This document shows positions 1-64,000 of a stretch of DNA of 64,000 bases, piece after piece. The notes under the pieces were generated by a model. That model had not been told where the DNA came from and searched no databases. It saw only the letters and a list, made by a program, of their open reading frames with translations. The stretch comes from Citrobacter amalonaticus (GTDB taxonomy: Bacteria; Pseudomonadota; Gammaproteobacteria; Enterobacterales; Enterobacteriaceae). The stretch is taken from positions 2,542,001 to 2,606,000 of the forward strand of contig JARDVN010000001.1 of NCBI GenBank assembly GCA_028994555.1. Direction: 5' to 3'. Both the position numbers and the translations under genes were made by a program. The stretch's first letter is position 1. Every line of letters starts with the position of its first letter.

Positions 1-26
1 GAAAGGCCCTTTCTCTTCAGCTTTGC

Positions 27-1694
27 TTATTGATAAGCGGACTGGTGAACACCCACTGCGCGACCGGATGGATCGTTCATGGTTTTGAACGCTTCGTCCC
101 ATTCGATTGCTTTAGCTGAAGAACAGGCGACGGAAGGACCGCCCGGCACGCATTCCGCCGCGCTTGGTATCGGGAACAGTTCTTCAAAGATCTCGCGGTA
201 CAGATAGGCTTCTTTTGAAGACGGCGTGTTGTACGGGAAGCGAAAGCGGGCAGTTTCCAGTTGCTGATCGGAAACCTGCTCTGCGGCCACCTCTTTTAAC
301 GTATCGATCCAGCTGTAGCCCACACCGTCGGAGAACTGCTCTTTCTGACGCCATGCGACGCTTGCCGGCAGATAGGATTCAAAGCATTCACGCAGGATAT
401 GTTTTTCCATCTTGCCGTTGCCGCACATTTTGTCTTCCGGGTTGATACGCATCGCCACGTCGAGGAACTTTTTTATCGAGGAACGGGACGCGCGCTTCCA
501 CACCCCAGGCCGACATCGCTTTGTTAGCACGCGCACAGTCGAACATATGCAACGCCTGTAGCTTACGTACGGTCTCTTCGTGCAGTTCTTTAGCGTCTGG
601 CGCCTTATGGAAATAGAGGTAGCCGCCGAACACTTCGTCAGAACCTTCACCGGACAGGACCATTTTAATGCCCATCGCTTTGATCTTACGCGACATTAAA
701 TACATTGGCGTCGAGGCGCGAATGGTCGTCACGTCATAGGTTTCGATGTGATAAATCACGTCGCGGATCGCGTCCAGTCCTTCCTGTACCGTAAAGTGAA
801 TTTCGTGGTGTACGGTCCCCAGATGGTTCGCCACTTCCTGCGCGGCTTTCAGATCCGGGGATCCTTCCAGACCGACGGCGAAGGAGTGGAGTTGCGGCCA
901 CCAGGCTTCAGAACGTTCGTCATCTTCCACTCGACGAGCGGCAAATTTTTTTGGTGATCGCCGAGATGACGGAAGAGTCCAGGCCGCCGGAGAGCAGCAC
1001 GCCGTATGGCACGTCTGACATCAGGTGGCTTTTGACAGAGTCTTCCAGCGCCTGGCGCAGTTCGTTTTTGTCGGTAACGTTATCTTTTACCGCGTCATAA
1101 TCGAACCAGTCACGCTGATAGTACTGACGGATTTCACCATCTTTGCTCCATAGATAGCTTCCCGCCGGGAACTCTTTAATGGTCCGGCAAACCGGCACCA
1201 GCGCTTTCATTTCTGAGGCGACGTAGAGGTTGCCGAACTCGTCGTAACCCATATACAGCGGGATAATGCCGATATGGTCGCGTCCAATCAGATATGCATC
1301 CTGTTCGCTGTCGTACAGTGCGAAGGCAAACATCCCTTGCAGGTCGTCGAGAAATTCCACGCCTTTTTCCTGATACAGCGCGAGGATCACTTCGCAGTCA
1401 GAACCGGTCTGGAACGCATAGCGATCGCCATATTCTGCACGCAGCGCCTGGTGGTTGTAGATTTCACCGTTGACGGCCAGTACGTGGGTTTTCTTTTCGT
1501 TATAAAGCGGCTGCGCGCCAGCGTTGACGTCGACAATTGACAGACGTTCGTGGGCCAGAATCGCTTTATCGCAGGCATAAATACCGGACCAGTCCGGGCC
1601 GCGATGGCGCATCAGGCGTGACAGCTCAAGTGCTTTTTTTACGCAGTTCACCTGCATCGGATTTAATATCGAATACGCCGAAAATTGAACACAT
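27..1694 (-). CDS. asnB: Asparagine synthetase B, glutamine-hydrolysing (three apparent frameshifts)
   Basis: Makes asparagine from aspartate, ATP and glutamine in the cytoplasm. The start at 1694 gives Met-Cys-Ser-Ile-Phe-Gly, so the N-terminal nucleophile Cys2 of the glutaminase domain is present. The synthetase domain carries the ATP loop SGGLDSS and ends in a conserved C-terminal VGVHQSAYQ. The reading frame is broken three times, each at a homopolymer with one base too many: T run 1634-1640, T run 946-952 and T run 469-474 (plus strand). Removing one base from each gives 554 residues, the family length in E. coli. The downstream side lies off the window. I consider the gene intact in the organism and the breaks to be sequence errors. 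Confidence 0.95.
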
Positions 1695-1919
1695 AACCTT
1701 CTCCGTTAACCTGTTGCGTAATGCTTTTTGTGTTTGCTTGCTAAAGAAAATGCCGCAAAGGAACAAGAGGCGCAAGGGGTTTGCGGTCTGAAAAAGAAAA
1801 AACGCAATGGTGATTGTTGATTAGTGAAAAAAGATTACGTATTGAGCGTATTCATTGATGGATTATCAATTTTTTGCCGCTTTTGTTGAATGGATTGATT
1901 TTTACATGCGGCAAAAATG

Positions 1920-1945
1920 AAAAACCACGTCCTGGGACGTGGTTC
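1920..1945 (-). terminator. Rho-independent terminator after nagD
   Basis: A perfect stem (ACCACGTCC/GGACGTGGT) sits directly after the nagD stop codon and is followed on the minus strand by a T-rich tract. It probably ends the nagBACD transcript. The rest of the asnB-nagD gap (1695-1919) is AT-rich and should hold the asnB promoter; I could not assign boxes with confidence. Confidence 0.75.
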
Positions 1946-1948
1946 GTT

Positions 1949-2701
1949 TTAAATAACGTCGATTTCGGCGACGGAGGGATAAATCCAGCTCGGGCGGAAC
2001 GGCATACTGTCGATATCATCCAGCGTGGAAACACCGGAGAGCACGAGGATGGTTTCGAGCCCCGCCTGGAAGCCGGCAAGAATATCAGTACGCAGGTTAT
2101 CGCCCACAATAACGGTCTCTTCTGAGTGGGCCTGCATTTTGTTGAGCGCAGCGCGGATAATCCACGGACTCGGTTTACCCACGTAAAACGGTTTACGACC
2201 GGAAATTTTTTCGATACCGGCACAGAGCGCGCCGCAGGCCGGATAAAACCCGCGCCCGTGGGTGTCCGGGTTGGTGGCAATAAAACGTGCACCGTTTGCC
2301 ACAAAGTAAGCGGCCTTATGCATCATGTCCCAGTTGTAGGAACGGGTTTCGCCGACGATAACGAAGTCCGGGTTCACGTCAGTAATGGTGAAACCCGCTT
2401 TATACAGTTCGTGGATCAAGGCGCCTTCGCCGACCACATATGCCTTTTTCCCTTCCTGACGACGCAGGAAATCGGCGGTCGCCATTGCCGAGGTATAAAA
2501 CACGCTGTCCGGCACATTAACGCCAGCGGTCGCGAAACGGTTCGCCAGATCCTGGCCGGTCTGCGACGGGTAATTGGTCAGCAGCACCAGCGGCAGGCCT
2601 TTTTCCATTACGCCAGTCAAAAATTCCGCCGCACCTGGTACGGCGACGTTGTCGTGCATCAGCACGCCGTCGATATCACAAATGACATTCTTGATGGTCA
2701 T
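1949..2701 (-). CDS. nagD: UMP phosphatase, HAD superfamily (UmpH/NagD)
   Basis: Dephosphorylates nucleoside monophosphates, best on UMP. It is a 250-residue HAD-superfamily protein of the NagD type. HAD motif I is DIDGVLMHDN (residues 9-18), and the C-terminal motif GDNLRTDI carries the acidic metal ligands. The frame is intact. It is the last gene of nagBACD, 46 nt after nagC, and is followed at once by a terminator, so it is expected to be co-transcribed with amino-sugar genes although its known activity is nucleotide hydrolysis. Confidence 0.95.
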   Translation of the reverse strand: MTIKNVICDIDGVLMHDNVAVPGAAEFLTGVMEKGLPLVLLTNYPSQTGQDLANRFATAGVNVPDSVFYTSAMATADFLRRQEGKKAYVVGEGALIHELYKAGFTITDVNPDFVIVGETRSYNWDMMHKAAYFVANGARFIATNPDTHGRGFYPACGALCAGIEKISGRKPFYVGKPSPWIIRAALNKMQAHSEETVIVGDNLRTDILAGFQAGLETILVLSGVSTLDDIDSMPFRPSWIYPSVAEIDVI

Positions 2702-2747
2702 GAACTACCCAGGAGATGTGTTAATAATCCGATACTATAAGAGCGCA

Positions 2748-3969
2748 TCAGTTTTCCAGCAAATGCTGGAGCAAAATACCGTTGAGCATGGCGCGTTTTA
2801 CCAGCGCAAAGGCGCCGATGGCTGAGCGGTGATCCAGTGTGGAACGCACCACAGGCAAATTCGTGCGAAACGCCTTCAGCGCCTGCGTGTTAATGCAGCT
2901 TTCAATGGCGGGTAATAGCACTTTATCGGCTTCGGTGATCTCGCCCGCAATTACGATTTTTTGCGGATTAAACAGGTTGATAGCGATCGCAATGGTTTTG
3001 CCCAGATGACGTCCGACGTGCTCAATGACCTCTGACGCCAGGCTGTCGCCCTTATTGGCCGCCTTACAGATAGTTTTGATCGTGCAGTCATCCAGCGGTA
3101 CGCGGCTCTGGTAGCCTTGCTTAAGCAGATTCTGCACGCGGTGCTCGATGGCGGCGTTGGCGGCTATGGTTTCCAGACAACCGAAGTTGCCGCAGTGGCA
3201 GCGCTCGCCCAGCGGTTCCACCTGAATGTGTCCAATCTCGCCAACGTTACCGTTACGACCGATAAAAATTCGCCCGTTAGAAATAATCCCGGCGCCCGTA
3301 CCGCGGTGGACGCGCACCAGAATGGAGTCTTCGCAATCCTGGCTTGCACCGAAGTAGTGCTCCGCCAGCGCCAGACTACGAATATCGTGACCGACGAAGC
3401 AGGTGACGCGAAACTGTTTTTCCAGCGCGTCGACCAGTCCCCAGTTTTCTACCTGGATGTGTGGCATGTAGTGAATCATGCCGCTTTCCGGATCGACCAG
3501 ACCCGGCAGGATCACCGAAATGGCAATCAACTCGCGGATTTTGCGTTGGTTACCGTCAATAAAAGAGGTAATGGCCTTGAGTAACGCATGTTCCAGCGTT
3601 TCCTGGGTGCGCTCGGGCAGTGGATAGTGTTCTTCTGCTACCACTTTGCTGCTGAGATCAAACAGGGTGATGGTCGCGTCGTGGCGACCAAGGCGCACGC
3701 CAATGGCGTGAAAACTGCGGGTTTCGGTGACGATAGAGATGGCGCGGCGGCCCCCGGTGGAGGCCTGCTGATCAACTTCTTTGATCAGTCCGCGTTCAAT
3801 GAGTTGACGCGTAATTTTGGTTACGCTGGCGGGGGGCAAGCTGGCTTTGCTCGGCAATCTGGATGCGCGAGATTGGCCCATGCTGGTCAATCAGGCGATA
3901 AACGGCCGCGCTGTTAAGCTGTTTTACGAGATCAACATTACCTATTTGAGCTTGTCCGCCTGGTGTCAT
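2748..3969 (-). CDS. nagC: N-acetylglucosamine repressor NagC, ROK family (one apparent frameshift)
   Basis: Represses nagBACD, nagE and chitin-uptake genes; GlcNAc-6-phosphate releases it from DNA. An N-terminal winged helix-turn-helix is followed by a ROK domain with the zinc motif CHCGNFGCLE. The start at 3969 gives MTPGGQAQIGNVDLVKQ. The frame breaks at the G run 3831-3836. Removing one G restores 406 residues, the E. coli length, and rejoins the helix-turn-helix sequence. It lies 8 nt after nagA in the same operon. Likely targets visible in this window are the boxes at 6084-6110, 6178-6206 and 10484-10506. Confidence 0.94.
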
Positions 3970-3977
3970 ACTTTCTC

Positions 3978-5127
<1,150 letters not shown>

Positions 5128-5153
5128 TCCGACCCCCCGATTTCAAAAAAATG

Positions 5154-5179
5154 CCGCCCTGAACGCGATGGCAGGGCGG
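5154..5179 (-). repeat. Stem-loop in the nagB-nagA gap
   Basis: An inverted repeat (CCGCCCTG/CAGGGCGG) separated by about 10 nt lies between the nagB stop and the nagA start. It has no T tract, so it is more likely an mRNA processing or stability element than a terminator. Confidence 0.55.
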
Positions 5180-5187
5180 AGACTACA

Positions 5188-5988
5188 TTACAGACCTTTG
5201 ATATTTTCAGCTTCTAATTCGTTGAAATACTTCAGCGTCTTAACCTTCAGCTCCATCGTGGATGGCTCATCGCACACCACAACCGCTTTTGGATGCAGTT
5301 GCAGACAGCTGATGGTCCACATGTGGTTCACGTTGCCTTCAACCGCGGCCTGCAATGCCTGCGCTTTCTGCGAACCCAGCACCAGAATCATCACTTCTTC
5401 GGCATCCAGCAGGGTGCCCACACCAACGGTCAGCGCGTACTTTGGAACCTGATCGACATCACCGTCAAAGAAACGGGAGTTTGCCACACGGGTGTCATGC
5501 GTCAGGGTTTTGATACGGGTACGAGACGCCAGAGAGGAAGCGGGTTCGTTAAACGCGATATGACCGTCATTACCGACGCCGCCCATAAACAGATGGATTT
5601 TACCGTAGGAACGAATTTTTTCTTCATACTGGCGGCATTCAGCGTCGATATCCGGCGCGTTGCCGTTGAGCAGGTTGATGTTTTCTGCTGGAATATCAAC
5701 GTGGTCAAAGAAATTACGATACATAAAGCTGTAGTAGCTTTCCGGATGTTCTTTTGGCAGGCCGACATATTCGTCCATGTTGAACGTCACGACGTGTTTG
5801 AAGCTAACCTGGCCCGCTTTGTGCATTTCGACTAAGGCTTTATACGCTGTCAGCGGAGTACCGCCTGTCGGCAGACCCAGCACAAACGGACGATCGGCTG
5901 TCGGTTTGAACGCATTAATGCGATTAACGATATGGCGTGCCGCCCATTTGCCGACCTGTTCAGCGGAAGTCAGGGGAATCAGTCTCAT
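5188..5988 (-). CDS. nagB: Glucosamine-6-phosphate deaminase
   Basis: Converts glucosamine-6-P to fructose-6-P and ammonia, the last step of amino-sugar entry into glycolysis. It is intact at 266 residues, the E. coli length. Motifs include LPTGGTP (phosphate binding), FNMDEY (catalytic Asp72) and [11 protein letters not shown] (His143, Glu148). It is the first gene of nagBACD, divergent from nagE across the operator region 5989-6315. Confidence 0.97.
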
Positions 5989-6315
5989 TCTTCACCTCAG
6001 AAAGTAAATGTAAGCCGTTGACGGATTGCGCGTCGGTGCATGGTAAAGCGTAACCTGGCATGCATCAGTTGGGTCAATCTGTCTTGATTTTTTGAATGAT
6101 AAAATAAGTTTTCTCACATAGCCAGTAAAAGGGAGTGAATATAACGATATTTGGTGACTAAACTCACAAAAAACACGCTTTTAATTTGCGATACGAATTA
6201 AATTTTTACACACTCAGAATGCCAGTAAAGCAACAAAAGTATTTCAATAAGTTAGTGACAAAATAAAAACACAGCTTAAAGCGAGCCTTAACGGGGTCTC
6301 AAAGGGGGGAAGAAA
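5989..6315. promoter_or_regulatory. Divergent nagB/nagE control region with NagC and CRP sites
   Basis: This 327-nt gap holds two AT-rich imperfect palindromes that resemble NagC operators: one at about 6084-6110 towards nagB, and one at 6178-6206 towards nagE with the core TTTGCGATACGAA. Between them at 6153-6168 is a good CRP site, GGTGA-N6-TCACA. In E. coli, NagC bound to the two operators loops the DNA with CRP between them, and the layout here is the same. Site identity is by eye from memory of the E. coli region. Confidence 0.75.
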
Positions 6316-8332
6316 GTGAGTATTCTAGGTTATCTGCAAAAGGTCGGCCGTGCGCTAATGGTGCCGGTCGCCACGCTGCCTGCGGCGGCAATATTGATGG
6401 GGGGTCGGCTATTGGATCGACCCGGTAGGTTGGGGTGGAGATAACGCGCTTGCGGCATTCTTCATTAAGTCCGGTTCCGCCATTATCGATAACATGTCCG
6501 TGCTGTTTGCTATCGGTGTGGCTTACGGTATGTCCAAAGATAAAGACGGTGCTGCGGCGCTGACCGGTTTTGTGGGTTTCCTGGTGTTGACCACGCTCTG
6601 TTCTCCGGCGGCGGTCTCCATGATTCAGAAGATCCCTGCCGATCAGGTTCCTGCCGCTTTCGGTAAGATCAGTAACCAGTTCGTGGGTATTCTTGTCGGT
6701 ATTATCTCTGCTGAGCTGTACAACCGTTTTAGCAGCGTCGAACTGCCAAAAGCGCTGTCCTTCTTCAGCGGGCGCCGTCTGGTGCCGATCCTCACCTCAT
6801 TTGTGATGATCATCGTGGCGTTCATCATGATGTATATCTGGCCAATGATTTTTGATGGTCTGGTTAACTTCGGTGAACACATCCAGAAGCTGGGCTCCGC
6901 AGGTGCGGGGATCTACGCCTTCTTCAACCGCTTGCTGATTCCGGTGGGGCTGCACCACGCGCTGAACTCCGTATTCTGGTTTGACGTGGCGGGTATCAAC
7001 GACATTCCTAACTTCCTCGGCGGCGCCCAGTCTATTGAAGCGGGTAAAGCGGTTGTCGGGATTACCGGTCGTTATCAGGCGGGCTTCTTCCCGATCATGA
7101 TGTTTGGTCTGCCGGGTGCGGCGCTGGCTATTTACCACTGCGCGCGCCCTGAGAATAAAGCGAAAGTGCTGGGTATTATGATGGCCGGTGCGTTTGCGGC
7201 ATTCTTTACCGGCATCACTGAACCGCTGGAATTCTCCTTCATGTTCGTTGCGCCGGTGCTGTATGTGATTCACGCCGTCCTGACCGGTATCTCCGTATTC
7301 ATTGCGGCGAGCATGCATTGGATTGCTGGCTTCGGCTTCAGCGCGGGTCTGGTGGATATGGTGCTTTCTTCCCGTAACCCGCTGGCGACCCAGTGGTGGA
7401 TGCTGATCCCGCAGGGGCTGGTGTTCTTTGCCATCTACTATGTGGTGTTCCGTTTCGTTATCACCAAATTCAACCTGATGACGCCGGGTCGCGAACTGGC
7501 TGTGGCTGGCAGCGAAGCGGATGGTCAGGACCTCAATGTAAGCAGCGATAAAGAGCAGGACGTTTCTGCCCTGGCGCGTCAGTACATCGCCGCCATCGGT
7601 GGTTCTGATAACCTCACCGGTATTGACGCCTGCATCACCCGTCTGCGTCTGAGCGTAAAAGACTCGTCGCTGGTGAATGAAGGCCTGGCGAAACGTCTGG
7701 GTGCCTCTGGTGTCATTCGTCTGAACAAAACCAGCGTGCAGATTATCGTCGGTTTCGTGGCTGAGAAAATCGCTAACGCGATGAAAACAACCGGTCCGGT
7801 TGCGGCGGCTGAAGCCTCTGCAGCGCCTGTTGCCCAGGCGACGGCAAAACCGCAGGCTGTACCGAATGCGGTGACCATTGCCGAACTGGTTTCTCCGGTA
7901 ACGGGTGATGTCGTTGCGCTGGAGCAGGTGCCTGACGAAGCGTTTGCCAGCAAAGCGGTGGGTGACGGCGTTGCGGTAAAACCAACGGATAAAACTGTGG
8001 TTTCTCCGGCTGCGGGCACCATCGTGAAAATCTTCAACACTAATCATGCGTTCTGCCTGGAAACTGAGAAGGGCGCGGAGATCGTAGTCCATATGGGTAT
8101 CGATACCGTTGCGCTGAACGGCCAGGGTTTTACGCGTCTGGTGGAAGAGGGCGCAGAAGTGGTAGCCGGTCAGCCGATTCTGGAAATGGATCTGGATTAC
8201 CTGAACGCGAATGCGCGCTCCATGATAAGTCCAGTGGTGTGCAGTAATATCGACGATTTCAGCGGCCTGGTGATTAAAGCCGACGGGCACGTGGTTGCCG
8301 GTCAAACGCCTCTGTATGAAATCAAAGGGTAG
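6316..8332 (+). CDS. nagE: PTS N-acetylglucosamine permease EIICBA (one apparent frameshift; divergent IIC)
   Basis: Imports and phosphorylates GlcNAc across the inner membrane. The start is GTG at 6316, 11 nt after a purine-rich AGGGGGG(A) tract, giving MSILGYLQKVGRALMVP. Order: IIC membrane domain (about 1-360), IIB with the phosphorylated cysteine in DACITRL (Cys439), an Ala/Pro-rich linker, then IIA with the active His592 in VVHMGIDTV. Removing one G from the run 6399-6404 gives 671 residues. The IIA domain is nearly identical to my memory of E. coli NagE, but the IIC domain is strongly divergent and recalls other GlcNAc/glucose-type permeases. Substrate assignment follows from the position next to nagB and the NagC box. 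Confidence 0.9.
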
Positions 8333-8368
8333 TTTGGATAAGGCATAAGACGCCATCCGGCAACCTGA

Positions 8369-8401
8369 AGCGGCGGGGGAAAACCTCCGCCGCTTTTTTT
8401 T
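8369..8401 (+). terminator. Rho-independent terminator after nagE
   Basis: A GC-rich stem (GCGGCGG.GG/CC.CCGCCGC) with an AAAA loop is followed by eight T, 36 nt after the nagE stop codon. Confidence 0.9.
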
Positions 8402-8521
8402 GCAGCAAATTCCCTCCTATTTTTCTTCAACGCCACTTTTTCAGTAACTAAAGGTTGTCAGTCAGTCCGGCTTATAAGATCATATGCCGTTATACGTTGT
8501 TTACGCTTTGAGGAATCCACG

Positions 8522-10189
8522 ATGAGTGAGGCTGAAGCCCGCCCGAGTAATTTTATTCGTCAGATCATCGATGAAGATCTGGCCAGTGGTAAGCACACCA
8601 CAGTCCATACCCGTTTTCCGCCGGAGCCAAATGGCTATCTGCACATTGGCCACGCGAAATCCATCTGCCTGAACTTTGGTATTGCGCAAGACTACCAGGG
8701 CCAGTGCAACCTGCGTTTCGATGACACCAACCCGGTAAAAGAAGATATCGAGTACGTTGATTCGATCAAAAACGACGTTGAGTGGTTAGGTTTTCACTGG
8801 GCTGGCGACGTTCGCTACTCCTCAGATTACTTTGATCAACTGCACGCCTATGCGGTTGAACTGATCAACAAAGGTCTGGCGTATGTCGATGAACTGACGC
8901 CGGAACAGATCCGCGAATACCGTGGTACGCTGACGCAGCCAGGCAAAAACAGTCCATTCCGCGATCGCAGCGTTGAGGAAAACCTCGCACTGTTTGAAAA
9001 AATGCGTACCGGTGGCTTCGAAGAAGGTAAAGCCTGCCTGCGTGCGAAGATCGACATGGCGTCGCCATTTATCGTGATGCGCGATCCGGTTCTGTACCGT
9101 ATTAAGTTTGCCGAGCACCATCAGACCGGCAACAAGTGGTGCATCTACCCGATGTACGACTTCACCCACTGCATCAGCGATGCGCTGGAAGGCATCACCC
9201 ACTCTCTGTGTACGCTGGAGTTCCAGGACAACCGTCGTCTGTACGACTGGGTGCTGGATAACATCTCCATTCCGGTTCATCCGCGCCAGTATGAATTCTC
9301 GCGTCTGAACCTGGAATACACCGTTATGTCCAAGCGTAAGCTGAACCTGCTGGTGATGGACAAACACGTTGAAGGCTGGGACGATCCGCGCATGCCGACC
9401 ATCTCCGGTTTACGTCGTCGTGGCTATACCGCCGCAGCGATCCGTGAGTTCTGCAAACGCATTGGCGTGACAAAGCAGGACAACACTATTGAGATGGCAT
9501 CACTGGAATCCTGCATTCGTGAAGATCTGAACGAAAATGCGCCGCGTGCGATGGCGGTTATCGATCCGGTTAAACTGGTTATCGAAAACTATCCGCAAGG
9601 TGAAAGTGAAATGGTCACCATGCCTAACCATCCGAACAAACCGGAAATGGGGACGCGTGAAGTGCCTTTCAGCGGTGAGATCTGGATCGATCGCGCTGAC
9701 TTTCGCGAAGAAGCCAACAAGCAGTACAAGCGTCTGGTGATGGGTAAGGAAGTGCGTCTGCGTAACGCCTATGTGGTGAAAGCAGAACGTGTGGAAAAAG
9801 ATGCCGAAGGCACTATTACCACCATCTTCTGTACCTATGATGCGGATACCCTGAGCAAAGATCCGGCGGATGGTCGCAAAGTAAAAGGCGTGATCCACTG
9901 GGTGAGCGCTGCGCACGCGCTGCCGGTTGAAATTCGTCTCTACGATCGTCTGTTCAGCGTACCAAACCCAGGCGCGGCGGAAGATTTCCTGTCCGTCATG
10001 AACCCGGAATCACTGGTGATCAAACAGGGTTTTGCTGAGCCGTCGCTGAAAGATGCGGTCGCCGGTAAAGCATTCCAGTTCGAGCGCGAAGGTTATTTCT
10101 GTCTGGACAGCCGTTATGCCACCGCAGAAAAACCGGTGTTTAACCGCACCGTCGGCCTGCGTGACACCTGGGCGAAGGTCGGCGAATAA
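8522..10189 (+). CDS. glnS: Glutaminyl-tRNA synthetase
   Basis: Charges tRNA-Gln in the cytoplasm. It is a class I synthetase of 555 residues with an intact frame. The HIGH signature appears in [14 protein letters not shown] and the KMSKS-type loop as VMSKRKL. It is expressed alone, with its own promoter in 8402-8521 and a terminator after it. Confidence 0.98.
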
Positions 10190-10209
10190 TCTGTTGCTGC
10201 ACTCCCTTC

Positions 10210-10238
10210 AAACGCCGCACTCTGCGGCGTTTTTTTTC
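10210..10238 (+). terminator. Rho-independent terminator after glnS
   Basis: The stem ACGCCGCA/TGCGGCGT with a short loop is followed by eight T. Confidence 0.9.
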
Positions 10239-10615
10239 GACGAGTATTCTCACTTTGCGAAGCGAATTAATTCCCATTCAGAAATAAAGTCATTAACAAA
10301 CGCGAGTTTCGGCTAACTTACGTAATAAACTGACAATAATATGAAACCGCTTTCATCCTTCTGGAAAACAAAGGAATTTCTAGCCCCTGTGCCATTTTTT
10401 TGATTAATGAATGAAATGTAACAGGAAGCAATGAAATATGTGCGGTTGCTCATACTCTTACATTCTCGTTACAGAAAGGTATTGATAATTCGCGTCGCGA
10501 AAAATAGTCTATCACTGTAGTCAGTGAGGTTTTTCTCGGTACTACTTTTACATTTTTATTTTTTCGCTGTTTTGCCTTTGGCAACAGCAATTTATACGTC
10601 AAAGAGGATTAACAT
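10239..10615 (+). promoter_or_regulatory. chiP promoter and long leader, with a NagC-like operator
   Basis: This gap of about 380 nt is AT-rich. A palindrome at 10484-10506 (core TTCGCGTCGCGAA in AT-rich flanks) matches the pattern of NagC operators, which fits the known NagC control of chiPQ. The leader ends in the ChiX pairing site over the ribosome binding site. I could not fix the transcription start. Confidence 0.6.
10597..10608 (+). promoter_or_regulatory. ChiX small-RNA pairing site over the chiP ribosome binding site
   Basis: The 12-nt CGTCAAAGAGGA contains the AGAGGA Shine-Dalgarno, 8 nt before ATG 10616. It is complementary to the seed of ChiX (MicM), UCCUCUUUGACG, which in E. coli and Salmonella blocks chiP translation and is titrated away by chb mRNA when chitosugars are present. 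The match is perfect against the seed as I remember it. The chiX gene is not in this window. Confidence 0.85.
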
Positions 10616-12022
10616 ATGCGTACGTTTAGTGGCAAACGTAGTGCGCTGGCGTTGGCTATCGCCAGTATCACAGCACTGTCGGGTCTGGTCGTTGTTCCGC
10701 AGGCACAGGCCGAAGGTTTTATCGATGATTCCACCCTGACGGGCGGCATTTATTACTGGCAGCGTGAGCGCGACCGTAAAGATGTCACCGACGGAGATAA
10801 ATATAAAACCAACCTTTCTCACGCGACCTGGAACGCTAACCTGGATTTCCAGTCTGGCTATGCAGCAGATATGTTCGGTCTCGATGTGGCGGCATTTACC
10901 GCAATTGAAATGGCGGAAAACGGCGACAGCGGCCATCCAAACGAAATCGCTTTTTCGAAAAAGAACAAAGGCTATGATGAAGACTATTCCGGCGATAAGA
11001 GCGGAATCAGTCTGTATAAGGCCGCCGCGAAATTCAAATATGGTCCAGCCTGGGCACGTGCCGGTTATATTCAGCCTACCGGTCAGACGCTGTTAGCGCC
11101 GCACTGGAGTTTTATGCCAGGGACCTATCAGGGGGCTGAAGCGGGTGCTAACTTTGACTACGGCGATGCGGGCGCGCTGAGCTTCTCCTATATGTGGGCC
11201 AATGAATATAAAGCGCCGTGGCACACTGAAGTCGATAAATTCTACCAGGGCGATAAGAAAACCAAAGTCGATTATCTCCACTCTGTCGGCGCAAAATATG
11301 ATTTCAAAAATGACCTGGTGCTGGAAGCCGCATTTGGTCAGTCTGAAGGTTATGTCGATCAGTACTTTGCGAAAGCCAGCTACAAGTTTGATTTAGGCGG
11401 GAACCCATTCTCCACCAGCTATCAGTTCTACGGTGCGCGTGACAAAGTTGATGACCGTAGCGCCAGCGATATCTATGACGGAACCGCCTGGCTGCAGGCG
11501 TTAACCTTCGGCTACAAAGTGGCGGAAGTGGTTGACCTGCGTCTGGAAGGAACCTGGGTGAAGGCTGAAGGTCAACAGGGGTTCTTCCTGCAACGTATGA
11601 CGCCGACCTATGCGTCATCCAATGGTCGTCTGGATATCTGGTGGGATAACCGTTCAGACTTCAACGCCAACGGCGAAAAAGCAGTCTTCTTTGGTGCGAT
11701 GTATGACCTGAAGAACTGGAACCTGCCTGGCTGGGCAGTCGGGGCTTCTTATGTGTATGCCTGGGACGCGAAACCGTCTACCTGGCAGAGCAGCCCGGAC
11801 GCCTACTATGACAAAAACCGTACCATCGAAGAATCTTCGTACAGCCTGGATGCGGTCTACACCCTGCAGGACGGTCGTGCGAAAGGCACCATGTTTAAAC
11901 TGCACTTCACCGAGTATGACAACCACTCCAACATCCCGAGCTGGGGCGGTGGTTACGGCAACATCTTCCAGGATGAGCGTGATGTGAAGTTCATCGTGAT
12001 CGCGCCATTCACTATCTTCTAA
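10616..12022 (+). CDS. chiP: Chitoporin, outer-membrane channel of the OprD family
   Basis: Outer-membrane porin for chito-oligosaccharides. It is intact at 468 residues. A signal peptide (about residues 1-32, cleaved after AQA) is followed by alternating beta-strand sequence and ends in Phe (FTIF), as outer-membrane barrels do. It sits with chiQ and next to the nag genes, which use its substrate, and carries the ChiX site and a NagC-like box upstream. Confidence 0.95.
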
Positions 12023-12071
12023 TGCCATCAGCGGCAGGCCCTGCGCCTGCCGCCTCGTTGAGGACTGTGCT

Positions 12072-12404
12072 ATGAAAAAACTGTTACTCATTGCCGTAAT
12101 GGCCTCGGGACTGGTGGCCTGTGCGCCGTCAACGGCCCCGAAAGAAGACAGCCGGTTGAAAGAGGCGTACAGCGCCTGTATCAATACGGCTCAGGGATCG
12201 CCAGAGAAAATCGAAGCCTGCCAGAGCGTGCTGGATGTGCTGAAAAAAGAAAAACAGCATCAGCAGTTTGCGAATCAGGAAAGTGTGCGCGTGCTGGATT
12301 ATCAGCAATGCATTCAGGCGACCCGCACCGGTAACGACCAGGCTGTGAAAGCCGATTGTGACAAGATCTGGCAGGAAATTCGCAGCAACAATACGGCGAA
12401 GTAA
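12072..12404 (+). CDS. chiQ: Chitosugar-uptake lipoprotein ChiQ (YbfN)
   Basis: A 110-residue predicted lipoprotein co-transcribed with chiP; its exact role is unknown. The N-terminus has a lysine pair, a short hydrophobic stretch and the lipobox LVAC, giving lipidated Cys17. The mature part is hydrophilic with several Cys. It begins 49 nt after chiP with a GAGGA ribosome binding site. Confidence 0.9.
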   Translation: MKKLLLIAVMASGLVACAPSTAPKEDSRLKEAYSACINTAQGSPEKIEACQSVLDVLKKEKQHQQFANQESVRVLDYQQCIQATRTGNDQAVKADCDKIWQEIRSNNTAK

Positions 12405-12424
12405 GCGTCAGAGACAACATAAGG

Positions 12425-12448
12425 CGGGCGGAGAGTGTTCTCCGCCCG
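12425..12448. terminator. Convergent terminator hairpin between chiQ and tcuC
   Basis: A 10-bp stem (CGGGCGGAGA/TCTCCGCCCG) with a 4-nt loop lies between the convergent stop codons of chiQ and tcuC. The T tract is weak on both sides, so it may serve both directions partially. Confidence 0.65.
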
Positions 12449-12456
12449 TTTGCGTT

Positions 12457-13753
12457 TCAGAGCTTATTCTCTGCAGTCTGATAACTGCGGCTAAGACGCG
12501 CAAACAGCATTGCCGTCGCGGCGAGCCCGCACAGCGCGGCGCACATCAGCCACCATCCTGGCGAACTTTTATCACCGGTCAACTGGACCAGCGCTGTGGA
12601 AATGGCAGGCGTCAGACCGCCGAAAATGGCTGTTGCAAGACTAAAGGCCAGTGAAAAACCCACGGTTCGGACATAAACCGGCATCACTTCTGTCAGGGCC
12701 GCCACCATCGCACCGTTATACATCCCGAAAAAGAACGAGAACCAGAGCAGTACCAGCGTCATGCGGGTAAAGTCCGGCGCGGCGGTGAGCCAGTTCATCA
12801 CCGGCCAGGTGGTGATGAGCGCCAGCACGGTGATGCCCATCAGCACCGGACGACGCCCGATCCGGTCAGAGATAGCGCCGCCAATCGGCAGCCAGATGAA
12901 GTTAGAAATCCCTACCAGCATGGTGACTACCAGGCTGTCACGCGCACTCAGGTTCAGCACCGCTCTCCCATAGGTGGGGGTATAGACGGTAATAAAATAA
13001 AAGGTCGTAGTCGTCATCGCCACCAGCAGAGTACCCGCGGTGATAATGCGCCAGTTTTTTGCAATGGTGGCAAAAATTTCCCGCGTGTCGGGGCGATGCT
13101 TACGTTGTAAAAAAGCGTCGGTTTCCTGTAATGAACGGCGAAGAACAAAGATCAACGGAATAATCATACAGCCAATAAAAAACGGGATCCGCCAGCCCCA
13201 TTCGGAGATTTCATCGTGACCCAGCGTCGCATTCAGACCGTAGCCGATCAGTGCGGCGACCACGATAGCCACCTGCTGACTGGCCGATTGCCAACTGGTG
13301 TAAAAGCCTTTATTGCCGGGCGTGGCGATTTCAGAAAGATAGACCGAGACGCCGCCCAGTTCGACGCCAGCAGAAAAGCCCTGCAGCAAGCGCCCCAGCA
13401 GAACCAGCACCGGGGCCAGCAAACCGATAGTCTGGTAACCGGGGACGAGGGCGATAAGTAAGGTGCCACAACCCATAATGGCCAGGGTAACCATCAGTCC
13501 TTTTCGTCGACCAATCCTGTCGATATACGCGCCCAACACCACGGCCCCGATAGGGCGCATTAAAAAAGCCGGATCCAAACACGGCGAAGGTGAGCATTAA
13601 CGCAGCGAACTCGCTTTCTGCCGGGAAAAATGTTTTTGCGATATAGGTAGCGTAAAAACCAAACAGAAAAAAGTCGAACTGCTCAAGAAAATTTCCGCTG
13701 GTCACACGCAGTATTGCGCCGAACGTACCGGCGCGCGATGTTGTTTGGGTCAT
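12457..13753 (-). CDS. tcuC: Tricarballylate/citrate-proton symporter, MFS (one apparent frameshift)
   Basis: Inner-membrane transporter of the metabolite:H+ symporter family of MFS. The protein closely resembles Salmonella TcuC and plasmid CitA. The start at 13753 gives [20 protein letters not shown]. Visible features are twelve hydrophobic segments and MFS loop motifs such as DRIGRRKGL and [10 protein letters not shown]. The frame breaks at the A run 13562-13567. Removing one A gives 431 residues, the family length. It is the last gene of tcuRABC, 94 nt after tcuB. Confidence 0.92.
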
Positions 13754-13847
13754 TGAGGTTTGCTCCACTGTCTTATCATAATATTTATAGAGGTAAGAGT
13801 TTGCGGGTCAGTCGCCTGCGATCCCCGCCTGTTTTCCGCGACGCTTC

Positions 13848-14949
13848 TCAATTGCCCACTTGAGTAAGGAGGCGCAGCGGTAGAATCCGTGGGCAAATTT
13901 TCCGTACGGAATGGTCAAAAAAAAGTGCCATGACCACGCCAAGATGGATGGCAAGCAGGATCCCCATCCATGAGGTATCTCTTCCCGCCAGCAAGCCTAA
14001 ACCGGTCAGACTCGTCAGCAGCAACAGCAAAATAAAACCGCGATCCATGGGTTTTTGTCGCGCATCGCCATGCAGCGGCGAGCGTTTCAGGTTTAGCCAC
14101 AGCAACCCACCCGGGCCGATCGTCAGCCCAATCCCGCCTAGGGTGCCGAGCATCACCGGAACGCTAAAGAACGGATAGGGCGCTTCCCATCCGGCAAGAT
14201 AGTGATAGCCCGTCGCCACAACGGTGGCGGCGAAACAGAGCATAAATCCGTAGAAAGTGAGGTGATGGAAACGACGACGCATCAATGTGAAAGCATCGTC
14301 AGCGTCGTTGCAGCCTTTGCCATGTCCGCCATCGAGGTATTTCAGCGTCAGCGCATTGTGCGACGCTTCGGCAATTTCCGCCGAACGCGGCCCGACGGGA
14401 GAAATCTCGCGCCAGAAGCGGATAACCCCTGCCATCAGTAACCCGATAGCCAGTATGAAAACCGAGCCAAACATCCAGGCCAGCAGGTTGTGCGGGAAAA
14501 TCTGGTAGAAATCACCGGCCAGCGGCGGGTGGAGCAGCGATCCCTTTAGCCCCATCGCGAGAAGTAAAAAAGAGGATCAGACTAAAGACCAGCGCCAGCG
14601 TCACGGTGATGCCCGCCCGGCGATACAACGCGCCGAAAGCTGCAGGCAGCGCATAGTGTTGGTAGGTTTCCAGACGCACTTGCGCCATCGCTTTTGGCAC
14701 GTTGATGGCAAATTCATGCGGCGGTGCATACTGGCAGGCATGCAGACAAGCGCCACAGTTGTGACACAGGTTGGCCAGATAATTAATGTCCGCTTTGCCG
14801 AATTCCAGCCGTTGCGTCATCGCCGGAAACACGGCGCAAAATCCTTCGCAGTAGCGGCAGGCGTTACATACCTGCATCACCCGCTCGACTTCAGCCTCTG
14901 GCTCGGTGAGAATTTTGGCCTGGATAATCAGTTTTTCAAGCTGCTTCAT
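13848..14949 (-). CDS. tcuB: Tricarballylate utilisation protein B, Fe-S membrane electron carrier (one apparent frameshift)
   Basis: Reoxidises the FADH2 of TcuA and passes electrons to the membrane. The N-terminal part has two 4Fe-4S cysteine clusters, [11 protein letters not shown] and [11 protein letters not shown]. The C-terminal half is a multi-helix membrane domain with histidines suited to haem. The start at 14949 ([10 protein letters not shown]) overlaps tcuA by 14 nt. The frame breaks at the A run 14566-14571. Removing one A rejoins LILF to [10 protein letters not shown] and gives about 366 residues. Confidence 0.92.
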
Positions 14950-16341
14950 GACGCGCCTCCTTACGTGCTGCCTGTGCGGCTTCTTTTCCTGCGATGCGAC
15001 CAAAGGTGGTGCCGATGGACATGCCGACACCGGCGGTATAGCCCTTGCCCAGCACATTACCCGCCATCATTTCGCCGGCAACGAACAGGTTCCTGCTGGG
15101 GATGCCAGCGAAGTGGACCGCGGCGTGTTCATTCACTTTCAGCCCCAGATAGGTAAAGGTGATCCCTGGGCGCAGGGCGTAACCGTAGTAGGGGGGGCAT
15201 GTCGACAGGTCGCGCCCAGTGGGTTTTCGGTGGCGTTAGTCCCTGTGTGGCGCAGTTGTCCAGCGTGGTGTGATCAAACTGGCCTGGCTGACAGGCCTGG
15301 TTGTAGCGCTCCACGGTATGGGTAAAGCGCTCAGGATCCAGCCCTAGCTGGCAAGCCAGTTCCCCCAATGTGTTGGCTTGCGCACCGGGGAATACTGGCG
15401 GCATAAAGTGACCGATTGCTTTGCTGTCGATAATGGAGTAGCCAATCTGACCGGGCTGGTGGGCAACCAGTCGGCCCCAGATGGCATAGCGCTTGGGCCA
15501 GAAATCTTCGCCCTCATCGTAAAAACGTTCCGCATCCCGATTGACCACCACGCCAAGTGACACACAGTCCACGCGGGTGCAAATACCACCGTCATACAGC
15601 GGGGCGCGGGCATCAATGGCGACACAATGTGACTGAGAGGGATCGCCAATGACGTCGGCTCCGGCCTCGATCATAAATTTGAGCAGAACGCCCTGATTAA
15701 AGCGGGTGCCGCGAATAAGGAAGTTATCGGCCGGCCATTCGCCGCGGGCATTTTCTCCCCAGGCCTCGCGCAGCCATTCGCGATTAGATTCAAATCCGCC
15801 GGCGGCCAGGACGCAGGCGCGGGCTTCAATGCGTTCGTTCCCGGCGAGGGCAGCGACAAACTCACCGTTGCGCAGTTCGAGGGCCTGAACCGGCGTGTTG
15901 TAGCGAATCTGTACCCCCAGCTTTTCTGCGCTACGATAATAGGCGTTCACCAGCGCTTTCCCGCCCCCCCATGAAAAAGGCGTTGGTTCGCGCCACGTGC
16001 AGCGCGCCCGAAAGCGGAGGCTGAAAATTAACACCGTGCTGACGCATCCAGTCGCGACATTGCGAAGAGGTACGGATCACCAGACGCGCCAGCGCTTCAT
16101 TAGTATTACCTTCGGTGACACGCCAGAGATCCTGCCAGAACTCCTCTTCGGGATAACTCTCGACCAGCACATCCTGAGGCCCATCGTGCATGCAGCGTAA
16201 ATTGCGCGTGTGTTGAGAATTTCCACCGCGCCATTCTCTGGGCGCAGCTTCTAGCAACAACACCGAGGCTCCTGCCTCGCGGGCGGTTAAGGCGGCACAT
16301 AACGCGGCATTACCGCCGCCGATCACCAGTACATCAACCAT
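14936..16341 (-). CDS. tcuA: Tricarballylate dehydrogenase, FAD-dependent (two apparent frameshifts)
   Basis: Oxidises tricarballylate to cis-aconitate. It is a FAD protein of the fumarate-reductase/aspartate-oxidase fold with the dinucleotide motif [15 protein letters not shown] at the N-terminus and a C-terminal FAD motif [18 protein letters not shown]. Of three in-frame ATGs (16359, 16353, 16341) the last has GGAG six bases upstream and is chosen. Breaks occur at the C run 15964-15970 and the G run 15191-15197. Removing one base from each gives 467 residues, which agrees with the Salmonella protein as I remember it. Confidence 0.93.
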
Positions 16342-16438
16342 CGTAGACTCCATTACCATTTAACTATTTGTTAAATTTGTAATTAAAATGTATACGCACA
16401 GGTTGTACGGCCGCTATGGCGGGAAGCTAAAGAGCTGT

Positions 16439-17367
16439 TTAGTGAGTGTAAAGGGTTGCGCCCGGCCAACTACCGGTTTCCACCAGTTCACGCATCACTT
16501 TTGTGAGGATCACGCGGGCTGCAAGACCGGCGGGGGTGAGTTCATCGTCAGACAGGCTGACCAGAAAATTAGGGCGGCTGAGTATAGGATTGTGAACGCC
16601 GATCACTCTTAGCGCTTCCCTCTCAAGATGTGAAATGGCCGCACCGGGTTGCAGCGTGGCGCCGAGTCCGCTGCGAACGGCGCGCATCAGTAACGTCAGA
16701 CCGTCAATTTCCGTGGCGATATTCACCTTCAGTCCGTGTTCCTGACAGATGCCTTCCAGTCTGCCACGCAGTCCGTGGCCCTGGCTTGGCATGATCAGGG
16801 GGAATATTCGCCAGTTGAGCAGGGGTTATGGTGTCATCCGTAATATCCGCCAGCAGGTCGTACGTGCCAATCAGAAACAGCCGCTCTTCGAGGATCGGTC
16901 TGGCGCTCCAGCGCAGGATCTTCTTTTCCTGAAACACGACCGCCAGATCAATCTGACGGGTGTTGATCAATCTTTCCAGATTGCCGGAGAGACTTTCCAC
17001 CACGTGCAAACGCACGTCGGCATAGTGTTTCCGCATCGCGTCAATAAACGGCATTCCGAGGATGGAAGCGGTGCTGGGCGCCATGCCAACGCTGACGTGT
17101 CCGGATAACCGCGCTTCGCGAGCCGCCAGGATCGCATCATCGGCGTGACGCAGCGCCAGTTGCGCCTGTGAATAAAAGGCCAGACCGGCGTTAGTGGGGG
17201 GTCACACCACGCGAGGTTCGCTGCAACAGGCGGATCGCAAGCTCGTTTTCCAGCCGCGTCATCTGCTGACTGAGCGCAGAGACGCCGATGTCGAGATCGA
17301 GCGCCGCGCTGCCCATACTGCCGGTTTCCACAATGCGGACAAAATAACGTAGCTGGCGAAGTTCCAT
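16439..17367 (-). CDS. tcuR: LysR-type regulator of tricarballylate use (two apparent frameshifts)
   Basis: Transcription activator for tcuABC, by position and family. The LysR helix-turn-helix (MELRQLRYFVRIVETGS, residues 1-60) is followed by a substrate-binding domain. The start is 17367. Breaks at the G runs 17196-17201 and 16798-16802 each need one base removed, giving 308 residues. It is first in tcuRABC on the same strand; the 97-nt tcuR-tcuA gap probably holds the target promoter. Confidence 0.88.
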
Positions 17368-17460
17368 TTCGATTCTCCGGGTGAGGCAGGGTGATATTTT
17401 ACATTAAAGCAACATGCTGGCGGAGGAAAGCGCTGAATGGGGAATGGCAGGCATAAAAAA

Positions 17461-17485
17461 AAGCCAACCGGCAGGTTGGCTTTTC
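17461..17485 (-). terminator. Rho-independent terminator after fur
   Basis: The stem AGCCAACC/GGTTGGCT with a 5-nt loop is followed on the minus strand by a T tract of eight or more. It begins just after the fur stop. Confidence 0.9.
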
Positions 17486-17498
17486 AGAATAATGCAGA

Positions 17499-17945
17499 TT
17501 ATTTCGCGTCATGCGCGTGTTCGTTTTCGCGGCAATCGCCTTCAGCGCAGTGACCGTAAAGGTAGAGGCTATGGTTTGTCAGACGAATGCCATGCTTTGA
17601 CGCAATCTCACGCTGGCGCGCTTCAATAGACTCATCACTGAATTCGATCACTTTGCCGCAATCAAGGCAAATCAGGTGATCGTGATGATGCTGCTGGGTC
17701 AGCTCGAAAACGGATTTGCCGCCTTCAAAATTGTGGCGGGTTACGATACCGGCGTCATCAAACTGGTTCAGCACGCGATATACGGTCGCCAGACCAATTT
17801 CTTCACCCATGTCGATCAGTCGTTTGTATAAATCTTCCGCACTGACGTGATGGTTATCCGGTCCCTGAAGAACTTCCAGAATCTTTAAACGAGGAAGCGT
17901 TACTTTCAGGCCAGCCTTCTTTAATGCGGTATTGTTGTCAGTCAT
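17499..17945 (-). CDS. fur: Ferric uptake regulator Fur
   Basis: Iron-sensing repressor of siderophore and iron-uptake genes. It is intact at 148 residues, the E. coli length. The winged-helix domain (MTDNNTALKKAGLKVTLPRL) is followed by the metal and dimerisation domain, with HHHDHLICLDCG (His cluster plus Cys93/Cys96). Translation is expected to be coupled to the overlapping leader ORF uof. It lies downstream of fldA on the same strand. Confidence 0.98.
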   Translation of the reverse strand: MTDNNTALKKAGLKVTLPRLKILEVLQGPDNHHVSAEDLYKRLIDMGEEIGLATVYRVLNQFDDAGIVTRHNFEGGKSVFELTQQHHHDHLICLDCGKVIEFSDESIEARQREIASKHGIRLTNHSLYLYGHCAEGDCRENEHAHDAK

Positions 17946-18023
17946 GCGGAATCTGTCCTGTTGCTAAACGATTCACTTCATACAAGAAGTGACAGAAATT
18001 GCACTCGGGATAATGCGTTTCAT
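17938..18023 (-). CDS. uof: uof, leader ORF coupled to fur (one-base deletion)
   Basis: In E. coli a 28-codon ORF upstream of fur is translated and coupled to it, and the small RNA RyhB represses fur by blocking uof. Here ATG 18023 opens MKRIIPSAISVTSCMK and stops at 17973. If one base is restored at about 17981, where E. coli as I remember it has TAATGAAG instead of TATGAAG, the frame runs on as NEVNRLATGQIPHD and stops at TGA 17938, overlapping the fur ATG. This makes exactly 28 residues. The deletion may be a sequence error. Confidence 0.7.
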
Positions 18024-18193
18024 TATAGGACTGCCGTGTCTAAATGAAAACTGCAAGCCTCTGGCAAATGTTAATAAATAGTCGGTATTGCCTGGAAATG
18101 AGAGCGCCACCGAAAAACTCCCGCACATTGTACAGGGATGGGCAAGAAAGTTACAAATTTGTAGCAATTATTTTGATTGGTTCTGACTATTGA

Positions 18194-18222
18194 TGCGGCG
18201 CAAACATTGTCTGCGCCGCAAA
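18194..18222 (-). repeat. Stem-loop after fldA
   Basis: A GC-rich inverted repeat (GCGGCGCA/TGCGCCGC) lies just beyond the fldA stop. On the minus strand it is not followed by a T tract, so it may stabilise the fldA 3' end or terminate weakly, allowing some read-through to fur. Confidence 0.55.
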
Positions 18223-18225
18223 ACA

Positions 18226-18756
18226 TCAGGCGTTAATGATGTCGTCGAGGTGCAGTTCTTCGGAAATCTGCTTCACCCATTTTTCTACGCGCTCAGCGGT
18301 CAGTTCCGGCTGACGGTCTTCGTCAATCGCCAGACCGACAAAATGATCGTCATCTGCCAGGCCTTTGGAGGCTTCAAAATGATAGCCGGCGGTCGGCCAG
18401 TGGCCCACGATGGTGGCACCGCGTGGTTCAATGATATCGCGGATCGTGCCTAACGCGTCGCAGAAGTATTCTGCGTAATCTTCCTGATCGCCACAGCCAA
18501 ACAGCGCAACCAGTTTGCCGTTAAAATCAATGTCTTCGAGAGTCGGGAAGAAGTCATCCCAGTCACACTGCGCTTCACCGTAGTACCAGGTTGGGATGCC
18601 GAGCAGCAGAATGTCATAACCTTCGAGATCTTCCTTGCTGCTTTTTGCAATGTCATGCACATCGGCAACGTCTTTACCAAGCTGTTTTTGAATCATTTTT
18701 GCGATATTTTCGGTATTCCCGGTGTCGCTGCCGAAAAAGATGCCAGTGATTGCCAT
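18226..18756 (-). CDS. fldA: Flavodoxin 1
   Basis: FMN electron carrier for pyruvate formate-lyase activation, methionine synthase reactivation and isoprenoid enzymes. It is intact at 176 residues, the E. coli length. The phosphate-binding loop [10 protein letters not shown] is at residues 9-18. The order ybfE-fldA-uof-fur is conserved in enterobacteria. Confidence 0.97.
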
Positions 18757-18905
18757 GAGTAAAGTAACCTCTTGAAACTTATTGAAATGGTGGGGGCGAA
18801 TTGCCCGCAGATAAGGGCAATCATAGCAGAACAGTCAGGTATGCGGAAATAGCAAACGCATACAAGTGCACTCCGTGCTACACGAAAGTGGGAGAAGGGG
18901 GGATA

Positions 18906-19199
18906 TCAGGCGAGATCCTGACCGCGCAGCGCTGCCAGTTGGGCCATCAATATCTCTTCTATCAGTTCACTACGGCTCATCTCACGGGATTCCGCCAACT
19001 CATTCAGCGCGTCAACAGCTTCCGCGTTGAGTTTGAGTTCGACACGCTTAAGGCCGCGAACTTTGTCGCGTTTGAGTTGATTACGCTTGTTAATGCGCAG
19101 CTGTTCATCGCGCGAAAGCGGATTGGTTTTCGGTCGTCCCGGGCGACGCTCGTGCGCGAACAGATCTAGTGTCGTACGGTCCGTTTGTTCTTTGGCCAT
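18906..19199 (-). CDS. ybfE: LexA-regulated protein YbfE
   Basis: A 97-residue basic protein of unknown function, almost the same as E. coli YbfE. It has a charged N-terminal half and a C-terminal segment (LNAEAVDALNELAESREMSR) resembling a ribbon-helix-helix fold. A LexA box at 19316-19331 lies upstream, consistent with SOS control. Upstream is ybfF in the same orientation. Confidence 0.9.
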   Translation of the reverse strand: MAKEQTDRTTLDLFAHERRPGRPKTNPLSRDEQLRINKRNQLKRDKVRGLKRVELKLNAEAVDALNELAESREMSRSELIEEILMAQLAALRGQDLA

Positions 19200-19315
19200 G
19201 ATATTGGTGACTTCGGGGAAACAATCAGCCAGGCCTCTGCCCGGATGGATAGCGCGCCATCATACATCAGCGAATGAGGCGCGCCAACGTTCACACGCGT
19301 AATCGCGCACGGACG

Positions 19316-19331
19316 CTGAGTTTTTAATCAG
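19316..19331 (-). promoter_or_regulatory. LexA (SOS) box upstream of ybfE
   Basis: The sequence has CTG-N10-CAG with an AT-rich centre and matches, nearly base for base, the E. coli ybfE LexA site as I remember it. It overlaps the last codons and stop of ybfF, so the ybfE promoter lies at the end of that gene. Confidence 0.7.
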
Positions 19332-20100
19332 TTAGCCGTTTCATTAAGATAACGACGGATGGCGCGCAGCACCGCCTCCGGTTTTTCGGCATGCACCCAG
19401 TGACCAGCCCCGGCAATCACATGCGCGCGTGCTTGTGGGAACTGTGCCAGTAATTCATTGCGGTACGCCTCGGTGACGTAAGGGGAGTTGCCGCCGGGGA
19501 TAAACAGCGCCGGGTGATCCCAGGCGGGAATCGTCTCCCAACCGACGATATGCGGATATTGCTCCCACAATACCGGTACGTTGAAGCGCCACTCGCCGTC
19601 AACATACGATTTCAGCAAAAATTGAATCACGCCTTCTTCATTAAGATGTTCGCGCATGACCGCTGCCGCCTGCTGGCGGGTTTTTGCCTCTGATGCCGTC
19701 ACCGCGTTGATGGCGGCGAAAATTTCGTCGTGGCGGCGGACGTGGTAATCCACCGGGGCGATATCAATGGCCACTAAACGATCGATGCGTTCCGGGGCCA
19801 GCGCGCTGAGCGCCATCACCGCTTTCCCCCCATCGAGTGACCAATAAAGGTGGCTTTTTCTATTTGTTGCGCATCCAGCGTGTCCAGCAGATCCTGCGCC
19901 ATTGCCGGGTAGTTCATCACCGGGTCGCGAGGAGAGAGACCGTGGTTACGCATATCGACCTGAATGATGTCATGGTCGCTCACCAGATCGCGTGCCAGTA
20001 CGCCCAGATTGTCCAGGCTGCCAAACAGACCATGAACCAGTACGATGGGAGAATTATTGTGCAGGTTTTGTGCGGATTGCGCTCGGATATTCAATTTCAT
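19328..20100 (-). CDS. ybfF: Acyl-CoA/ester hydrolase YbfF, alpha/beta fold (one apparent frameshift)
   Basis: Esterase of the alpha/beta-hydrolase family, active on acyl-CoA and short esters in E. coli. The oxyanion segment VLVHGLFGS, nucleophile elbow GHSMGG and catalytic His in GAGHWVHAE are visible. The frame breaks at the C run 19826-19831. Here one base must be added, not removed, so that the elbow reads GHSMGGKAVMAL; the product is then 257 residues against 254 in E. coli. It is divergent from seqA. Confidence 0.9.
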
Positions 20101-20290
20101 GGCAAAGTTCTTTTTTTCGCTCTGTCGGGTTAGGGTATTATGTTGACCATTCTGCCACTGGGCTGCAACCACTTCGGTTTTCTCCGAGTTTTTTGTTCAG
20201 CCAGGTTTGACGCTATTCGCTGTTGGGATTTGCTCCTATACTCCCAACGATTTGTATTTCAGATCAGATAAGACACCGCACTGGATTAAG

Positions 20291-20836
20291 ATGAAAACGA
20301 TTGAAGTTGATGATGAACTCTATAGCTATATTGCCAGCCACACGAAGCATATCGGCGAGAGCGCATCCGAGATTTTACGGCGGATGTTGAAGTTTTCCGC
20401 CACATCACAGCCCGTCACGCCAGTGACAAAAGAGGTTCGCGCCGCACAGCCGGTCGTTACCGAGGCGAAACCTGTCAATCTTGTCAAAGATAAAGTGCGC
20501 GCAGTGCGTGAACTGCTTCTGTCCGATGAATATGCGGAGCAGAAGAAAGCCGTTAACCGCTTTATGCTGGTGCTGACTACACTTTATACACTGGATCAAC
20601 ACGCGTTTGCTGAGGCGACGGAATCGTTGCATGGCCGTACGCGTGTCTATTTCGCGCCTGATGAACAGACGCTGCTGAAAAACGGTAATCAGACCAAACC
20701 AAAACACGTGCCAGGCACGCCGTATTGGGTGATTACCAACACTAACACTGGCCGTAAATGCAGCATGATCGAACACATCATGCAGTCAATGCAATTCCCG
20801 GCGGAATTGATTGAAAAGGTTTGCGGCACAATTTAA
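20291..20836 (+). CDS. seqA: Negative modulator of replication initiation SeqA
   Basis: Binds hemimethylated GATC, sequesters oriC and the dnaA promoter, and organises new DNA. The start at 20291 ([20 protein letters not shown]) gives 181 residues, the E. coli length; an in-frame extension upstream to 20207 is not family-like. The N-terminal oligomerisation domain is followed by a C-terminal DNA-binding domain ending [13 protein letters not shown]. It is followed by pgm, 23 nt on, as in E. coli. Confidence 0.97.
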
Positions 20837-20859
20837 TCCATGCAGAAAAGGACCAGGCA

Positions 20860-22502
20860 ATGGCAATCCACGACCGTGCAGGCAAGCCTGCACAACAGAG
20901 TGATTTGATTAACGTCGCGCAACTGACGTCACAATACTATGTACTGAAACCCGCAAAAGGAAATGCGGAACACGCGGTAAAGTTCGGTACCTCCGGACAC
21001 CGCGGCAGTGCAGGCCGTCATAGCTTCAACGAACCCCATATTCTGGCGATTGCGCAGGCTATCGCGGAAGAACGAGCAAAAAACGGCGTCACTGGTCCGT
21101 GCTATGTGGGTAAAGATACCCATGCACTGTCTGAACCGGCGTTTATCTCCGTGCTGGAAGTGCTTGCCGCGAACGGCGTCGACGTGATTGTTCAGGAGAA
21201 CAACGGTTTTACCCCGACGCCTGCCGTATCTAATGCCATTCTGGTCCACAACAAAAAAAGGCGGTCCGCTGGCTGACGGTATTGTGATTACCCCGTCCCA
21301 CAACCCGCCGGAAGATGGTGGCATTAAATACAACCCGCCTAACGGTGGCCCGGCAGATACCAACGTCACGAAAGTGGTGGAAGACCGCGCCAATGCGCTG
21401 TTGGCTGATGACCTGAAAGGTGTGAAGCGTATTTCTCTGGATGCCGCGCTGGCGTCCGGTCATGTCAAAGAGCAGGACCTGGTGCAGCCGTTCGTTGAAG
21501 GGCTGGCGGACATTGTCGATATGGCGGCGATCCAGAAAGCGGGCCTGACATTGGGCGTGGATCCGCTGGGCGGTTCCGGTATTGAATACTGGAAGCGTAT
21601 CGCTGAGCATTACAAACTGAACCTGACTATTGTAAACGATCAGGTGGATCAGACCTTCCGCTTTATGCATCTCGATAAAGATGGCGCGATCCGTATGGAC
21701 TGCTCATCTGAATGTGCTATGGCCGGTTTGTTGGCGCTGCGCGATAAGTTCGATCTGGCGTTCGCTAACGATCCTGACTATGACCGCCACGGTATCGTCA
21801 CTCCGGCGGGGCTGATGAATCCGAACCATTATCTGGCGGTAGCAATCAACTACCTGTTCCAGCATCGTCCGCAATGGGGCAAAGAGGTCGCTGTCGGTAA
21901 AACGCTGGTTTCGTCGGCAATGATTGACCGCGTGGTTAACGATCTGGGGCGTAAACTGGTCGAAGTTCCGGTGGGCTTTAAATGGTTTGTTGATGGTCTG
22001 TTTGACGGCAGCTTCGGCTTTGGCGGCGAAGAGAGCGCGGGGGGCATCCTTCCTGCGTTTCGACGGTACGCCGTGGTCTACTGATAAAGACGGGATCATC
22101 ATGTGCCTGCTGGCAGCGGAAATTACTGCCGTCACCGGGAAGAACCCACAGGAGCACTACAACGAGCTGGCTGCCCGTTTTGGTGCGCCGAGCTACAACC
22201 GTCTGCAGGCTGGTGCAACGTCGGCACAGAAAGCGGCGCTGTCGAAACTGTCTCCGGAGATGGTCAGCGCCAGTACGCTGGCAGGTGATCCGATCACTGC
22301 GCGTCTCACGGCAGCGCCGGGTAACGGTGCGTCGATTGGCGGTCTGAAAGTCATGACTGACAACGGCTGGTTCGCGGCACGTCCGTCGGGTACGGAAGAT
22401 GCGTACAAAATCTACTGCGAGAGCTTTCTCGGTGAAGAGCATCGTAAGCAGATCGAGAAAGAAGCGGTCGAAATTGTTAGCGAAGTGTTGAAAAACGCCT
22501 GA
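20860..22502 (+). CDS. pgm: Phosphoglucomutase (two apparent frameshifts)
   Basis: Interconverts glucose-1-P and glucose-6-P for UDP-glucose and glycogen metabolism. The start at 20860 ([15 protein letters not shown]) is used. The active-site phosphoserine loop [11 protein letters not shown], metal loop NDPDYDRHG and C-terminal phosphate loop RPSGTED are visible. The frame breaks at the A run 21253-21259 and the G run 22039-22044. Removing one base from each gives 546 residues, the E. coli length. Confidence 0.95.
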
Positions 22503-22520
22503 GTTGATAAGCCGCATGCA

Positions 22521-22548
22521 AAAAGGAGCTGCGAGGCTCCTTTTTTTA
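22521..22548 (+). terminator. Rho-independent terminator after pgm
   Basis: The stem AAGGAGC/GCTCCTT is followed by seven T, 18 nt after the pgm stop. Confidence 0.88.
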
Positions 22549-22581
22549 TTCCCGAACGCTTTTCCCGTTGGCTACCGTTTG

Positions 22582-22616
22582 ATTGCCTGATGGCGCTGCG
22601 CTTATCAGGCCTACGC
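22582..22616. repeat. REP element after pgm
   Basis: A palindromic unit of the enterobacterial REP/PU type (GCCTGATGGCGCT...GCTTATCAGGCCTAC) sits between convergent genes. A degenerate copy (GATGACGCTTTGCTTATCAGG) is seen at about 23259-23279. Confidence 0.8.
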
Positions 22617-22642
22617 TAGTACGCTGTCGGAAGTTCGCGCGA

Positions 22643-23075
22643 TTACTGGGGGAGCTTATATGCCTGACGCGCTAATAACTTCCAGTCTCCGGCACTGTCT
22701 TTTTTTCATCACCAGCATCACGCCGATTTTTACTTCGCCAGGCTTGCCGCTGTCGTTGGTTTTGGCCTCCAGGATATGGCGGACAATCGCGACATCGCCA
22801 TCAATCTGCACCGTCTGGTCGTTCAGATTCAGGGTTTTAAATTGTGATTTTCCGGTCACGATAGCGTCAACAAATTCGGCGTTATTTTCAATTCTTCCGC
22901 TGGAGTGACCATAGCTCAGAGAAGGTAACCCCACCTTTTCCAGACTTGATTTTTCGCCGCTCAACATCGCCTGACGCATGCTTTCTACTGCATCTGTCAC
23001 CGCGTTAACGTCTGTGCTCTGTGCAAAGCAAGAACTGCTTAACAGCAAGAGCGCCATACAAAAGGTTTTTTTCAT
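22643..23075 (-). CDS. Secreted NTF2-like protein of unknown function (one apparent frameshift)
   Basis: A predicted periplasmic protein of 143 residues after correction. ATG 23075 follows AGGAG by 6 nt and opens a signal peptide (MKKTFCMALLLLSSSCFAQ). The mature part, with AIVRHILEAKT and GVMLVMKK, resembles the SnoaL/NTF2-like DUF4440 fold. The frame breaks at the T run 22700-22706; removing one T restores an ending DWKLLARQAYKLPQ typical of the fold. I do not recognise a specific gene. It may match a Salmonella gene in the same interval. Confidence 0.7.
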
Positions 23076-23280
23076 GTCCATCTCCTGATAGAGGTTTTCG
23101 GTCTTAGTCGACCCCTGAACCAAATAAAACATTGTCACGACATTCAGGAAATAAATAGAACATGCATTCATTAAAAATGAAACTGCGTTTTAATGATGAG
23201 TGTCACAGACCGCGAAAAAGGTTAGCGGCGGGCCGGACGAAATGCGGTTAGTATTGTTGATGACGCTTTGCTTATCAGGT

Positions 23281-23772
23281 TTACGATAACGGTGCGGCTA
23301 CTGCGGTATGCCGTCGACAGGTTAATGTCTGGCAGTCAATGCGAACCACACATACCGCTTTCATCATCTCTTCGCGATAATGGAACGTTTTTTCTGGTAC
23401 AACCTGACGCATTATCACGTTCAGGCCGTGTTCCATCTCGCTTCGCTGCCGGACAACGAACGCTCTTCCGCTGGCAATAATACTGGTATATGCGAAGCTA
23501 TAGTCGCAGGCCTCTTCGGCCTCCATCAGTTGGTGATCACCATCAATCTCGATACTGATTGCCGGATTTCTACGTAACAGACGCATCTTTTTCCCGTTAC
23601 GTGCGCCGTGGAACCAGAAAGTCCAGTGCCCGTCCTGATACTCATAACCAAAATTGACGGGCACAATATACGGACTGCTCTCATCGTTGAGCGCTATCCG
23701 GCAGATCGGGTGATTTTTGATAATGGCGAGAATTTCATCAGGATCGCTGACGATACGTTCTGGATTACTCAT
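23281..23772 (-). CDS. Pyridoxamine 5'-phosphate oxidase-like flavin-binding protein
   Basis: A 163-residue protein of the split-barrel PNPOx-like fold (flavin-reductase/NimA-like), intact. The start at 23772 (MSNPERIVSD) is chosen because conserved sequence begins there. The core has CRIALNDESSPYIVPVNFGY and WTFWFHGARNGKKM, typical of the FMN-binding barrel. Substrate is unknown. It lies alone between the NTF2-like gene and potE on the same strand. Confidence 0.75.
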   Translation of the reverse strand: MSNPERIVSDPDEILAIIKNHPICRIALNDESSPYIVPVNFGYEYQDGHWTFWFHGARNGKKMRLLRRNPAISIEIDGDHQLMEAEEACDYSFAYTSIIASGRAFVVRQRSEMEHGLNVIMRQVVPEKTFHYREEMMKAVCVVRIDCQTLTCRRHTAVAAPLS

Positions 23773-23838
23773 GATTGCTGTCTTAACCAGGAAGTTGAGG
23801 GAACCGGACCGCAGTGACATGCAGTCCGGGAAGGGGTA

Positions 23839-25159
23839 TTAACTGTGTTTATTTTTCAGCTCAAAGCGTGGCGATACCAGGCCATACAGCGTCCAGCCGA
23901 GGAAGGTCACGATGGAACCATACAGCATCGCTTCTTCACCTGAAGAATACAGCGCATAGAAGCTGTACATCGCACCGATGAAGGCGACAAAGTTTGCCAT
24001 CTTCGCTTTTGACGGCGGAACGTTCGCTACTCTCTGGATGATAACCAGTGCGGCCATCGACAGGATGTATGGGATGATATTCGTGACCACGGCCAGGTTG
24101 ACCAGCACGTTAAACTGGCTGTTCAGCGACGGGCTGATGGTCATCAGCGATAAACCACTCTGGATGATCACAATCGTCAGCATTCCCTGAACCGGTGCAT
24201 CGACTTTCGTCACGCGAGAGAAGATTTTCGGGAAATAGCCTTCGTCGGCCGAGGATTTAAACACCTGGGCAATGGTGAACTGCCAGCCCAGCAGTGAACC
24301 GCAGCAGGACATGATCATCAGTGCCATGATCACTTTACCCACTTCCGGGGTGAACATCTGTGCAAACGCCAGACCAAACGGCGCCGTAGAGTTGGCCAGA
24401 TCCATATTTGGCACAATCCCGGCAATCACGTTAGTGGAGACGATGTAGATCACCGCCGCGCCCAGCGTACCGCCCAGTACCGCAATCGGTACGTTCTTCT
24501 CCGGGTTTTCCACCACTTCCGCGTTAGCGCAAGCGGATTCCAGACCGAGGAACGCCCACAGCGTCATCGCGATAGAGGAACCGACCGCCGTGAAGAACGG
24601 TACGTGATGCGGGTTCCACGAATTGGCGTACAGCGTTGGGCTAAACCAGAACCAGCCGATGATGCACAGGCCGACCACCGGAATGATCACCCCCCCAGAC
24701 GGTAATGCTACTGATCTGCCCGGTAATGCGCGCACCGCCAAAGTTAGCCACTGTGCAAATCCACAGCACGCCGATTGTGGCAAGACCGATTTGCACCGGG
24801 GTGAGGCTCGCGCCAAACAGCTCGGTACCGTAACCCACAGCAGAAATTGCGATGGCGACGTTAGCAATTAACAGCGACACGCCATAGGTGTAGTTCGCCA
24901 TAAAGTTACCGGATTTACCAAACGCATATTCTGCGTAGCCACCCATCCCGCCGGCTTTACGGCTGAACATTCCGCACTTGGCGAATGCCCAGGCCAACGC
25001 CATGGAACCGACAGCGGTCACCAGCCAGGAAATAATTGAAATGGTACCGACTTCAGCCAGTTTGGTCGGCAGCATGATGATCCCGGAACCCATCATATTG
25101 ACCATGGTCAATATGGTGAGCTGCATCACGCCCATCTTATTGGATTTGGCTTTACTCAT
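23839..25159 (-). CDS. potE: Putrescine-ornithine antiporter PotE (one apparent frameshift)
   Basis: Inner-membrane APC-family carrier exchanging ornithine for putrescine. It has twelve hydrophobic segments and an N-terminal MGSGIIMLPTKLAEVG loop. The start 25159 overlaps the end of speF by 4 nt, so translation is coupled. The frame breaks at the C run 24690-24696; removing one C restores SITVWGVIIPVVGLC and 439 residues, the E. coli length. With SpeF it forms an acid-resistance and putrescine-export pair. Confidence 0.95.
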
Positions 25160-27356
25160 AATACTTCTCCTTTCAACAGGCCGTTCTGCGCTTCACGCGG
25201 TTTAATCACGTAGCACCACACCTGTTTGCGACCATCACGTTCTTCGATGTACACACCCTGAAGTTCCGGCGCGAAACCGGGCAGCAGGTTGATCCCTTCT
25301 TCCAGCGCGCTGAAGTAACGCAGCACCGCACCGCCCCAGACTTCCCCAGGAACCACGCACAGCACGCCCGGCGGGTAAGGGAGCGCGCCTTCCGCGGCAA
25401 TACGACCTTCGGCTTCGGGCAGTGGCACCAGATCCACTTCACCGCGCAGATAGGCGTAGTTGGCCTCCTGCGGATTCATGCTGACGCGCGGGAAATGCGA
25501 CTTGCGGAACATCTCTTTTTTGCAGTTGTTTCACGTTGTGACGCGCATACAGATCGTGCATCTCCTGGCACAACTGGCGCAGGGTGTAACCGGCATAACG
25601 CGCTTCGTGCTGTTTGTAGATAGACGGCAGTACCTCCGCCAGCGGCGCATCAGACTCCAGCAGTCGCTCGAAGCGCACCAGCAGGGCGACGAGCTGTTGC
25701 AGTTTCGCCATGTCTTCCGCCGGGGTCAGCAGGAACAGGATCGAGTTGAGGTCGCATTTTTCCGGTACCACGCCGTTTTCACGCAGGAAGTTGGCGAGGA
25801 TGGTCGCCGGAACGCCAAAGGTGTCGTATTCGCCATTACGTGCGTTGATGCCCGGCGTGGTCAGCAGCAGTTTGCAGGGGTCAACAAAGTACTGATGCTC
25901 GGCGTAACCTTCGAACGCATGCCAGTGTTCACCGGGTACGAAGTGGAAGAAACGCAGATCGTTGGCGATTTCTGCGGTCGGGTATGACTGCCACGGTTTA
26001 CCCTCAACCAGTTCCGGAACAAACGGACGGATATGATGGCAGTTATCAAGGATCAGTTTACGGGCGTCGATACCGTTGGCGACACAGTCCATCCACATAT
26101 TGCGTCCACTGACGCCTTCGTGCATTTTGGCGTTAATATCCAGCGCGGCAAACAGCGGATAGAACGGGCTGGTGGAGGCGTGCATCATGAACGCGTTATT
26201 CATGCGTTTATGCGGCACATAGCGCGACTGACCTTTGATATGGCTGTCTTTTTTTGTGAATTTGCGAGGTCTGGGAGAAACCGGCCTGTTGTTTATGCAC
26301 GGACTGCGTCACAAGAATACCCGGATCGTTTTCGTTCAGTTCCAGCAGGAGTGGAGAACAGTCTGCCATCATCGGGATAAACTGCTCATAGCCCACCCAG
26401 GCGGAGTCGAACAGGATGTAATCGCAAAGGTGACCAATCTTATCCACCACCTGACGGGCGTTATAAATCGTGCCGTCGTAGGTGCCCAACTGGATAACAG
26501 CAAGACGGAATGGACGTGCGTCGCGAGCCCGTTGCGGCGCCACTTCGCTGACCAGTTCGCGCAAGTAATTCTCTTCAAAGCAGTGGGCATCGATCCCGCC
26601 GATAAAGCCGTACGGGTTACGTGCGGTTTCCAGATAGACCGGCGTTGCGCCCGCCTGTAACAGTGCACCGTGGTGGTTTGACTTATGGTTGTTGCGGTCA
26701 AAGAGCACCAGATCGCCCGGGGTCAGCAGCGCGTTCAGCACCACTTTGTTAGATGAAGAGGTTCCGTTTAACACAAAGTAGGTTTTATCGGCATTAAACA
26801 CTTTCGCCGCGTGTTGCTGAGCGATGCACGGCGCGCCTTCATGGATCAGCAAATCGCCCATTGCCACGTCAGCATTGCACAGGTCGGAACGAAAAAGCGT
26901 TTCGCCGAAATATTCCACGAACTGGTTGCCTGCCGGGTGACGGCGGAAAAACTCGCCGCCCTGATGTCCGGGGCAGTCGAAGGCGCTGTTTCCCTGGTTT
27001 ACATAATCAACCAGCGCGCGGAAGAACGGTGGTCGTAATTGTGTTTCGTAATGACTGGCTGCCGTTTCTAACTGACGACCGTAGAAAGCGGTACGGGCTT
27101 CATTGCATTCGAATACGCCCGAAATGCGCGGCAGATGTTCTGCCGGAACGCGCTCTTCTTCTTCGGTTGCGATAAATACCGGAATACCGTATCCGGTTGC
27201 GTCAATTTCATCGAGTTTTCCACGTTCAATATCATTGACAGACAACACCACGGCAGCGACATCAATAAAATTACTTTCATCAACATTCACAATCGTGCGT
27301 TGCGTTGAAAAACAGTCAGGGCAAGAACGACTCACGGCAATTTTTAATTCAGACAT
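25156..27356 (-). CDS. speF: Inducible ornithine decarboxylase SpeF (two apparent frameshifts)
   Basis: PLP enzyme making putrescine from ornithine at low pH. The start at 27356 (MSELKIAVSRSCPDC) follows an AAAGAG motif; ATG 27362 is an alternative. Visible are the N-terminal wing domain, the PLP lysine in TQSVHKQQAG and the C-terminal domain. Breaks at T runs 26249-26255 and 25516-25521 each need one base removed, giving 732 residues, the E. coli length. Controlled by the speFL leader at 27614-27718. Confidence 0.95.
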
Positions 27357-27597
27357 TTTCATCTCTTTATTTTTCAGATAATAGCAGGTCCTCAATTTCC
27401 CGAATGAGAAACTGATAACGCCGGAATAAAAGCAAAGTCTGTCCCCTGATAAATAAATCAGTGAATTGCTTTTTTCAGGATGCAAAAAACCTCACCTGTC
27501 CGGTCACAGGCAAATCAAGGTTTAAGCAGTGTGAGCACTATGAGATACAGGCGTAAGCCTGCGATACAGCGAGTCAGGAAGACCTGTATGCTGGAGT

Positions 27598-27622
27598 GCC
27601 CTTAGTCGAAAGACTAACGGGC
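27598..27622 (-). promoter_or_regulatory. Stem-loop at the end of speFL
   Basis: A 10-bp stem with a tetraloop (GCCC.TTAGTC/GACTAAGGGC) includes the last codons and stop of speFL. In E. coli, ribosome stalling on SpeFL remodels the leader RNA and blocks Rho-dependent termination, so this hairpin is a candidate switching element. The remaining leader to speF (27357-27597) has further small hairpins and no gene that I can see. Confidence 0.6.
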
Positions 27623-27718
27623 ATTAAAGAAATGAAAGTCAAAACTATTACGGTGGGCAAACATCATAATATGTGTTGTCCGCCTGATATGTGGCATAGT
27701 ACGGCTATTGTTTTCCAT
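27614..27718 (-). CDS. speFL: Ornithine-sensing leader peptide SpeFL
   Basis: A 34-residue leader peptide starting MENNSRTMPHIRRTTHIM and ending NSFDFHFFNAR. It matches the E. coli SpeFL sequence I remember except for Met instead of Lys at position 19. The nascent peptide binds ornithine in the ribosome exit tunnel, stalls translation and induces speF-potE. The frame is intact with TAG at 27614. It lies 257 nt upstream of speF. Confidence 0.92.
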   Translation of the reverse strand: MENNSRTMPHIRRTTHIMMFAHRNSFDFHFFNAR

Positions 27719-27996
27719 TTTGATTACCTTTCCTTTATCAGTAGAAGGTGAAGATATTTTATCCAGGAAAACGGCCTAATCCGTGAAGGAGATCAATAAA
27801 AAACGATCATTCTCAAAATATTTAGTCGTTTTTACTGCATGGTCGGCGATAAGATATCATTTTGTTTATTATTTGTTATAACTCTGTATTTATTAATTTT
27901 GTGGAAAATCTTAAATTCCCGAAATAATATAATTTAGGGAAAGTAAGAATAATGGAAATTAATTTTTAGTTTTATTTAAAAATAATGAATAACCAT
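27719..27996. other. AT-rich gap between speFL and kdpE
   Basis: This 278-nt stretch is strongly AT-rich and should contain the speFL-speF-potE promoter on the minus strand and the 3' end of the kdp transcript. I see no further ORF or clear terminator. Confidence 0.5.
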
Positions 27997-28674
27997 TCAT
28001 GGCATAAAACGATAACCAATCCCGGTTTCGGTAATGAAATGACGTGGTCGCGCCGGATCCTGCTCCAGTTTCTGGCGCAGGTGACCCATATAAATACGCA
28101 GATAATGGCTATGTTCAACGGCGTTCGGTCCCCAGACCTGATTCAATAACTGGCGCTGGGTCAGCACTTTTCCGGCGTTGTTAAGCAAGACGGCCAGGAG
28201 ACGAAACTCAATCGGCGTCAGATGGATCTCCGTTTCGCCGCGATGAATCAAGTGGGCGGCGAGATCGACTACCACATCGGAAAAGCGTACTACCGGCTCA
28301 GGAGAGGGGGTCGCAGAATGACGCCGCAGAGCGACGCGCAAGCGCGCCTGCAGTTCGCCAATGCCAAATGGTTTACTCAGATAATCGTCGGCGCCAGCGT
28401 CGAGCGCGGCAATTTTATCGCTCTCTTCGCTACGTGCAGAGAGTACGATCACCGGGACGGCGCTCCACTGTCGCAGGTCGCGTATGAAATCGATGCCGTC
28501 ACCATCCGGCAGGCCGAGATCGAGAATGATGAGATCGGGCTTACGCGTTGCCGCCTCCAGCAAACCGCGCTGAAGCGTCTCGGCTTCGAACACGCGCAAG
28601 CCATCGGCTTCCAGCGCGGTGCGCAGAAAGCGGCGAATGGCTTGCTCATCTTCAACAATCAGAACGTTTGTCAC
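27997..28674 (-). CDS. kdpE: Potassium-responsive response regulator KdpE
   Basis: OmpR-family activator of kdpFABC, phosphorylated by KdpD under K+ limitation. It is intact at 225 residues. The receiver domain has acidic residues near the N-terminus and phospho-Asp52 in LILDLGLPDGDG; the winged-helix output domain is C-terminal. ATG 28674 overlaps the kdpD stop by 4 nt. Confidence 0.97.
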   Translation of the reverse strand: MTNVLIVEDEQAIRRFLRTALEADGLRVFEAETLQRGLLEAATRKPDLIILDLGLPDGDGIDFIRDLRQWSAVPVIVLSARSEESDKIAALDAGADDYLSKPFGIGELQARLRVALRRHSATPSPEPVVRFSDVVVDLAAHLIHRGETEIHLTPIEFRLLAVLLNNAGKVLTQRQLLNQVWGPNAVEHSHYLRIYMGHLRQKLEQDPARPRHFITETGIGYRFMP

Positions 28675-31361
28675 ATATCCTCATGAAAATCTTCAAGTTC
28701 TGGCGGGGCTTCTTGCGCCAGTGTAACACGAAAACAGGCACCGCCCTGGGGGGCGATTATAGACGGCAATGGTCCCGCCGTGTACTTCGACAATTGCCCG
28801 ACAAATGGCCAGCCCCAGCCCGACCCCCGGCACGGCGGACTCTTTGTTGCCCCGGGCGAATTTATCGAAAACAGACTGTTCCTGACCCTGTGGAATACCC
28901 GGCCCATTATCCCAGACGTCAAGTTGCAGATGGTCGCTCTCAACCTGCGCGTCAATGCCGATCTGCGCCTGCGGTCCGGCGTATTTGATGGCATTTTCCA
29001 GCAGGTTTATCAGCACCCGCTCGAACAGGGGACCATCCACATGAATCAGCGTCAGCGGCGCGGGCAGGGAAAGATTGATCGGGTGAAGCAAACCCGGCTC
29101 CAGCATTTTCAGCGCGCTACCGACGACTTCTTCCAGCGTCAACCACTCTTTTTTAAGGTTGAAGCCGCCGGACTGAATGCGTGCCATATCCAGCAGATTG
29201 TTAACCAGTCGCGTGGTGTTAAGCACGTGCTGGCGAATTTCGCTGGCCTGTCTGGCGTGCGGGGAACCTTCACTGGCGAGGTCGAGCGTGAGGATTTCCG
29301 CCTGACCAAACAGCACGGTGAGCGGGGTACGCAGGTCGTGAGAAAGCGCGGCGAGCAGGGCGTTACGCAGGCTTTCCCGCTCACTTGCCATTCGCGCCAG
29401 CTCTTCGCTGGCCGTTAAGGTCAGCCGTTCCAGCGCGTTTGCCACCAGCAGGGTGAAGGTTTCCAGCAGACGCTGCTGTTCGGGAATCATCAACTGGCGC
29501 AGATTGCCGGGTTCGACAACCACCAGTCCGTGCGTTTTGTCGGCGCTGCGTAACGGCAGGATCTGGTACGGCACGCCGGGGAGTGTGTCGGTGCCAGCGC
29601 CCGCCGGTAACCCTTTGTCAAAACTCCAGCGAGCGATCGCATCATCCCAGGGAGTCATTCCCTGTTGATGGGTGAGGGCGTTCAGCTTGCCGTCTTTGTC
29701 CGGCAGCAGGATCTGGCTGCGGGCATGAAACGTCGAAGCAATAAATTGCTCGCTGGTGGAGGCGATATCTTTTTCACTGCGTCCCATTGCCAGCGCTTTC
29801 GACATCTCATAAAGATGACGGGTACGCTGTTCCCGGTATCGCGCCACGCGCGCCTGGTAGCGTACCCCCCGCCGTCAGATTGCCGACGAGCAGCCCCACC
29901 GTCAGCATGACGCCAAAAGTGAGTAAATACTGCACGTCCGAGACGGCGAGCGTGCCGCGAGGGGCAATAAAAAACAGATCAAAACTGACGACGCTGATAA
30001 CCGTGGCAAATACCGATGGCCAGCGGCCATAGAAAAGGGCAATCACCACCACGCCGAGCAGATAGAGCATCACCAGGTTTGCGGCATCAAAGGCCGCCAG
30101 CCACTGGCTGGCAATAAACGTCGTCAGCGCACAGAGCGCAACAGCAACCAGGCAGCCCTGAATTTGTACCCGCCACTTGTCCTTAAAGGCGCGGGTGTCG
30201 GGCAGTGACGACAACGTCCGGACCGGTGACTCATCGAGGGCGACCACCATCAAATCCAGTTCAGGGGCGCGTTTCGCCAGCCGATCGGCAAAGGATTCCC
30301 GATGCCACCAACGCCGTGTCGTGCCACGACCCAGCACGATTTTCCCAAGATTGTGTTCGCGGGCGTAGCGGACCACCGCTTTGTCTTCGCTGGGATCGGA
30401 AAGTGTGGCGGTTTCCGCACCTAACTCTTGTGCCAGTCGCAGGGCGTGCAGAATATCGCGTCGTTGCTTTTCGGGCAGACGATGCAGCGCCGGTGTTTCG
30501 ACGTAGACGGCATGCCAGACGCTGCCCAGCCGTGATGCCAGCCGTGCGGCGGTACGCACCAGTTTTTCACTGCCGGTGTTATGCCCGATGCACAACAGGA
30601 TCGCGTCACGGGTATGCCAGACTTTCTCTTCCCCCGGACGCCCGCGCCAGGCGCGCATCTGATCGTCCACACGATCTGCGGTGCGGCGTAGCGCCAGCTC
30701 GCGCAGCGCGATTAAATTGCCCTTACGAAAGAAGTGTTCGATGGCGCGTTCAGCCTGACCGGCAATATAGACTTTGCCCTCTTTCAGGCGCTGGCGCAGA
30801 TCGTCAGGCGGCAGGTCGACCAGCACCACTTCGTCGGCGGCATCAAAAAAAGGGATCCGGCACGGTTTCTCGCACCTGAATCCCCGTCACACCGCTGACC
30901 ACGTCGTTCAGGCTTTCCAGATGCTGCACGTTAACCGTCGTAAAAACGTCGATACCGGCATCAAGCAGCTCTTCAATGTCCTGCCAGCGCTTGGGATGGC
31001 GCGAACCTGGCGCATTACTGTGCGCCAGTTCATCCATTAAGATCAGCGCCGGGCGGCGGGCAAGCGCCGTGTCGAGATCGAACTCGCTGATATGACGCCC
31101 GTGACGCGCATGGCGTTTCAGCGGCAGAATGCTAAGACCCTCCAGCAGGGCGGCCGTCTCTTTGCGTCCGTGGGTCTCAACCACGCCAATCAGAATATCC
31201 AGCCCCTGGGCACGTAGCCGTTGGGCCTCGGCCAGCATGGCCCAGGTTTTCCCCACGCCCGCGCAGGCGCCGAAGAAAATTTTCAGTTTTCCCCGATGCG
31301 GGGCAACCGCCTGCTCAAGCAGGCGATCGGGGTCGGGGCGTAGCGGTTCATTCTTCGCCAT
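28671..31361 (-). CDS. kdpD: Potassium sensor histidine kinase KdpD (three apparent frameshifts)
   Basis: Membrane sensor kinase for KdpE. From the N-terminus: the KdpD domain with Walker A-like [10 protein letters not shown], a universal-stress-like domain, four transmembrane segments, a GAF-like region, then the kinase core with [11 protein letters not shown] (phospho-His) and ATPase motifs VWDNGPG and GVGLGLAI. Breaks lie at A run 30845-30851, C run 29865-29870 and G run 28748-28753. Removing one base at each gives 895 residues (894 in E. coli). It overlaps kdpC by 14 nt. Confidence 0.95.
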
Positions 31362-31927
31362 TCATGCTGTCCAGCGCTAAATTGAGTTCGACAATATTTA
31401 CGACCGGTTCACCGATAAAGGTCACCAGCGGTTTCTGCGTGTATTCTGCAACCCGTTGCGTCACCTGTTCAATGGTGAGATGTCGGGCCTGCGCCACGCG
31501 GGGGGATTTGCCACGCCACCGCCGCAGGCGTCAGGCTGTAGTCCAGACCGCTCGCGGAGGCGGTAACCAGTTCCACCGGTACGCGACGACTGGCCTGCGG
31601 GTTGGCGGCGCGCAGGGCGGCGATCCGGCTTTGCAGCAGTTTATCCAGTTCCGGGTTACTGGCGGCGAGATTACTGCCGCCGGATGCCATGGGATTATAG
31701 GGCATTTCAGCGGTGGCTGAAGGTCGTCCCTGGAAATAGCCTTCAGAGGTAAAGTTCTGCCCGATCAGCGCAGAACCCCGCACGCCATGCTCATCCCGAA
31801 TCAGTGAACCGTTGGCCTGATGCGGGAACCACCATTGCCCCAGCGCGGTGGTCAGCAGCGGATACACGCCGCCCGTCAGCAGCAGCAGGAAAATCATTGT
31901 TGAAAACAACGGACGTAAACCTTGCAT
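31348..31927 (-). CDS. kdpC: K+-transporting ATPase subunit KdpC (one apparent frameshift)
   Basis: Small subunit of the KdpFABC potassium pump with one N-terminal membrane helix ([20 protein letters not shown]). The conserved [21 protein letters not shown] region is present. The frame breaks at the G run 31500-31505. Removing one G rejoins AWQIP to RVAQARHLT and gives 192 residues ending in ALDSMNGEE, against 190 in E. coli. Confidence 0.94.
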
Positions 31928-31935
31928 TGAGCACC

Positions 31936-33985
31936 TCATACCAGACCCAGCAGGGTCAGCAGTAAATCAATCACTTTGATGCCGATAAACGGTACCACCA
32001 GACCACCCAGACCGTAGATCCACAGGTTACGACGCAGCATGGCGGAGGCGGAGAGCGGTTTATAACTCACGCCTTTCAGCGCCAATGGGATCAGAAAGAC
32101 AATGATCAGGGCGTTAAAGATCACCGCGCTCAGAATGGCCGAGTCCGGCGAATGCAGACGCATGATGTTCAGCGCATTCAGTTGCGGATAGGTCGCGGCG
32201 AACGCGGCGGGAATAATCGCGAAATACTTTGCTACGTCATTGGCGATACTAAAAGTGGTCAGTGAACCCCGCGTCATCAGCATCTGTTTGCCGATGTGCA
32301 CCACTTCAATCAGCTTGGTCGGGTTGGAATCGAGATCGACCATGTTGCCCGCTTCTTTGGCCGCCTGGGTTCCGGAGTTCATCGCAACTGCCACATCAGC
32401 CTGCGCCAGCGCCGGGGCGTCGTTGGTACCATCACCGGTCATCGCCACTAAACGACCTTCCGCCTGGTACTGGCGGATGAGCGCCAGCTTGGCTTCCGGT
32501 GTCGCTTCGGCAAGAAAGTCATCCACGCCCGCTTCGGCGGCAATGGCGGCAGCCGTCAGACGGTTATCGCCGGTGATCATCACCGTTTTAATGCCCATTT
32601 TGCGTAGCTGAGCAAAGCGTTCTTTGATCCCGCCTTTAACAATATCTTTCAGCGCAATGACGCCTAATACGCGAGAGCCTTCCACCACCACGAGCGGCGT
32701 GGCGCCCAGACGGGCGACGCTATCGACTTTTTGCTCAACATCCGCCGGGAACTGGCCGCCGCAGGCCTCAACGTGGCGACGGATGGCGTCGACGGAACCT
32801 TTACGAATCATCCGGTTGTCGATGTTAATGCCGCTCATCCGGCTCTGGGCGGTAAAGGGGACGAAGGTCGCATGCAGCGACTGGACATCGCGCTCACGCA
32901 GGTTAAAGCGCTGCTTGGCGAGGATCACGATGCTACGGCCTTCCGGCGTCTCATCGGCTAACGACGAGAGCTGCGCGGCGTCGGCCAGCGTTTTTTCATC
33001 GACACCCTGCGCAGGCAGGAAGTCCGAGGCCTGGCGGTTTCCCAGCGTTATGGTGCCGGTTTTGTCCAGTAGCAACACGTCCACGTCGCCCGCCGCTTCC
33101 ACCGCCCGTCCGCTGGTGGCGATAACGTTGGCGCCAAGCATACGGCTCATCCCGGCGACGCCAATCGCGGAGAGCAACCCGCCGATTGTCGTTGGGATCA
33201 GGCAAACCAACAGGGCGACCAGCACCGTGACGCTGACTGCATGACCGCCCCAGGCAGAAAACGGCCACAGCGTGGCGGTTGCCAACAAAAAAGACAATCG
33301 TCAGGGCTGTCAGCAGAATGGTCAGGGCAATCTCGTTGGGCGTTTTACGGCGCTGGGCGCCTTCGACCATCGCGATCATCCGGTCAAGGAAGGTTTCACC
33401 GGGGTTCACGCTACATTCGATCACCAGCCAGTCAGAGAGAATGCGCGTACCGCCGGTTACCGAGGCGAAATCACCGCCGGATTCGCGGATCACCGGCGCG
33501 GACTCCCCGGTGATGGCGCTTTCATCCACAGAGGCGCCGCCTTCAATGACTTCACCGTCGCAGGGAATAATATCGCCTGCTTCCACCAGTACGATGTCGC
33601 CTTTGCGTAGCTCATCGGCCGGGACGTGGTCCATCTTCGCACCATATTTCGGCTCGCGCAGTTTGCGGGCAAAGGCCGTCTTTTTCACCCCTTTGAGGCT
33701 GCTGGCCTGCGCTTTACTGCGCCCCTCGGCGAGCGCTTCGGCAACGTTAGCGAACAGTACGGTGACCCACAGCCACAGGCTGATGGCGCCGGTAAACAGC
33801 GCGTTACCAGACATCTGTCCGGTCGCCATGGCAATGGAAATCAGGGTGGTCAGCAGGCTGCCAATCCAGACGATGAACATCACCGGATTGCGCCACTGGG
33901 TATGAGGACTCAGTTTTTTCACGGCGTCCATCAGCGCCTGAGCGACCAGAGACGGTTCGAACAGCGCCAGTTGTTTGCGACTCAT
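31936..33985 (-). CDS. kdpB: K+-transporting P-type ATPase catalytic subunit KdpB (one apparent frameshift)
   Basis: Catalytic P-type ATPase subunit. The phosphorylation motif DKTGTIT, actuator motif ITGESAPV and hinge motif [15 protein letters not shown] are visible. The frame breaks at the A run 33287-33292 in a membrane segment. Removing one A restores [16 protein letters not shown] and 682 residues, the E. coli length. It lies 20 nt after kdpA and 8 nt before kdpC. Confidence 0.96.
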
Positions 33986-34005
33986 AACATTGTGCTCCGC
34001 ATCGC

Positions 34006-35687
34006 TTAGCGTAAGGAAAGGTGTTCAGCGACTGGGCCAAGCGCCAGTGCAGGAATAAAGGTCAGGGCGCCGACTAACAGCACCGTGCCGATCAGTAAAC
34101 CGACAAACAGCGCGCCGTGCGTCGCCAGGGTGCCAGGACTGGCCGGTTGGCTCTTTTTCGCCACCAGCGATCCAGCAATTGCCATCACCGGAATGATGAC
34201 CCCGAAGCGACCAACAAACATGCAGAACGCCAGCAGACAGTTCCAGAACGGCGTATTAGCACTTAGCCCCCCAAAGGCGCTACCGTTGTTGTTGGCAGCC
34301 GAAGAAACGGCATACAGCACCTCGCTAAACCCGTGCGGACCAGGGTTGAGCATGGCGCTGCGCCCCGCGTCGGTCATCATGGCGAGCGCAGTGCCGAGCA
34401 GAACCAGTGCAGGCGTCACCAGAATCGCCAGTGCGGTCATTTTCATCTCACGAACGTCGATCTTTTTTGCCCAGATATTCCGGCGTACGCCCAATCATCA
34501 GTCCGGCGATAAACACCGCCAGCAGCACGAACAGCAGCATGCCGTAAAGACCCGAACCAACGCCGCCGAACACCACTTCGCCAATCTGCATCAGCCACAT
34601 TGGCACCATGCCGCCGAGAGCAGTCATTGAATCGTACATGGCGATCACCGCCCCGCAGGAGGCTGCTGTCGTCACCACCGCAAACAGGCTGCTTACCAGC
34701 ACGCCAAAGCGGCTCTCTTTGCCTTCCATATTGAGACTGGAATCCGCGCCAAATTGCAGCAGATGGGGGTTGCCCTGAACTTCCGCCCACATCACCACCG
34801 CCACGCAGACGATGAAGATGAGCGACATAGCCCACAGCAGCATTCGTCCCTGACGGCGATCGCCTGCCGCGTCGCCAAAGGCGAAACAGAGCGCGGTGGG
34901 AATTAAAAAAGATCGCCAGCATCTGCACCAGGTTGGTCAGCGCAGTCGGGTTTTCAAACGGATGCGCAGAGTTAGCGTTAAAGAAGCCGCCGCCGTTAGT
35001 GCCGAGCATTTTGATGGCTTCCTGTGACGCTACCGGCCCCATCGGCAGCAGTTGCTGCACGCCTTCCAGCGAGGTGAAGGGCTGATAGGGCAGCACGTTT
35101 TGCAGAGTGCCTTGCTGAATAAAGAACAGCGCAATTACCAGCGCGATGGGGCATAAGATCCATAGCGTAATACGCACCAGGTCGACCCACGCATTGCCCA
35201 GCGTGCTCACGCTCTGGCGGGTAAACGCGCGGATCAGCGCGAATACCACCGCAATGCCGGTCGCGGCAGACAGGAAGTTTTGTACCGTCAGCCCGGCCAT
35301 CTGGCTGAAATAGCTTAAGGTGGTTTCCCCACTGTATGCCTGCCAGTTAGTATTGGTGACAAAGCTCACCGCCGTATTAAGCGCCAGATGCCAGGGCAAA
35401 CCGGGCAACTGCTGTGGATTGAACGGCAGGAGGTTCTGCGCCAGCAGCATCACAAACAGGATCGCCAGCCCCAGAACATTCAGTCCGAGGATCGCCAGCA
35501 GATATTGTTTCCAGTTCATCTCGTCTGACGAAATGCCCAGACCGCGCCACAGCAGGCGCTCAACACCCGACGTAGCGGGTAGCGAATGATTGTTGATCAG
35601 CCGTGCCAGCCCCGCGCCTAGCGGCCTGGCGAGTACGAATAAAATCACCAGAAAACTGGCAATAAGTAAAAATCCTTGCGCAGCCAT
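34006..35687 (-). CDS. kdpA: K+-transporting ATPase subunit KdpA (two apparent frameshifts)
   Basis: Potassium-selective channel-like subunit. The four selectivity-loop repeats are visible, including [14 protein letters not shown] and [12 protein letters not shown] 35687 overlaps the kdpF stop (TGATG). Breaks at A run 34905-34910 and T run 34463-34468 each need one base removed, giving 559 residues (557 in E. coli). Confidence 0.95.
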
Positions 35688-35776
35688 CAGAATGCCTCCG
35701 CATGGAGTAATGCATACACCAGATAACCCAATAATAAAAAAATCAGCACGATGCCGATTATCACGCCTGCACTCAC
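35687..35776 (-). CDS. kdpF: K+-transporting ATPase small subunit KdpF
   Basis: A 29-residue single-helix peptide that stabilises KdpABC. It starts with GTG at 35776, preceded by a GGGAGGTG ribosome binding site. The product (V/M)[18 protein letters not shown]...AEAF matches E. coli KdpF nearly throughout. Its stop overlaps the kdpA start by one base. Confidence 0.93.
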
Positions 35777-36083
35777 AGTGCACCTCCCGTGGCTTAAAGG
35801 TGATAAACAGAGCGTAAATATCTGCCTGCAAAGATTTCGCAAAATCGGCGGCTGCGGTGTAAAAAAAGTATAAAAATGGCAAAGACCATTATTTAACTAA
35901 TGATTAGTATTAATTTAACTTTCTTGTAACTTAATTACGGAATGAATGTAAATAAAGCCTAAATAACTAAAATTAAGTGGTCGGATGAGTAGTAAAATTA
36001 CACGCAAAGCGGTACTATTTTCAGCAGATAACCAAATTAATTTTACCGGTGATGATTACCGGCCAGATAAAGGGGAGAAGATC
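35777..36083. promoter_or_regulatory. kdp promoter region with KdpE site, divergent from ybfA
   Basis: This 307-nt AT-rich gap separates kdpF and ybfA. At about 35857-35880, read on the minus strand, a T-rich tract (CATTTTTATAC then seven T and ACACC) matches the KdpE-binding site of E. coli from memory. No other gene is evident, although the frame of ybfA stays open upstream to about 35985. Confidence 0.7.
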
Positions 36084-36290
36084 ATGGAGTTGTACAAAGA
36101 ATATCCAGCACATGTTATTTTGTTACGCCGTACTTTCGCCGTCGTGGCTGGGGTTCTGGCGCTGCCGGTGATGTTGTTCTGGAAAGACCGCGCCCGTTTT
36201 TACAGCTATTTGCATCGCGTCTGGTCTAAAACCAGCGATAAGCCGGTGTGGATGGATCAGGCTGAGAAAGCCACCTGCGATTTCTACTAA
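36084..36290 (+). CDS. ybfA: Small inner-membrane protein YbfA
   Basis: A 68-residue protein of unknown function nearly the same as E. coli YbfA. It has one hydrophobic segment (about residues 12-33) and a charged C-terminal part ([15 protein letters not shown]). ATG 36084 follows GGGGAG by 8 nt. The in-frame upstream extension is not family-like and is rejected. Confidence 0.88.
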
Positions 36291-36305
36291 CAGAATCGCG
36301 CTCTG

Positions 36306-36339
36306 AAAAACCGCCAACAGCAATGTGGCGGTTTTTTTT
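36306..36339 (+). terminator. Rho-independent terminator after ybfA
   Basis: The stem AAACCGCC/GGCGGTTT is followed by eight T. Confidence 0.88.
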
Positions 36340-36383
36340 GTATCTTATGGCTACACTTAATCAGAAATGGAAAAGGAGTCGTC

Positions 36384-37339
36384 ATGAGCGAGAAAATCCC
36401 TGTTGGCATCAGTGCTTGTTTGTTAGGGGGAGGCGGTTCGCTTTGACGGTGGACATAAACGCCTGACCTTTGCGGTAGAAGAGTTGTCGCCGTGGGTTCA
36501 GTTTGAACCGGTCTGCCCTGAAATGGCGATAGGTTTGCCAGTGCCGCACCCTGCGCTGCGTCTGGTGAAAACGGACGGTGCGACTGCGCTACGGTTTAGC
36601 GATAAGCGAGAGGGCGATTTAACGCAAGCGATGACCGCCTTCAGCGAGCAACGCGTTAGCCGTTTCGAACATCTCTGCGGCTATATTGTTTGTGCAAAAT
36701 CCCCCCAGTTGCGGCATGGAGCGCGTGCGCGTGTATGACGCGGAGGGAAAAAACAATCGCAAAGCCGGGCGCGGCATCTACACCACAGTGCTGATGGCGC
36801 GTTATCCGTGGCTTCCTGTGGAAGAAGATGGCCGTTTGCAGGATCCGCATATCCGGGAAAACTTTGTCGAACGACTGTATGCCCTGCATGAGCTGAACGG
36901 CATCCGCCAGCAAGGGCTGACGCGCGGCGCGCTAATTGATTATCACAGCCGTTACAAGCTGTTGCTGTTGGCCCATTCACAGCCGGAATATCGTGAGCTG
37001 GGGCGCTTTGTCGCCGCCATCCACGAATGGGACAGTCTCGAGGCGTTTTTCGTTGAATACCGTCAACGCCTGATGCATCTCATGTCGCATCATGCGACGC
37101 GACGTAACCACACCAACGTGCTCATGCATGTTCAGGGATATTTCCGTAAACAGCTCAATGCCCGTCAGCGGCAAGAACTCACCTCTCTCATCGAGGGTTA
37201 CCGGCGCGCCACGCAACCCTTGCTTGCACCCGTCACGCTCCTCAAACACTATATGGCGGAATATCCGGATGCGTACCTCTGCGGGCAGCGCTATTTTGAT
37301 CCCTGGCCGGAAGCCCTGCGTCTGCGCTACGGGAGTTGA
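36384..37339 (+). CDS. ybgA: DUF523-DUF1722 protein YbgA (two apparent frameshifts)
   Basis: Function not established. An N-terminal DUF523 domain (PVGISACLLG, VCPEMAIGLP, CAKSPSCGMERV) is followed by the C-terminal DUF1722 (YbgA) domain (YRELGRFVAAI, KNHTNVLMHVQGYF-like). ATG 36384 follows AAGGAG. Breaks at G run 36426-36430 and C run 36701-36706 each need one base removed, giving 317 residues. It is followed by phr 21 nt on; the pair is conserved in E. coli, suggesting a link to DNA repair or light response. Confidence 0.88.
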
Positions 37340-37360
37340 GTTTTTACTTTCAGGAGTGTT

Positions 37361-38781
37361 ATGTCCACCCATCTGGTCTGGTTTCGTCGCGATCTCCGTC
37401 TGCATGACAATCTTGCCCTCGCCGCCGCCTGTCGTCACCGGACGGCGCGCGTCGTGGCGCTCTTTATCTCCACGCCTGAACAGTGGGCGAATCACACGAT
37501 GTCGCCGCGTCAGGCCGCTTTTATCCAGGTCCAGCTAAATGCCTTACAGCAGGCGCTGGCGGAAAAAGGCATTCCGCTGCTGTTTGAGGAAGTCGACGAC
37601 TTCACGGCCAGCATTGAAACGGTGAAATCGGTGTGCGAAAAGCATGACGTCAGCCACCTGTTTTATAACTATCAGTATGAAGTGAACGAGCGTGAACGCG
37701 ATGCGGCGGTAGAGAAGGCGCTACCGCATATCGTTTGCGAAGGGTTTGATGACAGCGTGATTCTGCCGCCAGGTGCGGTGATGACTGGCAATCACGAGAT
37801 GTATAAAGTCTTCACGCCGTTTAAAAACGCGTGGTTAAAACGGCTAAAGGAGGGGATGCCGGAGTGCGTATCCGCCCCGGCCCGCCGGGAGAACGGGATC
37901 GTTTCTTCCGCGCTGTTACCGATTAACCTTCATTACCCGCAGCAGGAATTCGACCCCGTCCTTTTTCCCGCCGAGGAGAAAGCCGCGATTGCCCGGCTGC
38001 GCCAGTTTTGCCAGCAGGGGGGCGGGGGGAGTATGAAGAACGACGTGACTTCCCGGCCATTGAGGGGACCAGTCGTTTATCCGCCAGTCTGGCGACCGGC
38101 GGCTTATCACCGCGCCAGTGTCTGCATCGTCTGTTGGCCGAACAGCCACAGGCGCTCGAAGGCGGCGCGGGCAGCGTCTGGCTGAACGAACTTATCTGGC
38201 GTGAGTTTTATCGCCATCTGATGACATATCATCCCAAACTGTGCAAACACCGCCCCTTTATTCTCTGGACGGATCGCGTGCGCTGGAGAGAGAGTGAAAG
38301 CGATTTACAGGCCTGGCAGGAAGGTAAAACGGGTTATCCGATTGTCGATGCGGCGATGCGGCAACTGAACGCCACCGGCTGGATGCACAATCGTCTGCGG
38401 ATGATCACCGCCAGCTTCTTGGTCAAAGATCTGCTGATCGACTGGCGCCTGGGCGAGCGCTATTTTATGTCGCAACTGATTGATGGCGATCTCGCTGCCA
38501 ATAACGGCGGCTGGCAGTGGGCGGCCTCCACCGGCACCGACGCTGCGCCCTATTTCCGCATTTTTAACCCGACAACGCAGGGGGAAAAATTCGACAGCGA
38601 CGGTGAGTTTATCCGCCAGTGGCTCCCTGAGCTGCGCAATGTCCCCGGCAAAGCGGTTCACGAGCCGTGGACATGGGCGACGAAAGAGGGCATTTCGCTC
38701 GACTATCCGCAGCCGATTGTCGATCACAAACAGGCGCGCCAGCAGACGCTTGCCGCTTATGAAGCGGCGCGAAAAAGCTGA
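37361..38781 (+). CDS. phr: Deoxyribodipyrimidine photolyase (two adjacent apparent insertions)
   Basis: Blue-light repair of cyclobutane pyrimidine dimers, with FAD and an antenna folate. The N-terminal Rossmann-like antenna domain (HLVWFRRDLRLHDN) is followed by the FAD domain with GKTGYPIVDAAMRQL, WMHNRLRM and TQGEKFD. The frame breaks at two neighbouring G runs, 38017-38022 and 38024-38029. Removing one G from each restores QQGAGEYEERRD (like QNGAGEYE in E. coli) and 472 residues, the E. coli length. Confidence 0.95.
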
Positions 38782-38910
38782 CGTTCGCGATGCATTTTGA
38801 CGAGCGCAAAACGTGATGATGGTTTCTTGACAGCGTCTGGAATTGTCTATCGACGAACAGGCGCAGTGACGCTATGTTAACGGAGTGCATAAATAAACAA
38901 GGGATCGATG

Positions 38911-39654
38911 ATGAAAAACACCGAACTGGAACAGCTGATCAACGAGAAGCTGAACAGCGCCGCCATCAGTGACTACGCGCCTAACGGTTTGCAGGTTGAA
39001 GGTAAAGAGACGGTGCAAAAAATCGTCACTGGTGTGACCGCCAGCCAGGCATTACTGGATGAAGCGGTGCGTCTGGAGGCTGATGCCGTCATCGTTCATC
39101 ATGGTTATTTCTGGAAAGGCGAATCGCCGGTTATCCGCGGCATGAAGCGTAATCGTCTGAAAACGCTGTTAGCGAATGACATTAACCTCTACGGCTGGCA
39201 TCTCCCACTCGATGCCCACCCGGAACTGGGTAACAACGCGCAACTGGCGACCCTGCTGGGCATCACCGTGATGGGTGAAATCGAGCCGCTGGTTCCCTGG
39301 GGCGAACTGACGATGCCGGTCCCTGGGCTGGAACTGGCGTCGTGGATTGAAGCGCGCCTGGGTCGCAAACCGCTGTGGTGTGGCGATACTGGTCCGGATA
39401 CCGTGAAACGCGTTGCCTGGTGTACCGGTGGCGGGCAAAGCTTTATCGATAGCGCCGCCCGGTATGGCGTCGACGCCTTTATTACCGGCGAAGTCTCCGA
39501 GCAAACCATTCACTCCGCCCGCGAGCAGAATCTGCATTTTTACGCCGCCGGACACCATGCTACCGAGCGCGGCGGGATCCGTGCGCTCAGTGAATGGCTG
39601 ACGGAGAACACCGATCTGGATGTGACATTTATTGATATTCCCAACCCGGCATAA
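38911..39654 (+). CDS. ybgI: NIF3-family metal-binding hydrolase-like protein YbgI
   Basis: A dinuclear-metal NIF3/GTP cyclohydrolase-I-type-2 family protein of 247 residues. Metal-binding histidines are visible in VIVHHGYFWKG and AAGHHATERGG. ATG 38911 matches the E. coli start; ATG 38908 is in frame. Its activity is not established. It precedes the pxp genes as in E. coli. Confidence 0.93.
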   Translation: MKNTELEQLINEKLNSAAISDYAPNGLQVEGKETVQKIVTGVTASQALLDEAVRLEADAVIVHHGYFWKGESPVIRGMKRNRLKTLLANDINLYGWHLPLDAHPELGNNAQLATLLGITVMGEIEPLVPWGELTMPVPGLELASWIEARLGRKPLWCGDTGPDTVKRVAWCTGGGQSFIDSAARYGVDAFITGEVSEQTIHSAREQNLHFYAAGHHATERGGIRALSEWLTENTDLDVTFIDIPNPA

Positions 39655-39664
39655 CCCGCCTCAT

Positions 39665-39780
39665 AAGGGCTATTTACTTGCCATTCTGGCCCTGGGCAGT
39701 GCTCAAAATCCTCACGTACTCCCTGTACGCTCCGGTTTTTGCGCGCTGTCCGAGTCCAGACTGGCTGCGACAATAACGCC
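39665..39780. repeat. Intergenic repeat-like sequence between ybgI and pxpB
   Basis: A GC-rich stretch with a small palindrome (CACGTAC...GTACGCTC) and the segment CTCCGGTTTTTGCGCGCTGT reminds me of the RSA/boxC class of short enterobacterial intergenic repeats. I cannot confirm the family from one copy. Confidence 0.4.
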
Positions 39781-39815
39781 TGATGAAGCGGGTGGTAAAA
39801 ACAAGAGGAACGCAA

Positions 39816-40473
39816 GTGCAACGAGCGCGTTGTTATCTGTTAGGTGAAACGGCGGTGGTGCTGGAGCTTGAGCCGCCGGTGACGCTGGCGAGTCAGAAAC
39901 GTATCTGGCGACTGGCGCAGCGTCTGGTCGAGATACCCAATGTGGTTGAAGCCATTCCCGGAATGAACAATATCACGGTGATCCTGCGTGACCCGAAAAC
40001 GCTGGCGCTGGATGCCATTGAGCGTCTGCAGCGCTGGTGGGAAGAGAGTGAGGCGCTGGAGCCTGATTCGCGCTATATCGAAATTCCGGTGACCTACGGC
40101 GGCGCAGGTGGTCCCGATCTGGCGGACGTTGCCCGCCACAGCGGCCTGAGCGAAAAGCAGGTGGTGGAACTGCACGCGTCGGTCGAGTACGTGGTCTGGT
40201 TTTTAGGTTTTCAGCCGGGATTCCCGTATCTCGGCAGCTTACCGGAACAACTGCACACGCCAAGACGCGCAGAGCCGCGTCTGATGGTCCCGGCGGGGTC
40301 GGTGGGTATTGGCGGACCGCAAACCGGCATTTATCCGCTGCCCACGCCGGGCGGCTGGCAGTTGATTGGTCATACTTCGCTGCCACTGTTTGATCCTAAA
40401 CGTGAAGAACCTGTTCTCCTGCGCCCTGGCGATAGCGTGCGCTTTATCCCGCAGAAGGAGGGGGGTATGCTGA
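39816..40473 (+). CDS. pxpB: 5-oxoprolinase subunit PxpB (YbgJ; one apparent frameshift creating a false fusion)
   Basis: Subunit of the ATP-dependent prokaryotic 5-oxoprolinase PxpABC, of the KipI family. GTG 39816 with an AGAGGAA site gives [18 protein letters not shown]. The motif [12 protein letters not shown] and [16 protein letters not shown] are family hallmarks. As read, the G run 40460-40465 has six G and the frame runs into pxpC. With five G it ends QKEGVC-stop at 40473 after 218 residues, exactly as in E. coli, overlapping the pxpC start by 7 nt. Confidence 0.92.
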
Positions 40474-41400
40474 ATATCATTCGCGCAGGAATGTACACCT
40501 CCGTTCAGGATGGTGGTCGTCACGGTTTTCGCCAGTCCGGCGTTAGCCACTGCGGCGCGCTGGATCAACCCGCGATGCAAATCGCCAACCTGCTGGTGGG
40601 CAATGAGGCCAGTGCGGCGGTGCTGGAAATTACGCTTGGACAACTGGTTGTGGAGTTTGAAACCGACAGCTGGTTTGCCCTGACCGGTGCGGGATGTGAA
40701 GCGAAACTGGATAATCACCCCGTCTGGACGGGCTGGCGCCTGCCGGCGAAAGCGGGCCAGCGTCTGGCGCTGAAGCGTCCGCAGCATGGCGTACGCAGCT
40801 ATCTCGCTGTTGCGGGCGGCATTGACGTGCCGGAAGTGATGGGGTCATGCAGTACCGATCTTAAAGTCGGTATTGGCGGGCTGGAAGGGCGCTTGCTCAA
40901 AGATGGTGATCGACTGGCAATCGGTCAACCCCGACGCCCGTTCAGGGAAGCCCGAGGGGTAAAACAGCTGCTGTGGGGGGAATCGTATTCGGGCGTTGCC
41001 AGGGCCGGAGTATCACGAGTTTGACCCGGTTTCCCAGGAATCCTTCTGGCGTTCGCCGTGGCATCTTAGCCCGCAGAGTAACCGGATGGGCTACCGGTTA
41101 CAGGGACAACAACTGGTACGTACGACCGATCGGGAACTGGTGTCACACGGTTTACTGCCTGGTGTGATTCAGGTTCCGCACAACGGCCAGCCGATCGTGT
41201 TGATGAATGATGCCCAGACGACCGGCGGCTATCCGCGCATCGCCTGTATTATCGAGGCTGACATGTACCATCTGGCGCAGATTCCGCTCGGTCAACCTAT
41301 TCACTTTGTTCAGTGTTCGCTGGAGGAGGCGCTGAAAGCGCGTCAGGACCAACAGCGCTATCTCGAACAACTCACCTGGCGACTCAGTGATGAAGATTGA
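40467..41400 (+). CDS. pxpC: 5-oxoprolinase subunit PxpC (YbgK; one apparent frameshift)
   Basis: Partner of PxpB, KipA/biotin-dependent-carboxylase-like domain. ATG 40467 gives [20 protein letters not shown]. Other landmarks are [11 protein letters not shown] and [18 protein letters not shown] [13 protein letters not shown]. The frame breaks at the G run 40975-40980; removing one G restores [19 protein letters not shown] and gives 310 residues. Its end overlaps pxpA by 11 nt. Confidence 0.93.
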
Positions 41401-42125
41401 TTTAAATGCAGACCTCGGCGAAGGCTGCGCCAGCGATGGAGAGCTGTTGACTCTGGTCTCATCGGCCAATATCGCCTGCGGCTTTCACGCTGGCGATGCG
41501 CAAACCATGCTGGCGAGCGTGCGTGAGGCGCTGAAAAATGGCGTTGCCATTGGCGCGCATCCGAGCTTTCCGGATCGGGAAAATTTTGGCCGCACGGCAA
41601 TGACCCTGCCGCCGGAAACGGTCTATGCGCAAACGCTGTATCAGATTGGCGCACTGGCGGCGATAGCCCGGGCGGAAGGAGGCGTGATGCGCCACGTTAA
41701 ACCGCATGGCATGCTCTACAACCAGGCGGCAAAAGATCCACAGCTGGCGGATGCCATTGCCAAAGCGGTATACGCCTGTGATTCGGCGTTAATTCTGGTC
41801 GGCCTGGCGGGAAGCGAACTTGTCCGCGCCGGGGAGCGCTATGGTCTCGCCACCCGACAGGAGGTGTTCGCCGATCGCGGTTATCAGGCGGACGGCAGTC
41901 TGGTGCCGCGTAGCCAACCGGGCGCTTTGATTGAAGACGAAGAACACTCGCTGGCGCAAACGCTGGAGATGGTAGAAACCGGTCGCGTAAAAAAGCATTA
42001 CCGGTGAATGGACACGCGTGGTCGCGCAAACGGTCTGTATTCACGGGGATGGCGAGCACGCACTCGCCTTCGCACGACGTTTACGCGCGGCGTTTGAAGC
42101 TCGCAGTGTCGATATTGTTGCATAA
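41390..42125 (+). CDS. pxpA: 5-oxoprolinase subunit PxpA (LamB/YcsF family; one apparent frameshift)
   Basis: Third subunit of the PxpABC 5-oxoprolinase, which hydrolyses cyclic 5-oxoproline to glutamate with ATP. ATG 41390 gives [19 protein letters not shown]. Conserved [11 protein letters not shown] and [11 protein letters not shown] are seen. The frame breaks at the A run 41989-41994. Removing one A restores [17 protein letters not shown] and 244 residues, the E. coli length. Confidence 0.94.
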
Positions 42126-42202
42126 ATATACTGACGCAGCCTCCACGGAGGGGCTGCGCATATAAAGACACCACAACAAAACACAACATACAGGAATGGA
42201 TT

Positions 42203-42932
42203 ATGGGAGACGCAGTCACTCTCTGGCCACTGATGGGCATCGCCGTCATTGTGGTTGGATTTCTTTTACGTTTTAACCCGGTGCTGGTGGTGATTGTCGC
42301 CGGGATCGTCACCGGACTGGCGGCGCAAATGCCGATCGCCACGATCCTCGAAAAACTGGGCGAAGGTTTTCTCAACACCCGTAACCTGCCGTTCATTCTG
42401 CTGATCCCGCTGGCGGTTATTGGCCTGCTTGAGCGTCACGGCCTGAAAGAACGCGCCCAGACGTGGATTGCTAAAATTCGAAGCGCCACGTCCGGCCGCT
42501 TGCTGATTGTATATCTGTTTATTCGTGAAGCCACCGCTGCGCTGGGGCTGACCAGCCTGGGCGGTCATCCGCAAATGGTGCGTCCGTTGTTAGCGCCTAT
42601 GGCGGAAGGGGCCGCGGAGAAAACGTACGGAGCATTGCCCGGCGCGGTGCGCTACCGTCTGCGAGCCATGTCGGCGGCGACGGATAACGTGGGCCTCTTC
42701 TTTGGTGAGGATATTTTTGTCGCTTTCGGCGCGATTATCTTCATGCACAACTTTATGCTGGAGTCCGGCGGCATTCAGACCGAACCGCTGCACATTGCCC
42801 TGTGGGGGGATCCCTACGGCCCTGTGCGCCTTTTTGATCCATGGTACGCGCCTGTGGCGGCTGGATAATTATCTACAACGCGAAATGGCGAAAGCCGGTT
42901 CTGTTGACTCCCACAAAGGAGAGGCGCAATGA
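42203..42932 (+). CDS. DUF969 membrane protein, predicted 5-oxoproline permease subunit (one apparent frameshift)
   Basis: A membrane protein of 242 residues after correction with about six hydrophobic segments. Conserved loops include RNLPFILLIPLAVIGLLERHGL and LTSLGGHPQMVRPL. The frame breaks at the G run 42804-42809; removing one G restores WGIPTALCAFLIHGTRLWRLD. It overlaps the DUF979 gene by 4 nt. DUF969-DUF979 pairs are commonly found with pcp and 5-oxoproline genes and are inferred to transport pyroglutamate; this is not proven to my knowledge. Confidence 0.82.
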
Positions 42933-43924
42933 ATTTTCAACAAAGCTACCTCTACTGGCTGGCGGGGATCGTGCTGCTGATTGTCGCCATCATGTCCTGG
43001 CGGGACAAAGCCAATCCACGTCGACTGACGACCGGGTTGTTCTGGGGTGTGTACGGACTGTTGTTTCTGCTGGGCGACTGGACGTATCAACTGGTGGGTG
43101 ACAAACGTACGGTCAACATTGCCGTCGGCGTTGCGGTGGTGCTCATGGCGTTGATCGCCGGTTTTGGCGGCGTGAAGTTGGGCAGTTATCATCAACGCAC
43201 CCGCGAGCAGCGGGAAGAGAGCGCCACGCGCCTGGGAAACCGCCTGTTTTATCCGGCGCTGGCTATTCCGGTCGTCACCGTGATTGGTGTGCTGATGTTC
43301 AACCACATTCCGGGCTTGCAGGAAAACCTTTTTGGACCGGGTAATCATGCCATGCTGGTGACGCTGTTCTCGATGACTGCAGGCTCACTGATAGGCCTGG
43401 GCATGGCTATCAAAATGACCCATGAGAAGGTGCACCAGCCGATTCAGGAGGCGCGCCGTCTGCTGGATTCCATCGGCTGGGCATTTATTCTGCCGCAGAT
43501 CCTCGCCACGTTAGGACTGCTGTTTACGGCGGCAGGCGTCGGCAGTGGCATTTCGTATCTTACTCAAGAGTATCTGGCCGTCGACAGCCGCTTTATTGCG
43601 GTGGCGGTGTATACCATTGGCATGGCCCTGTTGACGATGGTGATGGGCAATGCGTTTGCCGCGTTTCCGATTGTCACTGCGGGGATTGGCATTCCGATTC
43701 TGGTGCTTCAGCACGGTGGAAACCCGGCGGTGATGGCGGCTATCGGGATGTTCTCCGGCTACTGCGGTACGCTGATGACGCCGATGGCGGCAAACTTTAA
43801 CATCGTGCCCGCCGCGCTGCTGGAGCTGCCGGACAAAAACGCGGTCATTAAAGCGCAGGTGCCGACCGGCGTGCTGTTACTGCTCGTTAACGTATTCCTG
43901 ATGTATTTCCTGATGTTCCTGTAA
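42929..43924 (+). CDS. DUF979 membrane protein, predicted 5-oxoproline permease subunit
   Basis: An intact 331-residue polytopic protein with nine or more hydrophobic segments. Conserved loops include MTAGSLIGLGMAIKMTHEKVH and CGTLMTPMAANFNIVPAALLEL. Its ATG overlaps the stop of the DUF969 gene (ATGA), so the two are probably subunits of one membrane complex. Position between pxpA and pcp suggests import of 5-oxoproline or small pyroglutamyl compounds (inference). Confidence 0.82.
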   Translation: MNFQQSYLYWLAGIVLLIVAIMSWRDKANPRRLTTGLFWGVYGLLFLLGDWTYQLVGDKRTVNIAVGVAVVLMALIAGFGGVKLGSYHQRTREQREESATRLGNRLFYPALAIPVVTVIGVLMFNHIPGLQENLFGPGNHAMLVTLFSMTAGSLIGLGMAIKMTHEKVHQPIQEARRLLDSIGWAFILPQILATLGLLFTAAGVGSGISYLTQEYLAVDSRFIAVAVYTIGMALLTMVMGNAFAAFPIVTAGIGIPILVLQHGGNPAVMAAIGMFSGYCGTLMTPMAANFNIVPAALLELPDKNAVIKAQVPTGVLLLLVNVFLMYFLMFL

Positions 43925-43933
43925 GGAGGACCG

Positions 43934-44578
43934 ATGAAAACGGTTTTAATCACCGGGTTTGAGCCCTTCGGCGGCGAGCAGGTTAACCCTTCCTGGGAAG
44001 TGGTCTCGCGCCTCGACAATGCTATTATCGCCGGGTGTCGCGTGGTGGCGCGCCAACTGCCGTGTGTGTTTGACGAATCGCTCAGTGTGCTGAATTCTGC
44101 CATTGATACCCTTTCTCCGGCGTTGGTGCTGGCGATCGGTCAGGCTGGCGGGCGCACCGATATTACCGTCGAACGGGTGGCGATTAATGTCGATGATGCG
44201 CGAATTGCAGATAATAAAGGTCAGCAGCCGGTGGATGAGCCGATTGTTGCTGAAGGGCCAGCGGCCTGGTTTAGCACGCTGCCCATCAAAGCGATGGTGG
44301 CCGCGATGCGTGAAGCAGGCGTGCCGGCGTCGGTATCACAGACGGCGGGGACGTTTGTCTGCAATCACGTCATGTACGGCCTGCTGCATAAACTGAGCGA
44401 CCTGTCGGAGGTAAAAGGGGGTTTTATCCATATCCCTTATTTGCCACAACAGGCGGCGGCGCATCCCGGTGCGCCCAGTATGGCGGCCGAGACGGTACGG
44501 CTGGCGCTGGAGATTGCCATTACCACCGCGCTACAGGTCGACAATGACATCGCCGTAACTGGCGGCGCCACGCATTAA
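43934..44578 (+). CDS. pcp: Pyrrolidone-carboxylate peptidase (pyroglutamyl peptidase I)
   Basis: Cytoplasmic cysteine peptidase releasing N-terminal pyroglutamate (5-oxoproline). It is intact at 214 residues with [21 protein letters not shown] at the N-terminus, catalytic Cys in [12 protein letters not shown] and catalytic His in GFIHIPYLP. It lies 9 nt after DUF979 with an AAGGAGG site. Its product is the substrate of PxpABC encoded just upstream. Confidence 0.94.
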
Positions 44579-44601
44579 CCCGATCAGATAAGGACAGAAC
44601 C

Positions 44602-45393
44602 ATGCCTGAAGGCCCGGAGATTCGCCGCGCGGCGGATACCCTGGAGGCGGCGATTAAAGGCAAACCGTTGACGAATGTCTGGTTTGCTTTTGATCGGTTA
44701 AAACCGTTTGAATCGCAACTGACTGGACAGACCGTTACGGAGATGGAGACACGGGGCAAAGCGTTGCTCACGCATTTTTCCGACGGTCTGACGCTCTACA
44801 GCCATAACCAGCTGTATGGCGTCTGGCGCGTGGTGGAGCGCGGCGAAACGCCACACACGACCCGCGTTTTACGCGTTAAGTTACAGACCGTCGATAAAAC
44901 CATTCTGCTTTACAGCGCGTCTGACATTGAAATGTTAACGCCGGAACAGCTCGCCACCCATCCCTTCCTGCAACGGGTGGGACCGGACGTGTTGGACCCG
45001 CGTCTGACGCCGGAAGCGGTTCGGCTCCGGTTACTCTCGCCGCGTTTTCGCAACCGCCAGTTTTCCGGTTTGCTGCTGGATCAGGCTTTTCTCGCCGGAC
45101 TCGGAAATTATCTGCGGGTGGAAATTCTCTGGCAGGTGGGGATAACCGGTCAGCATAAAGCGCGCGATCTCAGCGAGACGCAACTGGCGGCGTTATCCCA
45201 TGCGCTGCTGGATATTCCGCGCTTGTCCTACACTACGCGTGGGCAGGTCGATGAAAATAAACACCATGGCGCGCTGTTTCGCTTTAAGGTTTTCCACCGC
45301 GATGGCCAGCCATGCGAACGCTGCGGCGGGATCATCGAGAAAACTACGCTCTCCTCACGCCCGTTCTATTGGTGTCCGCATTGCCAGCATTAA
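44602..45393 (+). CDS. nei: Endonuclease VIII
   Basis: DNA glycosylase/AP lyase for oxidised pyrimidines. It is intact at 263 residues. Catalytic Pro2 and Glu3 are in MPEGPEIRR, the helix-two-turn-helix region has [12 protein letters not shown], and the C-terminal zinc finger has CERCGG...CPHCQH. Its stop overlaps the convergent abrB stop by 4 nt. Confidence 0.97.
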
Positions 45394-46437
45394 TGGGCCT
45401 GTCGCGGCGCTTTGGCTGAAATAAAACGGGCGATGGCCGGGCCGGTCAGCAAAATGCTGAACAGGCGCAGGGTTTGCATCGCCATGATAAGCGACATGTC
45501 GGCGTGACTGCCGGCGGCAATCACCGCAACCGTATCCAGCCCGCCAGGGCTGGTGGCAAGATAGGCGGTTAAAAAATCAATCTGCATATAGTGGGCGAGG
45601 CCCCAGGCCATGGCTGCGCAAATGGCGAGCAGGGCGAAGATGGAGAGCAGGATCTGGGGTAACGGTCGCAGGGCCATAAAGAAGACATGTTTGTCGAACC
45701 CTAAACCAATTTGCCAGCCAATAATCATATACGCTATCGCCAACAGCCATTCCGGCAGTTCAATCACCATCACGCCGCTTGCGTGCAGCACGGCGCCCAC
45801 CAGCATCGGCACGAGCATTGTGCCGGAGGGAATGCGCAGCACCCGTCCGACAACGCTGGCAACTGCCGCTAATAGCAGCGTAGTAAACAGATTGCCGCTC
45901 AGCGGCGGGAACCATTCAAACTGTTGGCTGACGGCTTCCGCGCTTTCGCCCATGATAAACCGCGTCACCAGTACCGCCGCGCCGGCAACAAACAGGACTC
46001 GCAGATACTGCATGAACGCAACCAGACGGATATCGGCACCGTAGTCTTGCGCCATCGCGACCATTGCTGCCGCACCGCCGGGGGGATGAGCCCCACGCGC
46101 CGGTATTACCCGGTAGCGAACTGTAGCGAACCAATAGCCAGCCAACGACCGTACTGGAGAGTAGCGTCACCAGCAGAACCGCCAGCACCACTACCCAGTT
46201 TGCTGCGAGGGTCGTTAGCAAAGACGCGGAAAGATTTTGCGCAATCATACAGCCAAGAATGGCCTGCGCGCCGAGGAACGTGCAGCGAGGAAGCTTCAGT
46301 GAGATACCGCGAAGACTAAACAGAATACCGGTGATCATCGGGCCAAGCAGCAACGCCGCCGGAAGATGAATGCAGAGAAAGAGCAGGGAAAGAAGGAGTG
46401 ACAGCAAAAACAACAAGCCCCACTGCAGAACTGGCAT
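45390..46437 (-). CDS. abrB: AbrB-family membrane protein (one apparent frameshift)
   Basis: Polytopic inner-membrane protein of the AbrB/ammonia-monooxygenase-like family; function unclear (described as a regulator of aidB in E. coli). The start at 46437 gives [20 protein letters not shown]. The duplicated hallmark [13 protein letters not shown] and [13 protein letters not shown] motifs are present. The frame breaks at the G run 46080-46085; removing one G restores GAWGSSPGGAAAM and 348 residues. Confidence 0.9.
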
Positions 46438-46528
46438 CCTGTGCTCCCGGAAGAAAGTGAACAAACTCTCCGTAAATCATAGAGAAGGAGGGAGAAGATT
46501 AATATAGCGAGGGTCAAGAAAAGAGGGG

Positions 46529-46620
46529 GAAAATGCCGGATGGCGCGAATACTTATCCGGCCTACGAATCGACAACCGTAGGCCGGACAGGACGCGGTAG
46601 CGTCGCCATCCGGCAGTCTG
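46529..46620. repeat. Pair of REP elements (BIME) between gltA and abrB
   Basis: Two REP units in opposite orientation (GCCGGATGGCGCG...TATCCGGCCTAC and GTAGGCCGGACAGGACGCGG...GCCATCCGGC) lie between the gltA stop and the upstream end of abrB. Confidence 0.85.
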
Positions 46621-46624
46621 ACGA

Positions 46625-47908
46625 TTAATGCTTAAGGTCAGATTTAAAATCGCGTTTTTCATAGCCGGTGTACAGCTGACGCGGACGGGCGATTTTCATG
46701 CCATCGGTATGCATTTCGTTCCAGTGCGCAATCCAGCCAACGGTACGCGCCATCGCGAAGATCACGGTGAACATTGAGGACGGGATCCCCATCGCTTTCA
46801 GGATGATACCGGAGTAGAAGTCGACGTTCGGGTAGAGTTTTTTCTCAATGAAGTACGGGTCGTTCAGTGCGATGTGCTCCAGCTCCATCGCCACTTCCAG
46901 CAGGTCATCTTTCGTACCCAGCTCTTTCAGTACTTCATGACAGGTCTCACGCATGACAGTGGCGCGCGGATCGTAGTTTTTGTAAACACGGTGACCGAAG
47001 CCCATCAGGCGGAAAGAGTCATTTTTGTCTTTCGCACGACGAACAAATTCTGGAATGTGTTTAACAGAACTGATCTCTTCCAGCATTTTCAGTGCGGCTT
47101 CGTTCGCCCCGCCGTGCGCCGGTCCCCACAGGGAGGCAATACCGGCAGCGATACAGGCAAACGGGTTCGCGCCAGACGAGCCAGCGGTACGTACGGTCGA
47201 GGTAGACGCGTTCTGTTCGTGATCGGCGTGCAGGATCAGAATACGGTCCATCGCGCGTTCGAGAACCGGGTTTACTTCATAGGTTTCGCACGGCGTGGAG
47301 AACATCATGTTCAGGAAGTTACCGGCGTAGGAGAGGTCGTTACGCGGATAAACAAACGGCTGGCCGATTGAGTATTTGTAACACATCGCGGCCATCGTCG
47401 GCATCTTGGATAGCAGGCGGAAGGCGGCGATTTCACGATGGCGCGGATTATTAACATCCAGAGAATCATGATAGAACGCAGCGAGCGCACCGGTGATCCC
47501 GCACATTACGGCCATCGGATGGGAGTCGCGACGGAAAGCGTGGAACAAACGGGTGATTTGCTCATGGATCATCGTATGGCGGGTAACGGTGGTTCTGAAC
47601 TCGTCGTACTCTGCCTGAGTCGGCTTTTCGCCGTACAGCAGGATGTAGCAGACTTCCAGATAGTTAGACTCGGTAGCTAACTGATCGATCGGGAAGCCGC
47701 GATGCAACAAAATACCTTCGTCGCCATCGATGAAGGTAATTTTTGATTCGCAGGATGCAGTAGAGGTGAAACCAGGGTCAAAAGTGAACATCCCCTTTGA
47801 ACCCAGGCTACGAATATCAATAACGTCTTGACCTAGCGTGCCCTTCAGCACATCCAGTTCAATAGCAGTATCACCATTTAGGGTGATTTTTGCCTTTGTA
47901 TCAGCCAT
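46625..47908 (-). CDS. gltA: Citrate synthase (type II)
   Basis: Condenses oxaloacetate and acetyl-CoA, the entry of the TCA cycle. It is intact at 427 residues, the E. coli length. Active-site His and Asp are in the [12 protein letters not shown] and [12 protein letters not shown] segments, and the N-terminal domain has the NADH-sensitive hexameric-type sequence. It is divergent from sdhCDAB-sucABCD. Confidence 0.98.
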
Positions 47909-48617
47909 TTACGGTCTCCTTAGCGCCTTATTGCTTAAGACTACTTAAGTGAGATTTGCCATCGATACATCAATCAACCGTTACCAGTTTGTTATTCGGC
48001 TCGCCGCTCTGTGAAGAGGAGAAACCAGGGTACAGAGCAATGGGCGCTTGCAGGTAAATCAGTTAACTCATGGTGAATTAGCAACAAATCAACAACTTAG
48101 CAATCCGAATTATTCAACCTGTCTATCACTATTAACTGTACTGAAGGGATCGGTCAATATCTTCCTACTGTTACATAACTTATTTGCAGGTTAAAGAGTG
48201 ACCCCATAACTTTTACGCATTATATGCCTTTTCTGGTGTTGTTTGTAACAACTTTGTTTAATGATTGTCAAATCAGATGATTAAAAATTAAATAAATGTT
48301 GTTATCGTGACCCGTGTCACTGTTCGGGATAAAACCCGACAAACTATATGTAGGTTAATTGTAATGATTTTGTGAACGTCCTATACTGCCGCCAGGTCTC
48401 CGGAAACCCCTGCAATCCCGAGCCACCCAGCGTTGTAACGTGTCGTTTTAGCATCTGGAAGCAGTGTTTTACATGACGCGCAGTTATAGAAAGGACGCTG
48501 TCTGACCCGCACGCAGACCGGAGGAAGGAAATCCCGTCGTCTTTCAGGCTACAGGTGGATGTGCCTCTGTACCCGAAGTCTAAAGGGAATAATAAGAACA
48601 GCATGTGGGCGTTATTC
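47909..48617. promoter_or_regulatory. Divergent gltA/sdhC control region
   Basis: A 709-nt AT-rich gap holds both promoters. For sdh: a CRP site at 48306-48321 (CGTGA-N6-TCACT), -35 TTGTAA at 48359-48364 and -10 TATACT at 48382-48387 with 17-nt spacing. The sdhC leader of about 220 nt closely follows that of E. coli, where RyhB and Spot 42 pair near the start codon and ArcA/Fur/CRP act on transcription. I see no small ORF of note. Confidence 0.75.
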
Positions 48618-49008
48618 ATGATAAGAAATGTGAAAAAACAAAGACCTGTCAATCTGGATCTGCAAACGATCCGGTTCCCAATCACGGCGATAGCGTCCAT
48701 TCTCCATCGCGTTTCCGGAGTGATCACCTTTGTGGCGGTCGGGATCCTGTTGTGGTTACTGGGCACCAGCCTCTCTTCCCCTGAAGGATTCCAGCAGGCA
48801 TCCGCCATCATGGGTAGCTTTTTTTGTTAAATTTATTATGTGGGGCATCCTCACCGCGCTGGCGTATCACGTCGTGGTCGGTGTTCGTCACATGATGATG
48901 GATTTTGGTTATCTGGAAGAAACATTCGAAGCGGGTCAACGCTCGGCCAAAATCTCATTTGTAATCACTGTCGTGCTTTCAATTCTCGCAGGAGTCCTCG
49001 TATGGTAA
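48618..49008 (+). CDS. sdhC: Succinate dehydrogenase cytochrome b556 subunit (one apparent frameshift)
   Basis: Membrane anchor of complex II, with three helices. ATG 48618 gives [20 protein letters not shown]. The haem-ligand histidine is in [15 protein letters not shown]. The frame breaks at the T run 48819-48825. Removing one T restores [14 protein letters not shown] and 129 residues, the E. coli length. It overlaps sdhD by 7 nt. Confidence 0.96.
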
Positions 49009-49349
49009 GCAACGCCTCCGCATTAGGACGCAATGGCGTACATGACTTCATCCTCGTCCGTGCTACCGCTATCGTTCTGACCTTATACATCATTTATATG
49101 GTGGGTTTCTTCGCCACAAGCGGCGACCTGACCTGGGAAGTCTGGACCGGTTTCTTCTCATCGGCTTTCACCAAAGTGTTCACCCTGCTGGCTCTTTTCT
49201 CCATCTTGATTCATGCCTGGATTGGCATGTGGCAGGTGTTGACCGACTACGTTAAACCGCTGGCAATTCGCCTGCCGCTGCAACTGGCTATCGTGGTTGC
49301 ACTGGTGGTTTACGTGATTTATGGATTTGTTGTGGTGTGGGGTGTGTAA
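49002..49349 (+). CDS. sdhD: Succinate dehydrogenase membrane anchor SdhD
   Basis: Second membrane anchor of complex II. ATG 49002 gives [20 protein letters not shown]. It is intact at 115 residues with three helices; the ubiquinone-site Tyr lies in [10 protein letters not shown]. It overlaps sdhA by one base (TAATG). Confidence 0.97.
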
Positions 49350-51116
49350 TGAAACTGCCAGTCAGAGAATTTGATGCTGTAGTCATTGGTGCAGGCGGCG
49401 CAGGTATGCGTGCGGCGCTGCAAATTTCCCAGAGCGGCCAGACCTGTGCGCTGCTGTCCAAAGTGTTTCCAACCCGTTCCCATACCGTTTCTGCGCAGGG
49501 TGGTATCACCGTTGCGCTCGGTAATACCCATGAAGATAATTGGGAATGGCACATGTACGACACCGTGAAAGGGTCGGACTACATTGGTGACCAGGACGCT
49601 ATCGAATATATGTGTAAAACCGGTCCGGAAGCGATTCTGGAACTGGAGCATATGGGTTTACCGTTCTCCCGTCTTGACGACGGTCGTATCTATCAGCGTC
49701 CGTTTGGCGGCCAGTCGAAAAACTTCGGCGGCGAGCAGGCGGCACGTACCGCGGCGGCGGCTGACCGTACCGGTCACGCGCTGCTGCATACCCTGTATCA
49801 GCAGAACCTGAAAAACCACACCACCATTTTCTCCGAGTGGTATGCGCTGGATCTGGTGAAAAACGCCGATGGCGCAGTGGTCGGTTGTACCGCACTGTGC
49901 ATTGAAACCGGTGAAGTGGTCTACTTTAAAGCCCGCGCCACCGTACTGGCAACCGGCGGCGCAGGCCGCATTTATCAGTCCACCACTAACGCGCATATCA
50001 ATACCGGCGACGGCGTGGGGGATGGCAATCCGTGCCGGTGTTCCGGTTCAGGATATGGAAATGTGGCAGTTCCACCCAACCGGTATTGCCGGCGCGGGCG
50101 TGCTGGTCACAGAAGGCTGTCGTGGTGAAGGTGGTTATCTGCTGAACAAACACGGCGAGCGCTTTATGGAGCGTTATGCCCCGAATGCAAAAGACCTGGC
50201 GGGTCGTGACGTGGTGGCGCGTTCCATCATGATCGAAATCCGTGAAGGTCGCGGCTGCGATGGCCCATGGGGTCCGCATGCCAAACTGAAGCTTGACCAT
50301 CTGGGTAAAGATGTTCTCGAATCCCGTCTGCCGGGTATTCTGGAACTGTCCCGTACCTTTGCACACGTTGACCCGGTGAAAGAGCCGATTCCGGTTATCC
50401 CAACCTGTCACTACATGATGGGCGGTATTCCGACCAAAGTGACCGGTCAGGCACTGACGGTGAACGAGCAGGGTGAAGACGTGGTGATTCCGGGGCTGTT
50501 TGCGGTCGGTGAAATCGCCTGCGTATCGGTACACGGCGCTAACCGTCTGGGCGGTAACTCGCTGCTGGATCTGGTGGTGTTCGGTCGTGCGGCCGGTCTG
50601 CATCTGCAGGAATCGATCGCCGAGCAGGGCGATCTGCGTGATGCCACAGAAGACGAAATCGATGCGTCCCTGGCGCGTCTGAACCGCTGGAACAATAACC
50701 GTGATGGTGAAGATCCGGTCGTGATTCGCAAAGCGCTGCAGGAATGTATGCAGCATAACTTCTCGGTCTTCCGTGAAGGCGATGCGATGGCGAAAGGGCT
50801 TGAAGAGCTGAAAGCCATCCGCGAGCGTTTGAAAAATGCCCGTCTGGACGACACTTCCAGCGAATTCAACACCCAGCGCGTAGAGTGCCTGGAGCTGGAT
50901 AACCTGATGGAAACTGCCTATGCAACCGCAGTGTCCGCCAACTTCCGTACCGAGAGCCGTGGCGCGCATAGCCGCTTCGACTTCCCGGAGCGTGATGATG
51001 CAAACTGGCTGTGCCATTCCCTGTATCTGCCAGAGACGGAATCCATGACCCGACGTGAAGTCAACATGGAACCGAAACTGCGCCCGGCATTCCCGCCGAA
51101 GATTCGTACTTACTAA
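49349..51116 (+). CDS. sdhA: Succinate dehydrogenase flavoprotein subunit (one apparent frameshift)
   Basis: Oxidises succinate to fumarate, with FAD bound covalently to the His in [13 protein letters not shown] 49349 gives [20 protein letters not shown]. Active-site segments [19 protein letters not shown] and [11 protein letters not shown] are present. The frame breaks at the G run 50018-50022; removing one G restores [20 protein letters not shown] and 588 residues, the E. coli length. Confidence 0.97.
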
Positions 51117-51131
51117 TGCGGAGACAGGACA

Positions 51132-51848
51132 ATGAAACTCGAGTTTTCAATTTATCGCTATAACCCGGATGTTGACGACGCTCCGCGCATGCAGGATTAC
51201 ACCCTGGAAGGCGAAGAAGGGCGTGACATGATGCTGCTGGACGCGTTAATGCAGCTTAAAGAGAAAGACCCCAGCCTCTCTTTCCGTCGCTCGTGTCGTG
51301 AAGGCGTGTGCGGGTCAGATGGCCTGAACATGAACGGCAAAAACGGGCTGGCGTGTATCACTCCTATTTCTGCGCTGAATCAACCGGGCAAGAAAATTGT
51401 TATCCGTCCGCTGCCAGGTTTGCCGGTAATCCGCGATTTGGTGGTAGACATGGGGCAATTCTACGCACAATATGAGAAGATTAAGCCTTACTTATTGAAT
51501 AATGGGCAAAATCCTCCGGCTCGCGAACATTTACAAATGCCGGAGCAGCGGGAAAAACTCGATGGGCTGTATGAATGTATTCTCTGCGCATGCTGCTCAA
51601 CGTCTTGCCCGTCCTTCTGGTGGAACCCGGACAAGTTTATCGGTCCGGCGGGTCTGTTGGCGGCGTATCGTTTCCTGATTGACAGCCGCGATACTGAAAC
51701 CGACAGCCGTCTGGAAGGGATGAGCGATGCATTCAGCGTATTCCGCTGTCACAGCATCATGAACTGCGTCAGTGTATGTCCTAAAGGGCTGAACCCGACG
51801 CGCGCCATCGGCCATATTAAGTCGATGTTGTTGCAACGCAGTGCGTAA
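51132..51848 (+). CDS. sdhB: Succinate dehydrogenase iron-sulfur subunit
   Basis: Carries the 2Fe-2S (SCREGVCGSDG), 4Fe-4S (CILCACCSTSCPS) and 3Fe-4S (CHSIMNCVSVCPKG) clusters linking FAD to quinone. It is intact at 238 residues, the E. coli length. Confidence 0.98.
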   Translation: MKLEFSIYRYNPDVDDAPRMQDYTLEGEEGRDMMLLDALMQLKEKDPSLSFRRSCREGVCGSDGLNMNGKNGLACITPISALNQPGKKIVIRPLPGLPVIRDLVVDMGQFYAQYEKIKPYLLNNGQNPPAREHLQMPEQREKLDGLYECILCACCSTSCPSFWWNPDKFIGPAGLLAAYRFLIDSRDTETDSRLEGMSDAFSVFRCHSIMNCVSVCPKGLNPTRAIGHIKSMLLQRSA

Positions 51849-51875
51849 GTAGACATTGCCCGCGGTGGCAATCCT

Positions 51876-51950
51876 GTAGGCCGGATAAGACGTTTACGTC
51901 GCCGTCCGGCACATGTTGCCTGATGGCGCTTCGCTTATCAGGCCTACGGG
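51876..51950. repeat. REP elements between sdhB and sucA
   Basis: Two REP units (TAGGCCGGATAAGACG...CGTCCGGCA and GCCTGATGGCGCTTCGCTTATCAGGCCTAC) in tandem after the sdhB stop, inside the TCA super-operon transcript. Confidence 0.85.
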
Positions 51951-51982
51951 GTCGCCATCAGGCAAATCAGTGCAGGAAACCT

Positions 51983-52145
51983 CTAAAAACTGCCACATTG
52001 ATAGCAATAATCGAGATGTTCAGCGCGAGACAAGGCGCGAGCGGAACGAATCACCGGGAGCATAGTTCACTATGTGACCGGGGTGAGAGACGGGTGCAAC
52101 GCAGTCGCAGCCTGAACAACGACGATTATTAGACAGTTTTTAAAG
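51983..52145. repeat. ERIC-like (IRU) inverted-repeat element between sdhB and sucA
   Basis: A segment of about 160 nt that is one long imperfect palindrome. The ends CTAAAAACTG and CAGTTTTTAAAG are inverted copies; next inside are AATAATCG...GTTCAG and its inverse; the centre (52051-52086) is a strong hairpin, TCACCGGGAGCATAGT/ACTATGTGACCGGGGTGA. Sequence such as GACAAGGCGCGAGCGGA and GACCGGGGTGAG resembles ERIC consensus. It sits inside the sdh-suc transcript. Confidence 0.75.
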
Positions 52146-52262
52146 GTTCCTTAGCGGACGCAGATCACACGACAGTCCGTAACAAGTGAACCCCGGCACG
52201 CACATCACTGTGCGTGGTAGTATCCACGGCGAAGTAAGCATACAAATGCTTAAGGGATCACG

Positions 52263-55064
52263 ATGCAGAACAGCGCTTTGAAAGCCTGGTTGGACTCTTC
52301 TTACCTCTCTGGCGCAAACCAGAGCTGGATAGAACAGCTCTATGAAGACTTCTTAACCGATCCTGACTCGGTAGACGCTAACTGGCGTTCGACGTTCCAG
52401 CAGTTACCTGGTACGGGAGTCAAACCGGATCAATTCCATTCAAAAACGCGTGATTATTTCCGTCGTCTGGCGAAGGATGCCTCGCGTTACTCTTCTTCGA
52501 TTTCCGACCCTGACACCAATGTGAAGCAGGTTAAAGTCCTGCAGCTCATCAACGCTTATCGCTTCCGTGGTCACCAGCATGCGAATCTCGATCCGCTGGG
52601 ACTGTGGCAGCAAGACACTGTTGCAGATCTGGATCCCTCCTTCCACGATCTGACAGAGGCCGACTTCCAGGAAAGCTTTAACGTAGGTTCTTTTGCCGGC
52701 GGCAAAGAGACGATGAAGCTGGGCGAGCTGATTTCCGCGCTCAAACAAACGTACTGCGGCCCGATTGGCGCTGAGTACATGCACATCACCAGCACCGAAG
52801 AGAAACGCTGGCTGCAACAGCGCATCGAATCCGGTCGCGCGGCATTCAGCAGCGAAGAGAAAAAACGCTTCCTGAGCGAACTCACCGCAGCAGAAGGTCT
52901 GGAGCGTTATCTGGGCGCCAAATTCCCTGGCGCGAAACGCTTCTCGCTGGAAGGCGGCGATGCGTTAATCCCGATGCTCAAAGAGATGATCCGTCACGCC
53001 GGCAACAGCGGCACCCGTGAAGTGGTGCTGGGTATGGCGCACCGTGGTCGTCTGAACGTCCTGGTCAACGTGCTGGGTAAAAAACCGCAGGATCTGTTCG
53101 ACGAATTTGCGGGCAAACATAAAGAACACCTCGGCACTGGCGATGTGAAGTACCACATGGGCTTCTCGTCCGATATCGAAACCGAAGGCGGTCTGGTTCA
53201 CCTGGCGCTGGCGTTTAACCCGTCGCACCTGGAAATCGTCAGCCCGGTGGTAATCGGTTCGGTGCGTGCGCGTCTGGATCGTCTGGATGAACCCAGCAGC
53301 AACAAAGTGCTGCCAATCACCATTCACGGCGACGCCGCGGTAACCGGGCAGGGCGTGGTTCAGGAAACCCTGAACATGTCGAAAGCGCGGGGTTACGAAG
53401 TGGGCGGTACCGTTCGCATCGTGATCAACAACCAGGTGGGCTTTACGACCTCTAACCCTCTGGATGCACGTTCCACCCCGTACTGCACCGATATCGGTAA
53501 AATGGTACAGGCACCGATTTTCCACGTGAATGCGGATGACCCGGAAGCGGTCGCTTTCGTCACTCGTCTGGCGCTGGATTTCCGCAATACCTTCAAACGC
53601 GATGTCTTCATCGACCTGGTGTGCTATCGCCGTCACGGCCACAACGAAGCCGACGAGCCGAGCGCAACCCAGCCGCTGATGTATCAGAAAATCAAAAAGC
53701 ATCCGACCCCGCGTAAAATCTATGCTGATAAGCTGGAAGCGGATAAAGTCGCGACGCTGGAAGATGCCACCGAAATGGTCAACCTGTATCGCGACGCGCT
53801 GGACGCGGGCGAATGCGTGGTGAAAGAGTGGCGTCCAATGAACATGCACTCCTTTACCTGGTCGCCGTACCTCAACCACGAGTGGGATGAAGCGTATCCG
53901 AACAAGGTTGAAATGAAGCGCCTTCAGGAACTGGCGAAACGCATCAGTACGGTGCCTGAAACCGTTGAGATGCAGTCTCGTGTGGCCAAAATTTACGGCG
54001 ACCGCCAACTGATGGCGAACGGGGAAAAACCGTTCGACTGGGGCGGAGCAGAAACGCTGGCTTACGCTACGCTGGTTGACGAAGGGATCCCGATTCGCCT
54101 GTCCGGTGAAGACTCCGGTCGCGGCACCTTCTTCCACCGCCACGCGGTGATCCACAACCAGACCAACGGGTCGACCTGGACACCACTGCAGCATGTCCAC
54201 AACGGGCAGGGCTCCTTCCGCGTCTGGGACTCCGTGTTGTCTGAAGAAGCGGTACTGGCTTTCGAATATGGCTATGCCACAGCGGAACCGCGCACCCTGA
54301 CCATCTGGGAAGCGCAGTTCGGTGATTTCGCCAACGGCGCGCAGGTGGTTATCGACCAGTTCATCTCCTCTGGCGAGCAGAAATGGGGCCGGATGTGTGG
54401 CCTGGTGATGCTGCTGCCGCACGGTTACGAAGGACAGGGTCCGGAGCACTCCTCCGCGCGTCTGGAACGTTATCTGCAACTTTGCGCCGAGCAGAACATG
54501 CAGGTGTGCGTACCGTCTACCCCGGCTCAGGTGTATCACATGCTGCGTCGTCAGGCGCTGCGCGGGATGCGTCGTCCACTGGTGGTGATGTCGCCGAAAT
54601 CGCTGCTGCGTCATCCGCTGGCCATCTCCAGCCTGGACGAACTGGCTAACGGTACCTTCCTGCCGGCCATCGGTGAAGTGGATGACCTCGATCCGAAAGG
54701 CGTGAAGCGCGTGGTGATGTGTTCTGGTAAGGTTTATTACGATCTGCTGGAACAGCGTCGCAAGAACAATCAGAAAGATGTCGCCATCGTGCGCATCGAA
54801 CAGCTTTATCCGTTCCCGCATCAGGCGATGCAGGACGTATTGAAACAGTACGCTCACGTACATGATTTTGTCTGGTGCCAGGAAGAGCCGCTCAACCAGG
54901 GCGCATGGTACTGCAGCCAACATCATTTCCGTGAAGTGATTCCATTTGGGTCCGCTCTGCGTTATGCAGGTCGCCCGGCCTCCGCCTCTCCGGCGGTAGG
55001 GTATATGTCCGTTCACCAGAAACAGCAACAAGATCTGGTCAATGACGCGCTGAACGTCGATTAA
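52263..55064 (+). CDS. sucA: 2-oxoglutarate dehydrogenase E1 component
   Basis: Thiamine-diphosphate decarboxylase of the 2-oxoglutarate dehydrogenase complex. It is intact at 933 residues, the E. coli length. The thiamine site includes [14 protein letters not shown] and NNQVGFTT, and the active-site HRGRLN and HGHNEAD segments are present. It lies 14 nt before sucB. Confidence 0.98.
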
Positions 55065-55078
55065 TTAAAGGATACATA

Positions 55079-56299
55079 ATGAGTAGCGTAGATATTCTTG
55101 TTCCCGACCTGCCTGAGTCCGTAGCGGACGCGACTGTAGCCACCTGGCACAAAAAACCGGGTGATGCGGTGGTTCGTGACGAAGTGCTGGTAGAAATCGA
55201 AACTGACAAAGTGGTACTGGAAGTACCGGCATCAGCGGACGGCATTCTGGATGCGGTTCTGGAAGACGAAGGCACCACCGTGACCTCGCGCCAGATCCTC
55301 GGTCGCCTGCGTGAAGGCAATAGCGCGGGTAAAGAAACCAGCGCTAAGTCTGAAGAAAAAGCGTCTACCCCGGCGCAGCGTCAGCAGGCTTCTCTGGAAG
55401 AGCAAAATAACGATGCGCTGAGCCCGGCGATCCGTCGTCTGTTGGCTGAGCACAACCTCGACGCCAGTGCGATCAAAGGCACCGGTGTGGGCGGTCGTAT
55501 CACCCGTGAAGATGTGGATAAGCATCTGGCTAAAGCCCCGGCGAAAGCCGAGGCCAAAGCACCGGCAGAAGCCCCTGCTGCACAGCCGGCCCTGGGTGCA
55601 CGTAGCGAAAAACGCGTACCGATGACCCGTCTGCGCAAACGCGTTGCCGAGCGTCTGCTGGAAGCGAAGAACTCCACCGCCATGCTGACGACCTTCAACG
55701 AAGTCAACATGAAACCGATCATGGATCTGCGTAAGCAGTACGGTGAAGCGTTTGAAAAACGCCACGGTATTCGTCTGGGCTTCATGTCCTTCTACGTGAA
55801 GGCGGTAGTAGAAGCGCTGAAACGCTATCCGGAAGTGAACGCCTCTATCGACGGCGACGACGTGGTGTATCACAACTACTTCGACGTGAGCATGGCGGTG
55901 TCCACGCCGCGCGGTCTGGTGACCCCGGTTCTGCGTGACGTTGATACGCTGGGTATGGCTGACATCGAGAAAAACATCAAGACGCTGGCTATTAAAGGTC
56001 GTGACGGCAAGCTGACGGTGGAAGATCTGACGGGCGGTAACTTCACCATCACCAACGGTGGTGTGTTCGGTTCCCTGATGTCCACGCCGATCATCAACCC
56101 GCCGCAGAGCGCGATCCTCGGCATGCACGCGATTAAAGATCGTCCGATGGCGGTAGATGGCAAGGTCGAAATCCTGCCGATGATGTATCTGGCGCTGTCC
56201 TACGATCACCGTCTGATCGATGGTCGCGAATCCGTGGGCTTCCTGGTGGCCATCAAAGAACTGCTGGAAGATCCGACTCGTCTGCTGTTGGACGTGTAG
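55079..56299 (+). CDS. sucB: 2-oxoglutarate dehydrogenase E2 (dihydrolipoyl succinyltransferase)
   Basis: E2 core. An N-terminal lipoyl domain (lipoyl-Lys in [11 protein letters not shown]), a peripheral-subunit binding domain ([16 protein letters not shown]), an Ala/Pro linker and the catalytic domain with [11 protein letters not shown] (catalytic His) follow in order. It is intact at 406 residues (405 in E. coli). Confidence 0.98.
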
Positions 56300-56321
56300 T
56301 AAACAAGAGTATCACCTGCCT

Positions 56322-56354
56322 CGTAGGCCGGATGAGCGTAGCGCCATCCGGCAC
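56322..56354. repeat. REP element between sucB and sucC
   Basis: One REP unit (GTAGGCCGGATGAGCGTAGC...GCCATCCGGCA) lies in the 115-nt sucB-sucC gap within the operon. Confidence 0.85.
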
Positions 56355-56414
56355 AAGCACCACGCCGGTCTACGGGTTTAAAGATAACGATTACCTGAAG
56401 GATGGACAGAACAC

Positions 56415-57582
56415 ATGAACTTACATGAATATCAGGCAAAACAACTTTTTGCCCGCTATGGCTTACCGGCGCCGGTGGGTTATGCCTGTACTACTCCGCG
56501 TGAAGCTGAAGAAGCGGCATCGAAAATCGGTGCGGGTCCGTGGGTAGTAAAATGTCAGGTTCACGCAGGCGGCCGCGGTAAAGCGGGCGGTGTGAAAGTC
56601 GTAAAAAAGCAAAGAAGAAATTCGCGCGTTTGCTGAACACTGGCTGGGCAAACGTCTGGTGACCTATCAAACAGACGCCAATGGTCAACCGGTCAACCAG
56701 ATTCTGGTGGAAGCCGCGACCGATATCGATAAAGAGCTGTATCTGGGCGCGGTCGTTGACCGTAGCTCTCGTCGCGTGGTCTTCATGGCCTCCACCGAAG
56801 GCGGCGTTGAAATTGAAAAAGTGGCGGAAGAAACCCCGCACCTGATCCACAAAGTGGCGCTCGACCCGCTGACCGGCCCAATGCCGTATCAGGGACGTGA
56901 GCTGGCGTTCAAACTGGGTCTGGAAGGCAAACTGGTTCAGCAGTTCACCAAAATATTCATGGGCCTGGCGACCATTTTCCTTGAGCGCGACCTGGCGCTG
57001 ATCGAAATCAACCCGCTGGTTATCACCAAACAGGGCGATTTGATCTGCCTCGACGGCAAACTGGGCGCTGACGGCAACGCGCTGTTCCGCCAGCCGGATC
57101 TGCGTGAAATGCGCGATCAGTCTCAGGAAGACCCGCGCGAAGCGCAGGCGGCGCAGTGGGAACTGAACTACGTCGCGCTGGATGGCAACATCGGCTGCAT
57201 GGTTAACGGCGCAGGTCTGGCGATGGGCACCATGGACATCGTTAAGCTGCACGGCGGCGAACCGGCGAACTTCCTCGACGTGGGCGGCGGCGCAACCAAA
57301 GAGCGCGTCACCGAAGCGTTCAAAATTATCCTCTCTGACGATAACGTGAAAGCGGTCCTGGTTAATATCTTCGGCGGTATCGTGCGTTGCGATCTGATCG
57401 CAGACGGCATCATCGGCGCGGTAGCGGAAGTGGGTGTTAACGTTCCGGTAGTGGTTCGTCTGGAAGGCAACAACGCCGAACTCGGCGCGAAGAAACTGGC
57501 TGACAGCGGCCTGAATATTATTGCAGCGAAAAGTCTGACGGATGCAGCTCAGCAGGTTGTTGCCGCAGTGGAGGGGAAATAA
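56415..57582 (+). CDS. sucC: Succinyl-CoA synthetase beta subunit (one apparent frameshift)
   Basis: ATP-grasp subunit making ATP and succinate from succinyl-CoA. ATG 56415 gives [20 protein letters not shown]. The nucleotide-binding [16 protein letters not shown] loop and [10 protein letters not shown] are present. The frame breaks at the A run 56603-56608; removing one A restores [19 protein letters not shown] and 388 residues, the E. coli length. It overlaps sucD by one base (TAATG). Confidence 0.97.
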
Positions 57583-58451
57583 TGTCAGTTTTAATTAATA
57601 AAGATACCAAGGTTATCTGCCAGGGCTTCACCGGTAGCCAGGGGACATTCCACTCCGAACAGGCAATTGCCTACGGTACGCAGATGGTTGGCGGCGTAAC
57701 GCCAGGTAAAGGCGGCACCACGCATCTGGGCCTGCCGGTGTTCAACACCGTGCGTGAAGCCGTAGAAGCGACGGGCGCCACCGCGACCGTTATCTACGTG
57801 CCGGCGCCGTTCTGCAAAGACTCTATTCTGGAAGCCATCGACGCAGGCATTAAGCTCATCATCACCATCACCGAAGGTATCCCGACGCTGGATATGCTGA
57901 CCGTGAAGGTGAAACTGGATGAAGCTGGCGTACGCATGATTGGGCCGAACTGTCCGGGTGTTATCACCCCGGGCGAATGCAAAATCGGCATCATGCCGGG
58001 TCACATTCACAAGCCTGGCAAAGTGGGTATTGTCTCCCGTTCCGGTACGCTGACCTATGAAGCGGTTAAGCAGACCACGGATTACGGTTTCGGCCAGTCC
58101 ACCTGTGTGGGCATCGGCGGCGACCCGATCCCTGGCTCTAACTTCATCGACATCCTGAAGCTGTTCCAGGAAGATCCGCAGACCGAAGCGATCGTGATGA
58201 TCGGTGAGATCGGCGGTAGCGCGGAAGAAGAAGCGGCTGCCTACATCAAAGATCACGTGACCAAACCGGTGGTTGGTTATATTGCTGGTGTGACCGCGCC
58301 GAAAGGCAAACGTATGGGTCACGCAGGCGCCATTATCGCCGGTGGTAAAGGGACTGCGGATGAGAAATTCGCAGCGCTGGAAGCCGCTGGTGTGAAAACT
58401 GTTCGCAGCCTGGCCGATATCGGCGAAGCGCTGAAAGCCGTCATTAAGTAA
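57582..58451 (+). CDS. sucD: Succinyl-CoA synthetase alpha subunit
   Basis: CoA-binding subunit, phosphorylated at the His in MGHAGAII. It is intact at 289 residues, the E. coli length. The Rossmann domain starts at [17 protein letters not shown]. It is the last gene of the super-operon. Confidence 0.98.
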
Positions 58452-58459
58452 AAGCAATA

Positions 58460-58554
58460 AAACAGCCCAACCCCTGCATTTACCCGTGATGCAGGGGAAA
58501 GGGCTGGTCCATTTTCGACATGGTTGGTACCATCTGATGATGGCCTTTTTTTTT
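58460..58554 (+). ncRNA. sdhX: SdhX (RybD)-like 3' UTR small RNA and terminator
   Basis: In E. coli and Salmonella the 3' end of the sdh-suc mRNA is processed into the Hfq-binding RNA SdhX, which links TCA-cycle expression to acetate metabolism (ackA). Here the sucD 3' UTR has a strong stem (58463-58506, CAGCCC/GGGCTG and CCCCTGCAT/ATGCAGGGG), then a terminator (CCATC-TGAT-GATGG with nine T, 58526-58554). Identity of the mature RNA is inferred from position. Confidence 0.65.
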
Positions 58555-58564
58555 GCCTGTCTGT

Positions 58565-58600
58565 TTGCCGGATGGCGCTGGCGCTTATCCGGCCTACGGG
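58565..58600. repeat. REP element after sucD
   Basis: One REP unit (GCCGGATGGCGCTGGCGCTTATCCGGCCTAC) between the convergent sucD and racemase-like genes. It lies at the boundary between conserved backbone and the accessory operon. Confidence 0.85.
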
Positions 58601-58620
58601 GGGAGTGTTGACTTGATGGG

Positions 58621-59277
58621 CTATGCGCTTTCAGCCAACGTTTTCAGCCAACGGATACCGCTTTCCGGAGAGGTCATCACCGGGACGGGCGGAGACGGAA
58701 GCTGCTGCAAAACACGCGCCATCGACGCTTGCGCCAGCATGACCACATCAGCCTGTTTATACGCGCTGTGCAATCCTTCGCTGACGATGCGATCGTGAGT
58801 TTCCATATCGCCCGCCAGCAGAGCATGGAAGGCCTCTTCCATCAATATCGGCGTCACCGTGCATTGCTTACCGCTGGCCTGCACTTTGCGTTGCACATAC
58901 TCCAGCGTCGGTTTCATCGTGGTGGCGACGGTGGCCAGCACGGCGATGTTCTCACCCAGGCTAATGGCTTTTTCCACCATCGCACAGTCGATACGGGCAA
59001 GTTGCAGCGGCGTCATAAACTGACACTGCTCCACCGCCGTGCCAATAGACGAACAGGCGGTAATGAAAATCTCGCAATCCGCTTTTTCGGCTATGTGGAC
59101 GTAGTCGGCAATACGTGCCGCAATGTTCGGCGTCACGCCTCCGGCCTTCATCACCTGCTTAATCATCGACTCTTCGACCAGGTGCATCACGTCCGCTTCT
59201 GGCATGATGTCGCCGATCAGTTGCTGCATCATGGCGAGCGTGGCGGAACTGGTGTGAAGCATAGCGATCTTTTTCAT
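58621..59277 (-). CDS. Aspartate/glutamate/hydantoin-racemase-family protein
   Basis: A 218-residue protein of the Asp/Glu/hydantoin racemase superfamily. The first active-site cysteine is in FITACSSIG (Cys75). The second half, where two-base racemases have another Cys, reads AQASMA (residues 182-187), so the second cysteine is missing and a plain two-cysteine racemase mechanism is unlikely. ATG 59277 with AAGGAG overlaps the preceding stop by 4 nt. It is the last gene of the seven-gene operon. The upstream in-frame extension to 59373 is rejected. Confidence 0.8.
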   Translation of the reverse strand: MKKIAMLHTSSATLAMMQQLIGDIMPEADVMHLVEESMIKQVMKAGGVTPNIAARIADYVHIAEKADCEIFITACSSIGTAVEQCQFMTPLQLARIDCAMVEKAISLGENIAVLATVATTMKPTLEYVQRKVQASGKQCTVTPILMEEAFHALLAGDMETHDRIVSEGLHSAYKQADVVMLAQASMARVLQQLPSPPVPVMTSPESGIRWLKTLAESA

Positions 59278-59693
59278 TCTTCGATCTCCTTGAGCAAACA
59301 TTCGGCAACGGCCATGGCCGCATCGTGATCTTCCTGGGCGGACAGTCCACCAACCGCAACAGCCCCCAGGCATTTACCGTTGTGAAGAATCGGTACGCCG
59401 CCGGGCAGCGCGGTAAAACGTGGGTCAGCAAAGTAGCTGATCTCCAGAGACTCTTTTTGCAGGCGCTGTAAAAACGCCTGTGTGCTGCAGCCTAAACGGC
59501 TGCTGGTGCGCGCTTTGCGCTGCGTGAGCTCAATGGTCAAGAGTCTGGCGTTATCCATACGGGCAAAGCTCAGCAACTCGCCGTGGGCGTCGCAGACTGC
59601 CACGCTGAGCGGACGTTGCGCATAACGGGTGTCGGCGAGATCGAGTGCGAAATCTACCGCGCGTCGTGCCTGTTGCAGGGTTAAAGTCATCAT
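59274..59693 (-). CDS. HbpS/GlcG-like (DUF336) protein
   Basis: A 139-residue protein of the GlcG/HbpS family, intact. It has the typical LTLQQARRAVDFALDLA start, VAVCDAHGELLSFARMD, and a C-terminal GGVPILHNGKCLGAVAVGGLSAQEDH. Members often sit in operons for hydroxy-acid or diol use, as cofactor-binding or chaperone-like partners; the role is not known here. ATG 59693 is chosen; 59690 is also possible. Confidence 0.82.
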   Translation of the reverse strand: MMTLTLQQARRAVDFALDLADTRYAQRPLSVAVCDAHGELLSFARMDNARLLTIELTQRKARTSSRLGCSTQAFLQRLQKESLEISYFADPRFTALPGGVPILHNGKCLGAVAVGGLSAQEDHDAAMAVAECLLKEIEE

Positions 59694-59699
59694 GGTGAG

Positions 59700-61045
59700 T
59701 TATCCTTTTGACAGAGGTTCTGATACCGGCTGAGCAGGCGTGGTCTGGCTCAGGGCCGCGTGCCGGGCATCTTTTTTTGCGCCAGTAGTTCGCCAATAAC
59801 GACCCGCTGACGTTGCCAAGTGGCGTCATAACCGCAGAGGCGAGACCGACGGTGGCCAGTTTGCCCATCGCGGCGGCAAGACCCGACGCCATACCGCCGT
59901 TTTGCAGACCGACTTCGAAGGCCACCGTCCGCGCTGACTGGACATCCATGCGGAAGACCCAGCGGCTCATCAGATAGCCAATCAGGAAGCCGCCGAGGTT
60001 GTGCATCAGCATGGCGAAGCAGAGCAGAAAGCCGACCTGAACCAGGTTGTCGCGCCCGGCCGCTGCCGCCGTGGTGGTGAAGAAAATGATGCCCATCATT
60101 GAGATGGTCGGCATGATCTTCTTAACGCCGTCCACGCGTCCGTACAGCCAGTTATAGAACAGCGCCCAGATGATCCCGCCCGCCACAAAATTCAGCACCA
60201 CCGCATACATTTGCGCGTCGGCGCTGGCGAGTCCAAACAGCGCGTCCCAGCCGCCGGCTATCATATACAGCAGCCAGACTGCGCTGATCCCGGCGAGAAT
60301 TTGCACGGTACGACGTCCCCGCACGCCGGCATAGGTTTTCAGATAGTCGTGTAAAATCGCGGCGCCAATCGGGATGAGCACAATTTTCACGACGTCCATC
60401 ACCATCGCCGTGAGCTGGATGTCGATCATTGACCCCGCCAGCAGATTCACCCACAGCGGGGTCATGACCGTCGCCGCCAGCGTTGAGACGGCGGCGATAG
60501 AGACCGCCAGCGCCAGGTTGGCGTTCGCGATATACACCATAACGGTGGAGGAGAGCCCGCTGGGACAAGAACCAATCAACAGAATCCCTACCGCCACTTC
60601 CGGCGGGAAGTCAAAGATCAGCGTGATGCTCAGGCCGAGCAGAGGCATGATGACGAAATGACAGAAGGTGCCGATGAACACTGCCCAGGGCATTTTAGCG
60701 ACGTCGATAAAGTCCTGAATCGTGAGTTTGGTGCCCATACTGAACATGGTCGCCTGGATCACTAAAAAAGACGATCCATTTATGGGTGATGTTGAATCCG
60801 CCCCAGACGATCAGATCGGTTGACCAGGTCATCGCCGCGACAAAGCCTGCGATGATCCACAGGGTGAATTGGTAGCTGCGAAGATTTGTCCAGTAGCCCG
60901 CGCCTGCGGCGAACCCTGTCGTCAGCATCACCAGCCCCGGCTGCCAGAGGGCGGGAGACTGCATCAGCGCGCCAATTGCCGCCAGTGCGCCACCGGCGAT
61001 GCAGACGCCCAGTCCGGTTTTGTGAATAACGGTTGTGATAGTCAT
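59700..61045 (-). CDS. BASS-family (bile acid:Na+ symporter-like) transporter (two apparent frameshifts)
   Basis: Probable sodium-coupled uptake system for the operon substrate. After correction it has 447 residues, longer than the usual 300-330, with extra N-terminal membrane segments before the family core. Core motifs are LLIGSCPSGLSSTVMVYIA and AFEVGLQNGGMASGLA, which match the two crossover motifs of the family. Breaks at A run 60764-60769 and T run 59772-59778 each need one base removed. It lies 24 nt after the BKACE gene. Confidence 0.82.
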
Positions 61046-61069
61046 GGTGAAATGTCCTTTCTCTCGTTA

Positions 61070-61880
61070 TTACTGCCGAGGTGGAATCGCTAACATTTGC
61101 CGCGCAATATCCGGCGTGGCGACCTTTTTTATCCATACTGCGAATCAGCGTGGCGAGTTTGGCAACCTGCTGATAATTATGCTGAGCTTTTTCTTCGGCG
61201 CTTAAATAATCGCTGTCTTCAAAACCAATTCTCACTTCACTGGCGCCCATACCGACTGCTGCTGCAATAATATCGAAATTCTTGCGGCCAAAATGGGTAA
61301 TTCCCCATAAGGCGTCGCGTGGGATCATACTGCGCAAGGCAATTAATGCATCTACCGTCGCCGGTGAACTTCCACGGTGTCCGAGGACAATATTGAACAA
61401 CATCGGTTTCTTGAACGATATTTTTTCTTCCAGCGCCAGAATGTTATTAATCATGCCAATTTCGAAAATTTCAAATTCCGGAATAATGCCGCGCTGGGTA
61501 ATTTGTTGTGAACAATATTCGACGTCCGGACCGGGATTAACGTACACGGCATCGCCGAGGTTAACAGAGCCGACGTTCAGCGAGGCCATTTCAACGCCGG
61601 GACAGTCCAGCGGTGCGCAGCGTTCGGCAATCGACATAGCGGAGACACCGCCGGTGGAGGCCTGAATAATCAGGTTGGAATGGCGCATGACGTGGTCGAT
61701 CGTCGTCTGAAAATCGGTGGTGTCCGGCGTCAGGCGACCCTGCTTATCGCGAACGTGTAAATGCACGATGGCAGCACCATGTTCGACGCTTGCCAGTATT
61801 TCCTGCGCCAGTTCTTCAGGTATAACGCGGGGACAATCCGCGGCAACGGGTGCCAGCGAGATAATAACAGTATCCGACAT
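61070..61880 (-). CDS. BKACE-family (DUF849) beta-keto acid cleavage enzyme (one apparent frameshift)
   Basis: Zinc enzyme family that transfers an acetyl unit from a beta-keto acid and acetyl-CoA to give acetoacetate and a new CoA ester; 3-keto-5-aminohexanoate cleavage enzyme is the founding member. Zinc ligands are visible as His40 and His42 in IVHLHVRD and Glu221 in RIGFED, with the PEFEIFE motif near residue 135. The frame breaks at the T run 61125-61130; removing one base gives 269 residues ending PPRQ. The substrate cannot be read from sequence. Confidence 0.85.
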
Positions 61881-61916
61881 AGGTTCCTCCGGTTTTCCGG
61901 TACAGAGATATTAAAA

Positions 61917-62693
61917 TTATAAGTACGGTGTCATCCAGATTAACGATTCGGGCCCTGGTGTTGACGGTTTATATTCACAACCTATCCAGCCCTGATAACC
62001 TGTTTGCTTAATAAAATTAAAAAGCCATGCTTCGTTTAATTCTCCCGTGCCGGGTTCATGGCGACCCGGCACGGAAGCAATCTGAAAGTGTTTTATTATC
62101 GGTAAATAGTGTTCAATAAGGTGCGCAACATTACCGTGTATTTTTTGGCAGTGATAAATATCAAACTGTAAGCCGATATTATTTCTGGCCACGTCATTAA
62201 TGAGGCTTTCGGCCAGTGGAAAACTATCAATGAAATAACCAGGCATATCCTCCGGGTTTAACGGTTCAATCAGCACGTCGATTCCGGCCTCGACCATCAC
62301 ATCACAGGCGATACGCAGTCGGGCGATTAATTGTTCATGCTGGGTGCTGGCGGAAAGGCCATTCACGCGCAATCCGGCCATGACGTGCACCTTGCGGCAA
62401 CCCAACGCCGTGGCGTAATCGCGGGCAATCAGCAGACTGCGATGAAACGCCTCGTCATGGCCCGGCAGGGATGCCAGTCCGCGCTCGCCTGCCTGCCAGT
62501 TACCTGCCGGGGCATTCATCAACACCACCGGCAGACCGGTTTCCCGTTGCGCCGCCAGCAGAACATCCAGCGGTTGCTGCCAGAGAAACAGTCCTTCAAC
62601 ACCGTGGAATCCCGCCGCCTTTGCCGCCTGAAATCGCCTGGCAATGGGATATTCGCAAAACAGCCAGTCGAGGTTAGCCGCTAACTTCAGCAT
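61917..62693 (-). CDS. Hydroxypyruvate / 2-oxo-tetronate isomerase-like protein (OtnI/Hyi family)
   Basis: A 258-residue TIM-barrel isomerase, intact. Family motifs are all present: IEPLNPEDMPGYF (metal Glu), LQFDIYHCQ, IASVPGRHEPGTGELN and IGCEYKP. In known pathways OtnI converts 2-oxo- to 3-oxo-tetronate 4-phosphate, and Hyi acts on hydroxypyruvate. Its start overlaps the end of the DeoR gene by about 20 nt, so the two are co-translated. Confidence 0.85.
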   Translation of the reverse strand: MLKLAANLDWLFCEYPIARRFQAAKAAGFHGVEGLFLWQQPLDVLLAAQRETGLPVVLMNAPAGNWQAGERGLASLPGHDEAFHRSLLIARDYATALGCRKVHVMAGLRVNGLSASTQHEQLIARLRIACDVMVEAGIDVLIEPLNPEDMPGYFIDSFPLAESLINDVARNNIGLQFDIYHCQKIHGNVAHLIEHYLPIIKHFQIASVPGRHEPGTGELNEAWLFNFIKQTGYQGWIGCEYKPSTPGPESLIWMTPYL

Positions 62694-63481
62694 GGTGCGT
62701 TCCCTCCCGGCAATCCACCAGATGCAGTTTTACGCCCTGGCCGGCAATGGTGTCCTGCGCCGCGTCGGGCAAGTGGGTATCCGAAATAATGTCGGTCAGT
62801 TGATCCAGCGAGCAGATGTGGAACATCCCGTATTTGCCAAATTTACTGCTGTCACAGACCAGCACCCGACGGCGGGAGACGGTGAGCACCGCCTCTTTCA
62901 CCGAGGCTTTGCCTTCGCTGGGGGGTCGACATTCCACGTTCGGTATCCCACGAGGACGAGCTGAGAAACGCCACGTCGATGTTTATCGTGCGCAGAAAAC
63001 TGGCGGCGCTTTTCCCAAGGCATGAGCGGTTGCGCTGATCCACCAGTCCTCCGGTGTGATACAGCGTGATGTGCGGCATATCCATCAGGTAGTGGCTGAT
63101 GGAAAAATCGTTGGTCACCACCGTCAGGTTGAAGCAGTGGCTGGCGGCGACGGCTTTTGCCACTTCAAACAACGACGTTCCCGCATCGAGATACAACGTT
63201 TGCCCTGGCTCTATCAGCATGGCGGCAAGTTGCCCCATCCGTCGTTTCACGTCATGATGCAGCTCGGCCTTTTCCCGCCACGGCAGCTCCGATTTCAGCA
63301 AATTGTTGAGTTTCACCCCGCCATTGATCGAGATGACTTTGCCTTCTTCTTCCAGCAACTGAATATCGCGGCGCACGGTCATGTGCGACACGCTCATCAG
63401 ATCCGCCAGCTCATTAAACGAGGCGACGTTTTTTTCATGCACGTAGCGGTAGATAAAATCACGTCGTTGTTCGGGGATCAT
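62674..63481 (-). CDS. DeoR-family transcriptional regulator (one apparent frameshift)
   Basis: Probable local regulator of the operon. The N-terminal helix-turn-helix (FNELADLMSVSHMTVRRDIQ) is followed by the DeoR sugar-phosphate sensing domain (LYLDAGTS, VVTNDFSISHYL). The frame breaks at the G run 62920-62925; removing one base rejoins TERGMSTP to SEGKASVKEAVL and gives 268 residues. It lies within the operon, 9 nt after the aldolase gene. Confidence 0.88.
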
Positions 63482-63490
63482 CCTCTCACC

Positions 63491-64000
63491 TCATGCTCGC
63501 CGGGATTGTTCGAGTTCTGCTACTGCTTCCGCCGTTAGCGGCGCGTAGCCGAGTGGTTTTAAAGTCAGCCAGATGCGGGCGCTGTCTTCCAGCTCTTCGG
63601 CATTAAACACCGCCTCACGGAGTGAGCGGCCACTGACTACCGGGCCATGATTGGCCAGTAATGCCGCAGTATGGTCAGCCGCAATTTCACTGAGTGCGCT
63701 GGCGATACCCTCATGACCGGGTTTGAAATAGGGTAAAAGCGGCAGTTGCCCCACGCGCATCACGTAGTATGGCGTTAACGGCGGTAGACAGTTTTCCGGC
63801 GTGCTGCACGGCAGACAGGAAAGGGCGGTCAGCCACGGCGAGTGCAAATGAACCACCGCGCCGCAGGTCGGACGATGCCGGTACCAGGCCAGGTGCATGG
63901 GCACTTCTTTCGACGGTTTATCGCCACTGAGATGAACGCCGTTAGCATCCAGCTTGCTGAGCGTCGCGGCATCCAGTTCGCCCAGACAGGAGTTGGTCGG
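63491..64000 (-). CDS. Class II aldolase (OtnC/YgbL-like), N-terminus off the window
   Basis: Class II aldolase/adducin family. 169 C-terminal residues are seen, reading in frame from the window edge with PTNSCLGELDAATLSKLDAN. Zinc histidines are in VVHLHSPW and LLANHGPV, and the substrate-region SKEVPMHL is present. It resembles OtnC, the 3-oxo-tetronate 4-phosphate decarboxylase giving dihydroxyacetone phosphate. In the characterised ygb/otn operons the kinase (OtnK) and dehydrogenase (OtnD) precede it, and they may lie just beyond 64000. Confidence 0.87.
   Translation of the reverse strand, partial: PTNSCLGELDAATLSKLDANGVHLSGDKPSKEVPMHLAWYRHRPTCGAVVHLHSPWLTALSCLPCSTPENCLPPLTPYYVMRVGQLPLLPYFKPGHEGIASALSEIAADHTAALLANHGPVVSGRSLREAVFNAEELEDSARIWLTLKPLGYAPLTAEAVAELEQSRRA

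Follow-up and report, generated by a model that had tools for sequence, protein, structure and literature searches.

The closest described system is the L-threonate/D-erythronate route, in which the dehydrogenase LtnD or DenD works together with OtnI, OtnK and OtnC. The operon studied here, seen in Citrobacter amalonaticus and intact in Citrobacter sedlakii, likewise has OtnK and OtnC equivalogs, an OtnI-type isomerase and a DeoR-family regulator. It differs from that route in having neither LtnD nor DenD and in containing four further proteins: a BKACE-family enzyme, a protein resembling Asp/Glu racemases but with a single catalytic cysteine (Race), an HbpS-like protein and a BASS-type transporter. 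The original prediction held that no characterised route is known to use both OtnC/OtnI-type enzymes and a BKACE, and we found no description of this combination in open-licence papers.

The window, a stretch of 64,000 nucleotides, holds seven of these genes, all on the minus strand, in the order class II aldolase, DeoR, OtnI/Hyi, BKACE, BASS, HbpS-like and racemase-like (Table 1). The intergenic gaps are 9, -20, 36, approximately 24, 6 and -4 nt, where the BKACE and BASS ends were taken from mapping onto the locus of Citrobacter sedlakii (L001). There the intact operon comprises eight genes (OtnK, OtnC, DeoR, OtnI, BKACE, BASS, HbpS-like and Race), and OtnK overlaps the start of OtnC at a place corresponding to just beyond window position 64000. 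The original prediction had read the seven genes as a single operon uniting OtnC/OtnI-type enzymes with a BKACE, and had expected a DUF1537 kinase past the end of the window. The family scans and the spacing of -20 to 36 nt bear out the seven genes, their order and families and the joining of the two enzyme types. The kinase is present in C. sedlakii, where it scored 527.8 bits against the cut-off of 350 of the OtnK equivalog model (3-oxo-tetronate kinase), and the unit thus has eight genes rather than seven. The whole eight-gene unit is found in Citrobacter as well as in Klebsiella oxytoca and some E. coli. Of 80 related loci, 26 have OtnK, OtnC and OtnI next to this BKACE, which shows that the grouping is not by chance; the seven genes and OtnK form a genuine operon.

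Table 1. Genes of the operon in the C. amalonaticus window.
Gene product	Position	Strand	Model scores and remarks
OtnC-type class II aldolase	63491..64000	-	PF00596 131.5 bits; cut by window end
DeoR-family regulator, YgbI-like	62674..63481	-	DeoRC and HTH_DeoR matches; frameshift in run at 62924
OtnI/Hyi-type isomerase	61917..62693	-	OxoTetrIsom 287.4 bits; hydroxypyruvate isomerase 282.7 bits
BKACE-family enzyme	61070..61880	-	PF05853 202.8 bits; frameshift in run at 61129; two frames by tblastn with L001
BASS-type transporter	59700..61045	-	PF01758 102.1 bits (cut-off 24.3, main frame); frameshifts at 60768 and 59777; three frames against L001
HbpS/GlcG-like (DUF336) protein	59274..59693	-	PF03928 111.4 bits, cut-off 25
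Asp/Glu-racemase-like protein, one catalytic cysteine (Race)	58621..59277	-	PF01177 52.6 bits, cut-off 31

With the OtnC equivalog model, the part of the gene inside the window scored 233.9 bits and the intact C. sedlakii copy 296.5 bits, the latter above the cut-off of 250. The OtnI equivalog is still the best-scoring model for the isomerase, although the window and C. sedlakii copies (287.7 bits for the latter) fall narrowly short of its cut-off of 325; the hydroxypyruvate isomerase score of the window copy is below that model's cut-off of 353. The intact C. sedlakii regulator reached 261.1 bits with the YgbI model, under the cut-off of 400. Pfam SBF lies above its own cut-off on the window BASS frame, and the C. 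sedlakii transporter stays below the curated BASS/PanS models (164.6 bits against 326.3 for TIGR00841 and 168 against 400 for NF047939). The DUF336 protein is assigned to the HbpS-like family by its Pfam domain, with a putative haem function. Window Race is 99.1% identical to that of C. sedlakii over 218 residues.

Three of the seven window genes (DeoR, BKACE and BASS) are frameshifted. All four shifts are +1 changes in homopolymer runs of 6–7 bases, sucC at 56607 shows the same kind of +1, and the three reading frames are open in C. sedlakii, which makes sequencing error likelier than decay. A decaying operon in this strain would also produce four +1 shifts across three genes, but considering these observations, and that the window OtnI, HbpS-like and Race genes are open, we regard it as highly improbable.

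A dehydrogenase had also been expected past position 64000. No LtnD or DenD was found in the operon, and in the carrier genomes of relatives the LtnD model exceeded its cut-off in only 1 of 16 and the DenD model in 0 of 13, while OtnK did so in 13 of 13. A dehydrogenase farther upstream was considered and rejected: the C. sedlakii genes before OtnK appear to be the remnant of a divergent regulator, CobA, LysR, CobO and a fumarase-type gene of class I, as named by looking at the sequences rather than by profile scan. The one exception is genome G008, which carries LtnD in the canonical threonate cluster (DeoR/LtnD/OtnK/OtnC/OtnI) on a different contig from its BKACE operon; the C. sedlakii proteins are 49% (OtnK), 54% (OtnC), 41% (DeoR) and 40% (OtnI) identical to those of this cluster. 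Of the 22 BASS-type operons, only the BKACE operon of G008 (L014) lacks OtnK, OtnC and OtnI. Together with the OtnK and OtnC equivalogs, these counts suggest an entry into the route that needs no tetronate dehydrogenase.

Alternatively, the operon could be an ordinary one for tetronates. Its dehydrogenase, a GarR/GlxR-, SDR- or Iso_dh-type enzyme encoded elsewhere, would then oxidize threonate or erythronate to 2-oxo-tetronate, and BKACE and Race would handle a by-product or a related acid. All 16 genomes contain, below the cut-off, LtnD-like enzymes of other subfamilies, and a distant Race homologue (L088/L098) lies beside an isocitrate-dehydrogenase-type enzyme, OtnK and OtnC; both observations favor a dehydrogenase elsewhere and weaken the case for an entry without one. 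The sub-cut-off LtnD scores reach at most 220 bits against 350, however, the three Otn genes are missing from the BKACE operon of the only genome that has a true LtnD, and the pairing of BKACE with Race would be left unexplained. We therefore consider this alternative unlikely.

Race is the most constant partner of this BKACE, also beyond the Otn genes. The original prediction had listed it without setting it apart from the other members, whereas it lies beside BKACE in 69 of the 80 loci, in three phyla and on the same strand every time (69 of 69). By comparison, no annotated racemase lies within 6 kb of ordinary BKACEs in five plasmid regions chosen from 410 matching records, whose gene tables are incomplete. 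C75 of Race is present in all 69 members, and the second catalytic position, which aligns with a cysteine of allantoin racemase, is Q183 in all 69. Race thus has only one of the two catalytic cysteines of a two-base Asp/Glu/hydantoin racemase; this glutamine sets it apart from Asp/Glu/allantoin racemases and arylmalonate decarboxylase, as does the general lack of an NCBIfam match (C. sedlakii Race has none, and at least 28 of the 35 members lack one).

Several other features of the relatives support an entry without a dehydrogenase. A DUF1537 kinase lies near BKACE in 55 of the 80 loci and is once fused to it (L042). Two loci (L095 and L096) have the order OtnK-OtnC-OtnI-Race-TRAP-BKACE, again with no dehydrogenase among those genes, and mapping the Otn label onto a 33-row BKACE tree takes five changes, at least four of them forced. 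In L040, L044 and L051 the DUF1537 kinase is followed by an F_bP_aldolase-type gene, a pair that resembles the 2-OtnK/2-OtnC bypass described in PMC12540250. Other loci weaken the model: for 25 of 80, neither kinase cluster is represented within 8 kb, contig ends accounting for some, and in L023, L024 and L026 BKACE and Race are accompanied by TRAP and a regulator but by none of the Otn genes. A tartronate-semialdehyde reductase (L037) and a glycerate kinase (L096) beside BKACE also weaken it, as these neighbors fit a C3 product.

Within the BKACE itself, H40, H42, E137, R217 and E221 are invariant in 32 of 32 sequences. E137 is the counterpart of E171 by our own count through 3e49; H40, H42, R217 and E221 presumably have metal and other roles. 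The Pfam domain and the conserved metal and base positions place the enzyme in the BKACE family. Compared to known BKACEs (Kce, 2y7d; BKACE15, 8rio/9hnf; the deoxyribonate BKACE), the operon enzyme has a shorter first loop (by 4–7 residues versus 3no5 and 3e49), falls below all four NCBIfam equivalogs (233.2 bits against 382, 174.8 against 725, 157.1 against 430 and 138.1 against 350) and has a kinase and Race rather than a CoA-transferase as its context. Second BKACE copies, found in 3 of 13 genomes, lie 1–5 kb from a CoA-transferase, whereas none over the cut-off lies within 100 kb of the operon BKACE on the same contig in any of the 13, which further supports the model. A phage or plasmid origin was rejected: the BKACE gave no match in phages or viral contigs, and its relatives on plasmids are all under 60% identity.

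The core residues for ordinary acetyl-CoA-dependent chemistry, including the proven base position, are nonetheless kept. This weakens the model and favors a second alternative, two functions under one regulator, in which OtnK, OtnC and OtnI would serve tetronates while a conventional BKACE would cleave a β-keto acid (e.g. a keto-deoxy sugar acid or 3-dehydrocarnitine), yielding acetoacetate and an acyl-CoA. According to PMC6365646, a BKACE acts in deoxyribonate catabolism. In C. amalonaticus CJ25, PMC12482172 reports an 810-bp KCE five times more abundant on carnitine than on glucose, with more extracellular acetoacetate. The operon BKACE gene has this same length, C. amalonaticus S646 has a single BKACE, namely the operon one, and the carnitine-induced KCE is probably the operon BKACE; its rise also counts against entry without a dehydrogenase. 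Yet, as indirect evidence, a CoA-transferase over the cut-off is absent from 12 of 28 carrier genomes, which are drafts, and in these 12 an acetoacetyl-CoA synthetase passes in none and an acetoacetate decarboxylase in one. The distance of the operon BKACE from any CoA-transferase, in contrast to the second copies, and the kinase fusion also argue against two functions, and the carnitine rise, as given in PMC12482172, is a difference in protein abundance relative to glucose rather than a mutant phenotype. On balance, we find two functions under one regulator unlikely.

Isoapionate-type branched acids were considered because 4oan, which we take to be modelled with acetolactate, closely matches the TRAP binding proteins of L025 (436 bits) and L028 (391 bits). 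Hexonates were considered in the same way, as the L017 protein closely matches 4ovt (485 bits), presumably L-fuconate-bound. We claim neither. Such matches are evidence of fold and not of activity; a literature search found no papers on the two entries. For the L095 protein the best solved relative is not a close one (134 bits), and the L024 protein has none at E 1e-40. Bacillota loci also carry GH78, GH127, GH63-like, apiosidase-like and GH106 genes, for which reason RG-II acids (aceric acid, Dha) were considered, again without being claimed.

We propose, with slightly less than even confidence, that the operon is catabolic and that a hydroxy or keto acid enters the route from oxo-tetronate to DHAP without the usual tetronate dehydrogenase. 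Uptake of the acid would be through BASS here and through TRAP in the related loci. The BKACE-family zinc enzyme and one-cysteine Race would convert it to an oxo-tetronate with no net redox change, by enolate-type C-C cleavage, decarboxylation or tautomerization. OtnI would form 3-oxo-tetronate, OtnK would phosphorylate it and OtnC would decarboxylate the product to DHAP, with DeoR as the likely regulator and the HbpS-like protein as a putative accessory. What we observe is the gene content and its conservation, the family membership, the conserved residues and the absence of LtnD/DenD equivalogs; from these we infer the placement of BKACE and Race upstream of OtnI, their chemistry and the direction of flow. 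It is possible, as originally suggested, that BKACE shortens a C5–C6 acid around an OtnI/OtnC step.

A broader reading, which is plausible though doubtful, is that BKACE and Race constitute a widespread two-enzyme module, found in three phyla, whose reaction would be new for either family. A branched or polyhydroxy acid would be converted, without net redox change and perhaps without CoA, to an oxo-tetronate or related keto acid. At least three exits would be joined to the module: the OtnI/OtnK/OtnC set, a DUF1537 kinase paired with an F_bP_aldolase-type enzyme, and a class II aldolase in a microcompartment locus. If true, the threonate/erythronate route would have an entry needing no tetronate dehydrogenase. 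This would also be the first role for a BKACE subfamily outside the named models and for a racemase-like family without a curated name, and would link BKACE and Race to uncharacterised microcompartment loci in Clostridia.

In the window the operon lies on the minus strand, convergent with sucD, and runs through OtnC, DeoR, OtnI, BKACE, BASS, HbpS-like and Race genes with intergenic gaps of -20 to 36 nt before the window ends inside it. In the intact reference locus, L001 of C. sedlakii NBRC 105722, the head gene beyond this point encodes a 3-oxo-tetronate kinase (OtnK) and overlaps OtnC. Promoter-like and terminator-like sites around the window operon showed no excess over shuffled sequence. 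Up to its frameshift, the window BKACE matches the L001 protein at 96.8% identity, and its best database protein shares 99% identity across 92% of the query; judged by sequence, the source of the window is a Citrobacter close to C. sedlakii. Compared with L001, the window carries single +1 insertions in runs. Since sucC carries the same homopolymer +1 type, we infer that those in the operon are sequencing errors. L001 itself contains short minus-strand frames resembling a broken regulator, at a site where its relatives have a single frame of ~300 aa.

Coordinates of individual features in the window and in related loci
Feature	Record	Position	Context
+1 insertion	window	56607	sucC
+1 insertion	window	59777	
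+1 insertion	window	60768	
+1 insertion	window	61129	
+1 insertion	window	62924	
Regulator-like frames	L001	5255-6192	between CobA and OtnK
Fused DUF1537 kinase and BKACE	L042	8555-10798	single open frame
Race homologue	L091	5588-6268	after KDPG-aldolase-type genes
Race homologue	L092	5556-6278	after KDPG-aldolase-type genes
Race homologue	L093	5928-6593	after KDPG-aldolase-type genes
Distant Race homologue	L088	5779-6432	

A profile built from 32 BKACE relatives was used to assemble loci, and neighbors within 8 kb of BKACE were counted in the best 80 of 96. Race was present in 69/80, always on the BKACE strand (69/69) and at a median gap of 1783 bases. Among the 11 Race-less loci, L045 has Race in two pieces, BKACE lies close to a contig end in L044, L048, L058, L063 and L076, and no Race was found within 8 kb of BKACE in L038, L039, L041, L046 and L079; loci with full flanks contained Race in 49 of 53 cases. 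BKACE and Race distances correlate across the 69 loci (r 0.81), with shared ancestry contributing to the correlation. Of 197 drawn genomes, three, including that of L001 itself, encode BKACE (E up to 1e-40), and in all three Race lies no more than 4 kb away. Ten of the 197 have Race homologues (E up to 1e-15), seven of them without BKACE.

The predicted model of Race (pLDDT 94.9) adopts an Asp-racemase fold, and the motifs Cys75-Ser-Ser-x-Gly and Gln183-x-Ser-Met are present in 69/69 members. As the protein has only one catalytic cysteine, we expect lyase, decarboxylase or tautomerase activity instead of racemization. Homologues with both motifs are the final genes of hexuronate-type operons in three loci, L091-L093 (UxaC was scanned in L091; the remaining genes were named from sequence). 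A distant homologue lacking the Gln motif is followed, in L088 and L098 (genome G178), by genes for an Iso_dh-type enzyme, a TctCBA-type transporter, OtnK and OtnC; OtnI was not seen there.

The core residues of BKACE are invariant in 32/32 relatives, including the counterpart of the base E171 of BKACE15 (position counted by hand through 3e49), whose substitution by leucine abolished activity (PMC11961710). The first loop is four residues shorter than in 3no5 and seven shorter than in 3e49, and the L001 protein falls below the cut-off of all four BKACE equivalog models. Previous work lists, within the family, a decarboxylating group and another that lacks BKACE activity (PMC4922564). A second BKACE, with a higher score and a CoA-transferase 1-5 kb away, is encoded by three of the 13 enteric genomes. 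Within 100 kb of the operon BKACE, on contigs that are sometimes short, no CoA-transferase passed the cut-off in any of the 13, although G011 has a below-cut-off match ~6 kb away. Twelve of 28 carrier genomes had no CoA-transferase over cut-off anywhere; among these, acetoacetyl-CoA synthetase was over cut-off in none and acetoacetate decarboxylase in one. Draft genomes and excretion weaken any argument from these missing enzymes.

In the characterized route, L-threonate is oxidized by LtnD and processed by OtnI, OtnK and OtnC to DHAP, with a bypass through 2-OtnK and an F_bP_aldolase-type 2-OtnC (PMC12540250). The Brucella cluster includes ltnD and denD (PMC10580937), whereas the window and L001 operon contains neither. 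Among BKACE-carrying genomes, LtnD passed its cut-off in 1/16 (13 Pseudomonadota and 3 Bacillota), DenD in 0/13 and OtnK in 13/13. The LtnD exception, Winslowiella (G008), has DeoR, LtnD, OtnK, OtnC, OtnI and a permease clustered on another contig (the DeoR and permease assignments come from sequence or similarity). Of 22 BASS-type operons, the BKACE operon of G008, L014, alone lacks OtnK, OtnC and OtnI. This single case is the pattern expected if BKACE and Race feed OtnI, OtnK and OtnC.

The partners of BKACE vary among the best 80 of 96 loci. OtnK, OtnC and OtnI accompany it in 26/80, a different DUF1537 kinase cluster in 29/80 (three with an F_bP_aldolase-type gene), and an acylating-aldehyde-dehydrogenase-type gene in 14/80, most with PduL-type and shell-type genes (in L053, scans covered the dehydrogenase, class II aldolase and alcohol dehydrogenase; PduL and shell genes were named from sequence). 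The Clostridia microcompartment-type loci (L049, L050, L053, L056, L058, L061, L065, L068, L070, L071, L072, L074, L075 and L076) contain TRAP, BKACE, class II aldolase, and aldehyde and alcohol dehydrogenases; 12 of the 14 have Race (not L058 and L076, whose records begin near BKACE), and five a DUF1537 kinase. The kinase-BKACE fusion in L042 comes from a record labeled unverified contaminant. L095 and L096 share the order OtnK-OtnC-OtnI-Race-TRAP-BKACE; in L095, OtnK (572.3) and OtnC (270.7) pass their cut-offs and OtnI (304.6) fails. In a BKACE tree built from 33 chosen rows, five changes of the Otn label are required, at least four of them forced.

Several neighborhoods point away from the model in which BKACE and Race supply an oxo-tetronate to OtnI, OtnK and OtnC. 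They are L037, where the neighbor of BKACE is a tartronate-semialdehyde reductase scoring 405.9 bits (cut-off 397); L096, where a glycerate kinase adjoins it; L023, L024 and L026, with TRAP, regulator, BKACE and Race and no Otn genes; and the 25/80 loci (best 80 of 96) with a kinase of neither cluster within 8 kb. In a separate observation, GlpK-like FGGY kinases lie near BKACE in L034, L054, L059 and L080; L034 and L080 also have a split transketolase, and L034 a sulfoquinovose-isomerase-like gene. These genes may belong to an apiose-type route.

Carnitine data, as reported, also point elsewhere than an oxo-tetronate. In C. amalonaticus CJ25, an 810 bp KCE gene showed fivefold higher abundance with carnitine than with glucose, extracellular acetoacetate was higher on carnitine, and a role on 3-dehydrocarnitine was suggested (PMC12482172). 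Because C. amalonaticus S646 has a single BKACE, that of this operon and also 810 bp, the CJ25 gene is probably the operon BKACE.

A match to the operon stretch of L009 (at least 80% covered, 90-95% identity) occurs in 21/5426 complete E. coli genomes. In the one genome inspected, E. coli 2016C-3878 (L086), the eight genes stand together near tnaA, between insertion-sequence remnants and, on the other side, a repA fragment and integrase (fragments); the operon has therefore traveled as one unit. No description of it was found in the open-licence papers searched. The Otn-BKACE-Race operon is real and conserved, and its proposed pathway role has moderate support.
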